From: Kibdelosporangium banguiense
Lineage (GTDB): Bacteria > Actinomycetota > Actinomycetes > Mycobacteriales > Pseudonocardiaceae
DNA length: 64,000 bases
Reading direction: 5' to 3'
NCBI RefSeq assembly: GCF_017876405.1
Contig: NZ_JAGINW010000001.1
Location: forward strand, 5,841,203-5,905,202
The position numbers were made by a program, and so were the translations under genes. Of the stretch, positions 1 to 64,000 are shown piece after piece (positions within the stretch are counted from its first letter, which is position 1; each line of letters opens with the position of its first letter). The notes beneath the pieces were generated by a model. The model worked only from the letters and a program-made list of their open reading frames with translations, ran no database searches and had not been told where the DNA came from.

Positions 1-1
1 G

Positions 2-913
2 GACACCGTGCTCGCCGACCCGCGGTGCATGCCCGGCGATTCACTGTCCGGTGAGGTACGCCTGCTCGGCGGCGACGGCGACGCTGAGATCGAGCACATC
101 GCATTGTCGCTGGTCACCAGGGTCGAGCGCGGCGACAGCGGCCAGGGCATGGTCGAGTTCCACCGGGTGGTCGTGGCCGGCCCGACCAGGCTGGCGGCCA
201 AGCAGGAGCGCACGATCCCGTTCACCATCCCGGTGCCCTGGGAGGTCCCGGTGACCGAGGTCGGCGGCCAGCGCCTGCCGCGGATGGAGCTCGGCCTGCG
301 TACCGAGGTGTCGATCGCCAAGGCGGTGGACAAGGGCGACCTCGACCCGGTCTACGTCGTGCCGCTGGAGTCGCAGGACGCGGTGCTGGAAGGCTTCGGG
401 CAGCTGGGTTTCCACTTCAAGTCCGCCGACCTGGAGGCCGGCCGGATCTACGGCATCCGCCAGGAGCTGCCGTTCTTCCAGGAGATCGAGTTCTACCCGC
501 CGTCGCAGTTCGCCGGCCGGATCAACGAGGTCGAGCTGACCATGGTCGCCGCGCCCGGCGGCCTGACGGTCGTGCTGGAGGCCGACAAGCGCAGCGGCAT
601 GTTCGGTGGCGGTGGCGGTGACTTCATCGGCCGCTTCGAGGCCTCACACCGTGAAGCCGTCGACATGGACTGGGCCCGGATCTTCGGCGAGTGGCTCGAC
701 AGCGTGGCCAGCCGACGCGGCAACATGATGCAGGGCTACGACGGACACCACGGCCACCACGGAGACGGATACCACGGCCACCACGGAGGCCACCGAGGCG
801 GAGGCATGGGCGGCATCGTCGCCGGTGCGGCAGCCGGTGTGCTCGGCGGCATGATGATCGGTGAGATGTTCGACGGCGGCGACGACGAGGGCGGCGGCGA
901 AGAAGAAGGCTGA
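2..913 (+). CDS. Spo0M (SpoOM) family protein, 5' truncated by window edge
   Basis: Arrestin-like sporulation-control protein family. The reading frame is open from base 2 (D-T-V-L-A-D-P), matching the usual VDTVL stretch near the Spo0M N-terminus, so roughly 15-20 residues lie upstream of the window and the GTG at 8 is not the true start. The beta-rich SpoOM domain fills about 250 residues (PFTIPVPWEVPVT, ELPFFQEIEFYPP). The tail is unusual: a His/Gly-rich stretch of HHGHHG repeats (nt 735-810), a glycine-rich hydrophobic segment and an acidic end. The His-rich stretch looks able to bind metal and the Gly-rich segment may touch membrane; both are inference. Family known for Spo0M in Bacillus; role in actinomycetes is unclear. 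Confidence 0.85.
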   Translation, partial: DTVLADPRCMPGDSLSGEVRLLGGDGDAEIEHIALSLVTRVERGDSGQGMVEFHRVVVAGPTRLAAKQERTIPFTIPVPWEVPVTEVGGQRLPRMELGLRTEVSIAKAVDKGDLDPVYVVPLESQDAVLEGFGQLGFHFKSADLEAGRIYGIRQELPFFQEIEFYPPSQFAGRINEVELTMVAAPGGLTVVLEADKRSGMFGGGGGDFIGRFEASHREAVDMDWARIFGEWLDSVASRRGNMMQGYDGHHGHHGDGYHGHHGGHRGGGMGGIVAGAAAGVLGGMMIGEMFDGGDDEGGGEEEG

Positions 914-926
914 TGTTCTGACAGGG

Positions 927-952
927 CCGCGGGTCGCCGGTGCGGCCCGCGG
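927..952. terminator. short GC-rich hairpin between convergent genes
   Basis: A 7-bp perfect inverted repeat (CCGCGGG / CCCGCGG) with a 12-nt loop lies between the stop of the Spo0M-like gene and the stop of the DinB-like gene. There is no T-run, which is common for actinomycete terminators. Position supports a bidirectional terminator; strength unknown. Confidence 0.45.
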
Positions 953-958
953 ACCCGG

Positions 959-1459
959 CTATCGGGCTGCGCGAAGCAGACGGAGCTGGCCGAGTTCGGC
1001 CGAGTTCTTCATCAGTTCGGCGTTTACCCAGGCCACCATGTGCGCGACCGTCATCGACGGGTCGTTCTGCCAGGGGAATGGGGCGGGTGCGTCGAGATCC
1101 AGGGTGTCCAGGACGGCGAGCCACTCGGAGCGTAACTCGCGCAACCATTCCACGCCGCCGTCGGCCGGCCAGGTGATCTCCGTGCGGTCACGGGGTGTGC
1201 GGCCCTGCGCGTGATCCAGCGTCACTGACCACCACCAGCCGATATGCCAGGTCATCCATGCGATCGTCGGCACTGGGATCGGTGACAGCTCGGACTCGTC
1301 CCAGTCCGGCAGCCAACGCCCGTCGGCATCCTGACGGACGTTCCAGGACTGTGTAGCGGCCTCCCAGCGGAAGTCGTCCTCTCGCAGTTCCGCGAGATGC
1401 AGTTCCAGCAGCGACCAGGTCAGTTCGAACTGCCAGCGCAGCAGATCCAGGCGGGACAT
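959..1459 (-). CDS. DinB-like family protein
   Basis: 166-aa four-helix-bundle protein of the DinB/YfiT superfamily, usually metal-binding and often linked to mycothiol- or bacillithiol-dependent transferases. Visible signs are the N-terminal MSRLDLLRWQFELTWSLLE helix, the HIGWWW segment in the middle and the MTVAHMVAWVNAEL helix near the end. The His residues in HIGWW and VAHMV are candidate ligands. Start chosen at ATG 1459 because the sequence before it does not resemble the family. It is transcribed divergently from the next gene. Substrate unknown. Confidence 0.72.
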   Translation of the reverse strand: MSRLDLLRWQFELTWSLLELHLAELREDDFRWEAATQSWNVRQDADGRWLPDWDESELSPIPVPTIAWMTWHIGWWWSVTLDHAQGRTPRDRTEITWPADGGVEWLRELRSEWLAVLDTLDLDAPAPFPWQNDPSMTVAHMVAWVNAELMKNSAELGQLRLLRAAR

Positions 1460-1750
1460 CTGTCGATCATGGCACAGGTGTCGAGCGGTTTTCCCCGTGT
1501 CCGGTGTGGACGGATAGTTCATTCTTTCGGTGAATGGACCGGTTTCCGGTCCTGCTGCCACGATCTGGCAGGTGTACTTGTTTCTCGCCGCGACCGGCCC
1601 CCACGGCCGGGACAGCTGTCGGTGACTGAACGATGTCCACTGTCGCATGTTGGGGGTCTTCGTTTGGACAGCGGCCGGTAGGGGAAAATTGGACCTCAGT
1701 GGACAACGACGTCCTGGCCGGCAAGCGGCCATAAGGGGAGAGTGACAGGG
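1460..1750. other. 290-nt divergent intergenic region
   Basis: No gene seen. It separates the DinB-like gene (minus) from the small plus-strand gene at 1751 and must hold both promoters. A ribosome-binding AAGGGGAG lies at its right end (about 1732-1739). I could not assign a convincing -35/-10 pair. Confidence 0.5.
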
Positions 1751-2092
1751 ATGGTTAGTCACAACGCGGTCATGCCATCGGTCTCGCTGACGCCCGGCCT
1801 GCGGCTGAGGACTGAGGTCGGCGTGGCCCTGCATGAACTGGAGCAGGGCGGCGAGGCTGTTTTGCACGTCGTACGCGACAACTTGCGTGGTGCGCTCGCG
1901 TACACCGCAGCGATCGGTGAGACCAGCATGGTCGCCCGTGGCGCCGAGGCCGTACGGCTGGCGGCCGGGCGGCTGGAGGCGGGCCTGGTGGGCCCGGCCT
2001 GTGTCGCGTTGACCGAGGCTCTGAGCTGCCTCAGTCCGGCGCTGCCGCCTGTTCCGAGGGAGCCGGCGTTCGGCCGTTCGGTCGTCGGGTGA
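1751..2092 (+). CDS. hypothetical protein, 113 aa
   Basis: I do not recognise this family. The predicted protein is mostly helical and alanine/leucine/valine-rich, without cysteine clusters, signal peptide or transmembrane segment. ATG 1751 is preferred to the in-frame GTG 1742 because the AAGGGGAG ribosome-binding site ends at about 1739, too near the GTG and about 11 nt from the ATG. Codon bias is typical of the genome (G/C-rich third positions), which supports real coding. A strong hairpin follows the stop. Confidence 0.55.
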   Translation: MVSHNAVMPSVSLTPGLRLRTEVGVALHELEQGGEAVLHVVRDNLRGALAYTAAIGETSMVARGAEAVRLAAGRLEAGLVGPACVALTEALSCLSPALPPVPREPAFGRSVVG

Positions 2093-2097
2093 TGGTC

Positions 2098-2135
2098 GCT
2101 GGTGCCCGGGCCGGTAGGGCGACCCGGGCACCAGC
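2098..2135. terminator. 13-bp stem terminator
   Basis: Perfect 13-bp inverted repeat (2098-2110 with 2123-2135) and a 12-nt loop directly after the stop at 2092. It lies between convergent ends, so it may serve both strands. Confidence 0.65.
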
Positions 2136-2138
2136 TGC

Positions 2139-2618
2139 TCAGGGGGCGATCCCGACGCCGGGGATGTCGCTGAGATTGCGCTGCTGCAACGCAGTGCGAT
2201 CCTCCGGTTTGGACTCGACGCCGGTGCATTCCTGTAGCCGGGCCCGCAGGCCGGTGCCGGTCATGGTCGAGTCCTTGCGCAGGCCCATCCACAGTGGATA
2301 CTGCGGTTCGCTCGGCCTCGGGTGATTCCCGCAGTAGTACTGGTAGATCACACGCAGGTCGACCCGGTAGTTGTAGCCGCGCGATCCGCCTGCCAGCACA
2401 CCGTTGGTCAGCAGGACACCGTCGTACCGGTACTTCTCGGCCGCCTTCGAAGCGATGTTGCCGCCCCAGGACTGGCCGTGCAGGAACGTCACCTTCGGTT
2501 TGCCGAACGTCTTGGTGAAGTGGCGACGCAGGTTCTCGGTGTCCTCGATGGCCATCTGCGTGCCGAAACCGCCACGACGGTAGGACGAACCCGCCCAGGC
2601 GTAGCCCTCGCGGACCAT
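2139..2618 (-). pseudogene. internal fragment of a secreted-type alpha/beta hydrolase
   Basis: The 159-residue frame holds the core of an alpha/beta hydrolase: YAWAGSSYRRGGF, then the nucleophile elbow GQSWGG, then VYQYYCGNHPRPSEPQYPLW. The signal peptide and N-terminal strands that should precede it are absent: the frame runs back into the YccF gene stop 20 nt upstream. The part after RNLSDI, which should carry the acid and histidine of the triad, is missing. Both ends are therefore lost and the fragment is unlikely to be active. The family is recognised from its core motifs only. Confidence 0.65.
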
Positions 2619-2637
2619 TGAGTTCGCGGCGCGGGTA

Positions 2638-3012
2638 CTACTGCGTCGGCACGATCCGCGACCCGAGCGGGACCAGCGAGATCGGGATCATCTTGAAGTT
2701 GGCCACGCCCAGCGGGATGCCGATGATGGTGATGCAGAGCAGGAACCCGGTGACGACGTGGCCGATGGCCAGCCACCAGCCGGCGAAGATGATCCAGATG
2801 ACGTTGCCGATCACCGAGGCGGCGCCGGCCTCGCGGCGCGGCTCGATGGTCCGGCCGAACGGCCAGAGCGCGTAGTTGGCGATCCGGAACGAGGCCAGGC
2901 CGAACGGGATCGTGATGATCAGGACACAGCAGATGATCCCGGCCAGCAGGTAGCCGAGGGACATCCAGAACCCGCAGAGCACGAGCCAGATCACGTTCAG
3001 CACAGTTCGCAT
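2638..3012 (-). CDS. YccF domain inner-membrane protein
   Basis: 124-aa membrane protein with two tandem YccF repeats, each a pair of hydrophobic helices (VLNVIWLVLCGFWMSLGYLL, then VIGNVIWIIFAGWWLAIGHV) followed by IPFGLASFRIANY and IPLGVANFKMI motifs. Function of the family is unknown. Start at ATG 3012 (MRTVLNVIW) matches family length; the upstream in-frame extension is basic and unrelated. Its 3' end sits 20 nt before the broken hydrolase fragment, which may once have been a separate downstream gene. Confidence 0.85.
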   Translation of the reverse strand: MRTVLNVIWLVLCGFWMSLGYLLAGIICCVLIITIPFGLASFRIANYALWPFGRTIEPRREAGAASVIGNVIWIIFAGWWLAIGHVVTGFLLCITIIGIPLGVANFKMIPISLVPLGSRIVPTQ

Positions 3013-3127
3013 GGGGCCAGTGTGGCAGAGACCCGGGCGCCGTCGTCGCCGAACTGTGATCACGGGCAACCGGTCGGCTACCCAATTGGGCACCTTTTGA
3101 CATCAGCCGCTCCGGCAGGGCTGCGCC

Positions 3128-6100
3128 ATGGTCACGACCTGCGGCAGACTCGCGGATGTGGACACATTCGTCGGACGACTGGACGAGCTCTCGATGCTCG
3201 CCGGTATCCGGGCCCGTGCCCTGGAAGGCCGACGGCAGGCGGTGGTGCTGACCGGTGAGGCCGGTGTCGGCAAGACCTGGCTGTGTGAGCGGACCTCGGT
3301 ACTGGCCGAACGCGAGGGCTTCGAAGTCGTGCGCGGCCGGTGCTGGCCGCACGGTGGCGCACCTGCGCTGTGGCCGTGGCCCGCACTGCTGCCCGCGTTG
3401 ACGGGGGAGGAGGGTGCGCGGCTGCTCGCGTCGGACGCAGGCGGTGACGTCGTCGGAGCGGAACGGTTCGCACGGTTCGCCGCGGTCGCTGATCTGCTGA
3501 TGACAAGCAGGCGGAACATCCCGACGATGATCGTGATCGACGACGTGCACTACGCGGACGCGAGCACCTTGCTGCTGACACGCTTCCTCGTGCACGCGCT
3601 GGACCGGTTGCCGTTGGTGCTGCTGCTCGCGACACGGCCAGGCGTAGGCGCAGACGAGTTGCTGACCGAGCTGCAACGTGACGCGACGACGGTGACGTTG
3701 AGGCCGTTCGGCCTCGAGGATTCGGCAGCCCTGTTGTCAGCGCACGGCTTGCGTGACGCTGACGATGAGACGGTCAAAGTGTTGCTGGACATGACCGGCG
3801 GCAACCCGTTGCACCTCGCGCAGGCAGCAAGAACCGGAACAAGCCATGTCACCGCCGAGAACGCGATCGCCGGCGCGATCGGCCGTCTCGACCCGCGCGT
3901 GCAACGCATTCTGGCGTTCGCCGCGCTGCTCGGTGTGGACGGTACGGCCGGGGAAGTCGCTGCGCTCGTGGGCACCACGCAGGCGGCTGTGGTGCAGGCA
4001 CTGACCAGTTCCGGATTGCTGCAGCAGGGCCACGACGGCCTGCGGTTCCACGACCTGGTGCGAGAAGCCGCGCTCGCCGTGTTCGACCACGCTGAGTGGC
4101 TCGACGCGCACGCTGCCGCAGCGAAGCTGCTGGCCGGGAGCACTGAGCGGGTGGCCCACCATGCATTCGCGGCGGCGCATCGCTCCCCGGCTGACGCGGA
4201 GTTCGCCATCACGGCATGCCGTAAGGCGGCTGCGTCACTACGGCGTGGTTACGCCTACGAGCAGGCCGCCGAGTTGCTCGACCGTGCGGTTGACCTTTCC
4301 GAACACGTGCACACGATGGCGTCGCGTGCGGAGTTGCTCATCGAACGGGCCGACGCGGTCCTGGCTTGCGGGCGGCTGACGGACGCGCGGGCTGCGTACG
4401 AGGTGGGCGCTGAGGCGGCGGAACTGTCAGGCAACCCGGTTCTGCTGGCCAGGGCTGTGCTCGGCCTTGGTGGCGTATGGGTGCACCAGTACCGCAACGA
4501 CACCGTGCGCAAACGCGTACTCGCACAGCAACGGGCCGCGTTACGCGCGTTGCCTGAGGAAGAGCGCGGGCTGCGTTGTCTGCTGAAAGTACGGCTCGCC
4601 GCGGAGGCGTACTACGAGGGCGGTTCTGTACAGGACGTACTCGACGCCTTGGCGGAAACCCGCGCGTCCGGCGACGAGCACGCATTGGCCGAGGCGCTTT
4701 CGTTGACACACCACGCAATGCTGGCGCCCGAGCACGCGAGCAAGCGTATGGCCCTTGCCGAGGAGCAGATCGTCGCCGCCTCCGCGGCTGGTGACGGGAT
4801 GCTCGCGCTCGTCGGACTGCTGTGGCTGACGGCAGATCGGTATCTGCTGGGCGATCCGGGCGCCGAGCGTTCGCTGACCGAGCTCAGGCAGCAGTCGGCG
4901 GCATTGGGGGTCGCGACCACCAGGTACCTCGTGACCTGTATGGACGTGATGCACCTGATCCGTGCCGGACGGCTGGCCGACGCGGAGGACGCCGCGGCGG
5001 CGTGTCTGCAGGAAGGCGTCGATGTCGGTGACGCTGACGCACCCGGGTACTACGGAGGCCAGTTGCTGTCCATCCGGTGGTTCCAGGGCCGGGTCGGGGA
5101 GCTGGCCGAGCTGGTGACGAGCACCCTGGTCTCGACGAGCCTGGCCAAGCCCGAGTACGGCTTCCGGGCCAGCGCCGTGCTGATCCTCGCCCGCGACGGC
5201 CGGTTGACCGAGGCGCGTGCGGCATTGGCGCCGTTGCTCGACATCGGCCTGGCGAACCTGCAGAGCACAAGTTCCTGGCTGACCGCGATGGTCGGCCTGA
5301 TCGAAGCGGCGGCTGTGCTCGACGACCCCGGCCTCGCCGGCGAAGCCGCCGACCTCATCCGGCCGTTCGCCGGACTGCCGGTGATGCCGTCGCTCGCCAC
5401 AAGTTGTTTCGGCGCGGCATCGCGTGCGATCGGCTTGGCAGAGCTGACCTTGGGCAACACGAACGCGGCCGTGACATACCTCGAACAGGCGGTACGGGAC
5501 AACCTGCGGCTCGGGCACCGGCCGGCCAACGCGCTGAGCCGGGCCCAGCTGGCCGAGGCCCTGATCGCCCGGGGCCGTCCAGGCGACCTCATGCGGGCCA
5601 GGGAGTTGCTGGGCGAGGCGGCCGACGACGCCCGGAAGATGGACATGAGCCAGCGCGCGGACGAGTGGCAGGCCAAGGCCGCGGACCTGGACCCAGTGGA
5701 CGCGTCGATCGTGCTGCGCCGGGAGAGCAGCGGCTGGACAGTCCAGATAGGACAGAACCGGATCGGCCTGCCGGACATGGTCGGCCTGCACTACCTCAGC
5801 CTCCTGCTCGAGCAGCCGGGCCGCGACATCCCGGCATTCGACATGTCCAGCCACGCGATCCTCGAGGCAAGACAGGACCTGCAGGACGACCCAGCCGTCG
5901 CAGCGTTCCGCACCCGATTGCGCGCCCTCGACGAGGCAATCGGCGACGCAGACCGTAATGCGGACCTGGGCACAGCAGCGCGATTGCGGCTGGAGCGAGA
6001 GTCCGTGGCCGGCGAACTGGCCGGCGCGGTAGGGCGTTTCCCCGACTCACCCGAACGCGCGAGAACCTCAGTGCGTAAGGCCCTCAAACGCGCGATCGAC

Positions 6101-6226
6101 GCGATAGCGGACGCGGATCCACTCCTCGGCGAGGAGTTGCGCACGGGGGTCAGCACCGGGTATGTCTGTCGTTTCACGCCAGAGGACCCAGCATCCAGGC
6201 AGTGGCTGGTCGAACGTCCACAATAG
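3128..6226 (+). CDS. large AAA/STAND ATPase with TPR-like repeats and actinobacterial C-terminal domain
   Basis: 1032-aa cytoplasmic signalling ATPase. Walker A GEAGVGKT is at residues 43-50 and a Walker B TMIVIDDVHYAD near 135-145, as in LuxR/MalT-type and guanylate-cyclase-type AAA ATPases. A long alpha-solenoid of TPR-like helices fills roughly 330-860. There is no LuxR helix-turn-helix at the end; instead the last 170 residues (LHYLSLLLEQPGRDIPAFD, then a charged helical segment) match a C-terminal domain I know from many actinobacterial AAA-TPR proteins. GTG 3158 (VDTFVGR) is an alternative start and gives the more usual N-terminus. It ends 60 nt before the next gene, so the two may be co-transcribed; a sensor or regulator role is inferred. 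Confidence 0.75.
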   Translation: MVTTCGRLADVDTFVGRLDELSMLAGIRARALEGRRQAVVLTGEAGVGKTWLCERTSVLAEREGFEVVRGRCWPHGGAPALWPWPALLPALTGEEGARLLASDAGGDVVGAERFARFAAVADLLMTSRRNIPTMIVIDDVHYADASTLLLTRFLVHALDRLPLVLLLATRPGVGADELLTELQRDATTVTLRPFGLEDSAALLSAHGLRDADDETVKVLLDMTGGNPLHLAQAARTGTSHVTAENAIAGAIGRLDPRVQRILAFAALLGVDGTAGEVAALVGTTQAAVVQALTSSGLLQQGHDGLRFHDLVREAALAVFDHAEWLDAHAAAAKLLAGSTERVAHHAFAAAHRSPADAEFAITACRKAAASLRRGYAYEQAAELLDRAVDLSEHVHTMASRAELLIERADAVLACGRLTDARAAYEVGAEAAELSGNPVLLARAVLGLGGVWVHQYRNDTVRKRVLAQQRAALRALPEEERGLRCLLKVRLAAEAYYEGGSVQDVLDALAETRASGDEHALAEALSLTHHAMLAPEHASKRMALAEEQIVAASAAGDGMLALVGLLWLTADRYLLGDPGAERSLTELRQQSAALGVATTRYLVTCMDVMHLIRAGRLADAEDAAAACLQEGVDVGDADAPGYYGGQLLSIRWFQGRVGELAELVTSTLVSTSLAKPEYGFRASAVLILARDGRLTEARAALAPLLDIGLANLQSTSSWLTAMVGLIEAAAVLDDPGLAGEAADLIRPFAGLPVMPSLATSCFGAASRAIGLAELTLGNTNAAVTYLEQAVRDNLRLGHRPANALSRAQLAEALIARGRPGDLMRARELLGEAADDARKMDMSQRADEWQAKAADLDPVDASIVLRRESSGWTVQIGQNRIGLPDMVGLHYLSLLLEQPGRDIPAFDMSSHAILEARQDLQDDPAVAAFRTRLRALDEAIGDADRNADLGTAARLRLERESVAGELAGAVGRFPDSPERARTSVRKALKRAIDAIADADPLLGEELRTGVSTGYVCRFTPEDPASRQWLVERPQ

Positions 6227-6285
6227 ATTGCAGTCCCCTGGCCACATGGGCGCCCGTTCAGAGCTTGTGGGCGAAGGACAGGGTT

Positions 6286-7923
6286 GTGATCGTTGCCCGT
6301 ATGCGGCGGGTCGAACAGCAGGCTGACCAGGAGACAGCGGGAACACCCGGACCGATGGTGACCGGCGGGCCACCCTCGGCCCTGCTCGCGGCGGGAAACC
6401 AGGCCATGACCCGGATGGCGGCGCAGCCCCAGGTCTTCGCCCAGCTCTGGAGCATCGGCTCCATGATCAATTCCGCGGTGGAAACAGCAGGCGACATAGT
6501 CCACGGCTTCACCGAGGACTCGCTGCGCGGCTCAGTAGGCACAAACGGCGACAACAACCCAGGCGACATAATCATCGTGATGCGCCTGCTCGCCGCAGCC
6601 GGATACATGGACGCGGACATGGCGGCCGCGATCACCCGTTTCCAAACCGAAGTGGTAAAGCTCCCCAAACCCGACGGCCGAATAGACCCCAAAGGCCGCA
6701 CAATCCGGGCTCTGGCCCAAGCCCGCCCCGCAGCCCCGGCGCCAGCCCCAACGCAGGCCCCAGCCACCCGTCCACCCGTCGCGGCCCCAACGATAGAACC
6801 CGGCGACGTCGAAAGCTGGCCCACAGTACTGCCCACAGCCAAGAGAAGCGCAAAAGAAGGCACGAACATAACCCTGAAAAAAGGTGAATCAGAAGTAACA
6901 ATCCCAGAGATGGAAACCCCCGACCTGACCCAGGAACAGAAGGAACTGGTAGACAAGATCCGGGCGAACCGCGGCGCGATAGCGGTAAACCCAAAACTCC
7001 GAATGACCACCTACAAAAAGGTCAACAAAGGAATGGTCTACGGAGACAGTCAGGGAAACGAAAATCTGACCCCAAGCTCCCTGCAAGGCGCGGCCCCGGA
7101 CAAAAAGACCCGCGCCCGCCAGATAGCCTTCAAAGAACTGGGAACAGAAGGAAAAGTCAACTCAATAAATACGTACGATGACCAGATCATCACGTGGGGA
7201 AAGGGATTCAGTGCCCGCAGCGGCTCCCTGAACGAGGTGTTCATGATCCTGTTCCGGGACCACCCAGAACTGAGAATGGAGCTGCTGCGCGCCGGAATCG
7301 ACTGCACCCGCAAGACCTGGTTCGTGGTGAACACCGACACAGGCATGATCGAGACCGGCGACAACGCCCTGAGGCTGATGCAGTTCGACGAAGAAATGCT
7401 GACGGCCCTGATCAACCTAGGCAGCGGCGAAGAACGTGAGCAGTATTCGATAGACGCCCAATGGGAAGCAATGGAAGCCCACGCGGCCAAGGTCCCCGAA
7501 TACGCCTACGACTGGTCGGAGTCGGCCATCGCCCTCTGCGCCCACCTGGCCCACTGGACCCCAGCCTTCGGCTGGGGTGTCAATCCAAAGACCTACTCAT
7601 CGACAAACGGAGACCTCGTAGAGATCGCCGGAACCTGGGCCAGACTCGCGGCCAAGATCCCCAAGTGGGCAGCAACCCTGGCGAACGGGGCAATAATCGG
7701 CCCAGGCGACATGATGAGCCCAGGCCACCGTCTCATGGGCTTCGCCGAAGGAGCAGGCGGCACAGCAGTAGCCGCAGCCGCCGACACAGTCACCGGAACC
7801 CGCGCAGAGATAGGCGAGGACTCCGCATACTCAGGACACGTCCTATTCCCATTCCCAGAAGACAAGAAAGATAAGGTCAAGAACAAAGACAAGTTCTACG
7901 ACATCGGGAGCGCTGGGTCCTAA
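6286..7923 (+). CDS. modular effector-like protein A: GN-x-A module, PG-binding-like domain, lysozyme-like C-terminus
   Basis: About 545 aa. Residues 29-145 form a module shared with the convergent gene at 7996-9459: LLAAGNQAMTRMAAQPQ, SLRGSVG, GDNNPGD, RLLAAAGYMDADMA and PDGRIDPKGRT. The AGNQAM motif resembles the AGN-x-A motif of actinobacterial DUF4157/eCIS-linked proteins, and the second half looks like a peptidoglycan-binding fold. A Pro/Ala linker follows. The C-terminal half has E-G-K...SINTYDDQIITWGKGFS near 285-305, a pattern seen in lysozyme/chitosanase-like hydrolases. No signal peptide. GTG 6286 is chosen because AAGGA sits 7 nt upstream; ATG 6301 is the alternative. A-rich wobble positions suggest acquired DNA. 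Enzyme class is inference. Confidence 0.6.
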   Translation: MIVARMRRVEQQADQETAGTPGPMVTGGPPSALLAAGNQAMTRMAAQPQVFAQLWSIGSMINSAVETAGDIVHGFTEDSLRGSVGTNGDNNPGDIIIVMRLLAAAGYMDADMAAAITRFQTEVVKLPKPDGRIDPKGRTIRALAQARPAAPAPAPTQAPATRPPVAAPTIEPGDVESWPTVLPTAKRSAKEGTNITLKKGESEVTIPEMETPDLTQEQKELVDKIRANRGAIAVNPKLRMTTYKKVNKGMVYGDSQGNENLTPSSLQGAAPDKKTRARQIAFKELGTEGKVNSINTYDDQIITWGKGFSARSGSLNEVFMILFRDHPELRMELLRAGIDCTRKTWFVVNTDTGMIETGDNALRLMQFDEEMLTALINLGSGEEREQYSIDAQWEAMEAHAAKVPEYAYDWSESAIALCAHLAHWTPAFGWGVNPKTYSSTNGDLVEIAGTWARLAAKIPKWAATLANGAIIGPGDMMSPGHRLMGFAEGAGGTAVAAAADTVTGTRAEIGEDSAYSGHVLFPFPEDKKDKVKNKDKFYDIGSAGS

Positions 7924-7995
7924 GTTTGTACGTCTTCACGGGATCCAGGACTCTGTTGGAGCGATGGCCAAACGGCAAAGCAAAATTCAAAGCTG

Positions 7996-9459
7996 TCAAC
8001 CCTGGGCAACAACGGAATGCCAAAACAACCCGACAGCGCGAGCGGCTTCCCAAGTAAAGGTCCGGTTGGCGCGCCGACCCCCACCGGGATCATCAATCAC
8101 AATATGCTCGTCATCAATAGACTGCAACCGGGTCCAGTGATTGAACATGCCAAGGCAAACAGGCCGCCCCTCCGCCAAAAGCGGCTCAAACCGCTGCTTG
8201 ACCCACTCCTTGTACCCATTGAGCTCAACCTTGGACTCATGCAGGGCGACATCCTTGACATCATCCCCACCGATAACCTCGTGCTTCCCAGCCGCCTCCC
8301 GTCCACTCGCGATCTTGAGCAGGTCATCCCGATATTTAGCCCCAATAGCCCGCAAGTCCTTCGACTCCGGGCTGGTAACCTCCTCGGCCTTAACCCCGAA
8401 CCGGGCAAACAAAGTAATCAAGGCAGAAGCGCCCTTGGTAATCCACTCATTAAGGGCAACCCGCCGAGCCTCATTAAGCTGCTCCTCGCTCGGATCGGTG
8501 ACACCGCCAAGCTTCTCCACAATCGCGGCAAGCTGCAAGAAGTCGGGAAGCCGAGCCGAATCGGTATTGATCTCCGACCCGATCCGACCCTCCACCCAGT
8601 GCTCGACGATCTCGAGCCGGGCGCGATCCCCAACATAGTCACCCGCAGACTTACCAAGAAGCTCCAACCCCATAGCAACAGTCGTAATATTGCAGGTGGA
8701 GTCGTTGACGATCTTGACAGTGGTATGCAGAAAGGCTTTGTTGCTGTACTGACTGTAGAAAGGAGCAACAGCGGTAAGGCGTTCGAAGTAGCGCGCCCTC
8801 TGCTCCGGATCGGAAATCCCCTTGATGGCCTTGCGAAGCTCCCCAATCCGTTCGACGAGCTCCGCGCGCTGAGGCCCGGACTCCTCACCGCCCTTCTTGG
8901 GAGCCTGCCTCTGCAGAGCGGCAAGCGCCGCCAGCTCAGCCTCGATACCAGCCGGATCAGCCGAAACCGCGCCCGCCGAAGAAGGAGCCACCTCGGCCGG
9001 AGCAGGAGCGGCAGCAGAAGAAGAGGAAGCAGAAGCCAGAGCACGGAAAGTCCGCCCACCAGGGTCCACCCGCCCATCAGGCCGGGACATCTCCACGACT
9101 TCACGCTGAAAACGAGTAATCGCGCCCGCCATATCAGCGTCCGCGTACCCAGCAGCGGCAAGCAACCGCATCACAACAAGAACGTCGCCAGGATTATTGT
9201 CACCACCCCGCCCGACGGAGCCACGCAGCGACTGCCCAACGATGCCCTGAACAAGTCCGCCGACCAAATCCACAGCGGAATCGATCACGGAGCCGACACC
9301 CCACAGCTGGGCGAACATCTGTGGCTGAGCAACCACCCGTGCCATGGCCTGATTCCCAGCCGCGAGTAAAGGCGACGGAGGCCTGGCAGGCAAGCGGGAA
9401 GCGGGAAGCTCCGCCACGTCCTGCTCGGCGATCAGATCGGCGCGCCACATGGGTCTCAC
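7996..9459 (-). CDS. modular effector-like protein B: shared N-terminal module plus C39-like cysteine peptidase domain
   Basis: 487 aa. Residues 25-150 are paralogous to protein A (PLLAAGNQAMARVVAQPQ, SLRGSVGRGGDNNPGD, RLLAAAGYADADMAGAITRF, PDGRVDPGGRT). An Ala/Pro linker and a charged helical region follow. From about 235 onward the sequence is different: STCNITTVAMGLELLG supplies a candidate nucleophile Cys near 252, GRPVCLGMFNHW a His near 440, and EHIVIDDPGGG an Asp near 452, the Cys-His-Asp order of C39-like papain-fold peptidases. No signal peptide. GTG 9459 has GGAG 7 nt upstream. It converges with protein A across a 72-nt gap. Lower G/C at wobble positions than flanking genes. Peptidase call is from motif order only. 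Confidence 0.6.
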   Translation of the reverse strand: MRPMWRADLIAEQDVAELPASRLPARPPSPLLAAGNQAMARVVAQPQMFAQLWGVGSVIDSAVDLVGGLVQGIVGQSLRGSVGRGGDNNPGDVLVVMRLLAAAGYADADMAGAITRFQREVVEMSRPDGRVDPGGRTFRALASASSSSAAAPAPAEVAPSSAGAVSADPAGIEAELAALAALQRQAPKKGGEESGPQRAELVERIGELRKAIKGISDPEQRARYFERLTAVAPFYSQYSNKAFLHTTVKIVNDSTCNITTVAMGLELLGKSAGDYVGDRARLEIVEHWVEGRIGSEINTDSARLPDFLQLAAIVEKLGGVTDPSEEQLNEARRVALNEWITKGASALITLFARFGVKAEEVTSPESKDLRAIGAKYRDDLLKIASGREAAGKHEVIGGDDVKDVALHESKVELNGYKEWVKQRFEPLLAEGRPVCLGMFNHWTRLQSIDDEHIVIDDPGGGRRANRTFTWEAARAVGLFWHSVVAQG

Positions 9460-9493
9460 TGTCCCTCTCCACCAGACTCAGCACAAACCGCGA

Positions 9494-10279
9494 TCACCCG
9501 GTCGCGGCATCCGTGCGCAGGATCTCCACAACCAGATCCCGGCTCGCAGCCGACGGTGCACGCTTCTCCGCGGCAAGCGCACTGCGCAGCCGCTGATAAG
9601 TCACGACAGCGCGCGCCGAATCCCCACCGGTCACGCAAGCACGCATCAGAACCTGATAAGCCTTCTCATCCACCGCGTTCCGGGAGATCAAGGTCTCCGC
9701 CAGAACCTGGGCAAGCCTCGGCGCGCCGGTCCGCAACGCGCTGTCCGCAGCCGCGTGCCACGCCCGCCGGAGCAACGAATCCTGCAGCGCGCGGGCCTCT
9801 TCCGCCCACGCAGCCGCTGGGTACTCCGCCAGGACGGGCAGATCGTCGAGCACCTTCATGGCCTGCTCGGCGACCAGCAGACTGTGGGCCGTGTTCGCAA
9901 GGGTCTCAGCTCTCACGACCAACGCGGAGGCTTCGTAAAGATCGACCTGGACCGACTCGCCCAGCCGGTAGCCGGACCGCCCGCCAGTGATCACATCCGG
10001 CCCGAACCTGCCCCGCAGCCGGCTGACCAGGGTCGCGACATTGGCCTCGGGCTCCTGCGGCGGAGCGCCGTCCCACAGTGCATCGATGACCTGGTCGACG
10101 GTGACAACGTCCTGACGCTGCGCCCCCAGATACGCGAGCAGCGTCCGCGCCTTGCGGCTGCCGACGGCACGGGACTCCCACGAGTCCGCCGTGCCCGAAA
10201 CCCTGACTGCGCCCACGAGCCGCAGGTACCACCCGGTGGCCGGCTGGCAAAGCCGCAGCACACCCCTATCCACGCCCAT
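9494..10279 (-). CDS. BTAD-domain transcriptional regulator (SARP/AfsR type)
   Basis: About 261 aa. The N-terminal OmpR-like winged helix (LRLVGAVRVSG..., SRKARTLLAYLGAQ, VIDALWDGAPP, VATLVSRLRGRFG) is followed by the bacterial transcriptional activation domain (VDLYEASALVVRAETL ... KAYQVLMRACVTGGDSARAVVTYQRLRSAL). It ends after BTAD, with no NB-ARC or TPR part, so it is of the short SARP class. It lies 34 nt upstream of protein B on the same strand and may control the A/B pair. ATG 10279 is my choice; GTG 10321 is possible, and neither has a clear ribosome-binding site. Confidence 0.8.
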   Translation of the reverse strand: MGVDRGVLRLCQPATGWYLRLVGAVRVSGTADSWESRAVGSRKARTLLAYLGAQRQDVVTVDQVIDALWDGAPPQEPEANVATLVSRLRGRFGPDVITGGRSGYRLGESVQVDLYEASALVVRAETLANTAHSLLVAEQAMKVLDDLPVLAEYPAAAWAEEARALQDSLLRRAWHAAADSALRTGAPRLAQVLAETLISRNAVDEKAYQVLMRACVTGGDSARAVVTYQRLRSALAAEKRAPSAASRDLVVEILRTDAATG

Positions 10280-10338
10280 ACCAGTACAGCGTGACGCGGG
10301 TGTGCCACGGCTGTGCCACACGCTAGGCAGCCGGTATT

Positions 10339-11106
10339 TCAGTCGTAGGCGGGCCGGTCAGCTCGCCAGTAGCCGCAGAAGTAGATCAGGTCCTTGCCGA
10401 CGGACCGTTCGTTCACCAGATACCGTCGCACCGACGTAGCCAATGTGGACTCGCCGGCCACCCAGACATATGGCTTGCCGGACGGGAAAGTCGTGGAGCG
10501 CAACGTGCTGAGAACCTGGGCGCCGCGTTTGCCGGAGCGGTGCAACCAGGTCGCCGGTGCGGCGAGTTCGATCTCGTCGAGCGAGTCGGCGACTTCGAGC
10601 AGCACGATCGCGGGTGTCCGCAGCGTCTCGAGTATCGAGCTGATCGCCGGGATCGCGGTCTCGTCGCCGATCAGCAGCTGCCAGTCGGCGTCCGCGGGCT
10701 GGTAGTCGGCGCCGTCGCTGAGCACGCCGATCCGGTCGCCGGGTTTGGCCGCGCAGGCCCAAGCCGAGGCAGGCCCGCTGTCGCCGTGCAGGACGAAGTC
10801 GATGTCGAGTTCGCCGCGGGCATGGTCGATCCGACGGACCGTGTAGTTGCGCATGACGGGCCGGCGGTCGGCGGGCATCGCCTGCAGCTCCGGCCACCAC
10901 TGCTCGGTCACCGGCAGCCGGAAGTCCGTGCTGACCGGGAAGAAGATCCTGGCCAGCTGGTCGGGGCCGGCGTAGCCGAAGGTGGCGATCTCGTCGCCGG
11001 CCAGTGTGATCCGGGCCATGCGTTGCGACAGGGCGCGGACCGCGGTGACAGTGACGAACATCGGCCGTTGGCGCCGCGCTTTGACAACGGTGGTCGCCTG
11101 GGTCAT
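10339..11106 (-). CDS. siderophore-interacting protein, FAD-dependent ferric reductase
   Basis: 255 aa, ViuB/SIP family: cytoplasmic flavoprotein that reduces ferric siderophores to free the iron. Seen are the FAD-binding segment MRNYTVRRIDHARGELDIDF (R-x-Y-T type), GPASAWACAAKPGD, and the C-terminal NAD(P)H-domain part WLLIGDETAIPAI-like and YVWVAGESTLATSVRRYL. It is divergent from the ABC transporter genes across a 107-nt spacer that holds an iron box, so both units are probably repressed by an IdeR/DmdR-type regulator when iron is plentiful. In mycobacteria the equivalent domain is fused to the IrtA transporter. Confidence 0.93.
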   Translation of the reverse strand: MTQATTVVKARRQRPMFVTVTAVRALSQRMARITLAGDEIATFGYAGPDQLARIFFPVSTDFRLPVTEQWWPELQAMPADRRPVMRNYTVRRIDHARGELDIDFVLHGDSGPASAWACAAKPGDRIGVLSDGADYQPADADWQLLIGDETAIPAISSILETLRTPAIVLLEVADSLDEIELAAPATWLHRSGKRGAQVLSTLRSTTFPSGKPYVWVAGESTLATSVRRYLVNERSVGKDLIYFCGYWRADRPAYD

Positions 11107-11137
11107 CGGTGTGCGTCCCCTTCTGTGATCCTGATCT

Positions 11138-11156
11138 AGCGGTTAGCCTAACCTAA
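11138..11156. promoter_or_regulatory. iron box (IdeR/DmdR-type operator)
   Basis: On the minus strand the site reads TTAGGTTAGGCTAACCGCT; 16 of 19 positions match the actinobacterial iron box TTAGGTTAGGCTAACCTAA. It sits 32 nt upstream of the siderophore-interacting protein start and 58 nt upstream of the ABC transporter start, fitting shared iron repression. A weaker half-site, GTTAGGTT, follows at about 11166. Confidence 0.85.
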
Positions 11157-11213
11157 CTTCAATCCGTTAGGTTGGCCTCGGCTTGCTGCTTGATCGGCAA
11201 CGTGGACTCGGAA

Positions 11214-12893
11214 ATGCAGGGGGCTCGGGGATTGCTCACAGGCGCGTTGAAGCGGCATTGGGGCCGGGTGTTGTTCGGTGTGCTGCTGTTGTCGGCACAT
11301 CAGGCGGCGGAGGCGGCGGTCCCGGTGGCCATCGGTCTGGTGATCGACCGGGCAGTGGCCACTGGTGACTGGGTCGCGTTGGGATGGTCGGTGGTCGGGC
11401 TCGCCGCGTTGTTCGGCGTGCTCGCGTCGGCCTGGCGGTTCGGTTCACGGCAGTCCGTGCTCGCGTACGAACGGGAGACCCACCACCTACGCGTAGAGGT
11501 GGCCAAACGGGTGCTTGACCCGCGCGGTCACCGTACGGGCATGCGCTCGGGCGAGCTGCTGTCCGTGGCCTCGTCCGACGCCGAACGGGCCGCGATGTTC
11601 ATTCGCGCCGTTTCGATGGGGATCGCCGCGCTTGCCGCGCTGGTCGTGTCGTCCGTCGCGTTGCTGGCGATCGACATTCCGCTGGGGCTGGGTGTCTTGG
11701 TCGGCGTGCCGCTTCTGGTGCTTCTCACCACGCGGGTTGCGCCGCTGTTGACTCGTCACAGCGCGGCGCAGCAGGAGGCGGCCGCACGGACAACGGCCCT
11801 GGCGACGGACCTTGTCGGCGGGTTGCGCACGTTGCGTGGGATCGGTGCTCAGCACACGGCCGCGTCGCGGTACCGCAAGTCCAGTACGCAGGCTTTGCAG
11901 GCGAGCTTGCGGACAGCTGCGACAACAGGGCTGTATCAAGGGGTTACGGCTGCGACGAGCGGCCTGTTCCTCGCGGCGGTCGCCGGGTTCGCGGGATGGT
12001 TCGCGTTGACCGGCCGATTGACCGTCGGCGAGTTGGTGACCGTGATCGGGCTCGCCCAGTTCATCTCGGAACCGTTGCGGACACTGGGTTTCTGTGGACA
12101 ACTCACGGCGACCGCGCGTGCCTCGGCGGCCCGGCTGGCCACTGTGCTGAGCGCTGAGCCGCAGGTCGGGCACGGCTCGCGCGAGGTCCCGAACGGCGAG
12201 ATATCAGTTGCCTTGCAGGGGGTTTCGTACCGGACGTTGAATTCGGTCGACGTCGACCTGGCGCCGGGGGAGCTGCTCGGTGTCGTCGCCTACGACCAGC
12301 GGGACACCGATGCCTTGCTCGCCGTGCTGGCGGGGCAGGTCGCTGACCATGACGGCAAGGTGCTCCTGGACGGTATTCCGGCTGAGGAGCTGCACATCGA
12401 CGCCCGTCGGCGGGCGATTCTGGTCGAGCAGCATGACGTTGCCTTGTTCGAAGGTTCCTTGCGCGAGAACCTCTCCGCAGGTTCGCAACTGACTGACGAC
12501 GAGCTCGCGGCAGCGGTCGCGGCTGCGGCAGCCGAGGATGTCGTCGACGTTCATCCGTCGGGTTTGGACCACCCGGTCACCGACCGTGGTAGTTCGCTGT
12601 CCGGCGGGCAACGGCAGCGGATCGGGTTGGCCCGCGCGTTGCTGGCCGCGCCTCCCGTGCTTGTGCTGCACGACCCGACCACAGCAGTCGACGCCGTGAC
12701 CGAGGAGCTGATCGCGGAACGCCTCACCGCTGCGCGTGCGGGCCGTAGCACGGTTGTGGTGACCAGCAGTCCCGCACTGCTAGGCAAAGCCGACCGCGTA
12801 GTTGTTCTCAAGGACGGTCATGTGACTTCTATCGGTACGCACGCGGAGCTCGCGGAATCAGACGAGACCTACCGCAAGGCGGTGCTGCGATGA
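11214..12893 (+). CDS. ABC transporter TMD-NBD subunit 1 with degenerate Walker A (siderophore transport)
   Basis: About 559 aa, type IV exporter fold: six hydrophobic helices in residues 1-310, then the nucleotide-binding domain. The P-loop is lost: where GxxGxGKS/T is expected (about 355-370) the sequence is VVAYDQRDTDALLAVLAG. The signature LSGGQRQR (about 461) is intact, and the Walker B reads LVLHDPTTAVD, with His at the usual Asp. It is therefore the non-hydrolysing partner that lends its signature motif to the other subunit. Start set at ATG 11214 by alignment of the first helix; no clear ribosome-binding site. The stop overlaps the next start (ATGA). Confidence 0.88.
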   Translation: MQGARGLLTGALKRHWGRVLFGVLLLSAHQAAEAAVPVAIGLVIDRAVATGDWVALGWSVVGLAALFGVLASAWRFGSRQSVLAYERETHHLRVEVAKRVLDPRGHRTGMRSGELLSVASSDAERAAMFIRAVSMGIAALAALVVSSVALLAIDIPLGLGVLVGVPLLVLLTTRVAPLLTRHSAAQQEAAARTTALATDLVGGLRTLRGIGAQHTAASRYRKSSTQALQASLRTAATTGLYQGVTAATSGLFLAAVAGFAGWFALTGRLTVGELVTVIGLAQFISEPLRTLGFCGQLTATARASAARLATVLSAEPQVGHGSREVPNGEISVALQGVSYRTLNSVDVDLAPGELLGVVAYDQRDTDALLAVLAGQVADHDGKVLLDGIPAEELHIDARRRAILVEQHDVALFEGSLRENLSAGSQLTDDELAAAVAAAAAEDVVDVHPSGLDHPVTDRGSSLSGGQRQRIGLARALLAAPPVLVLHDPTTAVDAVTEELIAERLTAARAGRSTVVVTSSPALLGKADRVVVLKDGHVTSIGTHAELAESDETYRKAVLR

Positions 12894-14683
12894 GTGAGCT
12901 GCTGCCGATCGCGTCGCCCAAGCAGACGTGGGCGATGCTGCGTTCCGAACTGCTGTCACAGCGCAAGCTGACAACCGCCGCGCTGTTCGTGATGCTCGCG
13001 GCCAGTGCAGCCGGACTGGTTGCGCCCTGGGTACTGGGTTCGCTGGTCGATGATGTGACCACCGGTGCAGGAGCCGGACGGATCATCACGATCGTGGTCA
13101 TCCTCGTAGTCGCCGCGCTCGGTACGGGTGTGCTTGTGGGGATAGGAACCGCGTTGGTCGCACGCGTCGGAGAGACCGTGCTGGCACGCATCCGGGAACG
13201 TGTGCTCGACCGCGCGCTGCATCTGCCGTCCAGCACGTTGGAGAAGGTCGGTGTAGGAGACCTGCTCTCCCGCGCTGGCGATGACGTTTCCGTTGTCACA
13301 CGGGCGATCACGACGACCGTTCCGGAGCTTGTGCAGTCCGGGTTCACGATTGTGCTTACCAGCGCTGGGTTGTTCGCGCTGGATTGGCGTCTCGGCCTGG
13401 CCGGTCTGACCGCCGCGCCCATGTACGTGATCGCGTTGCGTTGGTACCTGCCGCGTTCCGGCCCGTTCTACGCGAAGGAACGCGTCGCGATCGGTGAACG
13501 TACGCAGGCCATGGCCAGCTCGCTACGCGGTAGCTCAACGGTTCGTGCGTACCTGTTGGAGGGTGAGCACACCGCGCGCATCACCGATCGGTCTGCAACG
13601 GCAATGAATCTGTCGCTGTCGGTCTTCCGGTTGTTCACGCGGTTCGCGTCGCGCGTCAACCGGGCGGAATTCGTCGGGCTGACAGCCGTGCTTGTGATCG
13701 GATTCCTGTTGGTACGGGGCGATCTCGTGACGGTCGGCGCGGTGACCGCGGCGGCTCTGTACTTTCACCGGCTGTTCAACCCCGTCGGGTTCCTCATCAT
13801 GGTGTTCGACGAGATTCAGCAGGCAGGCGCGAGCATGGCGCGGTTGGCCGGGGTCGCGGCGCTGGATCCGCCTGACGGTCCAGCCGAGCCCGCTGAGCCG
13901 TCCGGTGCGAGCCTCGAGCTCCGGGGAATTGTGCATCACTACGACGGCCCTGCTGTCCTGCACGACGTCTCGTTGCGTATCGAGCCTGGCGAACGCGTCG
14001 CGCTGGTTGGTGCCAGTGGCGCAGGAAAGACCACATTGGCCGGCGTCGCCGCGGGTGTTCTCGCGCCCGTCGGCGGCACGGTCGAACTCGGTGGCGTCGA
14101 CCTCACGGCGATCGAGGAAAGCCAAGTCCGGCACTACATCGCGCTGCTGAGCCAGGAAGTGCACGTGTTCTCCGGGACGCTGCTCGACGACATCCGGCTC
14201 GCTCGGGACACTGCCACTGACGACGAAGTCCTTGCCGCGCTCGACGTTGTCGGGGCCACGGCGTGGGTACGCGCGTTGCCAGACGGTCCGGCAACCGAGG
14301 TCGGCGAAGGCGCGCACGAACTGACCGCAGCACAGGCCCAACAGTTGGCACTCGCACGGCTTGTGCTCGCCGACCCGAAGGTGGCGGTGCTCGACGAGGC
14401 GACGGCCGAAGCGGGCAGCGCGGGAGCGCGTGTGTTGGAAGAGGCCGCGGATGCGGCGACGCGCGGCCGGACGACGCTGGTGGTCGCACACCGGCTGACA
14501 CAGGCCGAACGAGCCGACCGTGTGCTCGTGCTGGACCGTGGCGTGGTCGTCGAGTCCGGAGCACACGCGGACCTGCTCGCCGCAGGTGGACGGTATGCCG
14601 AGCTGTGGTGGAGCTGGACCGGCATACGCGGTGACCGGAACCCACTGGCGCACGGTACTCAGCCCGGCGGGCTAAAGTCGTAA
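12890..14683 (+). CDS. ABC transporter TMD-NBD subunit 2 with degenerate signature motif (siderophore transport)
   Basis: 597 aa, type IV exporter fold. Walker A GASGAGKTT (about 373-381), Q-loop LLSQEVHVFSG and Walker B VAVLDEATAEAG (about 497) are intact, but the signature LSGGQ is replaced by LTAAQ (HELTAAQAQQLALAR, about 476). It complements subunit 1, which keeps LSGGQ but lacks Walker A, so a heterodimer would have one complete and one dead ATP site. Translationally coupled by a 4-nt overlap. Beside a siderophore reductase and an iron box, an IrtAB-like import or siderophore export role is likely; direction cannot be told from sequence. Confidence 0.9.
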   Translation: MSELLPIASPKQTWAMLRSELLSQRKLTTAALFVMLAASAAGLVAPWVLGSLVDDVTTGAGAGRIITIVVILVVAALGTGVLVGIGTALVARVGETVLARIRERVLDRALHLPSSTLEKVGVGDLLSRAGDDVSVVTRAITTTVPELVQSGFTIVLTSAGLFALDWRLGLAGLTAAPMYVIALRWYLPRSGPFYAKERVAIGERTQAMASSLRGSSTVRAYLLEGEHTARITDRSATAMNLSLSVFRLFTRFASRVNRAEFVGLTAVLVIGFLLVRGDLVTVGAVTAAALYFHRLFNPVGFLIMVFDEIQQAGASMARLAGVAALDPPDGPAEPAEPSGASLELRGIVHHYDGPAVLHDVSLRIEPGERVALVGASGAGKTTLAGVAAGVLAPVGGTVELGGVDLTAIEESQVRHYIALLSQEVHVFSGTLLDDIRLARDTATDDEVLAALDVVGATAWVRALPDGPATEVGEGAHELTAAQAQQLALARLVLADPKVAVLDEATAEAGSAGARVLEEAADAATRGRTTLVVAHRLTQAERADRVLVLDRGVVVESGAHADLLAAGGRYAELWWSWTGIRGDRNPLAHGTQPGGLKS

Positions 14684-14685
14684 CC

Positions 14686-15168
14686 GTGAACGTCGAGGTG
14701 ACACCCCTGCCAGGGATAGGTACGCGTCAGGACTTCGTCACTCGGAGCGGCCGCCGGATCGGTGTGATCACCTACCGTGACGGCCGGATGGAGATGATCG
14801 TCTCCAAACAGGACGACCCTGACTCGTGCGTGGCGTCGATCGCGATGAGCGTCGAGGAGACCGCGACCCTGGCCACCCTGCTGGGCGCGCCACAGCTGGT
14901 GATCCAGCTGGAGGACCAGCACCGGGACCTCACCGGCATCACCACGCGCCAGCTCCCGCTGGCGCCGGGCTCACGCTTCGACGGGGCCACGCTCGGCGAC
15001 ACAGCCCTGCGTACGAGGACAGCCGTGTCCGTTGTCGCGATCGTGCGAAACGGCACCGTGCACCCCTCGCCACGGCCGGACTTCCAGCTTGTTGGCGGCG
15101 ACATGCTGGTCACAGTCGGCACAGCCGAAGGCCTCAAACGGGCCGTCGACGTTCTTGAAAACGGCTGA
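14686..15168 (+). CDS. TrkA-C domain regulatory subunit of a K+/H+ antiporter (KhtT-like)
   Basis: 160 aa. An N-terminal region (GRRIGVITYRDGRMEM) precedes a TrkA-C/RCK-C domain (LPLAPGSRFDGATLGDTALRTRTAVSVVAIVRNG ... GDMLVTVGTAEGLKRA), which binds small ligands such as nucleotides and gates a membrane partner. The partner is encoded 11 nt downstream. The GTG start follows the ABC gene stop by only 2 nt, so it may be co-transcribed with the iron-linked operon although the function differs. Family known from Bacillus KhtT. Confidence 0.85.
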   Translation: MNVEVTPLPGIGTRQDFVTRSGRRIGVITYRDGRMEMIVSKQDDPDSCVASIAMSVEETATLATLLGAPQLVIQLEDQHRDLTGITTRQLPLAPGSRFDGATLGDTALRTRTAVSVVAIVRNGTVHPSPRPDFQLVGGDMLVTVGTAEGLKRAVDVLENG

Positions 15169-15179
15169 GAAAGGGACAA

Positions 15180-16352
15180 GTGCACACCACCGCCATCTCC
15201 CTGATCGAACTGGGAGCGGTTTTCTTCGGTCTGGGCCTGCTCGGCCGCATCGCGTGGAAGATCGGTATCTCACCGATCCCGCTCTACCTGCTCGGCGGTC
15301 TCGCCTTCGGCGCGGGCGGGCTCATTCCCCTGGAGGGGATCGAGGAGTTCGCCGAACTGGGTGCCGAGATCGGCGTGATCCTGCTGCTTCTGCTGCTGGG
15401 ACTGGAGTACTCGGCCGAGGAACTGGTGACCGGGCTCAAGCGGTCCTGGATGGCCGGGCTGCTCGACCTGGTGCTGAACGCGGTGCCCGGGGCGGCGGTC
15501 GCCCTGATCCTGGGGTGGGGACCGGTCGGCGCGATGGCGATGGCCGGCGTCACCTACATCTCGTCGTCCGGAATCATCGCGAAGGTGCTGGGGGATCTCG
15601 GGCGGCTCGGCAACCGGGAGACCCCGGTGGTGCTGGCGATCCTGGTGTTCGAGGATCTCGCGATGGCCGTGTATCTGCCTATTCTCACGGCTTTGCTGGC
15701 CGGGGCGACGTTGTGGGGCGGACTGACAGCGGTCGGGGTGTCGCTGATCGTGATCACGGTTGTGCTCGTGATCGCGTTGAAGTTCGGCCGGTACGTCTCG
15801 ATGGTCGTCGACAGCAAGGAGCCGGAGGTTTTCCTGCTGCGTGTGCTCGGGGCCGCGCTTCTCGTCGCCGGGGTTGCCGCGCAGCTGAAGGTTTCCGCCG
15901 CGGTCGGGGCGTTCTTGCTGGGCATCGCGATTTCCGGGTCGACCGCGGAGAACGCCACGAAGATGCTTGAGCCGTTGCGGGATCTGTTCGCCGCCATGTT
16001 CTTTGTGGTGTTCGGGCTCAACACCAATCCCAAGACCATCCCACCTGTGCTGGGGTTCGCGGTCGCGCTGGCTGTGGTGACGACCTTGACGAAGGTGATC
16101 ACGGGTTGGTTCGCCGCGCGGCAGCAGGGGATCGGCCGGCTCGGCCGGGCCCGGGCAGGTGCCGCGCTGGTGGCCCGGGGCGAGTTTTCCATTGTGATCG
16201 CCGGGCTTGCGGTCACCGCGGGAGCCGTCGACAGTCAGCTCGCCGCGCTCGCCACGGCCTATGTGCTGCTCATGGCCATCCTCGGGCCGGTCGCCGCGCG
16301 AGTGGTCGAACCGGTTGCCTACTTCTGGCAGCGAAAGCTGGCCAAGAGCTGA
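15180..16352 (+). CDS. cation:proton antiporter, CPA2/Kef type (KhtU-like)
   Basis: 390-aa integral membrane protein with about 12 hydrophobic helices. CPA2 hallmarks are the EIGVILLLLLLGLEYS segment, the ISSSGIIAKVL helix, VLVFEDLAMAVYLP (the ED ion-binding pair) and ARGEFSIVIAGLAV. It lacks the C-terminal RCK domain of KefB/C, which is supplied by the separate subunit just upstream. GTG 15180 is supported by AAAGGGA. It probably extrudes K+ in exchange for H+. It converges on the SARP-type regulator with no gap. Confidence 0.9.
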   Translation: MHTTAISLIELGAVFFGLGLLGRIAWKIGISPIPLYLLGGLAFGAGGLIPLEGIEEFAELGAEIGVILLLLLLGLEYSAEELVTGLKRSWMAGLLDLVLNAVPGAAVALILGWGPVGAMAMAGVTYISSSGIIAKVLGDLGRLGNRETPVVLAILVFEDLAMAVYLPILTALLAGATLWGGLTAVGVSLIVITVVLVIALKFGRYVSMVVDSKEPEVFLLRVLGAALLVAGVAAQLKVSAAVGAFLLGIAISGSTAENATKMLEPLRDLFAAMFFVVFGLNTNPKTIPPVLGFAVALAVVTTLTKVITGWFAARQQGIGRLGRARAGAALVARGEFSIVIAGLAVTAGAVDSQLAALATAYVLLMAILGPVAARVVEPVAYFWQRKLAKS

Positions 16353-18452
16353 TCAGGGGGTCAGCTCCTTGATCAACCGCTCGCTGTGGGTGAGCAGGCG
16401 GGTGAAGCCGGAATGGCGGGCCGTTCGGGCGGCCTGGGTGGCGTGGGACAGGGCCTGACGGTGGTCCTGCAGGCTTTGGTGGGCGGCGGCCAGATCGAGG
16501 TGCGTGGCGGTCTGGGTGTAGGCCCGGCCCGTGTGGTGGGCGAGGTCGAGGGCGCGGAAGTAGTACTTGATCGCCTCGCGGTGGTCACCGCGGCGGCGGC
16601 AGACCGTTCCGAGGGATTGGAGGGTCTCGCATTCGAAGACCGGGTCGCCGAGGGTGGCGGCCACGGTCATGGCCGTGTGGACGTATTCCAGGGCCTTGAT
16701 GTGTTCGGCTTTCTCGCTGTGCAGTTCGGCCAGGGCTCTCAGCAGGAATGTCCGGACCCAGCTCTGGATCGGCTGCCGGGCCACGACTTGGGCTTCGGCG
16801 AGGTGCTTCTGCGCTTCTTGCAGGTCGCCTAGTTCGCGCTGGATCTCGGCCAGGGCGACCAGCCTCATGACCGTGATGCCCGGGGTGTTCACGTGCGTCG
16901 CTGCGGTCATGTGTGTGTTGGCTTGTTCGAGGTCACCTCGGTGGAAGGCGATGTGGCCGAAGACGAATATTCCGGCCGCGGGGCTCAGCGCGGCAAGTGC
17001 CTGCGCGTTCCGTGTGGCCTGGGTGAGGTCGCCGGCGGTGGTCTGGACGAAGGCCAGATGCACCAGGGCGTTGATCTCCCCGGGCAGCCAGTCCAGGGAT
17101 CTGCTCAGCTCCAGGGCTTGGTTGGCGTGGCCGAGTGCTTCGGGCAGGTTGCCTTGGCGGTTGCGGACGTCGGACATGCTTTGCGCCGCGAGGATCCGGG
17201 CCTGGGGATGGTCGTTGGCGGCCTGCAGGGCTTTGGTGGCAACGGTTTCCCAGTCCTGGATGTGCGGGTGGATGGTGAAGTAGCCGTGTAGCAGGGCTGC
17301 CAGTTGCCAGGCTGTCGTGTCAGGCGCCTTCTTGACCGCGCCGACCAGGAGCGGGCGTTCGGTGTCGAGCCACGTCAGGGCTGTCTGGGCGTCGGTGAAG
17401 GAGGCGGGTGTGCGTGGGCGGGGAACTGGGCTCGGGAAGTCGTTCGGGTAGAGCGCATCGGCTGCTGCACAGAGGTTTGCCAGGCACCAGTCGTAGACCT
17501 GGGTGGGTGGTGAGGTCGTGAGGTCGGCGGCGAACACGCGGAGCAGGCCGTGGAAGGTGAACCGGCCGTCGGGGGTCGACCGCAGAAGTTGGGCGGTGAC
17601 CAGCCGGTCGAGGCGCTGCTGGCTTTCCGCCAGCGACAATGCCAGATCCGGGCTGAAGTCGGGGGCGGGCACGACCGCGAGCATCTGGTACAAGGCTGCT
17701 GTCCGTGCGTCCAATGTGCGGTATGTCAACGTGAACGCGGCTCGGGCCGCGGCGATCGCGTTGTCCGCGTTGGACAGTGTGGTGACCAGTTCGGTGGATT
17801 CGTGGCTCAGTACGCGTTGGTGGGCTGCTCGTAGTTCGGCCGACGGCTCGATTCCGAGGTCGCTGACCAGTCTTGATCGGATCGCGGTGAACACCTCCAA
17901 CGCGGCCGCTTGCCTGCCGTCGCCGGCGAGGGCGAGCATCAGACGTGCGTGCAGACCCTCGTGGAGTGGCTCCTCGTCGGCGAGCGGCTGGAGGTGGCAG
18001 ACGACGAGCGCATGATCTGCATGATCGGCGAATTCCATTGCGACGCGGAGACGTTGCTGAGTGATCGCGATACCGGCGGGATGGTCGCGTAGCTCGGCGA
18101 GAACCGGGCCGCGCCAGCATTCCAACGCCTGGGCCAGGTCCGCGTTGCGGACGTGGGTTTCGAACGCCTGCAGATCTGTGTGCGCGGTCAGCTGGTAGCC
18201 CGGGCCGATGAGGTCGATCCGCAGGCCCGCACGCCGCAGGCGGGAAACGTAGCCCGTCACCAGTTCCGAGCTGCTGCGGGGTGGTTTGCCCGGCCACAGC
18301 AGGTCGATGATCTCCTCGCGGCTGACGACTTCGTTCGCGTGCAGGGCAAGCAGGCCCAACAGGCGTCTCTGTTTGGTTGCCGCGACTCGTATCTCGTGGT
18401 CCGCGTCGCGAACTGTCAGCGGACCAAGCACCCCCACATGCAGCGTCACCAT
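16353..18452 (-). CDS. SARP/AfsR-like regulator: winged helix, BTAD, TPR
   Basis: About 699 aa. Residues 1-95 are the OmpR-type winged helix (LHVGVLGPLTVRDADHEI, TKQRRLLGLLALHANEVVSREEIIDLLW, VTGYVSRLRRAGL). BTAD follows to about 245 (FETHVRNADLAQALECWRG ... LHARLMLALAGDGRQAAALEVF). The middle keeps the helical region that follows NB-ARC in AfsR (TLTYRTLDARTAALYQMLAV) but no P-loop is visible, so ATP binding seems lost. TPR repeats fill the last 300 residues. ATG 18452 is preferred over ATG 18476. The spacer to the divergent oxidase gene is short, so the oxidase is a candidate target. Confidence 0.85.
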   Translation of the reverse strand: MVTLHVGVLGPLTVRDADHEIRVAATKQRRLLGLLALHANEVVSREEIIDLLWPGKPPRSSSELVTGYVSRLRRAGLRIDLIGPGYQLTAHTDLQAFETHVRNADLAQALECWRGPVLAELRDHPAGIAITQQRLRVAMEFADHADHALVVCHLQPLADEEPLHEGLHARLMLALAGDGRQAAALEVFTAIRSRLVSDLGIEPSAELRAAHQRVLSHESTELVTTLSNADNAIAAARAAFTLTYRTLDARTAALYQMLAVVPAPDFSPDLALSLAESQQRLDRLVTAQLLRSTPDGRFTFHGLLRVFAADLTTSPPTQVYDWCLANLCAAADALYPNDFPSPVPRPRTPASFTDAQTALTWLDTERPLLVGAVKKAPDTTAWQLAALLHGYFTIHPHIQDWETVATKALQAANDHPQARILAAQSMSDVRNRQGNLPEALGHANQALELSRSLDWLPGEINALVHLAFVQTTAGDLTQATRNAQALAALSPAAGIFVFGHIAFHRGDLEQANTHMTAATHVNTPGITVMRLVALAEIQRELGDLQEAQKHLAEAQVVARQPIQSWVRTFLLRALAELHSEKAEHIKALEYVHTAMTVAATLGDPVFECETLQSLGTVCRRRGDHREAIKYYFRALDLAHHTGRAYTQTATHLDLAAAHQSLQDHRQALSHATQAARTARHSGFTRLLTHSERLIKELTP

Positions 18453-18560
18453 CCCATTGTGCCCGACCGGATTCATGACGTGTCAAGAATCCATGTTGAG
18501 TGCAGCCCGGTTGCCTAGCCTGCGCGGCAGGGGACGACACGACCAAGAGGGGTGTTCACC

Positions 18561-20168
18561 ATGGATCGCCGAGGATTTCTCACTACCACCGCCACGGCCG
18601 GCGCACTGGTCGCCTGGCCTGGTCAGGCAGTTGCCGACCAGGGGCGGGACAAGGTGGGGCCGGTCAGCATCAGACCGGGTGACCCGCGGTACGAGGACCT
18701 CGTCCTGCGGCCGATCAACCGGCGGTTCGCGCCGCGGCCCGAGTCGTTCCGGATCGTCGGGTCCACGGACCAAGTGGTCCGGGTGGTGAACGAGGCGGTG
18801 CGCGCGGGCAAGCGGGTCACGGTTCGCAGTGGTGGGCACTGCTATGAGAACTTCGTCGGCGACCCGCAGCCGCACATGATCATCGACATGGTCGAGATGA
18901 ACGCGGTGTACTTCGATGACGAGCGCAACGCGTTCGTCATCGAGCCGGGCGCGTTGCTGTCGGACGTTTACCGGACGTTGTACTACGGCTGGGGCGTCAC
19001 GATTCCCGGTGGTCAGTGCGGGACTGTGGCCGCGGGCGGGCATATCCAAGGCGGCGCGTACGGTCCGTTGTCACGGGCGATGGGGTCCGTTGTGGACTAT
19101 CTGTATGCCGTGGAAGTCGTTGTGGTGGACCGTTCCGGGCGGGCTCGGGCGATCGTGGCCACACGTGAACCGGATGACCCGAACCACGACCTGTGGTGGG
19201 CGCACACCGGTGCCGGCGGCGGGAACTTCGGTGTGGTCACGCGGTACTGGTTGCGCTCGCCAGGCGCGACGGGCAACGATCCGACCAAACTGCTGCCCAA
19301 GCCGCCGCCGAGCGCGTTGTCCGGCATCGCGTACTGGTCATGGAAAGACATGAGTGCCGAGTCGTTCCGCCGGCTCATCCGCAATCACGGGGAATGGCAC
19401 GAACGCAACAGTGCGCCCGGCAATCCCAACGCGAGTCTGTTCTCCGTGCTCATGATCGGCAATCAGGCCAATCCGGTATTGCCTGGGGAGCTGCTGGTGA
19501 CCGGGACGATCGACGGTTCGTTGCCGGATGCCGCCAAGAGATTGAAGGACTACTTCGACGCCGTCACCGCCGGTGTCGGCGGTGGTACGTCCTTCATAGC
19601 GCCGGCCGCGGTGCCTTTCCTGGCCAACATGCGGTCCGCGGTGGAGGAATTGGGGGCTCCCGCCAGGCAGAAGAACAAGGCCGCCTACCTTCGCAAGACG
19701 TTCGCGGACAGTCAGATCGACACCATCTACGGCCGTATGTCCAAACCAGACCCGTCGGTGGGGATGATGATGACGTGGCTGGTTTCCTATGGCGGCCAGG
19801 TGAACGCGGTCAGCCCGGCGGCGACCGCCATGCCGCAACGGGACGCGATCCTCAAGGTGGTCTATATCGCGGCCTGGCAGAACGACACGGCCGACCCGGG
19901 CGTCGACGCCCGGAACATCGACTGGATCAGGCAGTTCTACAAGTCGGTGTACGCCGGCACCGGTGGCGTGCCGGTGCCCAACGGGATCAACGACGGCTCC
20001 TATATCAACTATCCGGACATCGACCTGGCCGACCCGGCCTGGAACACCTCGGGTGTGCCCTGGCATGCCTTGTACTACCAGGGAAACTACCCACGCCTGC
20101 AGCGGGTCAAGGCCAAGTACGACCCGCGGGACCTATTCACCCACAAGCTCGGTATCCGGCCCGCGTGA
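18561..20168 (+). CDS. Tat-secreted FAD-dependent oxidoreductase, BBE family, bicovalent FAD type
   Basis: 535 aa. A twin-arginine signal (MDRRGFLTTTATAGALVAW, then AVA) indicates export folded with its cofactor. The FAD_binding_4 (PCMH) domain covers about 55-225. RSGGHCYENF supplies His93 and GGQCGTVAAGG supplies Cys153, the two residues that anchor FAD covalently in berberine-bridge-like and hexose/aclacinomycin-type oxidases. The C-terminal BBE motif YYQGNYPRLQRVKAKYDP is intact. AGAGGGG 8 nt before ATG 18561 sets the start. It is divergent from a SARP-type regulator. Substrate not predictable: sugar, alkaloid or polyketide alcohol are all possible. Confidence 0.88.
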   Translation: MDRRGFLTTTATAGALVAWPGQAVADQGRDKVGPVSIRPGDPRYEDLVLRPINRRFAPRPESFRIVGSTDQVVRVVNEAVRAGKRVTVRSGGHCYENFVGDPQPHMIIDMVEMNAVYFDDERNAFVIEPGALLSDVYRTLYYGWGVTIPGGQCGTVAAGGHIQGGAYGPLSRAMGSVVDYLYAVEVVVVDRSGRARAIVATREPDDPNHDLWWAHTGAGGGNFGVVTRYWLRSPGATGNDPTKLLPKPPPSALSGIAYWSWKDMSAESFRRLIRNHGEWHERNSAPGNPNASLFSVLMIGNQANPVLPGELLVTGTIDGSLPDAAKRLKDYFDAVTAGVGGGTSFIAPAAVPFLANMRSAVEELGAPARQKNKAAYLRKTFADSQIDTIYGRMSKPDPSVGMMMTWLVSYGGQVNAVSPAATAMPQRDAILKVVYIAAWQNDTADPGVDARNIDWIRQFYKSVYAGTGGVPVPNGINDGSYINYPDIDLADPAWNTSGVPWHALYYQGNYPRLQRVKAKYDPRDLFTHKLGIRPA

Positions 20169-20171
20169 ACC

Positions 20172-21131
20172 TCAGCGAGTCGGCAGGAAGCGCATGTAGT
20201 CGCTGATCGCGGCGTCCATCAGGTCGCAGACCCGGCACGGTGCCGGGGTCGGGCTTGGTTTCTCCAGCTCGCGAGGGGTGGGCTGCTGCTCCTCTGAAGC
20301 GGGTGCCGTGGGCGCGCCCGGGGTCTGGGCAGGGCGTTTCGGTTGCTGCCGGACGACCGGGGCCTGTGGTTTCGGCGGAGGCACGGTCGCGGTCATCGTG
20401 ACTGTGGTGGGCACGGTGACCGGCGGCAACGTGACCGTCGGCAGTTGCGGGGCGATGCCCAGCTCTGTGGACGGTTCGGCTGCGACCTGCTCGACCCGGG
20501 GCGTGTCGCCGACAAGGGAGACGACGATCAAGCCGACAGCGGCGCCTGCGGCCAGGATGGCCGCAGGCATCCGCATCGACCTTCGGCTGGGCGCACGAAC
20601 TCGGTCCCGGCCGGTGCGTTTCGCGTGGCGCAGGGCGGCGTCTGCCTCTACGACGAGCGCTTCCAAGTCTGTGCCGGGGTTTCCGACGGATACGCCGAAC
20701 GACGCCGTGACCCGGTTGATCCGGACCGTGCCGCCGTCGGTCGGTGCGGGGACGACCGTCGCGCGGATGTCCTGCCGGATGCGGTCGGCGACGATCATGG
20801 CGTCGTGCATGTCCGTTTCCGGCAGCAGCACAAGGAATTCGTCACCGCCGTGGCCGCCGTACCGGCCGAGCAAATCACCCTTTCGTGTGCTGTGTCGCAG
20901 CGTGTCGGCAACCGCCTTCAACACCGCGTCACCGGCGACATGGCCGTACCGGTCGTTCACGCGTTTGAAGTTGTCCAGGTCGACGATCACCAGGGCGGTC
21001 GACTGCGACGCCGCGAGGATCTCCTGTGCCTGTGCGTCCCAACCCCACCTGTCCAGCAACAACGTCAGCCGGTCGGTCGCCCAGGCGCCATGCGGCCGGC
21101 CACAGGAGTCGCAGCTCGGCGAATTGCTCAT
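20172..21131 (-). CDS. GGDEF diguanylate cyclase with C-terminal membrane anchor and proline-rich exterior tail
   Basis: 319 aa. An N-terminal CDSCGRPH motif precedes a GGDEF domain (residues about 40-175) with intact GGDEF at 95-99 and the substrate helix DLDNFKRVNDRYGH, so c-di-GMP synthesis is expected. No RxxD inhibitory site is seen five residues before GGDEF. One hydrophobic helix lies at about 188-207, followed by a 90-residue Pro/Thr-rich segment and a final CRVCDLMDAAISDYMRFLPTR. The order is the reverse of most membrane GGDEF proteins: catalytic domain first, exterior tail last. Divergent from the radical SAM gene. Confidence 0.88.
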   Translation of the reverse strand: MSNSPSCDSCGRPHGAWATDRLTLLLDRWGWDAQAQEILAASQSTALVIVDLDNFKRVNDRYGHVAGDAVLKAVADTLRHSTRKGDLLGRYGGHGGDEFLVLLPETDMHDAMIVADRIRQDIRATVVPAPTDGGTVRINRVTASFGVSVGNPGTDLEALVVEADAALRHAKRTGRDRVRAPSRRSMRMPAAILAAGAAVGLIVVSLVGDTPRVEQVAAEPSTELGIAPQLPTVTLPPVTVPTTVTMTATVPPPKPQAPVVRQQPKRPAQTPGAPTAPASEEQQPTPRELEKPSPTPAPCRVCDLMDAAISDYMRFLPTR

Positions 21132-21215
21132 ATCGGGGCAGTCTCCCTTCGGCCGAAGAGACTATCGCCTAGGCGGGCCGGTGATACAGCGCTCAGTGGA
21201 GTGAAAGGTGTACCC

Positions 21216-22097
21216 GTGCGCGTGACGTTGACCGGTTCACCCTTCCCTGCGACGCTGTATGCCGAGTTGAAGGGCGGATGCCGCATGCGCCTAGCCGATC
21301 GGGTCAGCTATCTGGCACTCGAACTGACTGGCCGGTGCCAGTTGCGGTGTGTCCACTGTTACGCCGATTCCTCGCCCCTGGGCGGGCACGGAACCATGAC
21401 GGCCGACGACTGGCGGCGAGTGATCGACGGTGCCGTGCACCACGGCCTGCAGATGGTCCAGTTCATCGGCGGCGAACCGTCCTTGCATCCCTCTTTTGCC
21501 GTCCTGGTGCGGTATGCGCTCGACGCAGGCCTCCGGGTGGGCGTCTTCACGAACCTGCTCCATGTCGGGGAAAACCTGTGGCGGCTCTACGAGACGCCGG
21601 ATGTCGCACTGCAGATCTCGTACTACTCCGCGGACACGCACGATGCCGTGACCGGCCGGGCCGGCAGTCATGCGCGGACGAGGGCCAATCTGGCCGAGGC
21701 GATCAGGCGTGGCATCCCTGTGCAGGTGTGCGTCGTCGACATGGGCCAGCGGCTGGACCTGGTTCGCGCGGATCTGGAAAGCCTCGGGGCACGCGATATC
21801 AAGGTCGACCGGGAACGCAGGCTCGGCCGGAGTGATCAAGGCACATCGCCGGATGTGACGCAACTCTGTGGCCACTGCGGCGAAGGAGTCGCGATCGGTC
21901 CGGACGGCGACGTCTGGCCGTGCGTGATGGCTCGCTGGCTACCGGTCGGCAATGTCCGCCACGATCCAGTGGGGACGGTCCTGACCGGCGAGGCGATGGC
22001 GAACGCCCTGGCCGGGCTCGTGAACTCCAGTGCATCCGGCCCGCGCTGCCTGCCGATCGAAGGGGGCACCTGCACGCCGCGCACTGGCTTGTCATGA
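21216..22097 (+). CDS. radical SAM protein with SPASM-like C-terminal cysteines
   Basis: 293 aa. C41-x3-C45-x2-C48 (CQLRCVHCYA) binds the [4Fe-4S] cluster that cleaves S-adenosylmethionine; GGEPSLHP is the SAM-binding GGE motif. The C-terminal part (LCGHCGEGVAIGPDGDVWPC ... RCLPIEGGTCTP) has five or more cysteines in a SPASM-like pattern, typical of peptide-modifying enzymes. AAAGG 7 nt upstream fixes GTG 21216. No precursor peptide gene is visible in the short spacers on either side. Its stop overlaps the convergent NB-ARC gene by 6 nt. Substrate unknown; peptide maturation is an inference from the family. Confidence 0.85.
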   Translation: MRVTLTGSPFPATLYAELKGGCRMRLADRVSYLALELTGRCQLRCVHCYADSSPLGGHGTMTADDWRRVIDGAVHHGLQMVQFIGGEPSLHPSFAVLVRYALDAGLRVGVFTNLLHVGENLWRLYETPDVALQISYYSADTHDAVTGRAGSHARTRANLAEAIRRGIPVQVCVVDMGQRLDLVRADLESLGARDIKVDRERRLGRSDQGTSPDVTQLCGHCGEGVAIGPDGDVWPCVMARWLPVGNVRHDPVGTVLTGEAMANALAGLVNSSASGPRCLPIEGGTCTPRTGLS

Positions 22098-24494
22098 CTC
22101 CAGGATCTGCTCGCGCAGGCTGACTGCCTCAGGATCGGTGTAGTCAGCCAGGATCGCCGCGGCTTGACGGCGATGATCCTCGACGTCGTCGGCGTTGCCT
22201 GTCTCGGTCAGGGCGATGGTGAGATTGCCAAGAGCTTTCGCCAGAAGCCAGCGATTTCCGAGGTCACGCAGCATGGCGACGGCACGCCGGTGGAAATCGA
22301 CCGCTTCGGCCGCCCGGCCGAGCCGCCGGTACGTTTCGCCTGTGCCGTCCAGGGCTCGTGCCTCGCGTTGCGGAGCACGCAGTGCGCGGTGCAGAGTCGC
22401 GGCACGCTGATACGAGACGAGCGCCTCGTCGAACTGTCCGTCCAGTTGCTGGATCTGCCCCAGTTCGAGCAACAGCCAGCCTTCGTGCCGGGGCTCCTGC
22501 TGAGCCCGCCCGAGGTCGAGCGCCTCCTGGGCGAACCCGGTGGCTTCGGCCGTCTCACCCCGCTCGGCATGGATCCTGGCCAGGTTCATCAGGGCCACGG
22601 ATTCACTGAACCGGTCCCCGGCCTCTCTGCAGAGGACCAGACTCCGGTGTACGGTTTCGGCGGCGTCCGCCAGCCGGCCAAGGCCGAGATTCGCCTCACC
22701 GATGTTGAACAGCGCGTACGACTCCCGTTGGGAGTCCCCGAGCTCGTGCAGGATCGTCTGCGCCTGGTGCAGTGGACCGAGGGCTTCGGCGAACTGCCTG
22801 CTGACCATATGCACCACACCGAGACTGGTCAGCGCCAGGGCAGTGCCTGTCCGGTCCTCCAGTTCGGCGAACAGGGCCACGGCGCTGGTCAGCTGATCGA
22901 TGGCGTGGCCGAACCGGCTGTGGATGGAGTTGACGTTGGCCAGTGCTGCCAAGGATGCGGCTTCACCGCGTGTGTCACCGTCTCGTTGCGCGGCGTCGAG
23001 CGCCATCTCGGCCAAGGTGAGCAGGTCGCCGGAAAAGAGATGTCCGACAGCGTACGGCTGCAGCACGATGACCAGCTGCCATGCGATGCGGAACATGCCG
23101 GCCTTGCTGGCCGCGCGTGCCGCCGCGAACAGGTTGTCCTGCTCGGTCTCGCACCAGTGCACCGCGTCCTGCTGGCTGGTGAAGTCAAGCGGCGCAACGG
23201 AGTCCGTCAGCGGATCGAGCGGCACGGCTTGCTGAGCCGATTCCATCGCCGTGATCGCCGAACTCGCTGAATGCAGATACCACGTGAGCACTCTGCGCAG
23301 TACTTTGTATTGCGCGTCAAGGGATTCCTCGTGGTGTGCCTGGGCGGTGGCGTACGCGCGAAGCAGATCGTGGAACTGATAGCGATCAGGTGTGGTCTGC
23401 TCCAGCAAGTGCGCTCCGGCCAGCACGTCCAGCTGGTGGCGCGCTTCAGGGACCGTCGTCCCGGCGAGTGCGGCCGCCGCTGTCACCCCGAACTCGGGGC
23501 CTGGGTGCAGGCCGAGCAGCCGGAACATCCGCGCCGCGTTCTCCGGCAACGCCCGGTAGGACCAGGCGAACACGGTCCGGACCGCGTCGGATTCCTCGCC
23601 GTCGTCCGCCGACAGCGCGTCCCAAAGCCCGGACTCGTTGCGCAGGTCCTGGATGAGCTGGTCCAGCGGCATCCACGGCCTGCTGGCCGCCCGCTCGGCC
23701 GCGATCCGCAGGGCGAGCGGGAGCCGTGCGCACAGCCGGGCCAGTTCGGCGACCTCAGCGGGATCGTCGCCGGCCCGGTAGTCGCTCGTGATCGAGGTGA
23801 TGAGCCGGACGGCGTCGTCCTCGGCGAGGATCTCCAAGGTCACCCGGCGGCCACCGTCCAGGGCGACCAGCCCGGAGAGCCGGTTGCGGCTGGTGACGAT
23901 GACCAGGCTTTCCGCCGTGCCCGGCAAGAACGGCCGGACCTGCCGCACGGTGGCCGCGTTGTCCAGGACGACCAGGATCCGCCGCCCGGCGAGCAGTGAC
24001 CGGTAGAGCGCCGACTTGGCCTCCAGGTCTGCGGGAATGGCCGACGACGCGATGTCGAGGGCACGCAGAAACCCGTCCAGTGCCTGTTCCGGCGACACGG
24101 TCTGCCCAGGGTCGTAGCCGCGGAAGTTCAGGTACAGCTGACCATCCGGGAACTTGTCCTGCACATGATGAGCCCAGCGGACAGCCAGCGCGGTCTTGCC
24201 GACGCCTGCCGTGCCCGCGACGACCACGAGCGCGGTGACGCCCAGTTCGTTCTCGTCCTGTGGCAGCCAGGAGTCGAGCCGCGCGAGCTCGGCCGTCCGG
24301 TTGACGAATCCGCGGACGTCGCCGGGCAGTTGCCGCGGCCGCCTCGCCGGTTCACGCTCGGGGCGGTGGAAGTGCACTCCGCCGGTGACATCGCGGGCTT
24401 GCACCACGTCACCGGCGGTGCCGGACATCTCGGAACGGGTGCCGTCCTGCGGCACCGGAATCGAGTCGTCGGACCATCTGCCTGGCCGGCTCAC
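22092..24494 (-). CDS. NB-ARC/TPR STAND regulator without DNA-binding domain
   Basis: About 800 aa. A short N-terminal part carries GDVVQARDVTGGVHFH, a motif common before NB-ARC in actinobacterial STAND proteins. The NB-ARC domain has Walker A GTAGVGKTA, Walker B RILVVLDNA, VTSRNRLSGL and the GLPLAL-type LCARLPLALRIAA. A winged-helix region and about eight TPR repeats follow. No BTAD or HTH is present. GTG 24494 is chosen because GGAGGT lies 7 nt upstream; starting at ATG 24599 would overlap the previous gene. It lies 68 nt downstream of the NmrA gene on the same strand. Target unknown. Confidence 0.83.
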   Translation of the reverse strand: MSRPGRWSDDSIPVPQDGTRSEMSGTAGDVVQARDVTGGVHFHRPEREPARRPRQLPGDVRGFVNRTAELARLDSWLPQDENELGVTALVVVAGTAGVGKTALAVRWAHHVQDKFPDGQLYLNFRGYDPGQTVSPEQALDGFLRALDIASSAIPADLEAKSALYRSLLAGRRILVVLDNAATVRQVRPFLPGTAESLVIVTSRNRLSGLVALDGGRRVTLEILAEDDAVRLITSITSDYRAGDDPAEVAELARLCARLPLALRIAAERAASRPWMPLDQLIQDLRNESGLWDALSADDGEESDAVRTVFAWSYRALPENAARMFRLLGLHPGPEFGVTAAAALAGTTVPEARHQLDVLAGAHLLEQTTPDRYQFHDLLRAYATAQAHHEESLDAQYKVLRRVLTWYLHSASSAITAMESAQQAVPLDPLTDSVAPLDFTSQQDAVHWCETEQDNLFAAARAASKAGMFRIAWQLVIVLQPYAVGHLFSGDLLTLAEMALDAAQRDGDTRGEAASLAALANVNSIHSRFGHAIDQLTSAVALFAELEDRTGTALALTSLGVVHMVSRQFAEALGPLHQAQTILHELGDSQRESYALFNIGEANLGLGRLADAAETVHRSLVLCREAGDRFSESVALMNLARIHAERGETAEATGFAQEALDLGRAQQEPRHEGWLLLELGQIQQLDGQFDEALVSYQRAATLHRALRAPQREARALDGTGETYRRLGRAAEAVDFHRRAVAMLRDLGNRWLLAKALGNLTIALTETGNADDVEDHRRQAAAILADYTDPEAVSLREQILES

Positions 24495-24562
24495 CGTGCC
24501 CACCTCCGAAGTCCGAGACCCCAGGGCCACGGTACCGGCTGCGACCGCAGGCACGGTCGATG

Positions 24563-25402
24563 TCACCCGGCCAATGCCGCCCGATGGTCCTCTGCCCATG
24601 TCGCGAAGCCGGTCGGTGCCCGGCCGAGGACCTTGGCGACGTCGCCGGTCACGATCGCGTAGTCACCGGCGATGGCCTGGCGCATCCCGATCAGCGACAT
24701 CTCCACCGCGGCCGGGTCCATGCCGTTGCCGATCATCATGTCGCGGACGGTGTCCAGCGGGACGTCCACCGACCTGACCGGCCGGCCCAGGACTCGCTCC
24801 AGGATTCGGATCTGCTCGCCGAACGTGAGCAGCTCGGGGCCGGTCAGGGTATAGCTCTGTCCGATGTGGTCTTCTGTGGTCAGCGCCTTGACAGCGACCG
24901 CGGCCACGTCACGCGGGTCGATCACACCGAGTGCGCCGGGCCCGTTCCAGTCGGGGACCGGTTCGCCTGCTCTGATCATATCCGCGAACTGCAACAGGTT
25001 CGAGGCGAAGCTGGACGGTTTGAGGATCGTCCAATCCAGGCCGCTCGCCCGTACGACCTGCTCGGTCAGCAGGTGCCAGGACGAATCGGCCTGGACACCC
25101 GCGGCCGTGATCGCCGACAACTTCACGATTCGTTGCACGCCAGCGCCTTCGGCGGCTTCGACGAAGGCCACATCGTGGTCCGCGATCGGCTTCTGCGGCG
25201 TGGTGACCAGGAACGCGGCCCGCACCCCGGCCAGCGCCCTGGTCAGGGAAGCGGGGTCTTCGAAGTCACCCTGGACGACCTCGGCGGTCGTTCGCAGCTT
25301 GGCGGGGTTGCGGGCCATGACGCGTACCGGCGCACCTGCGCCGGTCAGCTGGGACAGGACGTGGGTTCCGATGTTTCCGGTGGCCCCGGTGATCAGGATC
25401 AT
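24563..25402 (-). CDS. NmrA/SDR-like NAD(P)-binding protein
   Basis: 279 aa, atypical short-chain dehydrogenase of the NmrA/QorB type. The Rossmann motif is GATGNIG (6-12), followed by VRVMARNPAKL for NADP recognition and the ITAAGV...SWHLLTEQVVRASGLDWTILKPSSF segment, which has no catalytic Tyr-x3-Lys. Such proteins sense redox cofactors or act as quinone or flavone reductases. It is divergent from an AraC-type regulator across 75 nt, the usual layout of a regulator and its target. Confidence 0.85.
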   Translation of the reverse strand: MILITGATGNIGTHVLSQLTGAGAPVRVMARNPAKLRTTAEVVQGDFEDPASLTRALAGVRAAFLVTTPQKPIADHDVAFVEAAEGAGVQRIVKLSAITAAGVQADSSWHLLTEQVVRASGLDWTILKPSSFASNLLQFADMIRAGEPVPDWNGPGALGVIDPRDVAAVAVKALTTEDHIGQSYTLTGPELLTFGEQIRILERVLGRPVRSVDVPLDTVRDMMIGNGMDPAAVEMSLIGMRQAIAGDYAIVTGDVAKVLGRAPTGFATWAEDHRAALAG

Positions 25403-25477
25403 GCGTCAACCGTGCCGTCCGGGCATGGGCGAGCTCTATGAAGTTTCGGCACATCTCGGTGTGCGTAGGGTGGAAAC

Positions 25478-26224
25478 GTGCTGGAGGAACGTGCCGTCGA
25501 AGTCTCTGCCGGGCTACGGCCCTGGGTGGACGAGATGCTCGTCGCGTCCATGACGGGCGAGCAGATGGTGCTCGACGCGCCGGACGCCGCGACCACGCTT
25601 GTCCTGCGGTCGGTTCCCGGACGGCGACCGGAGCTTGTGGTGATGGGGCCGCGGACACAGGCGCTGTACTACCTTGGCCGGCAAGGGCCGTCGTGTGTGA
25701 AGGTCCGGCTCCGGCCCGGGCGGGCCCGGTTGTTGCTCGGCCGCTCGGCCCGTGATCTCGTGGACCAGGTTGTCCCGCTCGGCGACCTCTGGGGTGAGCC
25801 CGGCCAACTGCTTGCTCGGCACTGGGCGGACCCGGTACGGTTCGCCGAAGCGTTGGTGGCCGGTAGGTCGGGCGGGCCGGCTGACCTGTCCAACAGCGAG
25901 CTGGTCGGCGAAGCCGCCCGGCTGCTGTCCACAAACGACATCAGGGACAGTGCGAAACGCTTGCACGTCAGCGAACGGCACCTGCGCAACCTCTTCACCG
26001 AAGGTGTCGGCATGCCACCGAAACGGTTCGCCCGGATCAACCGGGTCCGGACCGTGCTGGCCCACGCGCACACCCGGCCGTGGTCGGAACTCGCCCTCGA
26101 AGCCGGCTACTACGACCATTCGCACATGACCGCCGAATTCCGCCGCATTATGGGGGTACCACCCAGTGCGTTCCTCAGGGGCGAGCTGCCGGCGGCCAGG
26201 CAATGTGGTCCCTTGGAATATTGA
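25478..26224 (+). CDS. AraC family transcriptional regulator
   Basis: 248 aa. The N-terminal half is a ligand domain of the DUF6597/AraC type (TTLVLRSVPGRRPELVVMGPRT ... VKVRLRPGRARLLLG). The C-terminal 100 residues hold two helix-turn-helices: IRDSAKRLHVSERHLRNLFTE and WSELALEAGYYDHSHMTAEFRR, ending GVPPSAFLRG. GTG start at 25478. It probably controls the divergent NmrA gene. A promoter for the next transcript begins directly after its stop. Confidence 0.92.
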   Translation: MLEERAVEVSAGLRPWVDEMLVASMTGEQMVLDAPDAATTLVLRSVPGRRPELVVMGPRTQALYYLGRQGPSCVKVRLRPGRARLLLGRSARDLVDQVVPLGDLWGEPGQLLARHWADPVRFAEALVAGRSGGPADLSNSELVGEAARLLSTNDIRDSAKRLHVSERHLRNLFTEGVGMPPKRFARINRVRTVLAHAHTRPWSELALEAGYYDHSHMTAEFRRIMGVPPSAFLRGELPAARQCGPLEY

Positions 26225-26253
26225 TTGACGTGCCCAGTGGCTTCGGTCATGAT
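26225..26253 (+). promoter_or_regulatory. sigma70-like promoter of the leader ORF / tRNA block
   Basis: TTGACG at 26225-26230, a 17-nt spacer and CATGAT at 26248-26253 (5/6 and 4/6 matches to the housekeeping consensus). It begins immediately after the AraC stop and points toward the 35-codon ORF at 26284. Confidence 0.6.
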
Positions 26254-26283
26254 TCCACTGTCACACCGAGTTGAGGAGTCAAG

Positions 26284-26391
26284 ATGAGTAGCTGGAAGCG
26301 AGGGACGCGGCCGAGTGGCAGCGTGATCGCTCCCGGTTGCTTGCCCAACGGCTCCTGGCGTGGCCAGGGGTGCAGCGGTTCCCCGCCCTGA
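26284..26391 (+). CDS. small ORF, 35 aa, possible leader peptide
   Basis: ATG 26284 is preceded by GAGGAG at 26273-26278, an ideal ribosome-binding site, and by a good promoter. The peptide starts MSSWKRGTRPSGSVIAP and ends CSGSPP. It is rich in Ser (7) and Gly (7), with two Trp and one Leu encoded by TTG. Its stop lies inside a perfect hairpin and a strong terminator follows, before a group of tRNA genes for Trp, Gly, Leu (TTG) and Ser (AGC/AGT). This arrangement resembles a translated leader that could control readthrough, which is inference. I do not recognise the peptide. Confidence 0.5.
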   Translation: MSSWKRGTRPSGSVIAPGCLPNGSWRGQGCSGSPP

Positions 26392-26408
26392 CAAGGCATT
26401 CTTGTCAG
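26388..26408 (+). other. hairpin overlapping the small ORF stop codon
   Basis: Perfect 8-bp stem CTGACAAG / CTTGTCAG with a 5-nt loop GCATT. The TGA stop of the small ORF is in the left arm, so a ribosome that terminates there would block the stem. It lies 11 nt before the terminator. Confidence 0.7.
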
Positions 26409-26418
26409 CCGCACGGGA

Positions 26419-26455
26419 GCCGCCCATCGGGGAACCGATCCGGGCGGCTTTTGTT
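26419..26455 (+). terminator. strong intrinsic terminator with T-tract
   Basis: Stem GCCGCCC / GGGCGGC extended by an inner ATCGG / CCGAT stem with a GGAA tetraloop, followed by TTTTGTTTT. This is the clearest classical rho-independent terminator in the window. It separates the small ORF from the tRNA genes. Confidence 0.9.
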
Positions 26456-26478
26456 TTCACGCATTTCTTTGATGACAG

Positions 26479-26548
26479 ATCGGCGAGCTGTCGGCAGCGG
26501 AGCGGATTCCAAACCCGCGTCCAGGGGGTTCGAATCCTCCCGCCGGTG
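26479..26548 (+). tRNA. tRNA-Trp(CCA)-like, degenerate D arm
   Basis: Acceptor ATCGGCG pairs with CGCCGGT over 7 bp (one T-G). The T arm GGGGG-TTCGAAT-CCTCC is good. The anticodon loop TTCCAAA reads CCA in a stem GCGGA/CCCGC with a mismatch at the last pair. Only 70 nt long: the D arm is cramped and has no standard 4-bp stem. No encoded CCA end. It may be a decayed or accessory tRNA. Confidence 0.6.
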
Positions 26549-26563
26549 CGGTTTGTATTCAAT

Positions 26564-26636
26564 GCGGTCGTGGTGAACTCGGCGGACACGTCAGGCTTCC
26601 ACCCTGAAGAAGAGGGTTCGATGCCCTCCGGCCGTT
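26564..26636 (+). tRNA. tRNA-Gly(TCC)
   Basis: 73 nt. Acceptor GCGGTCG/CGGCCGT (two wobble pairs), D stem GTG/CAC, anticodon stem TCAGG/CCTGA with loop CTTCCAC (anticodon TCC), T arm GAGGG-TTCGATG-CCCTC fully paired. No encoded CCA. Confidence 0.8.
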
Positions 26637-26653
26637 CTGCAACTGAAGGCAAG

Positions 26654-26737
26654 GCCCCTGTGGCGGAAGTGGCAGACGCGAACGACTCAAACTCGTTTGC
26701 CCGCAAGGGCGTGCAGGTTCGACTCCTGCCAGGGGCA
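26654..26737 (+). tRNA. tRNA-Leu(CAA)
   Basis: 84-nt class II tRNA. Acceptor GCCCCTG/CAGGGGC with A at position 73, anticodon stem AACGA/TCGTT with loop CTCAAAC (anticodon CAA, reads TTG), long variable arm TGCCC-GCAA-GGGCG, T arm GCAGG-TTCGACT-CCTGC. No encoded CCA. Confidence 0.88.
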
Positions 26738-26748
26738 CGGGTACACGA

Positions 26749-26834
26749 GGAGGACTGGCCGAGCGGTAAGGCACCGGATTGCTAATCCGTGGTCCGGGTG
26801 ACACCCGGCGCGCGTTCGATCCGCGCGTCCTCCG
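26749..26834 (+). tRNA. tRNA-Ser(GCT)
   Basis: 86-nt class II tRNA. Acceptor GGAGGAC/GTCCTCC with G at position 73, anticodon loop TTGCTAA (anticodon GCT, reads AGC/AGT), long variable arm CCGGGT/ACCCGG, T arm GCGCG-TTCGATC-CGCGC. It starts 11 nt after tRNA-Leu. No encoded CCA. Confidence 0.88.
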
Positions 26835-27081
26835 CACGACCTGACCGCCTGGGCGGACGGCGACTTGTCTGTTGTGGACACTGACCGGCCTGCGGGACGC
26901 CCGGACGAAGGTCAGCTCGTCGGATCATTGACCTGCATACCTTCCCAGATGCCAGTTGCAGCCGGGGGAAAGTGCTTGCCGAGCAATGTATTGCTCCATC
27001 CGTAGGCTTCCGAGATCCGGTGACAGGGCTACCCTGCGTGCAGGGCCCGCTACTGGATGGTTGTCTTCGAAAGGTGCCTCA

Positions 27082-27708
27082 ATGCTCAGTTCAGTACTTG
27101 CCGTTGTCATGGCTTTATGTGCCAACGCGCCTACGGTGGCGGCTGTGGACGAGGCCCCGGTCGGGCGGGTCACCGTCGATATCGTCTCGGCCAACGGCTC
27201 CGGATGTCCGGTCGGCACAACGGAAGTCGCGGTCGCCAGCGACAACTCCGAGTTCACACTGGTCCACCGCAACTACGTGGCCCGGGTGGGCGTCGGCGCC
27301 GGGGCGACCGACTTCCGCAAGAACTGCCAGATAACTGTGAATGTGAAAGTCCCGTCCGGGTACACCTGGGGGATCGTGCGCGCCGAGTACCGCGGCCGGA
27401 TCAGTCTGCAGGCCGGGGCGCAGGCCTGGCAGGGCGCGAACTACTACTTCCAGGGTGATTCCACCACGGTCAAGGAGATCCACCCGTTCCAGGGCCCGCT
27501 GCGCGACGACTGGGTGACCACGGACTCCGTGGACCCGGGTTCGGTCGTCTACGCCCCCTGCGACGATCAGCGCTATCTGAACATCAACACCCACCTGCGG
27601 GTCAGCGCGGGCACATCCAACCCGCAGACCACCTCCAGCTGGATCTCGATGGACTCCCCGGACCGCAACCCCAACAGCCGCTACCGGTTCGCCTGGAAGC
27701 GCTGCTGA
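27082..27708 (+). CDS. secreted DUF4360 protein
   Basis: 208 aa with a Sec signal (MLSSVLAVVMALCANAPTVAA). The mature part shows the DUF4360 pattern: VDIVSANGSGCPVGTTEVAVASDNSEFTL-type opening with a GSGCP motif, a conserved DFRKNCQ, and the paired-sheet region YRGRISLQAGAQA...YYFQG. Family members are small extracellular beta proteins of unknown role, common in actinomycetes and fungi. ATG 27082 has GAAAGG 7 nt upstream. A 14-bp hairpin terminates it. Confidence 0.82.
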   Translation: MLSSVLAVVMALCANAPTVAAVDEAPVGRVTVDIVSANGSGCPVGTTEVAVASDNSEFTLVHRNYVARVGVGAGATDFRKNCQITVNVKVPSGYTWGIVRAEYRGRISLQAGAQAWQGANYYFQGDSTTVKEIHPFQGPLRDDWVTTDSVDPGSVVYAPCDDQRYLNINTHLRVSAGTSNPQTTSSWISMDSPDRNPNSRYRFAWKRC

Positions 27709-27737
27709 CCTAGTCCACAGCAGACAACAGAGCTGGG

Positions 27738-27772
27738 CACCCTCTTCCCGCATTGCCCGCGGGAAGAGGGTG
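27738..27772 (+). terminator. 14-bp stem terminator
   Basis: Perfect 14-bp inverted repeat (27738-27751 with 27759-27772), 7-nt loop, 30 nt after the DUF4360 stop. Confidence 0.75.
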
Positions 27773-27785
27773 TTCCGGCACGTGT

Positions 27786-28195
27786 CTAGTTCGGTCGAGC
27801 CATTCCATGGCGAAAGGCATACGTGACGGCCTGCGCGCGGTCGCGTACGCCCGCCTTGGCGAACAGGTTGTTGATGTGCGTCTTCACTGTCGCCTCGGTG
27901 ATCACCAGTTCCCCGGCTATCTCCACATTGGACTTCCCGGCCGCGATCAGGCGGCGATCGCCTCGGCGATCTCACCGGCCCGGGCGTCCTTGGTCAGATA
28001 CCCGCGCGCACCGGCTCGGAGTGCCGCGAACACAGTCTCGTCGTCGGAATACGTTGTCAGTACGACAACTTGGACGTCCGGATACTCGGCCCGGATCCGG
28101 CGGGTGGCCTCGACACCATCCATTTTGGGCATCCGCAGGTCCATCAGCACAACGTCCGGGCCGTTCGGCGGCCACCATCCGCAGAGCCTCCGCAC
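27786..28195 (-). pseudogene. decayed NarL/LuxR response regulator
   Basis: Pieces of one response regulator lie in different frames. Reading the minus strand: EALRMVAAERP, a 1-nt shift, then PDVVLMDLRMPKMDGVEATRRIR with the phosphoacceptor Asp and YLTKDARAGEIAEAIAA, then a stop. After a deletion of the linker and start of the output domain, another frame gives LIAAGKSNVEIAGELVITEA, TVKTHINNLFAKAGVRDRAQ and the end at 27786. The first 50 residues of the receiver are absent. So it has an N-terminal loss, one frameshift and one internal deletion; it cannot make a working regulator. Confidence 0.85.
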
Positions 28196-28204
28196 CGCCC
28201 GGTC

Positions 28205-28450
28205 GTGACTGGAAAAGTACCGATCGTACTGCTCGGTTCCATTGCCAGTACAGCGCTTTGGTCCTTGTTCGGAGCCGCGCTGAGCGCGTTGATCCGCAAC
28301 ATGGTCGCCGCGGTCACGTTCGCCTTCGTGTGATTCTTCTATGCGGAATGGCTGCTGCCGATGTGGGCGGGTGGCCTTGTGCTCATCGGCTATGCCGTGA
28401 CAGCCGCCGTGGCTGCCCGTCTGATCAGCGTCCGGCGCGACATCACGTGA
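28205..28450 (+). pseudogene. 3' remnant of an ABC-2 permease with in-frame TGA
   Basis: In one frame from 28205 the sequence encodes IVLLGSIASTALWSLFGAAL, SALIRNMVAAVTFAFV, then TGA (28331-28333), then FFYAEWLLPMWAGGLVLIGY, AVTAAVAARLISVRRDIT and the final stop. That is the last three helices of a daunorubicin-type ABC-2 permease with an internal stop, probably from a TGG codon. The ATPase gene and the first half of the permease are gone. It abuts the broken response regulator, so both are likely remnants of one former locus. Confidence 0.75.
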
Positions 28451-28733
28451 CCTGGCGCACCTGAACCTTCCGGGGGTTGTTCGTCGTACTCATGGATAGA
28501 GCGAAGGCGCGAAGCATCCCCTGCTACTCGGCCGGGAGCCGCCAGCCGTCCCTGCACTCTGGCAACGGCTTCGGCCGACACATACGGGCCCGTGCCAGAA
28601 ACCTGGCACGGGCCCCCACGTCCGGTCACGCACAGCGATTGTCCACGTCATGAACCGTTACCATCGCCGCGGCTGCTGGGGACTAGGCTGAGAGGCCAAG
28701 CGAACCCGACTTCCCCGGGAAGGGGACGGCACG
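28451..28733. other. intergenic region after the pseudogenes
   Basis: No credible gene. It contains the hairpin at 28586-28615 and, at its right end, GAAGGGGACGG, the ribosome-binding region of the STAS gene. Confidence 0.5.
28586..28615. terminator. 13-bp stem hairpin
   Basis: Perfect 13-bp inverted repeat with the loop AAAC, no T-run. It stands 135 nt after the permease remnant and 118 nt before the STAS gene, insulating the two. Confidence 0.6.
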
Positions 28734-29135
28734 GTGCCTGGCGAAGACCTGTTCAGCTGGCATGTCACCGAGGACACCACGGCCGTGATCGTGCGCGTCG
28801 CGGGTGAGATCGACCTCGCGTCGGAAGAGGACTTCGCCACCGCGCTCGGCAGTGGCCTGGCCGCGTCCGCGCCGATCATTCTGCTCGACCTGACAGGTGT
28901 CACATTCCTTGGCTCGGCGGCACTGCACGTCATGCTCGAAGCAAACCGGGACGCCGAACAAAAGCACCGGTCACTTCGAGTCGCTCACGGTGGGTCGTTC
29001 GCCGCCCGTGTGCTTGGTGTGGCCGGTCTCGACCAGGTGCTGGCCGTGTTCGAGACAGTCGAGTCGGCGCTGAGCTCAAGCGCCGGCGAGCCGCCGAACG
29101 GCGTCCACAAGCTCGACGTTCGTAACGCCTTTTAG
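28734..29135 (+). CDS. STAS-domain anti-sigma factor antagonist
   Basis: 133 aa, RsbV/SpoIIAA-like. The core (VIVRVAGEIDLASEEDF ... IILLDLTGVTFLGSAALHVM) keeps the Ser in LGSAAL that an RsbW-type kinase phosphorylates. When unphosphorylated, such proteins bind anti-sigma kinases and free the sigma factor. A candidate kinase is encoded at 30892-31317. GTG start with GAAGGGGA upstream. Its last 60 nt overlap the end of the convergent receiver gene. Confidence 0.9.
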   Translation: MPGEDLFSWHVTEDTTAVIVRVAGEIDLASEEDFATALGSGLAASAPIILLDLTGVTFLGSAALHVMLEANRDAEQKHRSLRVAHGGSFAARVLGVAGLDQVLAVFETVESALSSSAGEPPNGVHKLDVRNAF

Positions 29136-29447
29136 CAGGTAGTCGGTCACGCCTATGTCCCTCATTTCGGCGATGACGCCCGCGTCGGCGTAGGCCGAGA
29201 AGGCCAGGAACCTCGTTCCCGGTGACAGGGGGGCGATTTCGCGGGCGGCGCGGGCTCCGCCGCCGCCAGGCATCCGCACGTCGAGCACGATCACGGCCGG
29301 GGTGTGCAGTCCGGCGAGCGCGATGGCCTCGTCGGTGTCCTTGGCGACGGCCACCACCTCCAGGTCGGGCTGGGCCTCGAGGACGTCGCGCAGGACCTCG
29401 CGGATCATCGGGTCGTCGTCGGCGACCAGGACGCTGAGCCGCCTCAT
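29076..29447 (-). CDS. single-domain response regulator (CheY-like receiver)
   Basis: 123 aa. Receiver features: VLVADDDPMIREVL (acidic pocket), IVLDVRMPGGGG with the phosphoacceptor Asp near residue 56, FSAYAD and YLLKGV with the conserved Lys. It ends after the receiver, with no HTH output. Its ATG overlaps the kinase stop (ATGA), so it is the cognate partner of the tandem-PAS kinase and would work by protein contact. The 3' end overlaps the STAS gene by 60 nt. Confidence 0.9.
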   Translation of the reverse strand: MRRLSVLVADDDPMIREVLRDVLEAQPDLEVVAVAKDTDEAIALAGLHTPAVIVLDVRMPGGGGARAAREIAPLSPGTRFLAFSAYADAGVIAEMRDIGVTDYLLKGVTNVELVDAVRRLAGA

Positions 29448-30868
29448 GGCTGGGCCATGGGCAGCCAGAACTCGACGATCGTGCCACCGGCCGGGCCCTG
29501 GCGCATGGCCCACCAGCCGCCTGCGGTCTCGGCGCGTTCGCGCATCTCGATGACGCCGAAATGATCAGGCTGGTCCCGTCCGGCCCGGCCCACGCCGATG
29601 CCGTCGTCGATCACCTGGACCAGCACACCTGGATACACGGTGGTGACCACGATCTCCACGAAGTTCGCCTCGGCGTGCTTGCGGACGTTGGCCAGCGCCT
29701 CCTGACAGATACGGAACATCGTCACGGCGCTCTCGGGCGGCGGCTCGCGGTCGATTTCGTACCGCAGGCTGCAGGTCAGGCCCCAGCCGGTGACAACGTC
29801 GTTGAGATATCCGTTGAGCGCCTCGGCAAGGCCGCCCTCGTCGATCGCAGGCGGCCGCAGCCGGAAGATCAGCTCCCGCAACCGGCCGACCGCGCCGCGG
29901 ACCGACTCGTCGAGCTGGCGGACGGCCTGGGCCTGCTCGTCGGGCAGGCGTTCGGCGAGCAGTTGCAGCCGCATGCCCACGGCGACCATCGCCTGGATCG
30001 AGTCGTCGTGCACGTCCCACGCGATCCGCCTGCGTTCCAGTTCCTGCGCTTGCACCAGGTGAGAGACGAGACGCTGCCGCTCGGACAACGTCTGTTCGGC
30101 GGCGCGGCGTTCGGTCATGTCCCGGGTGACCTTGCCGAAGCCGCGGAGCCGGCCGGTGTCGTCGAAGAGTGCGGTGATGACGACGTTGGCCCAGAATCGG
30201 GTGCCGTCCTGGCGGAGGCGCCAGCCTTCGTCTTCGAGCCTGCCGTCGGCGATGGCTTTTTCCAGTTCGCGTGCGGGTTTCTGGGCCTCGATGTCCTCCG
30301 GCGGATAGAAAACCGAGAAGTGCTGCCCGATGATCTCCGACGCCTGATATCCCTTGATCCGCTTCGCGCCGGCATTCCAGGTCATGATATGCCCGCCGGG
30401 ATCGAGCATGAAGATCGCGTAGTCCAGTACACCCTGCACGAGCAGGCGGAACTGTTCCTCACTGGCCCGCAGCGCGTTCTCGGCGGCGCGGCGTTCGGTC
30501 ATGTCCCGGGTGACCTTGCTGAACCCGAGCAGCCGGCCGGTGTCGTCGAAGAGTGCGGTGATGACGACGTTGGCCCAGAATCGGGTGCCGTCCTGGCGGA
30601 GGCGCCAGCCTTCGTCTTCCATGCTGCCGTCGGCGATGGCTGTTTCGAGTTCGCGTGCGGGTTTTCCGGCCGCGATATCACCCGGTGGGTAGAAGGTGGA
30701 GAAATGCCGGCCGATGATGTCCTCGGCCCGGTATCCCTTGATTTTCTCCGCGCCAGTGTTCCACGTCAGCACATTCCCGGCCGGGTCGAGCATGAAGATC
30801 GCGTAATCCCTGACGGCCCGCACCAGCAGTTCGAAGGCAGGCTCGGGAACACCGCCGCGCGCGCTCAT
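29444..30868 (-). CDS. tandem-PAS sensor histidine kinase (HisKA_3 type), soluble
   Basis: 474 aa without membrane helices. Two nearly identical PAS domains (about 10-135 and 138-263) share DYAIFMLDP, TWN.GA, QDGTRFWANVVITALFDDTG and KVTRDMTERRAAE. The dimerisation/phosphoacceptor helix has the DVHDDSIQAM motif (His near 300), and the ATP-binding domain shows FRICQEALANVRKHAEA and VIDDGIGVG. Cytosolic PAS sensing of redox, gas or ligand is likely. Start ATG 30868 (MSARGGVPEPAFELL). Coupled to the receiver gene by a 4-nt overlap. Confidence 0.92.
   Translation of the reverse strand: MSARGGVPEPAFELLVRAVRDYAIFMLDPAGNVLTWNTGAEKIKGYRAEDIIGRHFSTFYPPGDIAAGKPARELETAIADGSMEDEGWRLRQDGTRFWANVVITALFDDTGRLLGFSKVTRDMTERRAAENALRASEEQFRLLVQGVLDYAIFMLDPGGHIMTWNAGAKRIKGYQASEIIGQHFSVFYPPEDIEAQKPARELEKAIADGRLEDEGWRLRQDGTRFWANVVITALFDDTGRLRGFGKVTRDMTERRAAEQTLSERQRLVSHLVQAQELERRRIAWDVHDDSIQAMVAVGMRLQLLAERLPDEQAQAVRQLDESVRGAVGRLRELIFRLRPPAIDEGGLAEALNGYLNDVVTGWGLTCSLRYEIDREPPPESAVTMFRICQEALANVRKHAEANFVEIVVTTVYPGVLVQVIDDGIGVGRAGRDQPDHFGVIEMRERAETAGGWWAMRQGPAGGTIVEFWLPMAQP
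30097..30689. repeat. direct repeat encoding the duplicated PAS domains
   Basis: Two copies of about 210 nt, 384 nt apart (30097-30305 and 30481-30689), are almost identical in their first 140 nt (including ATGACGACGTTGGCCCAGAA in both), then diverge. The offset is exactly 128 codons. Such nucleotide-level identity points to recent duplication or gene conversion. Confidence 0.85.
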
Positions 30869-30891
30869 ACCGTAGCTTCGCACAGCTGGGC

Positions 30892-31317
30892 TCAGGAGGC
30901 TGCCGATCCCACTGGTGCGAGGACGGTACCCAGTTCGCACCACACGACCTTTCCGATGCCGCGCGGTGAGGTACCCCAGTTCAGCGACATCTCGTCGATC
31001 AGGCGCAGACCCCAGCCGCCGTCCGCGCCCGCGGTCCGGATGGTGGGCGGGACGGGGGAGTCGTCGCTGACCTCGATGCGTAACCGCCACGATGTCCCGC
31101 TCAGCCGGAGGACCGGCACCCCGCAGCCGTGCAGCAGGGCGTTGGTGACCAGTTCGGACATGATCAGCACGGCGTCGTCGTGCCTGCCGCGGTACCGCCA
31201 CGCGATGAGGCTGTCGCGGACGAGCTGACGAATGGCCGCCACACTGTCGTGACCATCGGTCACGTCCAGTTCGGCGTCATAGTCCGGTCGTTGCCGCACC
31301 CTGGAACTCTGTGTCAT
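30892..31317 (-). CDS. RsbW-like ATP-binding anti-sigma regulatory factor
   Basis: 141 aa. HATPase_c_2 motifs: N box LIMSELVTNALLHG, G1 VSDDSP, G2 GGWGLRLIDEMS. The family comprises serine kinases that bind sigma factors or phosphorylate STAS antagonists; a STAS protein is encoded nearby at 28734. ATG 31317 (MTQSSRVRQRP) is a plausible start; upstream in-frame sequence is unrelated to the family. It lies 23 nt upstream of the PAS kinase on the same strand. Confidence 0.87.
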   Translation of the reverse strand: MTQSSRVRQRPDYDAELDVTDGHDSVAAIRQLVRDSLIAWRYRGRHDDAVLIMSELVTNALLHGCGVPVLRLSGTSWRLRIEVSDDSPVPPTIRTAGADGGWGLRLIDEMSLNWGTSPRGIGKVVWCELGTVLAPVGSAAS

Positions 31318-31369
31318 CGCCAAGGCGGGCACGAGACGCAGCGTGCTCAGTCGTGCTAGTGCATTTGCA

Positions 31370-31993
31370 TCAGTCGAGCAGGCCCTCCCGGCGGGCGATG
31401 GCGACCGCTTCCAGCTTGGACCGTGCGCCGAGCTTCTCCAGAACGCGTTGAACATGGTTGCGCGCGGTGTTGCGCGCCACGCCGAGCCGCTCGCCGATCT
31501 CCGTCGTGCCAACGCCATCCGCAAGCAGCACAAGGGTTTCCCGCTCGCGTGCGGTCAGCGGTGCGGTGCTGCCGCGCAGCCGCCCGGTCAGCCGGTTGAC
31601 CACTCCGGCGAGCAACGCCGGATCGAACACGACCTGCCCGTCCGCGACCTTGCGGACCGCCTCGACCAGTTCGTCCAATCGGGCGGATTTGAGCACCAGT
31701 CCGGCGCCGCCGGCCTCGGCGACCCGTGCACCCACCGACGCGGTGGCCTCCCCGGTCAGTACGAGAACCCGGGCGCCGAGCGCGCCGAAGTCGCCGATCG
31801 CGGTGATGCCGTCGCCGTCGGGCAGCCTGCGATCCAGGACCACGACCTCCGGCCGCCAGTGCCGGGCATCGGCGAGCGCCGCGGCGAGCGAGCCGGCCTG
31901 GCCGACCACCTCGATGTCCGCGGCCTGACGCAGTCCGAGCCCGAGCGCCTCGGCCACCATGCCGTGGTCCTCGACCAGCAGCACTCGGATCAT
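31370..31993 (-). CDS. NarL/FixJ family response regulator
   Basis: 207 aa. Receiver with VLLVEDHG, the phosphoacceptor in VVVLDRRLPDGDG, and LVLKSA; C-terminal LuxR-type HTH APLTARERETLVLLADG, TTEIGERLGVARNTARNHVQ. It is likely the DNA-binding output of this signalling island; no separate partner kinase sits beside it. Confidence 0.92.
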   Translation of the reverse strand: MIRVLLVEDHGMVAEALGLGLRQAADIEVVGQAGSLAAALADARHWRPEVVVLDRRLPDGDGITAIGDFGALGARVLVLTGEATASVGARVAEAGGAGLVLKSARLDELVEAVRKVADGQVVFDPALLAGVVNRLTGRLRGSTAPLTARERETLVLLADGVGTTEIGERLGVARNTARNHVQRVLEKLGARSKLEAVAIARREGLLD

Positions 31994-32067
31994 GTCGCCG
32001 ATTCCCTCCGGACCCTGCCGAGGTTAGTCAACGGGGATCGTCCGCGCGGGATGGATCACCTGGCAGG

Positions 32068-32283
32068 CTACTGCTTGAGGTCGACACCCGCCTCGGTGAG
32101 CAGCTGCGTGGCCTTGTCGAATTCTTCCTCGGCGACCATGACCCGGGTCTGGACCGCGCCGATCGAACCGTCGATCACGCTCATCTGCGAGTCCGCGACA
32201 CTGTGCCCGACCTTCGCGTCGGTCAGGACCGAACGGATGAACGAGACCAGTACAGGATCGTTGGAGCGAAGAAGCTCGATCAT
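32068..32283 (-). CDS. DUF2007 small protein
   Basis: 71 aa: ELLRSNDPVLVSFIRSVLTD then a beta-alpha-beta region ending VMVAEEEFDKATQLLTEAG. This is the putative signal-transducing DUF2007 fold, a PII-like mini-domain with unknown ligand. It is the most upstream gene of the minus-strand signalling group, 74 nt before the NarL regulator. Confidence 0.82.
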   Translation of the reverse strand: MIELLRSNDPVLVSFIRSVLTDAKVGHSVADSQMSVIDGSIGAVQTRVMVAEEEFDKATQLLTEAGVDLKQ

Positions 32284-32489
32284 GCGCACTCCTTGACGGG
32301 ATAGCCTATGTCCCCACCATACGGCCAGTTGTGAAGGCAGGCGCGTGATCGTCGGCCCACTGAGCGGTGGGCTACCCGCGATCCGCTCGAACGTTCTTGC
32401 TTTGGTGTCCGGGGCTGGGGCGGCTCGATTTGACACGAAGCCTCTACTCATGCTGTGTCAAACACAAAAGTCACAAAGCAGCACCACGA

Positions 32490-33050
32490 TTAGGCAGTTG
32501 TTGCTCGGACATATCGGACGGGCGTGTATTCGTACTCTCCGGCGGCGCCCCAGATGTAGTCCTGGTGCTTGACCGGGGTTGAGCCGAAGTCGTAGGCGCG
32601 ATAACGGGTCTGTTCGGTGTTGAGCCATTTTTCGAAGAGGCGGACGTGCTTGCCGGGGGCCACCAGGGCGTCGCCTTTGGACAGCTGGTCCTTGGGGATC
32701 TGTTCGGTCAGGTCGCCCAGGTCCTGGCCGGGGCCGGGGCGCGGGGTCGCGTAACTGTGGGGGAGGTTCCAGGCCATGGAGACGAAACCGGAGCAGTCGG
32801 TCCGGTAGTAGGGCGGGTGGCAGCCGCCAAGGGTGCTCCAGTCCGTTGCCGCGTAGCCGGTTCCGAGGCGATAGCAGCCGTCCTGGGAGTACTGGAGGGT
32901 CTGTCGGTACCAGGTGTCGGCGCGGGCCATGGCTGCGGCGGCGAACTCGGCCTGACGTTTCTGCTGGACTATGTTGCCGTCGGCGACCGACAGTGCACTC
33001 AGGGCGATCATTGCCGTGGCTGCGCCAAGGATTCGTCCCCCGATACCCAT
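32490..33050 (-). CDS. secreted NlpC/P60-like peptidoglycan amidase
   Basis: 186 aa with a short N-terminal hydrophobic signal (GRILGAATAMIALSALSVADG). The catalytic Cys86 is in YRTDCSGFVSMAW and the His135 in APGKHVRLFEKW, as in NlpC/P60 and CHAP-type cell-wall hydrolases; GDALVAPGKHV is the typical GD...H strand. The domain is short and the third catalytic residue is not obvious. Divergent from the gene at 33137. Confidence 0.78.
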   Translation of the reverse strand: MGIGGRILGAATAMIALSALSVADGNIVQQKRQAEFAAAAMARADTWYRQTLQYSQDGCYRLGTGYAATDWSTLGGCHPPYYRTDCSGFVSMAWNLPHSYATPRPGPGQDLGDLTEQIPKDQLSKGDALVAPGKHVRLFEKWLNTEQTRYRAYDFGSTPVKHQDYIWGAAGEYEYTPVRYVRATTA

Positions 33051-33136
33051 GGTGTCCTTTGTACACGTTCGTGCCAGGTGACGAAGTCCGATTCGTTCAA
33101 GACGGCATGGGGGAGTGCCGTGTCATTGTGGGCTGT

Positions 33137-34018
33137 ATGACGGTAGATCTCGCAGCTGCAGCATCCTTCATGGCCGGACATGCCCGGGTTCTGGATCGTC
33201 GCAGGTTCGAGCTGTTGCTCGGCCGGACTGATGTCGGCGCGGTGCTGGCGGCCGTTGACGGGTATCGCAATCCGGACGGTGGTTATGGGTGGGGGCTTGA
33301 GCCGGATTTGCGTGCGCCGGAGAGTCAGCCGGGTGGTGCTTTGCACGCGCTTGAGGTCTTTGCGGAGATCGCGCCGGCGACGACGCCGCGTGCGGTTGAG
33401 GTGTGTGACTGGCTGGAGTCGATCTCGCTGGCGGATGGTGGTGTTCCGTTCGCGTTGCCGGTCGCCGATCCGACTGCCAGCGCGCCGTTCTGGGTACAGG
33501 CTGATCCCGCGGTCTCGACGTTGCACAGCACGGTTTTTGTGGCCGCGGTGGCGCTCAAGGTCGAGGATCCGGCCGTGGCCGGACATCCCTGGCTTGAGCG
33601 GGCGGCCGGATATTGTCTGCGGGCGATCGCCGAGGTCGATTCGGCGCCGCACGCGATCGCCCTGTCGTTCGCGATCCAGTTCCTGGACGCGGCCTATGAG
33701 AAATACCCGCAGGCTGCTGAATTGCTCGACCACTTGGGGAAGTTTGTGCCGGACAACGGGCTCGCGCCGGTGGCCGGTGGTTCCGAGGGTGAGACATTGC
33801 GGGCACTGAACTTCGCGCCCGTGCCGGACCGCCCGGCACGCAAGCTGTTCGCGCCCGGTGTCATCGCCGACGAGCTGGCCAGGCTGGCCGATCAGCAGGA
33901 GGAAGACGGCGGGTGGCGGGTCGATTTCAAGAGCTACTCACCGGCGGCGGAGTTGGAGTGGCGCGGTTACGCCACCGTGAGCGCAGTGTCGATTTTGCGG
34001 CGGAATCACGTGATATAG
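33137..34018 (+). CDS. prenyltransferase/squalene-oxidase repeat-like protein
   Basis: 293-aa alpha/alpha-toroid protein. Repeats include YRNPDGGYGWGLEPDL, LESISLADGGVPFALP and a third in the DQQEEDGGWRVDF region. The QW-like DGG(Y/W) motifs resemble terpene cyclase and prenyltransferase beta repeats, but the catalytic DxDD motif is not seen. Function unknown; I infer a binding or scaffold fold rather than a cyclase. ATG 33137 with weak ribosome-binding site. Confidence 0.7.
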   Translation: MTVDLAAAASFMAGHARVLDRRRFELLLGRTDVGAVLAAVDGYRNPDGGYGWGLEPDLRAPESQPGGALHALEVFAEIAPATTPRAVEVCDWLESISLADGGVPFALPVADPTASAPFWVQADPAVSTLHSTVFVAAVALKVEDPAVAGHPWLERAAGYCLRAIAEVDSAPHAIALSFAIQFLDAAYEKYPQAAELLDHLGKFVPDNGLAPVAGGSEGETLRALNFAPVPDRPARKLFAPGVIADELARLADQQEEDGGWRVDFKSYSPAAELEWRGYATVSAVSILRRNHVI

Positions 34019-34686
34019 CCGTTCAGGTGGCTTGCCCCGGCCAACATCGCTGTCGCGCGCATGGTCAGCGCCGTCTGCCGCTGGGCGATGGCCGCGCGCA
34101 GGGCGTCCGTGCTGCCTGATCCGCGCAGTTCCTGGAGGATGGGCTTGATCATCGGCAGGGGATAGTGGCCGTTGCGCAGCATCTGGATCATCCGGGCGTG
34201 CCGGATGTCGGCCGGGCCGTAGGTCCGGTACTTCGTCCCTGGAGTCCGCTGTGGACTGAGTAGCCCGGCCGCCTCCCACACGCGCAGAGCGGACGTGCGG
34301 ACGCCGAGGAAGGCCGCGACCTCGCCGATGCGCATGTCCGAATGCGGCGGCGTGGCCGACGGTTGCCCGGCGATTGTTTCGAGCGCTTTGCCCACCGCCT
34401 GCAGGGATTGGCGCTGCTCATGCAGGGCCGCGTGGCTGGCGTCGATGAGCGCCAACGCCTTGGGCACGTCTCGCGCGTTGACGGCCTGCATGATCGCCTG
34501 CGCGGTTTCGCCGCCGTAGCCCCTTGCCAACGCGCGATAGGTGAGCAGAGCCTGGAGGTGGCGGGTGTCGAAGGTGCGGTAGCCGGACGGCGTCCGCGGG
34601 GCGGCGGGCAGCACACCGGCGTCCGCGTAGTTGCGGACCGCCTGAGTCGAGATTCCCGCCTCCCTGGCCAGGTCGATCGGTCGCAT
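34006..34686 (-). CDS. MerR family regulator with two MerR DNA-binding domains
   Basis: 226 aa. The first MerR winged helix is at residues 1-70 (MRPIDLAREAGISTQAVRNY, GVLPAAPRTPSGYRTFD). The second is at about 118-190 (MRIGEVAAFLGVRTSALRVW, EAAGLLSPQRTPGTKYRTYG). A helical segment joins them. TioE-like regulators are a possible relation. It is divergent from an ABC-2 exporter, and the spacer carries palindromes, so it probably controls the exporter. It overlaps the previous gene's end by 13 nt. Confidence 0.87.
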   Translation of the reverse strand: MRPIDLAREAGISTQAVRNYADAGVLPAAPRTPSGYRTFDTRHLQALLTYRALARGYGGETAQAIMQAVNARDVPKALALIDASHAALHEQRQSLQAVGKALETIAGQPSATPPHSDMRIGEVAAFLGVRTSALRVWEAAGLLSPQRTPGTKYRTYGPADIRHARMIQMLRNGHYPLPMIKPILQELRGSGSTDALRAAIAQRQTALTMRATAMLAGASHLNGYIT

Positions 34687-34710
34687 GGCTTCACCTCCGT
34701 GTTTGAAGGT

Positions 34711-34729
34711 TACCGCCCTGAAAGCGGTA
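34711..34729. promoter_or_regulatory. MerR-type palindromic operator
   Basis: Perfect inverted repeat TACCGC-N7-GCGGTA, 24 nt upstream of the MerR ATG and 60 nt upstream of the ABC gene. It is flanked by TTGAA and TTCAA. Confidence 0.65.
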
Positions 34730-34755
34730 TTCAACTGTGGGGTTCCGGGAAAAGT

Positions 34756-34767
34756 TTCAACATTGAA
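34756..34767. promoter_or_regulatory. second palindrome in the MerR/ABC divergent region
   Basis: TTCAACATTGAA (TTCAA-CA-TTGAA), 22 nt before the ABC ATPase start. Together with the first palindrome it could give two sites for a regulator with two DNA-binding domains. Confidence 0.5.
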
Positions 34768-34789
34768 CTTCAATGAAATACTTGAAGCC

Positions 34790-35644
34790 ATGAATGTTGT
34801 CGAAACCCATGGTCTGCGAATGCGATACGGGCCGGTCGATGTGCTGTGTGGCGTGGACATCCACCTCGCGCGCGGAGAGGTACTGGCTCTGCTCGGCCCG
34901 AACGGCGCCGGTAAGACGACCACTGTCGAAATCCTGGCCGGATTCCGGAAACGCACCGGCGGAGACGTGACAGTACTCGGCGCCGACCCGGGTAGCGGAA
35001 ACGAGAAGTGGCGGGCCCGGCTGGGTATCGTCCTGCAGTCCTGGCGTGATCACGGGAAATGGCGCGTCGGCGAACTGCTCGGTCACATCGCCCGCTACTA
35101 CACGCCTTATGGGACACCCTACGCGGTCGGTGATCTGCTTGACCTCATTGGACTGACCGGGCAGGCCAAGACTCCGATCGCGCTGCTGTCCGGTGGGCAG
35201 CGACGTCGGCTGGACGTGGCCATCGGCCTGGTCGGCCGCCCTGAGCTGCTGTTCCTCGACGAGCCGACAGTCGGGTTCGATCCTGAGGCGCGGCAGGACT
35301 TCCACGAGTTGGTGCGCCGGCTGGACACCACAATCCTGCTGACCACCCACGACCTCGCCGAAGCCGGGAAACTGGCGGACCGGATCATGATCCTGGCCGG
35401 TGGCGGGATTGCCGCATCCGGTACAGCCGCTGAGCTCGCCGCCCAGATCTCCGGAAAGTCCGAGGTCCGCTACCGCCGCGGTGATCGGTCCTATGCGGAC
35501 TCGGTGGACGATGCGACCGATCACGTACGGAACCTGTTCTCTGAATATGACAAGGAAATCCAGGACCTCGAGGTACGCCGGGTCAGTCTGGAGGACGTCT
35601 ACCTGTCCATGGTCCGCCAGTTCGAGTCGGGGGTAAGCGCATGA
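34790..35644 (+). CDS. ABC transporter ATPase (ABC-2 exporter)
   Basis: 284 aa. Walker A LLGPNGAGKTTT, Q-loop VLQSW, signature LLSGGQRRRLDVAIGL, Walker B LLFLDEPTVGFD and H-loop TTHD are all intact. The C-terminal extension (VRYRRGDRSYAD ... LEDVYLSMV) is that of DrrA-type drug exporters. ATG 34790 (MNVVETHGLRMRY). The stop overlaps the permease start by 4 nt. Control by the divergent MerR regulator is likely. Confidence 0.93.
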   Translation: MNVVETHGLRMRYGPVDVLCGVDIHLARGEVLALLGPNGAGKTTTVEILAGFRKRTGGDVTVLGADPGSGNEKWRARLGIVLQSWRDHGKWRVGELLGHIARYYTPYGTPYAVGDLLDLIGLTGQAKTPIALLSGGQRRRLDVAIGLVGRPELLFLDEPTVGFDPEARQDFHELVRRLDTTILLTTHDLAEAGKLADRIMILAGGGIAASGTAAELAAQISGKSEVRYRRGDRSYADSVDDATDHVRNLFSEYDKEIQDLEVRRVSLEDVYLSMVRQFESGVSA

Positions 35645-36435
35645 CGCAGGTCCAAGCAGTCAGGGCTGGTCTGCAGCGGGGGTGGATTGAATGCAGGCAG
35701 TCGATGACCAATCCCGGGGAGATGCTTGGCTGGGTGTGGCCGTCGGTCATTCCCCTGGTAGTGCTGTACACATTGCGCGGGACCGCAGTTCCTGGCACCA
35801 ACTTTTCCATTGGTTCACAGGCGATTCCGGGCATTCTCGGCATGAATGTCGTGCTGATCGGGATGATGGGCCTGGCGATGGCGCTGATGATGGACCAGAT
35901 GGACGGTACTTTGTTGCGCTCCAAGGCGATTCCGAACGGAGTGACCGGGTATCTGACCGGCCGGATAGTCGGTCAGTCTGCGATCACTGCCGCCGTTCTG
36001 GTGATCCTGCTTGTTCCGTGCGCGTTTCTCTTCGGCGGCCTGTCGCTCGGCAGCCCGCAGTCATGGCTCATGCTGATCTGGGTGCTTTTTCTCGGCCTGA
36101 TCGCGACTTTGCCGATCGGCGCGGTGATCGGCTCATTGCTGCGCAGCCCGCAGAGTCTCAGCTTCGGCACCTTGCTGATCACTTTGCTGGTGCTGGTCTC
36201 CGGCGTGTTCTACCCGATTACCGCACTGCCTGAATGGCTGCAGTGGGCCGGTCAACTGCTGCCGATCTACTGGCTCGGCCTGGGGATGCGGGCAGCCCTG
36301 CTGCCGGATTCGCTCGCCGTCGCCGAGATCGGCCAGTCCTGGCGCCACCTGGAGACTGTCGGGGTGCTCGGCGCGTGGGCCGCGATCGGATTCGTGGTGG
36401 CTCCGATCGTGTTGCGCCGGGTGATACGGCGTTAG
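35641..36435 (+). CDS. ABC-2 type permease
   Basis: 264 aa with six hydrophobic helices and the ABC-2 motif in helix V (LLVLVSGVFYPITALPEWLQ), partner of the preceding ATPase. With it, it should form a DrrAB-like exporter of a hydrophobic compound, perhaps a drug or lipid. Substrate unknown. Confidence 0.9.
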   Translation: MTQVQAVRAGLQRGWIECRQSMTNPGEMLGWVWPSVIPLVVLYTLRGTAVPGTNFSIGSQAIPGILGMNVVLIGMMGLAMALMMDQMDGTLLRSKAIPNGVTGYLTGRIVGQSAITAAVLVILLVPCAFLFGGLSLGSPQSWLMLIWVLFLGLIATLPIGAVIGSLLRSPQSLSFGTLLITLLVLVSGVFYPITALPEWLQWAGQLLPIYWLGLGMRAALLPDSLAVAEIGQSWRHLETVGVLGAWAAIGFVVAPIVLRRVIRR

Positions 36436-36485
36436 CACTTACCGGTGATGTCGCGTCAGTCAAAAGGATGACGCGCGGGTAAGTG
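36436..36485. terminator. nested inverted repeat after the exporter operon
   Basis: CACTTACC pairs with GGTAAGTG and inside it GCGTCA pairs with TGACGC, forming a two-part stem. It begins right at the permease stop and ends 22 nt before the next GTG start. It may terminate the ABC operon or act on the next gene's leader. Confidence 0.55.
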
Positions 36486-36507
36486 GGGCCGCGCCAGAAT
36501 CGGCTGA

Positions 36508-38025
36508 GTGAGGGTACTTCTCGTCGCCGCGTTGATCACTGCTGTCAGTCCGGTCACCGCTGGAGGTCCGGCCGCCCCGCCGGTCAACAGCCTTGTGGCG
36601 CAAGCAGATGCTGCGTCGACACCGCGTTTGGGCTGGGCGCCGTGCACTGAGCATGGGCTGGAGCGCTACGAATGCGCGATCGCTGATGTTCCCCTCGACT
36701 ACGCCAGGCCACGCGGCGTCAAGAGGGGGCTGGCGGTGCTCCGGCAGCGGGCGACGTCGCCTCATGAGAGGATCGGCACGTTGTTCACGGCCGTCGGTGG
36801 GCCAGGCGGTTCTGGCCTCAGTGCGGCCAAAGACGGTCTGCTGTCCGGGGAACTCGCCGCGAGGTTCGACATTGTCGCCTTTGACCAGCGGGGGATCGGC
36901 CGAAGTGGACAGATTCACTGCTTCGCGTCAGCCGCCGAACAGGAGCAGTTCTGGGCCGACTTGCCGCAACCTCCGGCGAACCCGGCCGAGGAACGTCAGG
37001 CCACGCGGGCAAGCCGGACGATCGCGGCGAAGTGCTCGCGGCAGAGTCAGCATCTGACCACTGTGGACGCTGCTCGTGACCTGGATCTTCTTCGCCGCGC
37101 TGTCGGCGACTCGAAACTGACGTACACCGGTGGCTCCTACGCCAGTTACCTCGGTGAGGTCTATGGTGCCCTGTTCGGTGACCGAGTCCGTGCCCTGCAG
37201 CTCAACGCCATGATCGATCCCACTGCATACACGAACGACGCACTCGGCCTGTTGTGGGATCGCTCGGCGGGCACTGAGGAGGTCTTCCGCGAGTTCGCCC
37301 GGTACTGCACCGCACCCGGATGTGCCTTCGCGGGCCCGGATGTCCTCGGCCGCAACGCCCGTCTGCTTGACCGGCTCCGCGAGGCGCCGATCACTGTGGG
37401 ACAAGGAAAGGACGCGCTGCAGGTCCGGTATCGCTATGTCGTTCCGGCTCATGCCTCGTTGCTCTACGACACCCAGCACGGCTGGCCCGCCTTGGGAACG
37501 CTGCTTGCCGAGCTGGAGAAAGGCCCGGCCGGGTCCGCGCAGACGGTCAAGGACATCCTGAGCGCGGCGGTGTCCCGGCCGGACTTCCTGGACTCGTTCA
37601 TCGCCATCTCATGCGTGGACGTCGGCGTTCCGCGGGTTCCCGGGCTTTGGTCCACTATGGCCGAATCGTTCGACGTCCACGCCCCGCACTACGGCAGGCA
37701 CTGGCTTTACCTCGCTTTGCCTTGTGCCACTTGGCAGACTCCGCCCCAGCGGTACACCGGCTCGTGGCGGCTGCGGTCGGCCACGCCCGCTCTGCTGATC
37801 AACAACCGGTTCGACCCGGTGACGCCGTTGTCCTCGGCGCGAAACGCACTGCGGGAGCTCGGGAACGCGCGGCTTGTCGTGGTCGAGGGACACGGCCACG
37901 ACATCACCGGATCGTGTACCGATCGGCTCCGATCGCAGTACTTGATCGACCTGAAGCTGCCCGCGCCCGGCACGAGCTGCCGGCCCGACCGGCCGCCGTT
38001 CGGCACTCAGGCAAACCGGTTGTGA
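36508..38025 (+). CDS. secreted alpha/beta hydrolase, tripeptidyl-aminopeptidase type
   Basis: 505 aa with a Sec signal (MRVLLVAALITAVSPVTAG). Peptidase S33/TAP-like features: oxyanion region VGGPGGSG, AFDQRGIGRSG, nucleophile in TGGSYASYLG (Ser about 210), Asp in INNRFDPVTP (about 436) and His in VEGHGHDITG (about 463), plus the C-terminal TAP-like segment with C-x-W. Streptomyces SlpD/E and Tap are the known relatives. Paired cysteines fit an exported protein. GTG start. Confidence 0.88.
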   Translation: MRVLLVAALITAVSPVTAGGPAAPPVNSLVAQADAASTPRLGWAPCTEHGLERYECAIADVPLDYARPRGVKRGLAVLRQRATSPHERIGTLFTAVGGPGGSGLSAAKDGLLSGELAARFDIVAFDQRGIGRSGQIHCFASAAEQEQFWADLPQPPANPAEERQATRASRTIAAKCSRQSQHLTTVDAARDLDLLRRAVGDSKLTYTGGSYASYLGEVYGALFGDRVRALQLNAMIDPTAYTNDALGLLWDRSAGTEEVFREFARYCTAPGCAFAGPDVLGRNARLLDRLREAPITVGQGKDALQVRYRYVVPAHASLLYDTQHGWPALGTLLAELEKGPAGSAQTVKDILSAAVSRPDFLDSFIAISCVDVGVPRVPGLWSTMAESFDVHAPHYGRHWLYLALPCATWQTPPQRYTGSWRLRSATPALLINNRFDPVTPLSSARNALRELGNARLVVVEGHGHDITGSCTDRLRSQYLIDLKLPAPGTSCRPDRPPFGTQANRL

Positions 38026-38054
38026 CGTGGCGGACCGGCGGGTAGGAATGACTG

Positions 38055-38906
38055 GTGATCACTCTTGGCGCTGTGTTCCGTCCCCAGTTTCCGCCCGAAC
38101 GCCTGCGTGACGTGGCCCGCGCGGCCGACGAATCCGGTCTGGACCAGTTGTGGCTGTGGGAGGACTGCTTCCTGGAGAGCGGGATCGCCGCCGCGTCGGC
38201 CGCGTTGGCGTGGACCGAACGGCTGCGGGTCGGGATCGGCCTGATGCCGGTGCCGTTCCGCAATGCCGCGCTGACCGCGATGGAGATCGCCACCATCGAA
38301 CGGCTGTTCCCAGGCCGATTCCTCCCAGGCGTCGGCCACGGTGTGCAGGACTGGATGCAACAGGTCGGCGCACGGGTCGAGTCGCCGGTCACGTTGCTGC
38401 GTGAGCACCTCCTGGCAATGCGTGCGCTCCTGGCCGGCGAGACTGTGACAACGCAGGGCCGTTACGTGAACCTCGACAAGGTTGCGCTCGACTGGCCACC
38501 TGTGAGCAAACCCGCAGTGTTCGCGGGAGCGACGGGCCCACGGTCGATCAAGCTGTGCGGCGAGGCAGCGGACGGCACAATCCTCACGGCCAGCACGTCA
38601 GTCGAAGGCGTACGCGAAGCGCGCCGTCTGATAGACGAAGGACGCGCCACGGCCGGGCGGACGGACAAGCACGAAGTGGTGGTCTACCTGTTGACCGCCA
38701 CCGGGCCGGACGCCGCCGAACGGCTCAATGCCGACCCGGACGCACCGGGTGCTGGTGTCGCGGGCGATGCGGGCACGGTCGCGGAGGCCGTTCAGCGCTA
38801 CGCCGAAGCTGGCGCCGACACGGTTGTCCTCCAGCCCACGGCGGACGAACCTGATCCGGAAGGGTTTGTCCGGTTCGTGGCCGAATCGGTTCGGCCACGA
38901 ATATAA
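38055..38906 (+). CDS. LLM-class flavin/F420-dependent oxidoreductase
   Basis: 283 aa, luciferase-like TIM barrel. Features are FRPQFPPERLRDVARAADESG, LRVGIGLMPVPFRNAALTAMEIAT, GRFLPGVGHGVQDWM, and FAGATGPRSIKLCGEAADG near the C-terminus. The GVGHG loop and overall layout fit the F420-using actinobacterial group better than FMN types, but the cofactor cannot be settled by eye. GTG start at 38055. Confidence 0.88.
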   Translation: MITLGAVFRPQFPPERLRDVARAADESGLDQLWLWEDCFLESGIAAASAALAWTERLRVGIGLMPVPFRNAALTAMEIATIERLFPGRFLPGVGHGVQDWMQQVGARVESPVTLLREHLLAMRALLAGETVTTQGRYVNLDKVALDWPPVSKPAVFAGATGPRSIKLCGEAADGTILTASTSVEGVREARRLIDEGRATAGRTDKHEVVVYLLTATGPDAAERLNADPDAPGAGVAGDAGTVAEAVQRYAEAGADTVVLQPTADEPDPEGFVRFVAESVRPRI

Positions 38907-38912
38907 GAGTCT

Positions 38913-38932
38913 GCTTACACGCAAGCTATACT
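38913..38932 (+). promoter_or_regulatory. operator/promoter of the MarR gene
   Basis: GCTT-N6-AAGC inverted repeat (38913-38926) touches a TATACT -10 box (38927-38932). The -10 box ends 7 nt before the ATG at 38940, so transcription would start at or next to the start codon and the mRNA would be leaderless. The repeat is a candidate autoregulatory site. Confidence 0.55.
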
Positions 38933-38939
38933 CTGCGTT

Positions 38940-39410
38940 ATGACCGACCGGCCGTTGACCGCGCGCGAAGAAGTGCTGTGGCGCGCGATCCAACGGCTGA
39001 CGGTCTCGTTGCCGCGTGCGTTGGACGACGATCTGTTGCGGTCCACCGGCCTGTCGCTGACGGACTACGCAGTGTTGATGCACCTGTCCGAAGCTGAGCA
39101 CCACATGCTGCGGATGGCCGACCTCGCCCTGGCGACAGCGCTGTCGGCCAGCAGGATCACCCGTGTCGTGGAGAACCTCCAGTCGCGCGGCCTGGTGGTC
39201 AAGCGGCGCTGCGACGGCGACGGCCGTGGGTACAACGCCATGCTGACACCGGAAGGCATGCAGCGGCTGAAAGCGGCATACCCGGCGCATCTGGCCAGCG
39301 CCCGGCGGCGCGTGATCGACCAGATCGCGCCCGACCTGATCGCTACCGTGGGTGAGCAACTCGTCCGGGTGGCCGAGAGCATCCACTCCGACTGCAGGCG
39401 TCAGATCTAG
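38940..39410 (+). CDS. MarR family transcriptional regulator
   Basis: 156 aa. The winged helix is LSLTDYAVLMHLSEAEHHMLRMADLALATALSASRITRVVENL (in two parts around residues 38-80), wing LVVKRRCDGDGRGYNAMLT, then a C-terminal dimer helix. It may repress itself and the LLM oxidoreductase 33 nt upstream. Likely leaderless start. Confidence 0.9.
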   Translation: MTDRPLTAREEVLWRAIQRLTVSLPRALDDDLLRSTGLSLTDYAVLMHLSEAEHHMLRMADLALATALSASRITRVVENLQSRGLVVKRRCDGDGRGYNAMLTPEGMQRLKAAYPAHLASARRRVIDQIAPDLIATVGEQLVRVAESIHSDCRRQI

Positions 39411-39661
39411 AGTTTCGGGTATTTGCCAGTCAACGTGATGGCTTCGTGATGCGTCCTATGGCTGTGCTGGACGAGTTATCGACAAGATCGGGAAAGCGTC
39501 AGACCCGGGAAATCCCGGCTGTCACGGCGATCGATCATCTGGTGGACGCAGGCGGTGGCCACAGTGGCCGATCTGGTGCCGGCCGTGCCGGGACTCGGCT
39601 GATCAGGTGGATTTCGCGCCGCAATCGGCCTGTGGCAACAAAGGCTTGGCACGGTGTAGCA

Positions 39662-40558
39662 GTGTCCACTCGCATCGTGAGTCTGGTTGTGACGCTGGGG
39701 GTCAGCCTCGGACTGCTGACGGGGATCGCGACCGCCACCGCCGAGCCCGCACCTGTGCTGGGCCCGGCCCAGGGGGATTCGCTGCATCTGATGTCGTTCA
39801 ACCTGCGGTTCGCCGCCAACACAGGGCCGAACTCCTGGCGGCAGCGGCGTGCGGTGATGGCTGAACTTCTCAACCGCGAACTGCCCACTGTGCTCGGTAC
39901 GCAGGAAGGGCTGTCCGGGCAGTTGCAGGACATCGACCGTGACCTGCCGCCGCGCTACGACTGGATCGGGGTGGGCAGGGAAGGCGGCAATCGCGGCGAG
40001 TTCACCGCGATCTTCTACGACACCGAACGGCTCTCGTTGCGGGAATCCGGGCAGTTCTGGCTTTCCGACACGCCATCGGTGGTCGGTTCGATCACTTGGG
40101 GCAACGTCGTTCCCCGGATGGTGACCGTGGCGCGGTTCACCGATCGGCGCACCGGCAAGGAGTTCTTCGCTGTCAACACACATTTCGACAACAAGTCGGA
40201 GAACGCCAGTCAACGCAGTGCGGAGCTGGTCCGCAACAGGATCGCCCGGCTCGCGCCGGGGCTGCCGGTCCTGCTGCTGGGTGATTTCAACGATCCCGCC
40301 GGCAACGCGCCCAGCTATGACACCCTGGTGACCAAAGGCGGGATGACCGACTCGTGGCTCGCCGCGACCCGGCAGGCCACCCCCCTTTACGCCACTTACC
40401 ACGGGTATCGCCGCATACGGCCCAACGGCTACCGGATCGACTGGATCCTGACCAAGGGCAATGTCACCGTGAACGCGGCCGGTATCAACACCTTCGCCAA
40501 GGACGGCCAGTACCCGTCGGATCATTTCCCGATCCAGGCCATGGTCACCCTGCGATAG
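39662..40558 (+). CDS. secreted endonuclease/exonuclease/phosphatase (EEP) family protein
   Basis: 298 aa with a Sec signal (STRIVSLVVTLGVSLGLLTG). EEP motifs: LMSFNLRFAAN (Asn), VLGTQEGLSGQ (metal Glu), FAVNTHFDNKSENASQR (His), LLLGDFNDPAGN (Asp/Asn), and the final YPSDHFPI (Asp-His). The family hydrolyses phosphodiesters or phosphomonoesters; substrate could be nucleic acid, inositol phosphate or phospholipid. GTG 39662 starts just before the signal; the long in-frame upstream extension (from 39446) has no family likeness. The 250-nt spacer before it shows nothing else. Confidence 0.83.
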   Translation: MSTRIVSLVVTLGVSLGLLTGIATATAEPAPVLGPAQGDSLHLMSFNLRFAANTGPNSWRQRRAVMAELLNRELPTVLGTQEGLSGQLQDIDRDLPPRYDWIGVGREGGNRGEFTAIFYDTERLSLRESGQFWLSDTPSVVGSITWGNVVPRMVTVARFTDRRTGKEFFAVNTHFDNKSENASQRSAELVRNRIARLAPGLPVLLLGDFNDPAGNAPSYDTLVTKGGMTDSWLAATRQATPLYATYHGYRRIRPNGYRIDWILTKGNVTVNAAGINTFAKDGQYPSDHFPIQAMVTLR

Positions 40559-40592
40559 CCACATCAGCCCGGCCTTTGCTCCAGAGAAGGGA

Positions 40593-40622
40593 AGCCGGTG
40601 CGGCCAGAGGGCCGCACCGGCT
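40593..40622. terminator. 13-bp stem terminator between convergent genes
   Basis: Perfect 13-bp inverted repeat with an AGAG loop between the EEP gene stop (40558) and the lipoprotein gene stop (40635). Confidence 0.8.
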
Positions 40623-40634
40623 GTGGTGGGAGGA

Positions 40635-41558
40635 TCAGCCAAGGAAGACCGAGGCGAGCTTGTTGTCGAAGTCGACCTTCGCCAGATCGGTGACGTCCCC
40701 GTCGACCACCAGCGACTTGCCCTTGCAGTCCTTCTCAGTCCACAGCTTCAGCGAACCGGAGGCGGACACCGAGGAGGTCACGCCGGGCCTGGACAGGTTC
40801 TGGCAGCCCTTGCCGCCGACGCCCTGTGACGGGCCGTTGTCGCTGAAGTTGGCGTCGTCAAAGAGAACCGCGCTCGTGGCCTTGGGGCCGTTGGCAGGCG
40901 GCGGGGTGGTCGGGTTCGGGGTCTGGGCAGGGGCACCGGCCTTCTTGCCGTCCGGCGTGACGCCGAACCACGTGCCGCCCACGCCCTGGCCGAGCGTGTC
41001 GCCCGGCTTCTTGTCCTTGTTGAAGCGGTAGACCGGCCAGCCGCCGATGGTCACCTGCAGCTCACCGTTGTCCCGCTTGACCACGCCGACGTCCGCCTTC
41101 TTGATGCCGGCGATGAAGATCCGGCTGCCCGGCGAGACTGTCACCGGCGGCCATGTCACCGCGCAGTCACCGTTGCAATTGGACTTCGATGGTTTCGCGG
41201 TGTCCTTGTCGAACCGGTAAAGCGTCAGCCCGGCGCCGTTGACGACCACCGGATTGAGCTCACCGGCCTTGCTTGCCTTGAGCTGTACCCATTTGCTCGC
41301 GACATTCCTGGCCGCGGTGTTCAGGGTGCCGTCGGAGCCCTTGGCCCAGTCACCGGTGTCGGCCGGGGCGTTGTTGGACTTCGCCGTGCCGGACAACAGC
41401 GTCAGGTTTTCCAGGCCGCTCTGATCGACCTGCTCGGTCGCGGCCTTCTCGTCGACACCCGCCGAGGTGGCGACACCGGATTCGTTGCCACAAGCCGAAA
41501 GGGCCGCGACGCCGACCGTGATGAGGGCAGCAAAGGACACAACATGCTTACGCACCAT
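40635..41558 (-). CDS. lipoprotein with Yx[FWY]xxD repeats and a beta/gamma-crystallin-like tail
   Basis: 307 aa. The lipobox LSAC puts the lipidated Cys at 23. The middle holds two COG4315-type repeats: LTLYRFDKDTAKPSKSNCNG, CAVTWPPV, and WPVYRFNKDKKPGDTLGQG, VGGTWFGV. COG4315 proteins are extracytoplasmic and of unknown function. A Pro/Thr linker follows, then about 80 residues (AVLFDDANFSDNG ... SGSLKLWTEKDCKGKSL ... DNKLASVFLG) that look like a beta/gamma-crystallin domain, often Ca-binding. The combination is unusual. Domain call for the tail is tentative. Confidence 0.78.
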   Translation of the reverse strand: MVRKHVVSFAALITVGVAALSACGNESGVATSAGVDEKAATEQVDQSGLENLTLLSGTAKSNNAPADTGDWAKGSDGTLNTAARNVASKWVQLKASKAGELNPVVVNGAGLTLYRFDKDTAKPSKSNCNGDCAVTWPPVTVSPGSRIFIAGIKKADVGVVKRDNGELQVTIGGWPVYRFNKDKKPGDTLGQGVGGTWFGVTPDGKKAGAPAQTPNPTTPPPANGPKATSAVLFDDANFSDNGPSQGVGGKGCQNLSRPGVTSSVSASGSLKLWTEKDCKGKSLVVDGDVTDLAKVDFDNKLASVFLG

Positions 41559-41678
41559 GGGATTTCACTCCAGAGAGGCTGGGGTTCCGGCCTGCTGCCG
41601 ACCCGCTCGGGCCAAGACACGCGGCTCGCCCCAGAACGGTTCACACATTCTTCGAGTGGTCTGGGTCACACTCGTTTG

Positions 41679-42605
41679 TCAGCAGGGTGAGAGCCGGTTC
41701 AGGCAGCCGGCTACCTGTGCCATCAAGGAATCCGGCATCACGTCGATGTACATCGCGTGGTCGGTGGTCGGGCTGCGGCGCTCCTCAGGGAAGGAATCGA
41801 TCGCGTACCGGGCGCCGGCGGGGACGTCGTATGCCACCTCGATGTGCAACTGCGGCACGGGAAAGGTGCCGATCGCGCAGACGCCGCCGCCCGTGGGGAA
41901 CGTCAGGTGGCTGCGGTGCAGCTGGCTGTCGGTGTTCTTGCCGTCCCAGCAGCTGGGGAAGTCGAAGATCCGCACCACTTGCTGGCCGGTCGCGCATCGC
42001 GGATAGCGGTTGGTGACACGGCTGCGATCGCCGGAGCAGCTCCATTGCACGCGCTCGGCGTGTTGACCGTTCTGTGACACGGCAACCGGGTTGCCGGTTA
42101 TGGTGCGCAGAAACCGAGGCATCGCAACGACATTGCTTGCCGGATTGCCGCGATATTCGATGCGTACCGAAGCGGGCGGCAAGATCTTGCCGTGATTGCC
42201 GTCCATGCCGCCGCCGGTGGCATGCGCATCGTCGCCTTGTTGCTCCGTCAGGCGTAGGACGGGCCAGTAATAGGTGGAGCGGTCATCGAGTTGGCAGGTT
42301 GTCGCCGCGGCGGCGAGGCTTTGGTCCGTGGAGAAGGCGTCTGTCGAAAGATTCCCCACATACTCGTGGGTGTGGTGGGCGCCTGCCGGGATCTGTGGCT
42401 GGGCGACCACGTTGTCCGCGTTGCGGTGGCCGGTCTCGTTGCGTCCGCATTCGGAGACCCATGTACTCGGTTCGGGTGAAGTCCGGGCCTGCTGCTGCAC
42501 CTGGCTGATCTCGATGTAGTCCGAATCGCCGCCCTCGGTACTGCAGGCGCCGGACAGGGTGGAAATACTGCACAGCACGGCTGTCAGTGCGCCACGTAAC
42601 CCCAC
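41679..42605 (-). CDS. DUF1996 lipoprotein
   Basis: 308 aa. The lipobox is LSGAC (Cys21). DUF1996 signs: NADNVVAQPQIPAGAHHTHE, STYYWPVL, VRIEYRGNP, WSCSGD, FDFPSCWDGKN, HLTFPTGGGVC. The His-His-Thr-His cluster could bind metal. Function unknown; homologues occur in actinomycete and fungal secretomes. GTG 42605 is chosen over GTG 42620 because GAGGA lies 6 nt upstream. Confidence 0.85.
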   Translation of the reverse strand: MGLRGALTAVLCSISTLSGACSTEGGDSDYIEISQVQQQARTSPEPSTWVSECGRNETGHRNADNVVAQPQIPAGAHHTHEYVGNLSTDAFSTDQSLAAAATTCQLDDRSTYYWPVLRLTEQQGDDAHATGGGMDGNHGKILPPASVRIEYRGNPASNVVAMPRFLRTITGNPVAVSQNGQHAERVQWSCSGDRSRVTNRYPRCATGQQVVRIFDFPSCWDGKNTDSQLHRSHLTFPTGGGVCAIGTFPVPQLHIEVAYDVPAGARYAIDSFPEERRSPTTDHAMYIDVMPDSLMAQVAGCLNRLSPC

Positions 42606-42630
42606 GGCTGATCCTCGCACATCCGGCTAC

Positions 42631-42646
42631 TGTGATGCACATCACA
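42631..42646. promoter_or_regulatory. perfect Crp-like binding site
   Basis: TGTGATGCACATCACA is a full 16-bp palindrome matching the Crp consensus TGTGA-N6-TCACA exactly. It lies 26 nt upstream of the DUF1996 start and 94 nt upstream of the sigma factor start. Confidence 0.75.
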
Positions 42647-42739
42647 ATATTCCGAGTGAGCCTGTTGGGAACGAGACGCGTGTAGGGCGAGTACTCGAGG
42701 GGACTCCCGAAGGCAGGGAGCCGGTGGAGGTGTGAACGG

Positions 42740-43285
42740 ATGGGCGGGTTCGGGACTCGTCACCGCCAAGTCGCAGACGAGGCGCTGATCCGGTCGTTGT
42801 TCGAGGAACACGGCCGGGCCATGCTCGCCTACGCGACGCGGCTGACCGGTGAACGGGCCACGGCCGAGGATGTCGTTCAGGAGGCGTTGATCCGGGCGTG
42901 GAAACACCCGGACGCCTTGGTCAACGGCAAGGGCTCGGTGCGTGGCTGGCTGCTCACGGTGGTGCGCAACATCATCACCGACAACGTCAGAGCCCGCAAC
43001 GCCCGGCCGAAGGAAGTGGCCGAATCACCGGCCGCGGTACCGATTGAACGTGACCACGCCGACAAGGTGGTCAACTCGATGGTTGTGCTGGACGCACTGG
43101 ACCAACTGCCGGCTGTCCATCGATCTGTGCTCGTCGAGATCTATGTCCGTGGGCAGAGCGTGAACGAGGCCGCGGAGACGCTCGGCATACCGCCGGGCAC
43201 CGTGAAATCGAGGTCCTACTACGCCCTACGCGCGTTACGCGACATGTTCTCCACACGCGGCGCCGGAATGGAAGGAGTGGCCTGA
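42740..43285 (+). CDS. ECF-type RNA polymerase sigma factor
   Basis: 181 aa. Region 2 reads LFEEHGRAMLAYATRLTGER, EDVVQEALIRAWKHP, GWLLTVVRNIITDNVRARNA; region 4 reads DALDQLPAVHRSVLVEIYV, AAETLGIPPGTVKSRSYYAL. It is SigL-like within the ECF class. The next gene encodes its zinc anti-sigma factor with a 1-nt overlap (TGATG). Such pairs usually regulate themselves and envelope or oxidative-stress genes; an ECF-like GGGAAC at about 42668 upstream may be its own promoter (weak). Confidence 0.92.
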   Translation: MGGFGTRHRQVADEALIRSLFEEHGRAMLAYATRLTGERATAEDVVQEALIRAWKHPDALVNGKGSVRGWLLTVVRNIITDNVRARNARPKEVAESPAAVPIERDHADKVVNSMVVLDALDQLPAVHRSVLVEIYVRGQSVNEAAETLGIPPGTVKSRSYYALRALRDMFSTRGAGMEGVA

Positions 43286-43995
43286 TGACAATGTCCGAAC
43301 AGCACGTGGACATCGACGCCTATGTCGCCGGGCAGCTTGCACCCGACCAGGTCGCCGAAGTGGAGCAGCACATCGCCGGGTGCGAGGAGTGCCGGCAGGA
43401 GACAGACACATTGCGCGAGATGCAGGAGTTTCTGGGCGAAGTGCCGCCAGAGGCACTGCTGGAGGGCTACCCGGAGGACGCGGACCTGGTGCTGCAACGC
43501 ACTTTGCGCCGCATGCGCTCGGAGTCAACGGCGGCCAAGCGCCGGTCCGGCTTTCTCACCGCCGCCGCCGCGGTGGTCGTCGCGGCCGCCCTGGTCACCG
43601 GTGGCGTCTTCGTCGGCCAGTCCACCAGCACAGAACAGCCGCCGATCGCGGGCGGCGCACCCCCGGGCCCGACCGCGACCCAGCCGGCCGGGGTGCGTTT
43701 CGCCAGCTCGACCGACCCCGAAACCGGCGCACGGATCACTGTGCGGGTCACCCCGGCGGCGGGCTGGGTCCGGCTCAACGCCGCCGTCAGCGGAATTCCC
43801 GCAGGTGAGAAGTGCCGCCTGATCGTGGTCAGCAAGGACGGCACCCACGAATCCGCGGGCAGCTGGGTCGTGCCCAGCAAGGAGATCGCCGAGGGCACGA
43901 CCCTCGACGGTTCCGCCCTGATCAACGCCAAGGACGTCACCGCTGTCATCGTCGAGAACACCGACGGGAAGAGATACGTCAGCACCAGCGTCTAA
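43285..43995 (+). CDS. transmembrane zinc-binding anti-sigma factor
   Basis: 236 aa. The N-terminal zf-HC2/ZAS motif is H29-x3-C33-x2-C36 (EQHIAGCEEC). One membrane helix lies at about 88-110 (FLTAAAAVVVAAALVTGGVF), followed by an exterior domain (ARITVRVTPAAGWVRLNAAV ... KCRLIVVSKDGTHESAGSW). It should hold the upstream sigma factor at the membrane and release it on an external or redox signal. GGAAGGAG precedes the ATG. Confidence 0.92.
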   Translation: MTMSEQHVDIDAYVAGQLAPDQVAEVEQHIAGCEECRQETDTLREMQEFLGEVPPEALLEGYPEDADLVLQRTLRRMRSESTAAKRRSGFLTAAAAVVVAAALVTGGVFVGQSTSTEQPPIAGGAPPGPTATQPAGVRFASSTDPETGARITVRVTPAAGWVRLNAAVSGIPAGEKCRLIVVSKDGTHESAGSWVVPSKEIAEGTTLDGSALINAKDVTAVIVENTDGKRYVSTSV

Positions 43996-44001
43996 CAAGA
44001 C

Positions 44002-44046
44002 GTGTGCTTGTCCGTCCCGCGTAGGGGGCGGGACGGGCAAGCACAC
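44002..44046. terminator. 19-bp stem bidirectional terminator
   Basis: Near-perfect 19-bp inverted repeat (44002-44020 with 44028-44046, one G-T pair) and a 7-nt loop, placed between the convergent stops of the anti-sigma gene and the GH2 gene. Confidence 0.9.
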
Positions 44047-44055
44047 TCCACCTCG

Positions 44056-46791
44056 TTACGGAGCCCACGGCGTGACGGCTGACCAGCTGACATCGGCGGG
44101 GTAGGAGTTGGGGTTGTCGTAGGGGTGGGGGCCTGCGTTGGAGGCGACCCAGACTTCGGCGGCGTAGTGGCGGACGTTAGTGCCGAGTTCGTTGATCGAG
44201 GCGAGCCGGACGCTGCCTGGCGTTGCCCCTGGCTGGGCGCAGAAGGTGGCGTCGCGGCGATAGAGGTCCGAGTTCTCGGACGGGTTGAGGCGGACGCGGA
44301 ACGCCGAGTGCCGCAGGTAGTTGTTCGCGAAGTTGCGGGCCTCGAACGAATAGCACGACGGGTCGGCCAGACCCGGGCGGACGACGAACGAGGCATCGGC
44401 TTTCAGCAGGGCCGGGCTGCCGCTGTTGACCACGTCGGTCCTGGCCAGGCCGTTCTGATGACGCAGGAATCGATCGGTGAAGCCGGGCGTGGTGACCTGG
44501 AACGACTGGACCGAGTTGACCGGAAGGCTCGCACCGCTGCGCCACAGCGGAACTGTGGCGGCCCAGGTCGTGTCCTCGGCGAAGGTCGAGGGCGTGTCCC
44601 ACGGGTTCGGGCCGCCGGGCCGCGCCAGGTAGACCATCTCGTTGAAGTGCCGGATGTACGAGCCGCGGACGTCGAAGGACTCCAGGGCTGTCGCGCCGGA
44701 ACCGGACCGGGCGCAGAACGTGGCGTTCCCGGCGAAGGCGGCGGACCCGTCGTTGAGGTCCTTACGGATCCGCGAGTACTCGTGCCGCAGGTACTCGCCC
44801 GGGAAGTTACGGGACTCGAAGGACAGGCACGACGCGTCGGCCAGGCCGGGCCGCGCCCAGAACGTGCTGTCCAGCTTGGACACATCGCCACTGTCCACGT
44901 CTGTACGGGCGAAGCTGCCCCGGTGGCGCAGATACCGGTTCGTGTAACCCGGCGTGGTGACCCGCAGCGAGACCAGCTCACCACGTCCGACCTCGGTGCC
45001 CGCGGCCTTGGCGAGCACCTCCAGGTTGACCTGACGCACCCGGTCCTCGGTCATCTTCAGGATGCGGCGGTCGTAGGTGTAGAACCCGTTGACCTCGTTC
45101 TCCACGTCGTACGGCTCGGTGTAGACCGACCCGGACAGGCCCCGGGTCTGCACGAACCGGCCGACCTCCCTGGTGATCTCCACATAGCGGTTGGTCAACG
45201 ACGTCTCGTCCGGGAACAGCTCGCCGTACGCGAACCCGGCGCCAGGCTGCCACTCGTGCCCCACCATGCGGCGCCCGAGCCCGCCGTACTCACCGAGCAC
45301 CGCGACCCTGGAAGTGGACGGAACCCTTGTGCCACTGGACATCTGATACGCGTGGTCGTCGACGATGTCGCCGTTGGCAGGCTCCGGATCGGAGACACAG
45401 CAGTTGGAGCCGGAGTTGTGGTTGATCAGCCTGGTCGAGTCGATCGAACGGACCAGGTCGACGATGCGCTGGTTGTCGTACTCGCCCCAGCCCTCGTTGA
45501 ACGGGACCCACTGCACGATCGACGTGATTCCCTTGAGCTGATTGATGATCCGGCCCAGCTCCGACTCGTAGTTCGCGTGGCTGCGGGCGGGTGTGTCGTC
45601 GACCGCGTCCAGTGCCGGCATGTCCTGCCAGACCATCAGGCCGAGCCGGTCGGCCCAGTAGAACCAGCGGGCCGGTTCGACCTTGATGTGCTTGCGGACC
45701 ATGTTGAAGCCCAACGCCTTCTGGCGTTCCAGGTCGAAGCGCAGGGCCTCGTCGGTCGGCGCGGTGTAGATGCCGTCCGGCCAGTAACCCTGGTCGAGCG
45801 TGCCCAGCTGGAAGACGAACTTCCCGTTGAGCATCGGCCGCAGCACCCCGCCGGACACAGCTTTGCCGAGCGACCGCATCCCGAAGTACCCGGTGACAGT
45901 GTCGCCGCCGGTCAGCATGGTGACGCGCAGGTCGTACAGGAACGGGTCGTCCGGCGACCACAGACGGGCGTTCGGGACCGGGATCCGGATGTTCGCACCG
46001 ACCGAGCCGGTCATGCTGCCGACGACCGTGCCACCGGTCAGCACCTCTGCCCGCACCTGTCCGGCCGAGCCCTGCACCACCAGGTCCAACGCGCCGGCAC
46101 CCGGATTCGGTGTGGTGTCCAGGCGCGTGATGTGGTTGGCGTTGACCGGTTCCAGCCACACGGTCTGCCAGATCCCGGATGCGGCCGTGTAGAAGATGCC
46201 GCTGGGATCGCGGCGTTGTTTGCCGATCGGGAACGTGCTGCCGTCGACCGGCGAGTACGCACCCACGATGATCTCGTTGGCACCGGCTCGCAGCGCGCCG
46301 GTGATGTCGAAGGAGAACGCGTCGAATCCGCCGGTGTGGGTGCCGACCTGGGTCCCGTTCACCCAGACCCGGGTCTCCCAGGTGACCGCGCCGAAGTTGA
46401 GCCTGACCCGGCGTCCGTCCCATGTGGATGGAACGGTGAAGGTGCGGCGGTAGAACATATTGTCCTCGTGCCGCATGATCCCCGACAACGCGGACTCGAT
46501 CGGATACGGCACCAGCACGCCTTCCGGCAGCGTCTGGCCGATCGGCGGCGTGCTGTTCTCCGGCGTGCCCCGGAACTCCCAGACTCCGTTGAGGTTGAGC
46601 CATTCCGAGCGGACGAGCTGCGGGCGCGGATACTCGGGCAGGGCGTTGGCCGGCGAGACCTGACTGGTCCACGGTGTGGTCAAGGGCGGCGTCTTCGGCG
46701 TCCACGTGGCAGCGGACGCGGCAGGCGCCACCAGTGCCGCGGTCACGAGCAACAGGCCCGTGACCGCGCCGAGCACTTGGCGACGGAACAT
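44056..46791 (-). CDS. secreted glycoside hydrolase family 2 enzyme with two AbfB (CBM42-like) domains
   Basis: 911 aa with a Sec signal (MFRRQVLGAVTGLLLVTAALVAPAASAA). The GH2 sugar-binding, immunoglobulin-like and TIM-barrel parts are present: FNGVWEFRG-like opening, FGAVTWETRVWVNG, then acid/base Glu in PFNEGWGEYD (about 432) and nucleophile Glu in VLGEYGG (about 500). Two AbfB-type repeats follow (YLRHRGSFARTDV ... FLRHQNGLARTDV, each with FE.RNF..NYLRH), which bind arabinofuranose side chains. It probably trims arabinose-decorated plant polysaccharide; sugar specificity is not certain. It lies 24 nt downstream of the GH76 gene, same strand. Confidence 0.9.
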   Translation of the reverse strand: MFRRQVLGAVTGLLLVTAALVAPAASAATWTPKTPPLTTPWTSQVSPANALPEYPRPQLVRSEWLNLNGVWEFRGTPENSTPPIGQTLPEGVLVPYPIESALSGIMRHEDNMFYRRTFTVPSTWDGRRVRLNFGAVTWETRVWVNGTQVGTHTGGFDAFSFDITGALRAGANEIIVGAYSPVDGSTFPIGKQRRDPSGIFYTAASGIWQTVWLEPVNANHITRLDTTPNPGAGALDLVVQGSAGQVRAEVLTGGTVVGSMTGSVGANIRIPVPNARLWSPDDPFLYDLRVTMLTGGDTVTGYFGMRSLGKAVSGGVLRPMLNGKFVFQLGTLDQGYWPDGIYTAPTDEALRFDLERQKALGFNMVRKHIKVEPARWFYWADRLGLMVWQDMPALDAVDDTPARSHANYESELGRIINQLKGITSIVQWVPFNEGWGEYDNQRIVDLVRSIDSTRLINHNSGSNCCVSDPEPANGDIVDDHAYQMSSGTRVPSTSRVAVLGEYGGLGRRMVGHEWQPGAGFAYGELFPDETSLTNRYVEITREVGRFVQTRGLSGSVYTEPYDVENEVNGFYTYDRRILKMTEDRVRQVNLEVLAKAAGTEVGRGELVSLRVTTPGYTNRYLRHRGSFARTDVDSGDVSKLDSTFWARPGLADASCLSFESRNFPGEYLRHEYSRIRKDLNDGSAAFAGNATFCARSGSGATALESFDVRGSYIRHFNEMVYLARPGGPNPWDTPSTFAEDTTWAATVPLWRSGASLPVNSVQSFQVTTPGFTDRFLRHQNGLARTDVVNSGSPALLKADASFVVRPGLADPSCYSFEARNFANNYLRHSAFRVRLNPSENSDLYRRDATFCAQPGATPGSVRLASINELGTNVRHYAAEVWVASNAGPHPYDNPNSYPADVSWSAVTPWAP

Positions 46792-46815
46792 CGATGACTC
46801 CAGGGGTCGCAGGGG

Positions 46816-48594
46816 TTAAAGCAGTGCGCTCAAGGCGCTGGCCTGGGTGCGCCAGTCGGTCTGGTTGGGACTGCCGCCGGCCCAGCGCTGGCCGATCCGG
46901 TTGAGCGGATCCCGGTCCGCCGCCCAGATCGAGGCCGACTGCCGGGCGGTGAACTGCTGGTGGCCGAGCTCGGCGAGGTACCGCATGAAGATACCTTTGA
47001 ACTGCTTCTGGTTGTCGTCACACGAACTCGTGCCGATGTCACACGATTCGGTGAGAATCCCGTTGCGTGTCAGGCCGGTGACCGCGGAATCGGCCAGCCG
47101 CCGGGCGGTGTCGAGTAGCCGCGTCTCACCGGTCGCGCGCCACACCTCCATCAGCCCTCCGATCGCCAGACCTTGGTTGTACGTCCAGACTGTCTGGCCG
47201 TTGTTACGGCAGTCCTGGGTGAGGCCGTCGTTGACCAGCCCGGCGGAGTTGATCATCCCGCTGGCCAGGTACCAGTCCGCCGCGGTCCGCGCACGTTGCA
47301 GCCACACGGAATCACCCGGTGTACGCCTGTGCACGGCCGCGCTCAGCCGGAGGTACAAGCCGCTGGTGACCGCGTTCTTGTACGTACGCTCGCGGCTCCA
47401 CCAAACCCCGCCGCCGCAAGTGCTTGGGTCCCAGTACTGGTGCAGGTAGCCGGCGATGGTTGTTGCCATGCTCAGATACCGTGCGTCGCCGGTGTGGTCG
47501 TAGGCGGCCACCCATGCCAGGCCCCACCACCCGGCGTCGTCGACCGCCCGGCTGATGAAGTTGCCCTCGATCGGGTCCGTACCACGCTGACCGGCTGGGA
47601 AGGTCCCGCGGTTGACATCGAAGGTCCGCGCGATAACCCAGTCGTACTGCCGGTTTCCGGTCCGTGCCGCATAGTCGGTCAACGAGGTGAGGGTGGCAGC
47701 CGAGTTCCACCAACTGCTCGGCCACCATGCCTGTACGGGATCGTAGGAGTACATCAGCGCGTCCGCTGCGGCGAACGAACGACTGGGAACCGGCCGGGCC
47801 CAGGCCGTACAGCTGCCCTGGGCGTGGCCGGATTCCCTGCCACAGGCCCGGACCGCGCCGCCGTAGTGCCGGCCGCGAGGGTCGCGGGTGGCGAACATCG
47901 TGGTTCTGGCCGAAGTCGCCGCTGCCGGTGTAGAGGTCCGGCCCAGCGACGAACCACCAGGCCAGCTGACACCCGCGTCCCACGACCGGTCGAGCCAGAT
48001 CTCGTCACCCGCGCCGCCCGCTTCGATGCTGCCCCAGGCCATCCCGTTCTGGTCGGTGTACAACCTGATGACCCGCCCGAACAACGTCGTCGGCGCAACC
48101 GGCTGGACGGGATCGACTGCCTGCGAGGCATCCGTTCTGTCGCAACGGACATCGCAGACCGTTGGATAGATCCAGTCCGTGCACGCGACCGCACGCGCGT
48201 CGCCACAGGCCCGGATCAGGCCGCGCCGATGCGCGCCCGGATCGGAGATGTTGTACATCAAGGTCCGTGTCCCGGTCCACGTTCCTGGGATGCTTGCCTT
48301 GCCCAGCAAGCCTTCCCAGGTCGCGCCGCCGTCCCACGACCGGTCCAGCCATACGGAGTCACCGGTCACGCCGTTGTCGATGCTGCCCCAGGCCATTCCA
48401 TCCGCGTCGGAGACGTGCAGCACCAGGCGTCTGCCGTTGATCTGACGTTCCGGCACGGGAAACGTCTCCTGCTTGACCCTGGACGGATCCAAGGTGTCGC
48501 AGGACAGGAAGCACACAGTCGTCGCGGGTGTCACGGCCGGAGCCGTTGAAACCACCATCGCCAGGATGAGTGCCTTGATCACCACAGCCGCCAT
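46816..48594 (-). CDS. secreted GH76 (alpha-1,6-mannanase-like) with N-terminal duplicated domain
   Basis: 592 aa with an N-terminal signal (VVIKALILAMVVSTAPAV). Residues 45-270 hold two copies of a beta domain (DGMAWGSIDNGVTGDSVWLD RSWDGGATWEG, and NGMAWGSIEAGGAGDEIWLD with its own RSWD), of a type often found before actinobacterial GH76. The catalytic domain from about 285 shows the paired Asp of GH76 in RAVDDAGWWGLAW (about 350) and VWTYNQGLAIGGL. GH76 enzymes cut alpha-1,6-mannan. Together with the GH2 gene it forms a polysaccharide-degrading operon downstream of a palindromic operator. Confidence 0.87.
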   Translation of the reverse strand: MAAVVIKALILAMVVSTAPAVTPATTVCFLSCDTLDPSRVKQETFPVPERQINGRRLVLHVSDADGMAWGSIDNGVTGDSVWLDRSWDGGATWEGLLGKASIPGTWTGTRTLMYNISDPGAHRRGLIRACGDARAVACTDWIYPTVCDVRCDRTDASQAVDPVQPVAPTTLFGRVIRLYTDQNGMAWGSIEAGGAGDEIWLDRSWDAGVSWPGGSSLGRTSTPAAATSARTTMFATRDPRGRHYGGAVRACGRESGHAQGSCTAWARPVPSRSFAAADALMYSYDPVQAWWPSSWWNSAATLTSLTDYAARTGNRQYDWVIARTFDVNRGTFPAGQRGTDPIEGNFISRAVDDAGWWGLAWVAAYDHTGDARYLSMATTIAGYLHQYWDPSTCGGGVWWSRERTYKNAVTSGLYLRLSAAVHRRTPGDSVWLQRARTAADWYLASGMINSAGLVNDGLTQDCRNNGQTVWTYNQGLAIGGLMEVWRATGETRLLDTARRLADSAVTGLTRNGILTESCDIGTSSCDDNQKQFKGIFMRYLAELGHQQFTARQSASIWAADRDPLNRIGQRWAGGSPNQTDWRTQASALSALL

Positions 48595-48693
48595 GGGCCG
48601 GCTGTGGCTCTGACGAACGCATGACGGCGTGACGACGACATTGTCGGGCCTCCAGGTGCAGGGGGAGCCTGGTGCGCGTTGATCGTAGCGTTC

Positions 48694-48718
48694 TTACAAC
48701 GTTGTGCCAACGTTGTAA
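48694..48718. promoter_or_regulatory. LacI-like double palindrome operator
   Basis: TTACAACGTT-N5-AACGTTGTAA is a perfect 10-bp inverted repeat; each half also contains the AACGTT palindrome, and ACAACGTTGT (48696-48705) is itself palindromic. AACGTT-centred palindromes are typical of LacI-family sugar regulators. It lies 100 nt upstream of the GH76 start and 77 nt upstream of the kynureninase start; the GH operon is the more likely target. No LacI gene is in the window. Confidence 0.7.
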
Positions 48719-48794
48719 ACGAAGATCACTCTGACGTCGCAGGCCGTTGGTGTGCCAGTGTGCAAGCAGTGGACCTGCTGAAAGAGGAGTGCTG

Positions 48795-49997
48795 ATGGAC
48801 GTGCGGGCGCTGGACGCGGCGGACGAACTGGCCGAGTTCGCCAACCGTTTCCTGCCGATCGGGGACCCCGGTGTGGTGGCCTACCTCGACGGCAATTCGC
48901 TCGGCCGTCCTCCGACCGCGACGCTCAACCGGCTGCACCAGCTCGTGACCCACGAGTGGGGGACCAGGATGATCCGGTCCTGGGAAGAAGGCTGGATGCA
49001 GCTGCCGGAACAGGTCGGTGACCTGCTGGGCTCCACGGCGCTCGGCGCGGCGCCCGGCCAGGTGATCGTGGCCGACTCGACCACGATCTGTCTGCACAAG
49101 GTGCTGCGCGCCGCCGTCGCCATGCGGCCGGGGCGGCCCGAACTCGTGACCGACACCGACAATTTCCCGACGGATCGCTATGTCGTGCAGGCGATTGCCG
49201 CGCAACTAGGTCTGACTGTGCGGTGGATCGAGTCCGACCCTGCCGGTGGCGTCCGTCCCGAGCAGGTCGCCGAGGTTGTCGGCGATGTAACGGCGGCAGT
49301 GACTTTCTCTCATGTCGCCTACCGCTCGGCCTTCATCGCCGACATGGCCGCGATCAACGACGTCGCGCACGCCGCAGGCGCAGTGACGGTGTGGGACCTC
49401 TGTCATAGCGCCGGTTCGATTCCCGTGCGGCTCGACGCGACCGGAACGGACTTCGCTGTCGGCTGCACCTACAAGTTCCTCAACGCGGGGCCGGGCGCCC
49501 CGGCCTTTCTCTACGTACGCGCCGAGCACCACGACGAGCTGCAAACCCCGTTGGCGGGCTGGATCGGCAACGAGGACGTCTTCGAAATGGGCCCGGTGTA
49601 CCGGCCTGCCAAAGGAATCCGGCGAATGCTGTCCGGCACACCCAACGTCCTTGGCCTGGCCGCGGTCGAGGAAGGCGTGAAACTGCTCGCCGAAGCCGGG
49701 ATCGACCGCGTACGGGCGAAGTCGACGGCGTTGACGCGCCTGGCCATCGAACTCGCCGACGAATGGCTCCCGGACTTCACCGTCGCCTCACCCCGCGAGG
49801 ACGAGATCCGCGGCGGGCACGTGACAATCACCCACCCGGACGCCGAAAACCTCGCCCCACTCCTGATCGCCAACGGGGTGATCGTCGATTTCCGGCAGCC
49901 GGACGGAATCCGGATCGGCCTGTCACCGCTGTCGACCAGCTTCACCGGACTGCACGCCGCGATGGCAAGGATCAGGGATCTGACCGCCCCGCAGTAG
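48795..49997 (+). CDS. kynU: kynureninase
   Basis: 400-aa PLP-dependent class V aminotransferase fold. It hydrolyses kynurenine to anthranilate and alanine (or 3-hydroxykynurenine to 3-hydroxyanthranilate). YLDGNSLGRPP is the kynureninase N-terminal signature; VWDLCHSAGSIPV holds the PLP-binding Asp and GCTYKFLNAGPGAPAFLYV the Schiff-base Lys (about 227). The C-terminal VDFRQPDGIRIGLSPL is also typical. GAGGAG sets ATG 48795. No other tryptophan-catabolism gene is nearby, so it stands alone here. Confidence 0.93.
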   Translation: MDVRALDAADELAEFANRFLPIGDPGVVAYLDGNSLGRPPTATLNRLHQLVTHEWGTRMIRSWEEGWMQLPEQVGDLLGSTALGAAPGQVIVADSTTICLHKVLRAAVAMRPGRPELVTDTDNFPTDRYVVQAIAAQLGLTVRWIESDPAGGVRPEQVAEVVGDVTAAVTFSHVAYRSAFIADMAAINDVAHAAGAVTVWDLCHSAGSIPVRLDATGTDFAVGCTYKFLNAGPGAPAFLYVRAEHHDELQTPLAGWIGNEDVFEMGPVYRPAKGIRRMLSGTPNVLGLAAVEEGVKLLAEAGIDRVRAKSTALTRLAIELADEWLPDFTVASPREDEIRGGHVTITHPDAENLAPLLIANGVIVDFRQPDGIRIGLSPLSTSFTGLHAAMARIRDLTAPQ

Positions 49998-50120
49998 GGC
50001 ACGTCTTTCCCGGTCGGCTGGTGTGAGTACCTCGATTACTCAAGCCAACGCTCCTGGTCACGAGTAGGAAGGATCACGGCGCGCCGACCCGCGGAAACGA
50101 ACTCTCTGGAGGTATCCCAC

Positions 50121-50630
50121 ATGCTTGTCAGGGACCGATTTCACAGCATCAGCATGAGCGCCGCGTTAGCCGTGGTCGCTGTGCTGGCGGCGCTTGTCAC
50201 AGCGGCTCCGGCCAACGCCGCGCCGCAGGCCTCAAGACTCACCCTTGATGCGGTCGCGGCCAAGGACGCCCCACGAGGCGCTGTCGAACTGTCGTCGGCC
50301 GGCGGGGGAATCCTGACGACCTGCGTGCTCGACCCCGGCACCCCGGTGCGTAGAGGATCGCAGGTCGTGGCTGATGCCAAGGTCACTTGCGGCGGCCAGG
50401 TGTTTTCCATCGATCTCGGAGTTCTCCTGGTCTACAAAGGCAAGCCGGTCGGAGATGGCACACAGGGCACGTCCGGATCTCCCACCTCAGGTTTCGGCCT
50501 GTCGGACATCGAGAACTGCCGTAACGGGATGTGGCAGAGCTACGCGATCGGCATCGTCGTGTTCCTCAACGGAACGCCACCGGCCATTGCAAGGGAAGCT
50601 CTTGGGCCACAAGTGAACATCACCTGCTGA
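50121..50630 (+). CDS. secreted hypothetical protein, 169 aa
   Basis: I do not recognise the family. A long Sec signal (MSAALAVVAVLAALVTAAPANAA after a short basic start) precedes about 130 residues with four cysteines (TTCVL, VTCGG, ENCRNG, NITC), probably two disulfides. GGAGG 8 nt before ATG 50121 supports the start. A 17-bp hairpin follows. Small beta-rich exported protein is the most that can be said. Confidence 0.65.
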   Translation: MLVRDRFHSISMSAALAVVAVLAALVTAAPANAAPQASRLTLDAVAAKDAPRGAVELSSAGGGILTTCVLDPGTPVRRGSQVVADAKVTCGGQVFSIDLGVLLVYKGKPVGDGTQGTSGSPTSGFGLSDIENCRNGMWQSYAIGIVVFLNGTPPAIAREALGPQVNITC

Positions 50631-50643
50631 CAACTGAGTGAGG

Positions 50644-50687
50644 GATCATGGCTCCGGGCCGCCCATCGGTGGCCCGGAGCCATGATC
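50644..50687. terminator. 17-bp stem terminator
   Basis: Perfect 17-bp inverted repeat (50644-50660 with 50671-50687), 10-nt loop, between the convergent ends of the secreted protein gene and the GNAT gene. Confidence 0.88.
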
Positions 50688-50733
50688 GCTGTTGGTTGTG
50701 TTCCAGTGCGTCAGCGTCGTGGGGCCTGACGGT

Positions 50734-51177
50734 TCAGAGCGCTTTCAGCGGGATGACGTAATGGATGAAGCCCCTGTTCTCGGCCACCTTGTCGTACAGC
50801 AGACGAGCTGTGTGGTTGTCCTGTTTGGTGTGCCAGTACACGCGTGAGCAGCCTTGCTCGTCGGCCCAGTCGCGGACCGCTTCGATGAGCTGCCGGGCCA
50901 CGCCTCGGCCGCGGACCTCCGGCGCGGTGAACAGGTCCTGCAGGTAGCAGACATCGGGCGAGGTTGTGCTGGCGTGGACCAGGAAATGCACGATGCCGAC
51001 CAGACGGCCGTCGAGCCGTGCGCCCAGCGCGTGCATCCTGGTGCCGTCCTGGAACTCCCGCCACGCACGGTCGTAGCGGTCCGTGGGCAGGACGCGTTCG
51101 TAGAACGTGTTGTATCCCTCGAACAGGCCCTCCCAAGCGGGCCGGTCATCGGGTGCCAGGGTGTCGATGGTGATCAT
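50734..51177 (-). CDS. GNAT family N-acetyltransferase
   Basis: 147 aa. Acetyl-CoA-binding motif A is [25 protein letters not shown] (R-G-x-G-V-A), followed by [19 protein letters not shown] (motif B). The YLQDLFV-type strand and HTKQDN loop match the diamine/polyamine-type branch of small GNATs. Substrate unknown. Divergent from the box operon. Confidence 0.9.
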
Positions 51178-51223
51178 GTACTGGATCTAACCCGTCAACA
51201 GAGCCCGGCGTCGTGGCCTATTC

Positions 51224-51263
51224 TTCTACAGAACATTGACGCGAGCCGTAACTTCTGTAGAAA
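51224..51263 (+). promoter_or_regulatory. box operon promoter with inverted-repeat operator
   Basis: TTCTACAGAA (51224-51233) and its exact inverse TTCTGTAGAA (51253-51262) are 19 nt apart. Between and over them lie TTGACG (51236-51241) and TAGAAA (51258-51263), a -35/-10 pair with 16-nt spacing. Binding to both arms would block RNA polymerase, so repression is expected. The regulator is not in the window. Confidence 0.7.
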
Positions 51264-51296
51264 ATGATGGGGTACCTTCGTAGCCGAGGAGGCCCC

Positions 51297-52940
51297 ATGG
51301 ATGTTTCCTTCGACGCGCACCCGAGCGGCTATCGGCACTGGACGCTGCGGGTCGAAGGGGTGATCGCGTGGCTGGTCCTGGACGTCGACGAGGCCGGCGG
51401 CATCGTCGAGGGCTACGAGCTCAAACTGAACTCGTACGACCTGGGTGTGGACATCGAGCTCTACGACGCCGTCCAGCGGCTGCGGTTCGAGCATCCGGAG
51501 GTCCGCACGGTCATCCTGACCAGCGGCAAGGACAAGGTGTTCTGCGCGGGAGCCAACATCCGGATGCTCGCGGCATCGGCGCACGAGTGGAAGGTCAACT
51601 TCTGCAAGTTCACCAATGAGACCCGCAACGCCATGGAGGACTTCACCGGGCAGACCTACCTCGCGGCGGTGAACGGCTCGTGCGCGGGCGGCGGCTACGA
51701 GATGGCCTTGGCCTGCGAGCACATTCTGCTGGTCGACGACAACTCGTCGGCGGTCTCGTTGCCTGAGGTGCCGTTGCTTGGCGTGCTGCCTGGCACGGGC
51801 GGGCTGACCCGAGTTGTGGACAAGCGCAGGGTGCGTAAGGACCTTGCCGACGTGTTCGCGACCAGGTCCGACGGCGTGAAAGGCAAGACCGCCCTGGAAT
51901 GGCGGCTGGTGGACGAACTGGCCGCGCCGCGCCAGTTCGAGGAGGCCACGCGGCAGCGCGCCAATGAGCTTGCCGCCAGGTCGAACCGGCCACAGGGCGC
52001 GACCGGCGTCGAACTGACCCCGCTCAACCGCGAGATCAGCGACGACGGCATTCGCTACGACCACGTCACAGCGGAGTTCGGCCGGGCCGATTCGGCGGTG
52101 ATCATCACTGTGCGGGCACCGCGGACAGCAGCGCCATCCGCGGTGCCCGGTGCGGACGCCGGGTTCTGGCCGCTGGCCGTCACGCGTGAACTGGACGACC
52201 TGATCCTGCGTCTGCGGACCAACGAGTCCGCGCTCGGCACCTGGATCATCAAGACCGAGGGCGACATCGACGCGGTCATGGCCTACGAACGACTGCTGCT
52301 CGACCATCAGGACGACTGGCTGGTCACCGAGATCCTGCACTACTACAAACGCACCCTCAAACGGCTGGACGTGACCAGCCGCAGCCTGATCGCGTTGATC
52401 GAACCGGGTAGCTGCTTCACCGGAATGCTGGCAGAGCTGGCTTTCGCCGCCGACCGTCAGTACATGTTGGACGGTCCGCCGACAGACGACGAAGACAGTC
52501 CCCTGAGGGCGGCCTTGCAGCTGACCGAGGTCAACTTCGGCCTTTTCCCCATGGGCAATGGCATCTCGCGCCTGGAATCCAGGTTCTACGGCCATCAGGA
52601 TCACCTGGAATGGCTGCGCGGCAAGGAGACCGATCGCCGTCTCGGCCCTGCCGAGGCCAACGAGCTCGGGCTGGTCACCGACATCCCGGACGACCTGGAC
52701 TGGGCCGACGAGATCCGGATCGTCGTGGAGAGCCGCGCCTCGCTGAGCCCGGACGCGTGCACCGGCATGGAGGCCAACCACCGGTTCGTCGGGCCGGAGA
52801 CCATCGAGACCAAGATCTTCGGCCGGCTGTCGGCCTGGCAGAACTGGATTTTCATCCGGCCGAACGCCTCCGGCGACGCCGGCGCGCTGCGCCGCTACGG
52901 CACCGGGCAGAAGGCGATCTTCGACAGGAAACGGGTTTGA
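51297..52940 (+). CDS. boxC: BoxC, 2,3-epoxybenzoyl-CoA dihydrolase
   Basis: 547 aa, two crotonase-like halves. BoxC hydrolyses and opens 2,3-epoxybenzoyl-CoA to 3,4-dehydroadipyl-CoA semialdehyde and formate. The first half shows GKDKVFCAGANIRMLA and NGSCAGGGYEMALAC (oxyanion hole), then SLPEVPLLGVLPGTGGLTRV; the second has IEPGSCFTGMLAELAFAADR and LTEVNFGLFPMGNGISRL. Length and two-part layout match BoxC rather than a simple enoyl-CoA hydratase. AGGAGG precedes ATG 51297. First gene of the box operon, 2 nt before boxB. Confidence 0.95.
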   Translation: MDVSFDAHPSGYRHWTLRVEGVIAWLVLDVDEAGGIVEGYELKLNSYDLGVDIELYDAVQRLRFEHPEVRTVILTSGKDKVFCAGANIRMLAASAHEWKVNFCKFTNETRNAMEDFTGQTYLAAVNGSCAGGGYEMALACEHILLVDDNSSAVSLPEVPLLGVLPGTGGLTRVVDKRRVRKDLADVFATRSDGVKGKTALEWRLVDELAAPRQFEEATRQRANELAARSNRPQGATGVELTPLNREISDDGIRYDHVTAEFGRADSAVIITVRAPRTAAPSAVPGADAGFWPLAVTRELDDLILRLRTNESALGTWIIKTEGDIDAVMAYERLLLDHQDDWLVTEILHYYKRTLKRLDVTSRSLIALIEPGSCFTGMLAELAFAADRQYMLDGPPTDDEDSPLRAALQLTEVNFGLFPMGNGISRLESRFYGHQDHLEWLRGKETDRRLGPAEANELGLVTDIPDDLDWADEIRIVVESRASLSPDACTGMEANHRFVGPETIETKIFGRLSAWQNWIFIRPNASGDAGALRRYGTGQKAIFDRKRV

Positions 52941-52942
52941 GC

Positions 52943-54364
52943 ATGACCACCTCGATCAACTACGAGGACAGGATCCCCAACAACGTCGACCTGTCCAGCG
53001 ACCGCAGGCTGCAGCGAGCGCTGGAGGGCTGGCAGCCGAAGTTCATGAACTGGTGGGGCGAGATGGGGCCCGCGCTGGAGACCCACGGCGTCTACCTGCG
53101 CACGGCTGTCAGCGTCGGTCGCGACGGCTGGGCACACTTCGACCATGTGAACGTGCCGGACTACCGGTGGGGGATCTTTCTGGCCGAGCCCAAGCCGGAT
53201 CGCCGGATCGCCTTCGGTGAGCACAAAGGACAGCCGGTCTGGCAGCAGGTGCCCGGCGAGTACCGGGCGGATCTGCAGCGGCTGATCGTGATCCAGGGCG
53301 ACACCGAGCCCGCGTCGGTGGAACAGCAGAAACTGCTGGGGCTCACCGCGCCTTCGTTGTACGACCTGCGCAACCTCTTCCAGGTCAACGTGGAGGAGGG
53401 CAGGCATCTGTGGGCGATGGTCTACTTGCTGCACGCCTACTTCGGCAGGGAAGGCCGTGAAGAGGCGGAGGCGTTGCTGGTCCGTAACTCCGGCAGCCCG
53501 GATTCGCCGCGTATTCTGGGCGCGTTCAACGAGGAGACCGCGGACTGGCTGGCGTTCTACATGTTCACGTACTTCACCGACCGGGATGGGAAATACCAAC
53601 TGGGCACGTTGAAGGAAAGCGCTTTCGACCCGCTGTCGCGGACGTGCGAGTTCATGCTCAAGGAGGAAGCGCACCACATGTTCGTCGGCACGACCGGCGT
53701 CGACCGCGTGGTGATGCGCAGTGCCCAGTTGATCCGTGAGCACGACACCCTGGACATCGCCAAGCACGGCGGCATCCCGTTGGACATCATCCAGAAATAC
53801 ATCAACTTCCACTACACGGTGTCACTGGACCTGTTCGGCAGCGAGACGTCCACCAACGCCGCGAACTACTTCACCGCCGGGCTCAAGGGCCGCTGGCTGG
53901 AGGAGCGCCGCAAGGACGACCACCAGCTGACCGAGGACGGCATCACCATCGAACGCCCGAACGCCGACGGCACCTGGGCCACCGACGAGCTGTCCACGCT
54001 GCTGGCGTTGAACCTGGACCTGCGCGGCGAGTACACCGCGGACTGTGCCAGCGGGATCAAACGGTGGAACAAGATCCTCGCCGACGCCGGGATCGGGTAT
54101 CGTTTCGCCTTGCCGCACGTCGGCTTCAACCGTTCGGTCGGCATGCACTCGGGCTTCCACATCACCCCTGACGGCTCGATCGTCGACGAGCAGACGTGGG
54201 AGAAAGGCCGCGGGAAGTGGCTGCCCACAAGCGAAGACCTCGCGTTCGTCCGGTCGATGATGCGGCCGGTCTACGAACGCGGCAAGATCGCCAGCTGGGT
54301 GGCCCCGCCCACCAACGGCATCAACGGCAAACCGTTCGACTACGAATACGTGTACTTCCACTGA
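52943..54364 (+). CDS. boxB: BoxB, benzoyl-CoA 2,3-epoxidase oxygenase subunit
   Basis: 473-aa diiron oxygenase that inserts one O atom into benzoyl-CoA, giving 2,3-epoxybenzoyl-CoA. Diiron ligands lie in NVEEGRHLWAMVYLL (about 150) and LKEEAHHMFVG (about 240), with the ferritin-like helices between; WKPKF-type WQPKFMNWWGEMGP opening and the ending WVAPPTNGINGKPFDYEYVY match the family. It needs electrons from BoxA (NADPH reductase), which is not encoded in this window. Starts 2 nt after boxC. Confidence 0.95.
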   Translation: MTTSINYEDRIPNNVDLSSDRRLQRALEGWQPKFMNWWGEMGPALETHGVYLRTAVSVGRDGWAHFDHVNVPDYRWGIFLAEPKPDRRIAFGEHKGQPVWQQVPGEYRADLQRLIVIQGDTEPASVEQQKLLGLTAPSLYDLRNLFQVNVEEGRHLWAMVYLLHAYFGREGREEAEALLVRNSGSPDSPRILGAFNEETADWLAFYMFTYFTDRDGKYQLGTLKESAFDPLSRTCEFMLKEEAHHMFVGTTGVDRVVMRSAQLIREHDTLDIAKHGGIPLDIIQKYINFHYTVSLDLFGSETSTNAANYFTAGLKGRWLEERRKDDHQLTEDGITIERPNADGTWATDELSTLLALNLDLRGEYTADCASGIKRWNKILADAGIGYRFALPHVGFNRSVGMHSGFHITPDGSIVDEQTWEKGRGKWLPTSEDLAFVRSMMRPVYERGKIASWVAPPTNGINGKPFDYEYVYFH

Positions 54365-54376
54365 GGGACGGCGGTC

Positions 54377-55969
54377 ATGACTGCGTTGTCAACGAAGCCA
54401 GGCAGTATGCCGTTCAATGCGGCCGAGTACCTGGTCGACCGGCATGTCAAGGCCGGCCGGGGAGAACGGCTGGCAGTCGTGGCCGGTTCCGGGACGCTCA
54501 CCTACCGCGAACTGTCCGAGGAGGTCCGTCGCAGCGCGGCCGCGCTGAAGTCCATCGGGGTGCGCCCGGAAGAGCGCGTGATGCTCTGCATGGCCGACGA
54601 CATCCAGTTGCTCGCGGGCATCCTGGGCGCGATGTACATGGGTGCGGTCCCGGTGCCGATCTCGACCATGGCGACCGGTCCGGAGCTGGGCAAGGTCCTG
54701 GCCGACTCCCGTGCGCGGGTGCTGAGCGTGTCGACCGAGTTCGCAGGGGTGGCCAACGCGGCCGTTGCGGCGGCGCCAGAGGTGACCGATGTAGTGCTGG
54801 ACGGGGAGGTCGAGTTCGCCGCCCGGCGTGGTGTCCGAGTCCACCAATGGCTCGAGCTTGAGGGAGATCTGCCGCGCAGGCCGTACGACACCTGGGAGGA
54901 CTCGCCGGCGCTGTGGCTGTACACCTCGGGAACGACCGGTCTGCCGAAAGCCGCGATGCACCGGCATTCCAGCATCCGGATGGTGGCCGAGGCGTACGGC
55001 AAAGGCGTGCTCGGCATAACCCCGGATGACCGGTGTTTCTCGGTGGCCAAGCTCTTCTTCGCCTACGGTATCGGGAATTCGTGCTTCTTCCCGTTCGCCT
55101 TCGGTGCCAGCACAGTGCTGGAGCGAACCCGCCCCACACCGCAACTGGTCGCCGAACGCCTCAAGTCCGAGCAGCCGACGCTGTTCTACGCCGTGCCGAC
55201 GTTCTACTCGGCCTTGCTGCACAGTGATATCGCGGACGACACATTCGCCGGTGTCCGGCAGGGGATCTCGGCCGGCGAGGCGCTGCCACCCGTGTTGTAC
55301 CAACGAATCCGGGACCGGTTCGGCCTGGAGGTGCTCGACGGGATCGGCTCGACCGAGGCGTTGCACATCTTCCTGTCCAACCGCTCCGGACAGGTGCACC
55401 CAGGATCGTCCGGTGCCCCGGTCCCTGGTTATGACGTTCAGTTGCGTGACGAGAACGGCGCTGAGATCGTGGCTTGCGGCCAGCCGGGGGATCTGTACCT
55501 GCGCGGGTCGTCGATCGCGACCGGCTACTGGTGCCGGGCCGAGACCACACGTCAAGTGTTCCAAGGGGAATGGCTGCGCACAGGCGACACGTACATGCGC
55601 AATGAGGATGGCACGTACAGCTGTCTCGGTCGTTCCAACGACATGCTCAAGGCAGGCGGTATCTGGGTCTCACCGGCGGAGGTCGAAGAGCGCCTGCTGC
55701 AGCACCCGAGCGTGGCCGAGGTCGCGGTGGTGGCGGCTCCCGACGCTGATGGTCTGGACAAACCGGTCGCTTGTGTGGTCGCGGCGGCCGAGGCCACAGT
55801 GGACGCCGACGAGCTGATCGCGTGGTGCCGTGAGGGCCTCGCCGCGTTCAAGCGGCCAAGAGCAGTGATCACAGTCGTGGAGCTGCCCAAGACCGCGACC
55901 GGGAAGATCCGCCGAAACGTGTTGCGGGAACAGGTGTACGACTCACTGACCCCGGCCCCGGCGATCTGA
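54377..55969 (+). CDS. benzoate-CoA ligase
   Basis: 530 aa, AMP-forming acyl-CoA synthetase. ATP motif YTSGTTGLPKAAMH (about 181-194), A5-like DGIGSTEALHIFLSN, LRTGDTYMRNEDGTY and the C-terminal catalytic Lys in TATGKIRRN (about 510) are intact. FFAYGIGNSCFFPFAFGAS is typical of benzoate-CoA ligases. It would activate benzoate to benzoyl-CoA, feeding BoxB. Sits 12 nt after boxB. Halo- or hydroxybenzoates remain possible substrates. Confidence 0.92.
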   Translation: MTALSTKPGSMPFNAAEYLVDRHVKAGRGERLAVVAGSGTLTYRELSEEVRRSAAALKSIGVRPEERVMLCMADDIQLLAGILGAMYMGAVPVPISTMATGPELGKVLADSRARVLSVSTEFAGVANAAVAAAPEVTDVVLDGEVEFAARRGVRVHQWLELEGDLPRRPYDTWEDSPALWLYTSGTTGLPKAAMHRHSSIRMVAEAYGKGVLGITPDDRCFSVAKLFFAYGIGNSCFFPFAFGASTVLERTRPTPQLVAERLKSEQPTLFYAVPTFYSALLHSDIADDTFAGVRQGISAGEALPPVLYQRIRDRFGLEVLDGIGSTEALHIFLSNRSGQVHPGSSGAPVPGYDVQLRDENGAEIVACGQPGDLYLRGSSIATGYWCRAETTRQVFQGEWLRTGDTYMRNEDGTYSCLGRSNDMLKAGGIWVSPAEVEERLLQHPSVAEVAVVAAPDADGLDKPVACVVAAAEATVDADELIAWCREGLAAFKRPRAVITVVELPKTATGKIRRNVLREQVYDSLTPAPAI

Positions 55970-56806
55970 ATGCTCGTAGACGCGCACATGCACGTGCCCC
56001 GGCTGTCCACTTTGAAGCCGGCTTGGCTGGAGTGGGCGACCGAGTTCGGCGGGTCGTGGCGCGACGTCTACTCGGCTTCAGGCGACCCGATCCCTTCGCG
56101 CCTGGACGCCTTGCTGGAGTCTGAGGGAGTCTCCCGTGCCCTGCTGTTCTGCGAGTACAGTCCGCGGGCTACAGGCATGCAGACGATTGAGGACCTGCTG
56201 CCGATCTTCGAGCACAACCCGGATCGCTTTCGCTTGGTGGCCAATGTCAACCCTCACCTGCACCATCCTGTTTCGTCCGAAGTGGAACGTCAGTTGGACC
56301 TGGGCGCCGTCGCTTTGAAGATCCACCCGGTGCACGGTGGGTTTGCGCCTGATGACCCGGAGCTGTATGCGGCTTACAACGTCTGCCTTGAGCGGGGCGT
56401 TCCGGTGATCCTGCATTCCGGTGTTTCCAGTTTTCCGGGGTCGCAGGCCAAGTACGGCAATCCGGAGTTGATGCTGGACGTTCTTGAACAGTTCCCCGAC
56501 CTGAACTTTGTGTTCGCTCACGGTGGTCGCGGGTGGTGGTATGACACAGCCGCGTTCCTCGCCCTTGCCAAACCCAACGTGTGGCTCGACCTCGCCGGCC
56601 TCCCGCCCAGGAAGCTTCCGGAGTACTACGGTCGGTTCGACCTGCGTCGGCTCGCCACCAAATGGATCTTCGGTACCGACTGGCCCGGTGTTCCCGGCAT
56701 CCGGCGCAACGCCCAAGCCCTCACGACCATCGGCCTCCCCGACGACATCCTGCAGGGTGTGCTGTCCGGCAATGCTGCCAAAATCTTCCCAGGACTGGGG
56801 ATCTAA
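55970..56806 (+). CDS. amidohydrolase (Amidohydro_2, ACMSD-like) in the box operon
   Basis: 278-aa metal-dependent TIM-barrel hydrolase or decarboxylase. Metal ligands: H6-x-H8 (VDAHMHVP), ALKIHPVHGGF, VILHSGVSS, FAHGGRGWW and the final Asp in IFGTDWPG. Family members include ACMSD and salicylate or resorcylate decarboxylases. The start codon directly follows the ligase stop, so co-translation and a role in aromatic-acid use are likely; it might convert a carboxylated or amide/ester precursor to benzoate. That step is inferred from position. Confidence 0.87.
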   Translation: MLVDAHMHVPRLSTLKPAWLEWATEFGGSWRDVYSASGDPIPSRLDALLESEGVSRALLFCEYSPRATGMQTIEDLLPIFEHNPDRFRLVANVNPHLHHPVSSEVERQLDLGAVALKIHPVHGGFAPDDPELYAAYNVCLERGVPVILHSGVSSFPGSQAKYGNPELMLDVLEQFPDLNFVFAHGGRGWWYDTAAFLALAKPNVWLDLAGLPPRKLPEYYGRFDLRRLATKWIFGTDWPGVPGIRRNAQALTTIGLPDDILQGVLSGNAAKIFPGLGI

Positions 56807-56828
56807 GCAGGTTGACCTGCGACAATAT

Positions 56829-57698
56829 TCAGTGTTGTGACAGGCGGTACTTCGCCCATTGTCGAGCTGCGGCCGTGGCATCTGTCGTCGGGAACTTCCG
56901 CTCCCAGAGCCGGAGGACCGACGCGGCGAACACGGTTAGTGCCTCAGCGGACGCCTGTGCGAACCCGGCGAACTGCCGCGCCCAGTTCTCGGCGTGTTCG
57001 GGCCGATGACCTTCCGCAATGAGCCGAATAATCAGCATTGCGGGATCGATCCACGCGGCCCCGGATCGCCACCATGCCCAATCGACCAGACGTGCTCGAT
57101 CCGAGACGAGGACATTGGTGGAGTGGAGGTCCGAGTGAATCAGGTTGGAGCCACCCATGTGAGCGGGTGCTTGGGCCGCCCACTCGGCAAGCAGCGTGAT
57201 GTTGGTGACTGACCACGGATGTGCATCGTCAGGAAGTTTCGTGTTCAACGCTCCTTTCAAGGCAGTCGCCCATTGTTGCGCCATGACACGACGGGCAACC
57301 CCAAGCGGCGGCGCGGCGGTGCGCCCAATGATGCGCACTGCCTCAGCCACCAAGGAAAGATCAGACGATCCCGGTTCATAGTCGGCGGGGCGACCGGCAA
57401 CATGTTCGAACCCGAGGAGATACCAGCCGTCCTCTTCGATCTCCCACAGCAACTGTGGTGCAAGGTCGCTTGGCAGGAATGCGCTCACGGCGGCTTCCGC
57501 TCTGTGCATGTACACGTTGGGGGCATCCGCCGCGATCCCCTTGACGAAGACCACGCCGTCAGCGGTCCACAGGGACACCGTCAAGTCCGAATTACGGCCC
57601 GCTGACGCGTGGTCGGTCTTGATGACCTGACCCACGTGGCGCTCTACGGCGTCGCGGACACTGGCCGGTAGGTCTTCCCAAACGCGGTGGATGCTCAT
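56829..57698 (-). CDS. aminoglycoside phosphotransferase (APH) family protein
   Basis: 289 aa, kinase-like fold. Catalytic loop LIHSDLHSTNVLV (Asp about 190) and metal motif RLVDWAWWRSG are intact. Substrate may be a drug, choline or a sugar; APH-like genes are numerous in actinomycetes and most are not resistance genes. It converges with the box operon. Confidence 0.88.
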   Translation of the reverse strand: MSIHRVWEDLPASVRDAVERHVGQVIKTDHASAGRNSDLTVSLWTADGVVFVKGIAADAPNVYMHRAEAAVSAFLPSDLAPQLLWEIEEDGWYLLGFEHVAGRPADYEPGSSDLSLVAEAVRIIGRTAAPPLGVARRVMAQQWATALKGALNTKLPDDAHPWSVTNITLLAEWAAQAPAHMGGSNLIHSDLHSTNVLVSDRARLVDWAWWRSGAAWIDPAMLIIRLIAEGHRPEHAENWARQFAGFAQASAEALTVFAASVLRLWERKFPTTDATAAARQWAKYRLSQH

Positions 57699-57710
57699 AC
57701 CTCTCCCTGG

Positions 57711-58121
57711 TCAGCAGTGCGGGTCTTCGCCCTGCCCGCAGTTGGTGCACCCCGAGTGGCATTGGGAGCACCGGACCGAACCCGTCGCCCACAACTCAGG
57801 ATCCACATCGAACCCAGCTTCCCTCAACGCTGCCACCGTAGGTGCCAGCACGGCCACCGTGCTGGCAAGGTCAGCGCGCGGTGGTGTGAACTCGTCCGGT
57901 ACATGGTGGAGAAAGCGGCCAGCAACCCGCTCGCAGAACTCCGCGTAGTCGACGGTGTTCAGGATGAACTGGTGCCATCCCTTGTCAACTTCCTGGCTCG
58001 GGCGGAAATGCCCATCCGGGTTGTCGGCGCACACCTTCCTACCCGATGTACTCGCTGGGCGGCAAGACAACAGGTGACTGCAGCTCAGCAGGAGGGCTGG
58101 AAGTACAGCTCCGTCGAACAC
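57711..58121 (-). CDS. glycine-rich-domain (GRDP)-like protein, probably N-terminally truncated
   Basis: The recognisable part is RPSQEVDKGWHQFILNTVDY AEFCERVAGRFLHHVPDE (split here for reading), the conserved W-H and HH-P core of GRDP/DUF1399-like proteins, followed by a helix and a Cys-rich tail CSQCHSGCTNCGQGEDPHC that may bind metal. About 50 residues of helices normally precede this core; here the preceding frame is Ser/Leu-rich and unlike the family. So the gene may be truncated, or start near 58042 with a poor ribosome-binding site. Start uncertain. Confidence 0.5.
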   Translation of the reverse strand: MFDGAVLPALLLSCSHLLSCRPASTSGRKVCADNPDGHFRPSQEVDKGWHQFILNTVDYAEFCERVAGRFLHHVPDEFTPPRADLASTVAVLAPTVAALREAGFDVDPELWATGSVRCSQCHSGCTNCGQGEDPHC

Positions 58122-58183
58122 TCGTCAAGGGATCCCCTTGGGGGATTGTTGATGCGGAGAAGGCTGCGCGCATCCGGGGTCTC

Positions 58184-58888
58184 TCAGGCGACGCCCAGCA
58201 ATCTGTGGGCTGTGTCGGGGTCGCCGCGGAAGGATTCGGTGTCTGTTCGGTGGACGATGATGCCGCGGTCCAGGACTGCGATCTCGTCCGACACTTCGAA
58301 TGCCAGGTGCAGGTCCTGTTCGACCAGGAGTACCGCGGCGCCTTCGGTTTGCATTTGGCGGATCACGTCCATGATGGACTCGATGATGGCCGGCGCCAGG
58401 CCGTCTGATGGTTCGTCCAGCAGGACCAGCCGGGGGTTGGTGACCAGGGCGCGGGCTATGGCGAGCATTTGCTGTTCGCCGCCGGAGAGTGAGCCGGCTG
58501 GTTGGCGGAGGCGCTCTCGTAGGCGGGGGAGGAGATCCAGCACGGAGTCGGCTGTCCAGGTGCCGGGGTGGGCGTGGCGGGTGGCGAGTTTCAGGTGTTC
58601 GCCCACGGTCAGTGGGGCCCAGACGCGTCTGCCTTGGGGGACAAGGGCGACGCCGGCACGGGCGATCTTGTGGGGGCGGGCCGGCAACATCACACCGTCC
58701 AGCAGGACTGTGCCGGATGTGGTGGGAACCAGGCCCATGAGGGTCATGATCAGGGTGGATTTGCCGACGCCGTTGCGGCCCAGCAAACCCAGGATTGAGC
58801 CCGGCTCCAGGGTCAGGTCGACGCCGTCCAGCACTGTGCTGCCCGCGTAGCCGGAGCGTAGCTGGGAGACCTGCAGCAGCGGGGTCAA
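58184..58888 (-). CDS. livF: branched-chain-type ABC transporter ATPase, LivF-like
   Basis: 234 aa. Walker A GLLGRNGVGKST (37-45), signature GSLSGGEQQMLAIARAL, Walker B LVLLDEPSDGLAP, and the LivF-typical VPQGRRVWAPLTVGEHL. TTG start overlapping the livG stop by 4 nt. Last gene of the liv operon. Confidence 0.93.
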   Translation of the reverse strand: MTPLLQVSQLRSGYAGSTVLDGVDLTLEPGSILGLLGRNGVGKSTLIMTLMGLVPTTSGTVLLDGVMLPARPHKIARAGVALVPQGRRVWAPLTVGEHLKLATRHAHPGTWTADSVLDLLPRLRERLRQPAGSLSGGEQQMLAIARALVTNPRLVLLDEPSDGLAPAIIESIMDVIRQMQTEGAAVLLVEQDLHLAFEVSDEIAVLDRGIIVHRTDTESFRGDPDTAHRLLGVA

Positions 58889-59640
58889 CGGAACAGCTCC
58901 TTTCGGCTGCCTGCACCGAGGTAGGCCTTGCGGACCTCGGAGCTTGCCCTGACCTGGTCAGGGTCGCCGGAGAGCAGGACCTGGCCGAGGTTCAGCACGG
59001 TCACGGTGTCCGCGAGTTCGAAGACCAGGTCCAAGTCGTGCTCGACGAACAGCACGGCGACGTCGGCCGGCAACTCGTTGACCAGCTCGGCGAGCCGGCC
59101 TCGTTCGGCCGCCGACATCCCGGCCGCCGGTTCGTCGAGCAGCAGCAGCTTGGGATTGCACGCCAGAGCCAAGGCGACCTCGAGCTGTTTGCGCTCGCCG
59201 TGGGACAGTGCGCTGACGGTGACGTTCCCGCGCCCCTTGAGGCCGACCTGTGTGAGCAGGTCCTCGGCTCGGTCGTGTACGGCCTTCTGGCGGCGGGGAA
59301 GCAGTGAGATGCGGCCGTCATGTCGTTGCACGGCAAGGACAACGTTCTCGGCCACGGTCATGGTCGGGAACAGGCTCGCGTGCTGCAGTGTCTGGCTGAT
59401 GCCCAAACGGCAGCGCCGTACTTCGGATAAACCGGTGATGTCCTGGCCGGTCAGCGAGACGGTCCCGCCGTCACTGCGCAGCAGACCGGTGATCAGCTTG
59501 AACAGTGTGCTCTTTCCCGCGCCGTTCGGTCCGATCAACGCGTGCCGGGCTCCCGGAATCACGGTCAGGCTGACGTCGTTCACGGCTTTCAACGCACCGA
59601 AGCTACGAGACAAACCCTGACACCGCAACACGTCTGTCAT
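58885..59640 (-). CDS. livG: branched-chain-type ABC transporter ATPase, LivG-like
   Basis: 251 aa. Walker A LIGPNGAGKST (37-45), LivG-type ISQTLQHASLFPTMTVAENV, signature LSHGERKQLEVALAL, Walker B LLLLDEPAAGMSAAE. Its start overlaps the livM stop by 4 nt (ATGA). Confidence 0.94.
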   Translation of the reverse strand: MTDVLRCQGLSRSFGALKAVNDVSLTVIPGARHALIGPNGAGKSTLFKLITGLLRSDGGTVSLTGQDITGLSEVRRCRLGISQTLQHASLFPTMTVAENVVLAVQRHDGRISLLPRRQKAVHDRAEDLLTQVGLKGRGNVTVSALSHGERKQLEVALALACNPKLLLLDEPAAGMSAAERGRLAELVNELPADVAVLFVEHDLDLVFELADTVTVLNLGQVLLSGDPDQVRASSEVRKAYLGAGSRKELFR

Positions 59641-60596
59641 CGTCGCCTCCGTACGATCCCGGCGGTGCCGCGCGGCAGGCCGTACACCACAGCGATGAAG
59701 ACCAAACCCAGCAGCAACGCGCCGTGCCCGTCAAGGCTGGGTCCGATCGCGTCCCGGACGATGATCACCACGGCGGCTCCGATGACCGGGCCCCACAGGC
59801 TGCCCGCGCCGCCGATGATCACCGCGAGCAGTGCCAGCGCGGCCGTCGCGAACCCGAGATCGGCCGGAGTGACGAGTCGTTGCTGGGCGGCCAGCAACGC
59901 CCCGGCCATTCCGGCGATCGACCCGGCGAGCACGAACACGCCGTACTTGTAGACACGCGTGGGGTATCCGAGCGCTCGCATCCTGGGTTCGTTGTCACGA
60001 ATGCCTTTCAGCGCGGCACCGAACGGCGACCGGCTGACGATCCACACGATCATGAATCCCAGGATGAACGCGGCGAGGATGTACCAGTAGACAAGACCCG
60101 CGAACAGCAAAGGTTCTCCGCCGACGCGGGCGGGCGGGATGCCGGCCATGCCGTTGGCCCCGCCGGTCGCTGTCTCCCAGGTCTGCGCGAGCTGGTGCAG
60201 GAGCTCGCCGATGGCCAGCGTGAGCATCAGGAAGAACACGCCATGCGCGCGGACCGTGATCCATCCCGTTGCCGCAGCCCCGATCGCGCCCGCGACGGCT
60301 CCGACGATCAAGGGCACCGGGATCGCACTGGTGACGTTGATCGAGACCCATCCCGCGGCATACGCCCCGACACCGAAGTAGGCCGCATGCCCCAACGAAG
60401 GCAGACCGGACACCCCGACCAGCAGATCCAGGCTCACCGCCAGCAACCCGAACACCAGGATCCGGCTCAGCGTGTTCATCGCGAACGGCGCCAGGAACAG
60501 CGGCGCCAGGAACAGCGGCGCCAAGGCCAGAACCACCACGGCCAGCGTGGTGGCGCCTGGCACAAGCAAGCGTTTGGGCTCCAGAGCCACACTCAT
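59637..60596 (-). CDS. livM: branched-chain-type ABC permease, LivM-like
   Basis: 319 aa, about nine hydrophobic helices. Family motifs: GLPSLGHAAYFGVGAYAAGW and RSPFGAALKGIRDNEPRMRALGY (split EAA-like loop). The N-terminus repeats LAPLF three times, encoded by 15-nt direct repeats. Overlaps livH by 4 nt. Confidence 0.93.
   Translation of the reverse strand: MSVALEPKRLLVPGATTLAVVVLALAPLFLAPLFLAPFAMNTLSRILVFGLLAVSLDLLVGVSGLPSLGHAAYFGVGAYAAGWVSINVTSAIPVPLIVGAVAGAIGAAATGWITVRAHGVFFLMLTLAIGELLHQLAQTWETATGGANGMAGIPPARVGGEPLLFAGLVYWYILAAFILGFMIVWIVSRSPFGAALKGIRDNEPRMRALGYPTRVYKYGVFVLAGSIAGMAGALLAAQQRLVTPADLGFATAALALLAVIIGGAGSLWGPVIGAAVVIIVRDAIGPSLDGHGALLLGLVFIAVVYGLPRGTAGIVRRRR
60487..60524. repeat. 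15-nt tandem repeat in livM
   Basis: GGCGCCAGGAACAGC occurs at 60487-60501 and 60502-60516, with a partial third copy to 60524. In frame it adds LAPLF units to the first membrane helix; copy-number slippage would keep the frame. Confidence 0.8.
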
Positions 60597-61483
60597 GACC
60601 GTGCCCCCGTCCGGCCGCCGAACAGTCCCTGGGGTCGCAGTACCAGCACCAAAGCCAGTGCCCCGAACAAGATGAACGACGCGCCGTCCGGGAACAGGGC
60701 CCGGCCGAGCGAGTCGATCTGGCCGATCACCAGCGCGCCGAGCAGCGCCCCGCGAACCGACCCGAGTCCGCCGATCACCACCACGACCAGGGCCAGGATC
60801 AGCACGGTCGAGTCGAGTCCCGGGCGGGCGCCGTAAATCGGTCCACCCAGGACACCGGCGACCGCGGCCAGCATCGAGCCGAACGCGAACACCCCGACCC
60901 GAACCAAGCGATTGTCCACACCCAGTACGGCCACCATGTCGCGGTCGGCGACCGTCGCCCTGATCAGCGCACCGATCGACGTTCGCTCCACGGTGACGTA
61001 GACGATCACCGCGAGGACCGCGCCGATCCCGATCAGGACCAAGCGATAGGTCGGGTACGCGGCACCGAGTATCGGAACCGAGTCGTCCAGCCCTGGCGGC
61101 GCGCCGACGGCCAACGGGTCGTCGCCGTACACCATCACCAGCAGTTCGGCGACGACCAGCGTGACGCCAAGAGTGAGCAACGCCTGATCGAGGTGTGAGC
61201 GTTTGCGCAGCGGTTCGGTCATCGCCGACAACAGGCCGCCGCCCGCCAGCCCGAGCACGGCGGCCAGCCCCAGCGCACCGAGGAAACTGCCCCAGGTCGC
61301 GTCACCGCCGATCAGTGCCGCGCCGACGTACGCACCGATCAGGAAGATCGCACCGTGCGCGAGGTTGAGCACGTCCATCATGCCGAACACCAGCGACAGC
61401 CCGACCGCGACGATGAACAGCAGGAACCCGATGGCGAACCCGTTGACGACACCGACCAGGTTGGCGTCCAGCCACGCGCCCAT
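60593..61483 (-). CDS. livH: branched-chain-type ABC permease, LivH-like
   Basis: 296 aa, about eight hydrophobic helices. LivH motifs are LSLVFGMMDVLNLAHGAIF, RTSIGALIRATVADRDMVAVLG and VVVIGGLGSVRGALLGALV. Start at ATG 61483 (MGAWLDANLVGVVNGF), 2 nt after the livK stop; the in-frame upstream extension belongs to the livK region. Confidence 0.94.
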   Translation of the reverse strand: MGAWLDANLVGVVNGFAIGFLLFIVAVGLSLVFGMMDVLNLAHGAIFLIGAYVGAALIGGDATWGSFLGALGLAAVLGLAGGGLLSAMTEPLRKRSHLDQALLTLGVTLVVAELLVMVYGDDPLAVGAPPGLDDSVPILGAAYPTYRLVLIGIGAVLAVIVYVTVERTSIGALIRATVADRDMVAVLGVDNRLVRVGVFAFGSMLAAVAGVLGGPIYGARPGLDSTVLILALVVVVIGGLGSVRGALLGALVIGQIDSLGRALFPDGASFILFGALALVLVLRPQGLFGGRTGARS

Positions 61484-61485
61484 GA

Positions 61486-62697
61486 TCAGCTGAACTGGCC
61501 GGTGACGCCGAGATCGGCCGTGATCGCGTTGACCAGCGTGCCGCCCTTGTTCTCCACGGTTCGCAGGTACATCTTCTGTTTGGGGTTCTGCCCCTCGAAC
61601 GTCCATGGGCCACGCGGACTGTCCTCAATGGAGCCTACGCCGCCCAGTGCCTTGCCCAGCGCGTCGCCGTCGACCGCGTTGGCTGCCTTCAGCGCCCGGC
61701 TCAGCACGTTCGCGGAGTCCCAGGCCTGGACCGAGAACACACTCGGTGATTCGTTGTGCTTGGCCTTGTACGCGTCGACGAACGCGCGGTTTGCGGGGTT
61801 GTCCAGCTGATCGCTGTAGTGCAACGAAGTCTGCACACCCAGCGCCGCGTCGCCTTGTGCGGTAAGCACTTTGCCCTCGGTCAGAAAGCCCGAGCCGTAG
61901 AGGGGGATCGAGCCGGCGAGCCCGAACTGCTTGTACTGCTTGACGAACGCGATCGCCTCGGCGCCGGAGAAGAAGCAGAACGTGGCCTTCGCGCCGGACG
62001 AACGGATCGTCGACAGGAACGGCTGGTAGTCGGTGGTCGTGGCGAACGGTGGCTTGGCGCTGCCGATCACCGTCCCGCCGGCCGCCTGGATCGCTTTGGT
62101 GAAGCCGTTCACGACCTCGGTACCCGCCGCGTAGTCGGGCGCGATGACGTAAACGCCTTCCTGCTTGCGCTCCTTGCCGAGGTATGTGCCGAGCACCGAC
62201 GCCACTTGGGCGTTCTGGAACGAGGTTCGCCACACGTACGGGCTGGGCTTCGCCGGGTCCGTGACCGCCGCCGCGCCCGCGTTCGCCACCAGAAGGAGCT
62301 TCTTCGCCTCGGCGACAAGCGGTGCGCATCCCAGTGCCGTCGCCGAGTTCACGATTCCCACGACCACGTTCACACCGTCGGACTGCAGCACTTTCTGTAC
62401 TGCCGGAACACCGGTCTGTGGCGTTTCGCCCTCGTCGGCGGTGACCGTCGTTACCGAATAGCCGCCTAATTTGCCGCCGTTGCGCTCCAGCCAGAGATCC
62501 CAGCCGCGCTTCATGTCGGTGCCGAGGGCCGCGTAGGTGCCTGACTGGGGGATCACCAGGCCGACTTTGACGGTCTTCTCCGCGCCGCCGGAATCCCCGC
62601 TGCCCCCGCCGAGACTGCTGCCGCAACCGGGAAGCACTGTCAACGTGCCGGCCGCGCCCAGCAGGCCCAGCATCTGTCGCCGAGAAACAGCCGTCAT
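61486..62697 (-). CDS. livK: substrate-binding lipoprotein of the Liv-type transporter
   Basis: 403 aa, type I periplasmic-binding fold (Peripla_BP_6). A twin-arginine lipoprotein signal, SRRQMLGLLGAAGTLTVLPGC, anchors it outside the membrane. GLVIPQSGTYAALGTDMKRG and the LLLVANAGAAAVTD segment resemble the urea/amide/aromatic-acid branch of LivK-like proteins. GAGG 6 nt before ATG 62697 supports the start. First gene of livKHMGF. Near the box operon, benzoate or a related acid is a candidate ligand (inference). Confidence 0.92.
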   Translation of the reverse strand: MTAVSRRQMLGLLGAAGTLTVLPGCGSSLGGGSGDSGGAEKTVKVGLVIPQSGTYAALGTDMKRGWDLWLERNGGKLGGYSVTTVTADEGETPQTGVPAVQKVLQSDGVNVVVGIVNSATALGCAPLVAEAKKLLLVANAGAAAVTDPAKPSPYVWRTSFQNAQVASVLGTYLGKERKQEGVYVIAPDYAAGTEVVNGFTKAIQAAGGTVIGSAKPPFATTTDYQPFLSTIRSSGAKATFCFFSGAEAIAFVKQYKQFGLAGSIPLYGSGFLTEGKVLTAQGDAALGVQTSLHYSDQLDNPANRAFVDAYKAKHNESPSVFSVQAWDSANVLSRALKAANAVDGDALGKALGGVGSIEDSPRGPWTFEGQNPKQKMYLRTVENKGGTLVNAITADLGVTGQFS

Positions 62698-62737
62698 CAC
62701 TGACCTCGATTCCCTAGGCCCCTGATTCGACAGTATC

Positions 62738-62763
62738 TTGACGACCCTATGAACTTGTGTCAA
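62738..62763 (-). promoter_or_regulatory. putative livK promoter/operator
   Basis: On the minus strand a consensus TTGACA -35 (62763-62758) is followed 17 nt on by CAAGAT, a poor -10. The two are framed by an inverted repeat TTGAC-N16-GTCAA (62738-62742 with 62759-62763). Confidence 0.4.
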
Positions 62764-62885
62764 CAGTGGTGAACCCGGCCGTCAAGAACACACAACGTAC
62801 TCCGCGACGACAGGCCGACCTAGTGGTCGGATGATCGCCTCTCGTTGCCGCTTTGTGACTCCGGCCAGCGCGAAGACGGGTCCAA

Positions 62886-63860
62886 TCAGAACGGAGCCGG
62901 GCCGGCGAAGATCATCGCCGCCGGGTCGATCGGCTTGTCGAGCACGCCGTACTTCTTCATCAGGTCGATCACGCGCTGCATCCGGACCGCACTGAGCGAA
63001 GTCGGCCAGCTGCCGAGGTTCATCAGGCTGGCGGTGTCCTTGTCGACCTTGGCGTAGGTCGGGACGGTCTGCTCGACCAGCCGCCGGTCGGCCGCGTCGC
63101 GCTGGCCCTTGACGATCGCGCGCTGGAACGCGGCGGTGGTCTTCGGGCTGGCCTGGGCGAACTTGGCGCTGGTGGCCCAGGCGGCGATCGGCACGTCCTG
63201 GGTCGCGCCGGTCGCGGCGTCCAGCACCGGCACCATCCCGGCGGAACGCTCCGACTGGGTGATGTACGGCTCGACCATGAAGGCCGCGTCGACGTTGTTG
63301 CGCTCAAGGGCGGCCTGCATGTCCGGGAACGGGATCTCGGTGAAGGTGACCGTCTTCGGGTCGACGCCGGCCGCCTCGAGGCTGGAACGTGCGGTCAGCT
63401 CCACGATGTTCGACTTGGTGTTGATGGCGATCTTCTTGCCCGCCAGGCCGAGCGGCTTGCCGACCTCGGAACCCTTGCCCGTCATGATCAGGAACATGCC
63501 CTGGGTGGCCTGGTAGGCGTCGGCCACCAGCTTGATGTCGAGCACCCCCTTGGCCTGTGCGGTGAAGAACGACACATAGTTGCCGAACGCGAACTGCAGC
63601 TCGCCGTTGGCCAGGCCGGGCACCGCCGCCGCGCCACCCGGCAGCGACTTCACCTCGACTTCGAGACCCTCTTGTTTGAAATAGCCCTTTTCCTGGGCGA
63701 TCGCCAGCGGAACGGTGTCCACAATGGGCAATGTGCCGACTGTCACCTTGGTTTGCTCGAGACCGCCCGAAGAGGACTGACTCGATTCGCTGGAACCGCC
63801 CAGGGCGGAACAACTCGAGAGCATGAAGGCAAGGACACAGGACAGGGCAATGCGCCGCAT
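62886..63860 (-). CDS. ABC transporter substrate-binding lipoprotein, NMT1/SsuA type
   Basis: 324 aa. Lipobox LSSC (Cys17). The type II binding fold shows VTVGTLPIVDTVPLAIAQEKGYF, VEVKSLPGGAAAVPGLANGELQFAFGN, and DAAFMVEPYITQSE, as in binding proteins for sulfonates, nitrate, taurine or thiamine precursors. No permease or ATPase of this class follows inside the window; they may lie beyond 64000 or elsewhere. Ligand unknown; an aromatic compound is possible from context. Confidence 0.88.
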   Translation of the reverse strand: MRRIALSCVLAFMLSSCSALGGSSESSQSSSGGLEQTKVTVGTLPIVDTVPLAIAQEKGYFKQEGLEVEVKSLPGGAAAVPGLANGELQFAFGNYVSFFTAQAKGVLDIKLVADAYQATQGMFLIMTGKGSEVGKPLGLAGKKIAINTKSNIVELTARSSLEAAGVDPKTVTFTEIPFPDMQAALERNNVDAAFMVEPYITQSERSAGMVPVLDAATGATQDVPIAAWATSAKFAQASPKTTAAFQRAIVKGQRDAADRRLVEQTVPTYAKVDKDTASLMNLGSWPTSLSAVRMQRVIDLMKKYGVLDKPIDPAAMIFAGPAPF

Positions 63861-64000
63861 GACGGGTTTCTCCTGGCGACATAAGCAAGAACGATCACGG
63901 CGATGAGACCACAGCCGGGTCGCGCGACGCCAGCCCGATGGGTGGTTTTCTTCAAACTATGCGCGAGCTCACCGTTGAGCGTCCCATGTGACCGGTAGCT

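Follow-up and report, generated by a model that had tools for sequence, protein, structure and literature searches.

T-box riboswitches sense tRNA to control termination, and they do so by binding uncharged tRNA directly, without a leader peptide. The locus described here, from the actinobacterium Kibdelosporangium banguiense (Pseudonocardiaceae), resembles them in that it may sense tRNA at the level of termination, but only this locus has a leader peptide. Positions are given for the window, i.e. the whole stretch of 64,000 nucleotides that was analysed (forward strand of contig NZ_JAGINW010000001.1). A cmscan of 26225-26480 with 4227 Rfam families at E<=1 returned no match, the T-box covariance model included, for which reason I reject a T-box identity of the leader. 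Leader-peptide attenuators, as in the trp/his/leu type and in actinobacterial trpE, trpS, leuS, alaS and thrS, share with the window locus a short open reading frame, control codons and competing hairpins; in Streptomyces lividans they stand before amino-acid and tRNA-ligase genes, according to the sections covered of that account (PMC8079986). The window locus differs from these classical cases in that tRNA genes rather than enzymes lie downstream, that a single leader has codons for several tRNAs together, and that, as proposed below, the stall would be relieved by the very tRNAs that are made.

Redundant sets of tRNA genes are also on record. The covered sections of one report describe the Anabaena trn operon as a set of redundant tRNAs that stays silent during normal growth and is switched on under translational stress, with the repressor TrcR acting at its promoter (PMC10272220), whereas in the window an RNA switch is proposed to read the tRNAs themselves; the main text of that report has no words starting with leader or attenuat. 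Mycobacterial tRNA array units are dense, redundant tRNA genes unlike the chromosomal copies, for which the sections covered propose an antidefence role (PMC12803027). They are defined, in the covered part of the source, by at least 20 tRNAs and at least 2 per kb (PMC5966550), a definition that the four tRNAs of the window fall short of. The covered sections of both mycobacterial accounts describe no leader (PMC5966550, PMC12803027), and the main text of the former has no words starting with promoter, leader, attenuat or terminator. The RNA repair operon rtcBA of Salmonella, as far as the covered sections go, responds to damaged tRNA through an activator protein that binds tRNA fragments (PMC7790460); its expression is likewise tied to the state of tRNA, the difference being an activator protein there and an RNA leader in the window. 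Phage tRNAs, finally, are proposed in the covered part of another paper to evade the anticodon nucleases of the host (PMC10264068). Full-text literature searches of openly licensed papers, judged from their listings, yielded no attenuator of tRNA genes that works via a translated leader, and what appears new here is the target, tRNA genes, and the input, several tRNAs at once.

The locus (26225-26835, all features on the forward strand) consists of a promoter-like site, a ribosome binding site, a 35-codon open reading frame, a switchable pair of hairpins and genes for tRNA-Trp, Gly, Leu and Ser. The promoter-like site, TTGACG (26225-26230) and CATGAT (26248-26253) with 17 nt between them, was found by sequence scan and is the sole such match on both strands of the 1.8 kb from 25600 to 27400, where shuffled sequences gave 0.1 on average. 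The ribosome binding site GAGGAG (26273-26278) precedes the leader frame (26284-26391, stop codon TGA at 26389-26391), which encodes MSSWKRGTRPSGSVIAPGCLPNGSWRGQGCSGSPP and is supported, besides the reading of the frame itself, by the match between codons and arrays across 138 leaders. The four tRNAs encoded behind it could decode ten of its 30 body codons. The promoter, the GAGGAG and the 35-codon frame had been claimed by the first-pass annotation, and its codon tally proves exact: two TGG, TTG as the sole Leu codon, AGC or AGT for five of seven Ser and GGG for two of seven Gly. That annotation also named a tRNA promoter of its own past 26455 as a finding that would speak against regulation by the leader; no promoter-like site was found there, though a promoter of another type may exist.

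Behind the terminator, the tRNA-Trp(CCA) gene (26479-26548) begins about 21 nt after the U tract. It is divergent with a very short D arm, and it is called by neither ARAGORN nor Rfam; its identity, as annotated earlier, is backed by alignment with seven homologues, and its boundaries were set by eye. Six of the homologues ARAGORN calls as Trp(CCA), and the seventh, in locus L004, is likewise uncalled. ARAGORN and Rfam agree with the earlier annotation on tRNA-Gly(TCC) at 26564-26637, tRNA-Leu(CAA) at 26654-26738 and tRNA-Ser(GCT) at 26749-26835. The neighbouring genes encode an NB-ARC/TPR regulator (22095-24599), an NmrA-like protein (24566-25402), an AraC-type regulator (25478-26221) and a DUF4360 protein (27082-27705).

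The element recurs. BLAST of 26225-26560 against 60 genomes gave matches in 13, the own genome and 12 others. A second locus of the own genome (3,632,939) repeats all 37 bases of 26415-26451, in the terminator region, and stands before another tRNA array (Glu, Leu, Gln, Ser, Lys, Arg, Cys), with its own promoter-like site, ribosome binding site and leader MITKRSSERQLERSVVLLSCLSSQLEQAP. From 19 loci a covariance model, R1, was built on the 85 nt that hold the hairpins, with the tRNA excluded, and at E<=0.01 it matches 183 of 390 genomes of the family, spanning 25 of 46 genera, a count by E-value alone that includes the weakest matches. Named hits fall in Amycolatopsis, Allokutzneria, Lentzea and Pseudonocardia, in keeping with the place of the window in the Pseudonocardiaceae. 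For further analysis I took 144 distinct elements, the best-scoring among the matches listed plus those of the own genome. In 140 of these 144 the element is followed by a tRNA gene that ARAGORN calls on the same strand; the gap is at most 300 nt in 134 and at most 35 nt in 66 of the 140, with a median of 52 nt. The four elements left are L131, where a tRNA gene with an insertion was recognised by eye directly behind the leader, L133, and L017 and L062, where inspection by eye recognised nothing downstream. In the own genome R1 has five matches with E<1e-7 and a sixth at E 0.64. Three of the five strong ones directly precede tRNA genes taken whole by ARAGORN or Rfam, one (2,034,850) is immediately followed by a partial Rfam tRNA match, and one (8,856,227) by a tRNA-Tyr that is truncated as judged by eye, with a tRNA-Gln further on. 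All five adjoin tRNA genes or remnants of such genes, the remnants being recognised by eye. A motif similar to the promoter, starting some 59 nt ahead of the start codon, is present in 108 of the 144 leaders; mononucleotide shuffles reach 2.6 on average and 8 at most.

Conservation of the leader frame, which the first-pass annotation had proposed as a check, thus holds in part: the frame, the position of its stop codon and the logic of its codons recur, but the peptide has no convincing homologue in the 60 genomes. The best match of a peptide search outside the own locus has E 0.004, and 59 of the 60 genomes have something at E<=1, so that I reject peptide sequence conservation as the signal.

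What varies among the leaders follows the tRNA genes behind them. Leader MTNTRRRRSGSPCSPP precedes a single tRNA-Arg(ACG), MTNTRRCCSRSQGSPP precedes tRNAs for Arg and Cys, and MKSKLECQSAKLELSLELDRLLV precedes those for Glu, Leu, Leu, Gln, Ser, Lys and Cys. Codon tests were done on 138 of the 144 elements, leaving out the four with no ARAGORN tRNA as well as L185 and L186, in which the first ARAGORN tRNA is more than 700 nt away. Leader frames were picked by start and Shine-Dalgarno score among the frames ending near the element (those of L132, L142, L153 and L165 are dubious and were retained), codon shares were counted over the body codons with the antiterminator arm excluded, and arrays were delimited by gaps of more than 700 nt or by the ends of the locus. 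The tRNA-Trp of the window, missed by ARAGORN, was added by hand; since divergent tRNAs in other arrays are missed as well, the match is blurred. The share of codons readable by the own array is 0.299, compared to 0.160 when arrays are permuted. In 75 representatives from a clustering of similar peptides, which may share a distant kinship controlled only by the paired contrasts below, it is 0.268 vs. 0.148 (sd 0.008, z 14.5), a value reached in 0 of 2000 permutations. The effect is confined to the translated frame, with z 15.4 among the representatives, compared to 1.1 and -0.2 in the other two frames and 0.6 in the 90 nt upstream.

Amino acid by amino acid, 19 of the 20 are testable, His being left out with one array only, and 17 are enriched where the array has a matching tRNA (p < 0.02 for each, without correction for multiple testing); no enrichment is seen for Asn and Thr. 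Similar leaders in front of different arrays were matched into 36 disjoint pairs, whose contrasts are in favour in 62 cases, against in 16 and equal in 26 (p 7.6e-8). An anticodon of the array has a codon in the own leader in 91.3% of cases vs. 61.2% under permutation. Taken singly, the window leader is fitted equally well by 9 of 137 other arrays, while the window array finds an equally good fit in 0 of 137 other leaders. As far as can be judged from these comparisons, codons in the leader and tRNAs in the array mostly change together.

The candidate switch lies at the end of the leader frame. The annotated hairpin around the stop codon is present (26388-26408, arms CTGACAAG/CTTGTCAG), is supported by folding and covariation, and fits both states described here; it turns out to be nested in a larger antiterminator. 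The outer arms of the latter, found by folding, are GGTTCCC within the end of the frame (26377-26383; usually GGCTCCC in other leaders), also supported by covariation analysis, and GGGAGCC (26415-26421). The intrinsic terminator (26418-26457), predicted earlier and supported by sequence, folding and covariation, reads AGCCGCCC-ATCGG...CCGAT-CC-GGGCGGCT followed by TTTGTTTT. A simple scanner limited to ungapped stems did not report it, probably because a two-base bulge interrupts the stem, but it is present in free folds of the leader RNA, which folds better than 200 of 200 shuffled sequences (z -4.15). Because the AGCC of GGGAGCC doubles as the 5' foot of the terminator, antiterminator and terminator are predicted to exclude each other.

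The same alternative is predicted for most elements. When the RNA ends before the 3' side of the terminator, 133 of the 138 elements that could be evaluated pair their outer arms over 5 or more of the 7 nt (144 were given, of which 6 were unparsed). With the full RNA, covering the 5' arm in the way a ribosome at the stop codon would lets the terminator form in 136 of 137; with the terminator foot withheld, the antiterminator forms in 132 of 137. The energy of the antiterminator minus that of the covered-arm terminator state averages -1.2 kcal/mol (sd 3.3, with extremes of -12.7 and 7.7), the window values being -39.5 and -40.1 kcal/mol, respectively. With nothing covered, the terminator is the lowest-energy fold of the whole RNA in 112 of 137, and the antiterminator exceeds the free minimum by a mean of 2.8 kcal/mol (by no more than 3 in 80 of 137; by 6.1 in the window). 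Since the antiterminator thus sits above the free minimum and the terminator is favoured without a ribosome, antitermination must be kinetic, and read-through would require that the antiterminator forms first and lasts while the polymerase passes. Covariation amounts to 84 two-sided changes in antiterminator plus inner hairpin, vs. 20 in shuffled alignments, and to 108 in inner hairpin plus terminator, vs. 25. The outer antiterminator stem varies mostly by one-sided changes from C-G to U-G, with a two-sided change in three of its seven pairs, in one sequence each. In L041, a locus of the own genome, the stop codon lies inside the hairpin arm, and this arm remains paired in the covered-arm fold.

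Sequence and folding together thus present the marks of an attenuator, i.e. a leader frame with ribosome binding site and promoter, control codons related to the genes behind it, and two mutually exclusive structures. The position of the element, the match of codons and arrays, the frame control and the exclusive folds argue for what had been suggested for this locus from its letters, a tRNA-sensing attenuator that acts on its own tRNAs. I consider it very probable that a ribosome-mediated transcription attenuator ties spare tRNA genes to the supply of the same tRNAs. Comparison and folding support its predicted parts, the match between codons and tRNAs, and two exclusive structures, all of which recur, whereas I infer the start site, translation, stalling, read-through and purpose, as follows. 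Transcription would start near 26260 and a ribosome would enter the 35-codon leader. With charged tRNAs for Trp, Gly, Leu (UUG) and Ser (AGY) in ample supply, the ribosome would reach the stop codon and cover GGTTCCC, so that the terminator forms and transcription stops ahead of the tRNA genes. If one cognate tRNA were scarce, the ribosome would stall further upstream, and GGTTCCC would pair with GGGAGCC once both are transcribed; this pairing would block the foot of the terminator, and the polymerase could proceed into tRNA-Trp, Gly, Leu and Ser, which would restore the supply.

A plausible purpose is rescue of the cell from depletion of, or damage to, its housekeeping tRNAs, and I favour it over steady tuning because every tRNA of the window array has a further copy elsewhere in the genome. 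ARAGORN finds 68 tRNAs in the stretches of the own genome that were taken, and for each of Gly-TCC, Leu-CAA, Ser-GCT and Trp-CCA there are one or more additional genes; the window set is therefore redundant with copies elsewhere, as in the Anabaena trn operon. Alternatively, the switch may continuously tune tRNA dose to codon demand, without any emergency. Several loci that consist of a single tRNA-Arg(ACG) behind a leader with an Arg run (e.g. L123, L125 and L141) would suit such homeostasis, which I nevertheless regard as rather unlikely, as the window tRNAs repeat anticodons found elsewhere in the genome. Moreover, the twelve tRNA matches of the three multi-tRNA leader loci score 39-63 bits and rank 32 to 66 among the 68, which resembles a diverged reserve set, although long-armed tRNAs score low anyway. 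Five operons with a gene that resembles an RNA-repair HAD family also speak against pure tuning. The gene in L041 matches Pfam HAD_SAK_2 (PF18143, Swiss Army Knife RNA repair), and similar genes are present in five array loci, with only the L041 protein scanned. In fourteen loci a gene stands behind the last tRNA, six intact complete copies measuring 700-725 codons and a seventh (L131) 461. The two copies that were scanned show similarity to the SCO0854/MXAN_6230 family (NF041916), with scores under its cut-off. The HAD_SAK_2-like and NF041916-like genes are compatible with a link to RNA damage, a fit that proves nothing. The survey of open reading frames in arrays, swamped by spurious frames running through tRNAs, was used only for these gene families and for the inserted element mentioned below.

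The input may also be the amino acid rather than the tRNA, i.e. the leader could sense charging as at the trp and leu operons, the tRNA genes having joined an amino-acid starvation regulon. The enrichment of codons is strongest at the level of the amino acid, and leader attenuators before trpS, leuS, alaS and thrS in S. lividans, in the covered sections of that paper, offer a precedent (PMC8079986). Among the representatives, codon choice does not follow the anticodon for Leu GAG, Leu CAG, Arg CCG, Gln CTG, Glu CTC, Gly TCC and Ser CGA, so that a number of leaders may respond to all tRNAs of an amino acid rather than to one tRNA. However, overall the choice among synonymous codons does track the anticodon (z 2.7 or 4.2 in the representatives, depending on the donor set), most clearly for Arg, Gln(TTG) and Leu(CAA), and also for Val and Lys. 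The share of CAA among Gln codons is 0.41 with a TTG tRNA in the array and 0.04 without, and that of TTG among Leu codons is 0.24 with a CAA tRNA and 0.05 without. Sensing of isoacceptors is thus supported in part by codon usage. Many leaders, in addition, combine codons for several unrelated amino acids, matching their array, and a lack of amino acid is not remedied by extra tRNA, so that I hold control by starvation to be improbable. That leader and terminator are leftovers of an upstream transcript, with a codon match due to chance or composition, is hardly credible: the leader peptides do lack sequence conservation and the window leader alone is indecisive, given the nine other arrays that fit it, but the frame control contradicts this reading, the permutations and paired contrasts speak against it, as do the 140 of 144 elements (best-scoring listed and own genome) that precede tRNA genes, and chance was rejected on the frame and permutation controls.

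Some arrays hold further peculiarities. A reverse-transcriptase element, group II intron-like by reading, lies in or beside the tRNA genes of L041, L185 and L186, with one protein family across the three; in L041 it occupies 1745-3640, corresponding to about 3,633,245-3,635,140 in the own genome. L186 (own genome, near 8,856,200) has a tRNA-Tyr-like sequence behind a Gln-rich leader that, by eye, is apparently truncated by an insertion. The tRNA of L131 (genome G100) has its insertion in the anticodon region, which by eye could be an intron. All array Leu-GAG (28 of 28) and Leu-CAG genes (35 of 35) fall in the bins of 70-79 nt, and the 13 array Leu-CAA genes in those of 80-89 nt; Leu genes of the own genome at 546,890, 1,341,473, 3,633,089 and 5,081,310 all measure 75 nt. 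The Leu-GAG and Leu-CAG genes thus leave no room for the long variable arm that a tRNA-Leu should have. Odd tRNA-like genes with similar bodies occur in the own genome at 8,075,431-8,081,268 (L042), 5,314,170, 10,030,004 and 12,255,890; for two of them ARAGORN does not settle the anticodon, and no R1 match lies beside the odd genes. In L133 (genome G208) an R1 leader, MPGKAMHQARSRTRAFVCDELCPLCALANPGSPP, is immediately followed by an HNH nuclease gene, and no tRNA was found; the same HNH family occurs after tRNA-Cys in L149 and L150 and within the array of L110.

Outside the family, R1 was run against 394 genomes of the class and matched 12, two of them within the family. Among the other ten, L085 and L090 precede tRNA arrays; the match in L089 is itself the terminator behind a single tRNA-Ser, and seven were taken as chance, ARAGORN finding no tRNA at these loci. 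Following up L085 and L090, which are weak matches from a different family of that class, brought out a second group of loci. Its six resolved leaders have a high content of Ala, Pro, Gly and Leu and stand ahead of arrays for Ala, Pro, Gly, Gln and Leu; the Ala, Pro and Gly content comes in part from an end of the reading frame that the leaders have in common, and L213, L214 and L218 lie outside the six. The four leaders with a tRNA-Gln have a Gln codon, while L209 and L212, whose visible arrays lack tRNA-Gln, have none. L211 has Pro codons and no called tRNA-Pro. In a third family, L010 has an array of 14 tRNAs, and the stop codon of its leader lies in a hairpin flanked by GGCGGC/GCCGCC that would compete with a terminator. 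BLAST of the L010 leader and the first part of its array against 150 genomes of its order recovered no locus other than L010, and the array matched 4 plasmid and 211 phage records with, among the matches listed, 3-5% query cover, about one tRNA. These cases were read by eye, with no statistics. As the same logic appears with a different sequence in two other families, the mechanism seems to be older than the sequence captured by R1, or to extend beyond it.

I give about even credence to a broader interpretation, in which actinobacterial reserve tRNA operons are emergency kits. The leader would be a multi-input sensor, such that a shortage of any one encoded tRNA turns on the whole kit, some kits including RNA-repair genes, and array and leader would co-evolve codon by codon; the kits would confer immunity against tRNA-cutting toxins and phage-defence nucleases. 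The attenuator would tell when redundant bacterial tRNA sets come into use, and it makes the idea of tRNA rescue directly testable. The leaders of the family form a natural library of possible sensors for the depletion of many different tRNAs and, if the interpretation is true, each leader reads out which tRNAs its kit carries.
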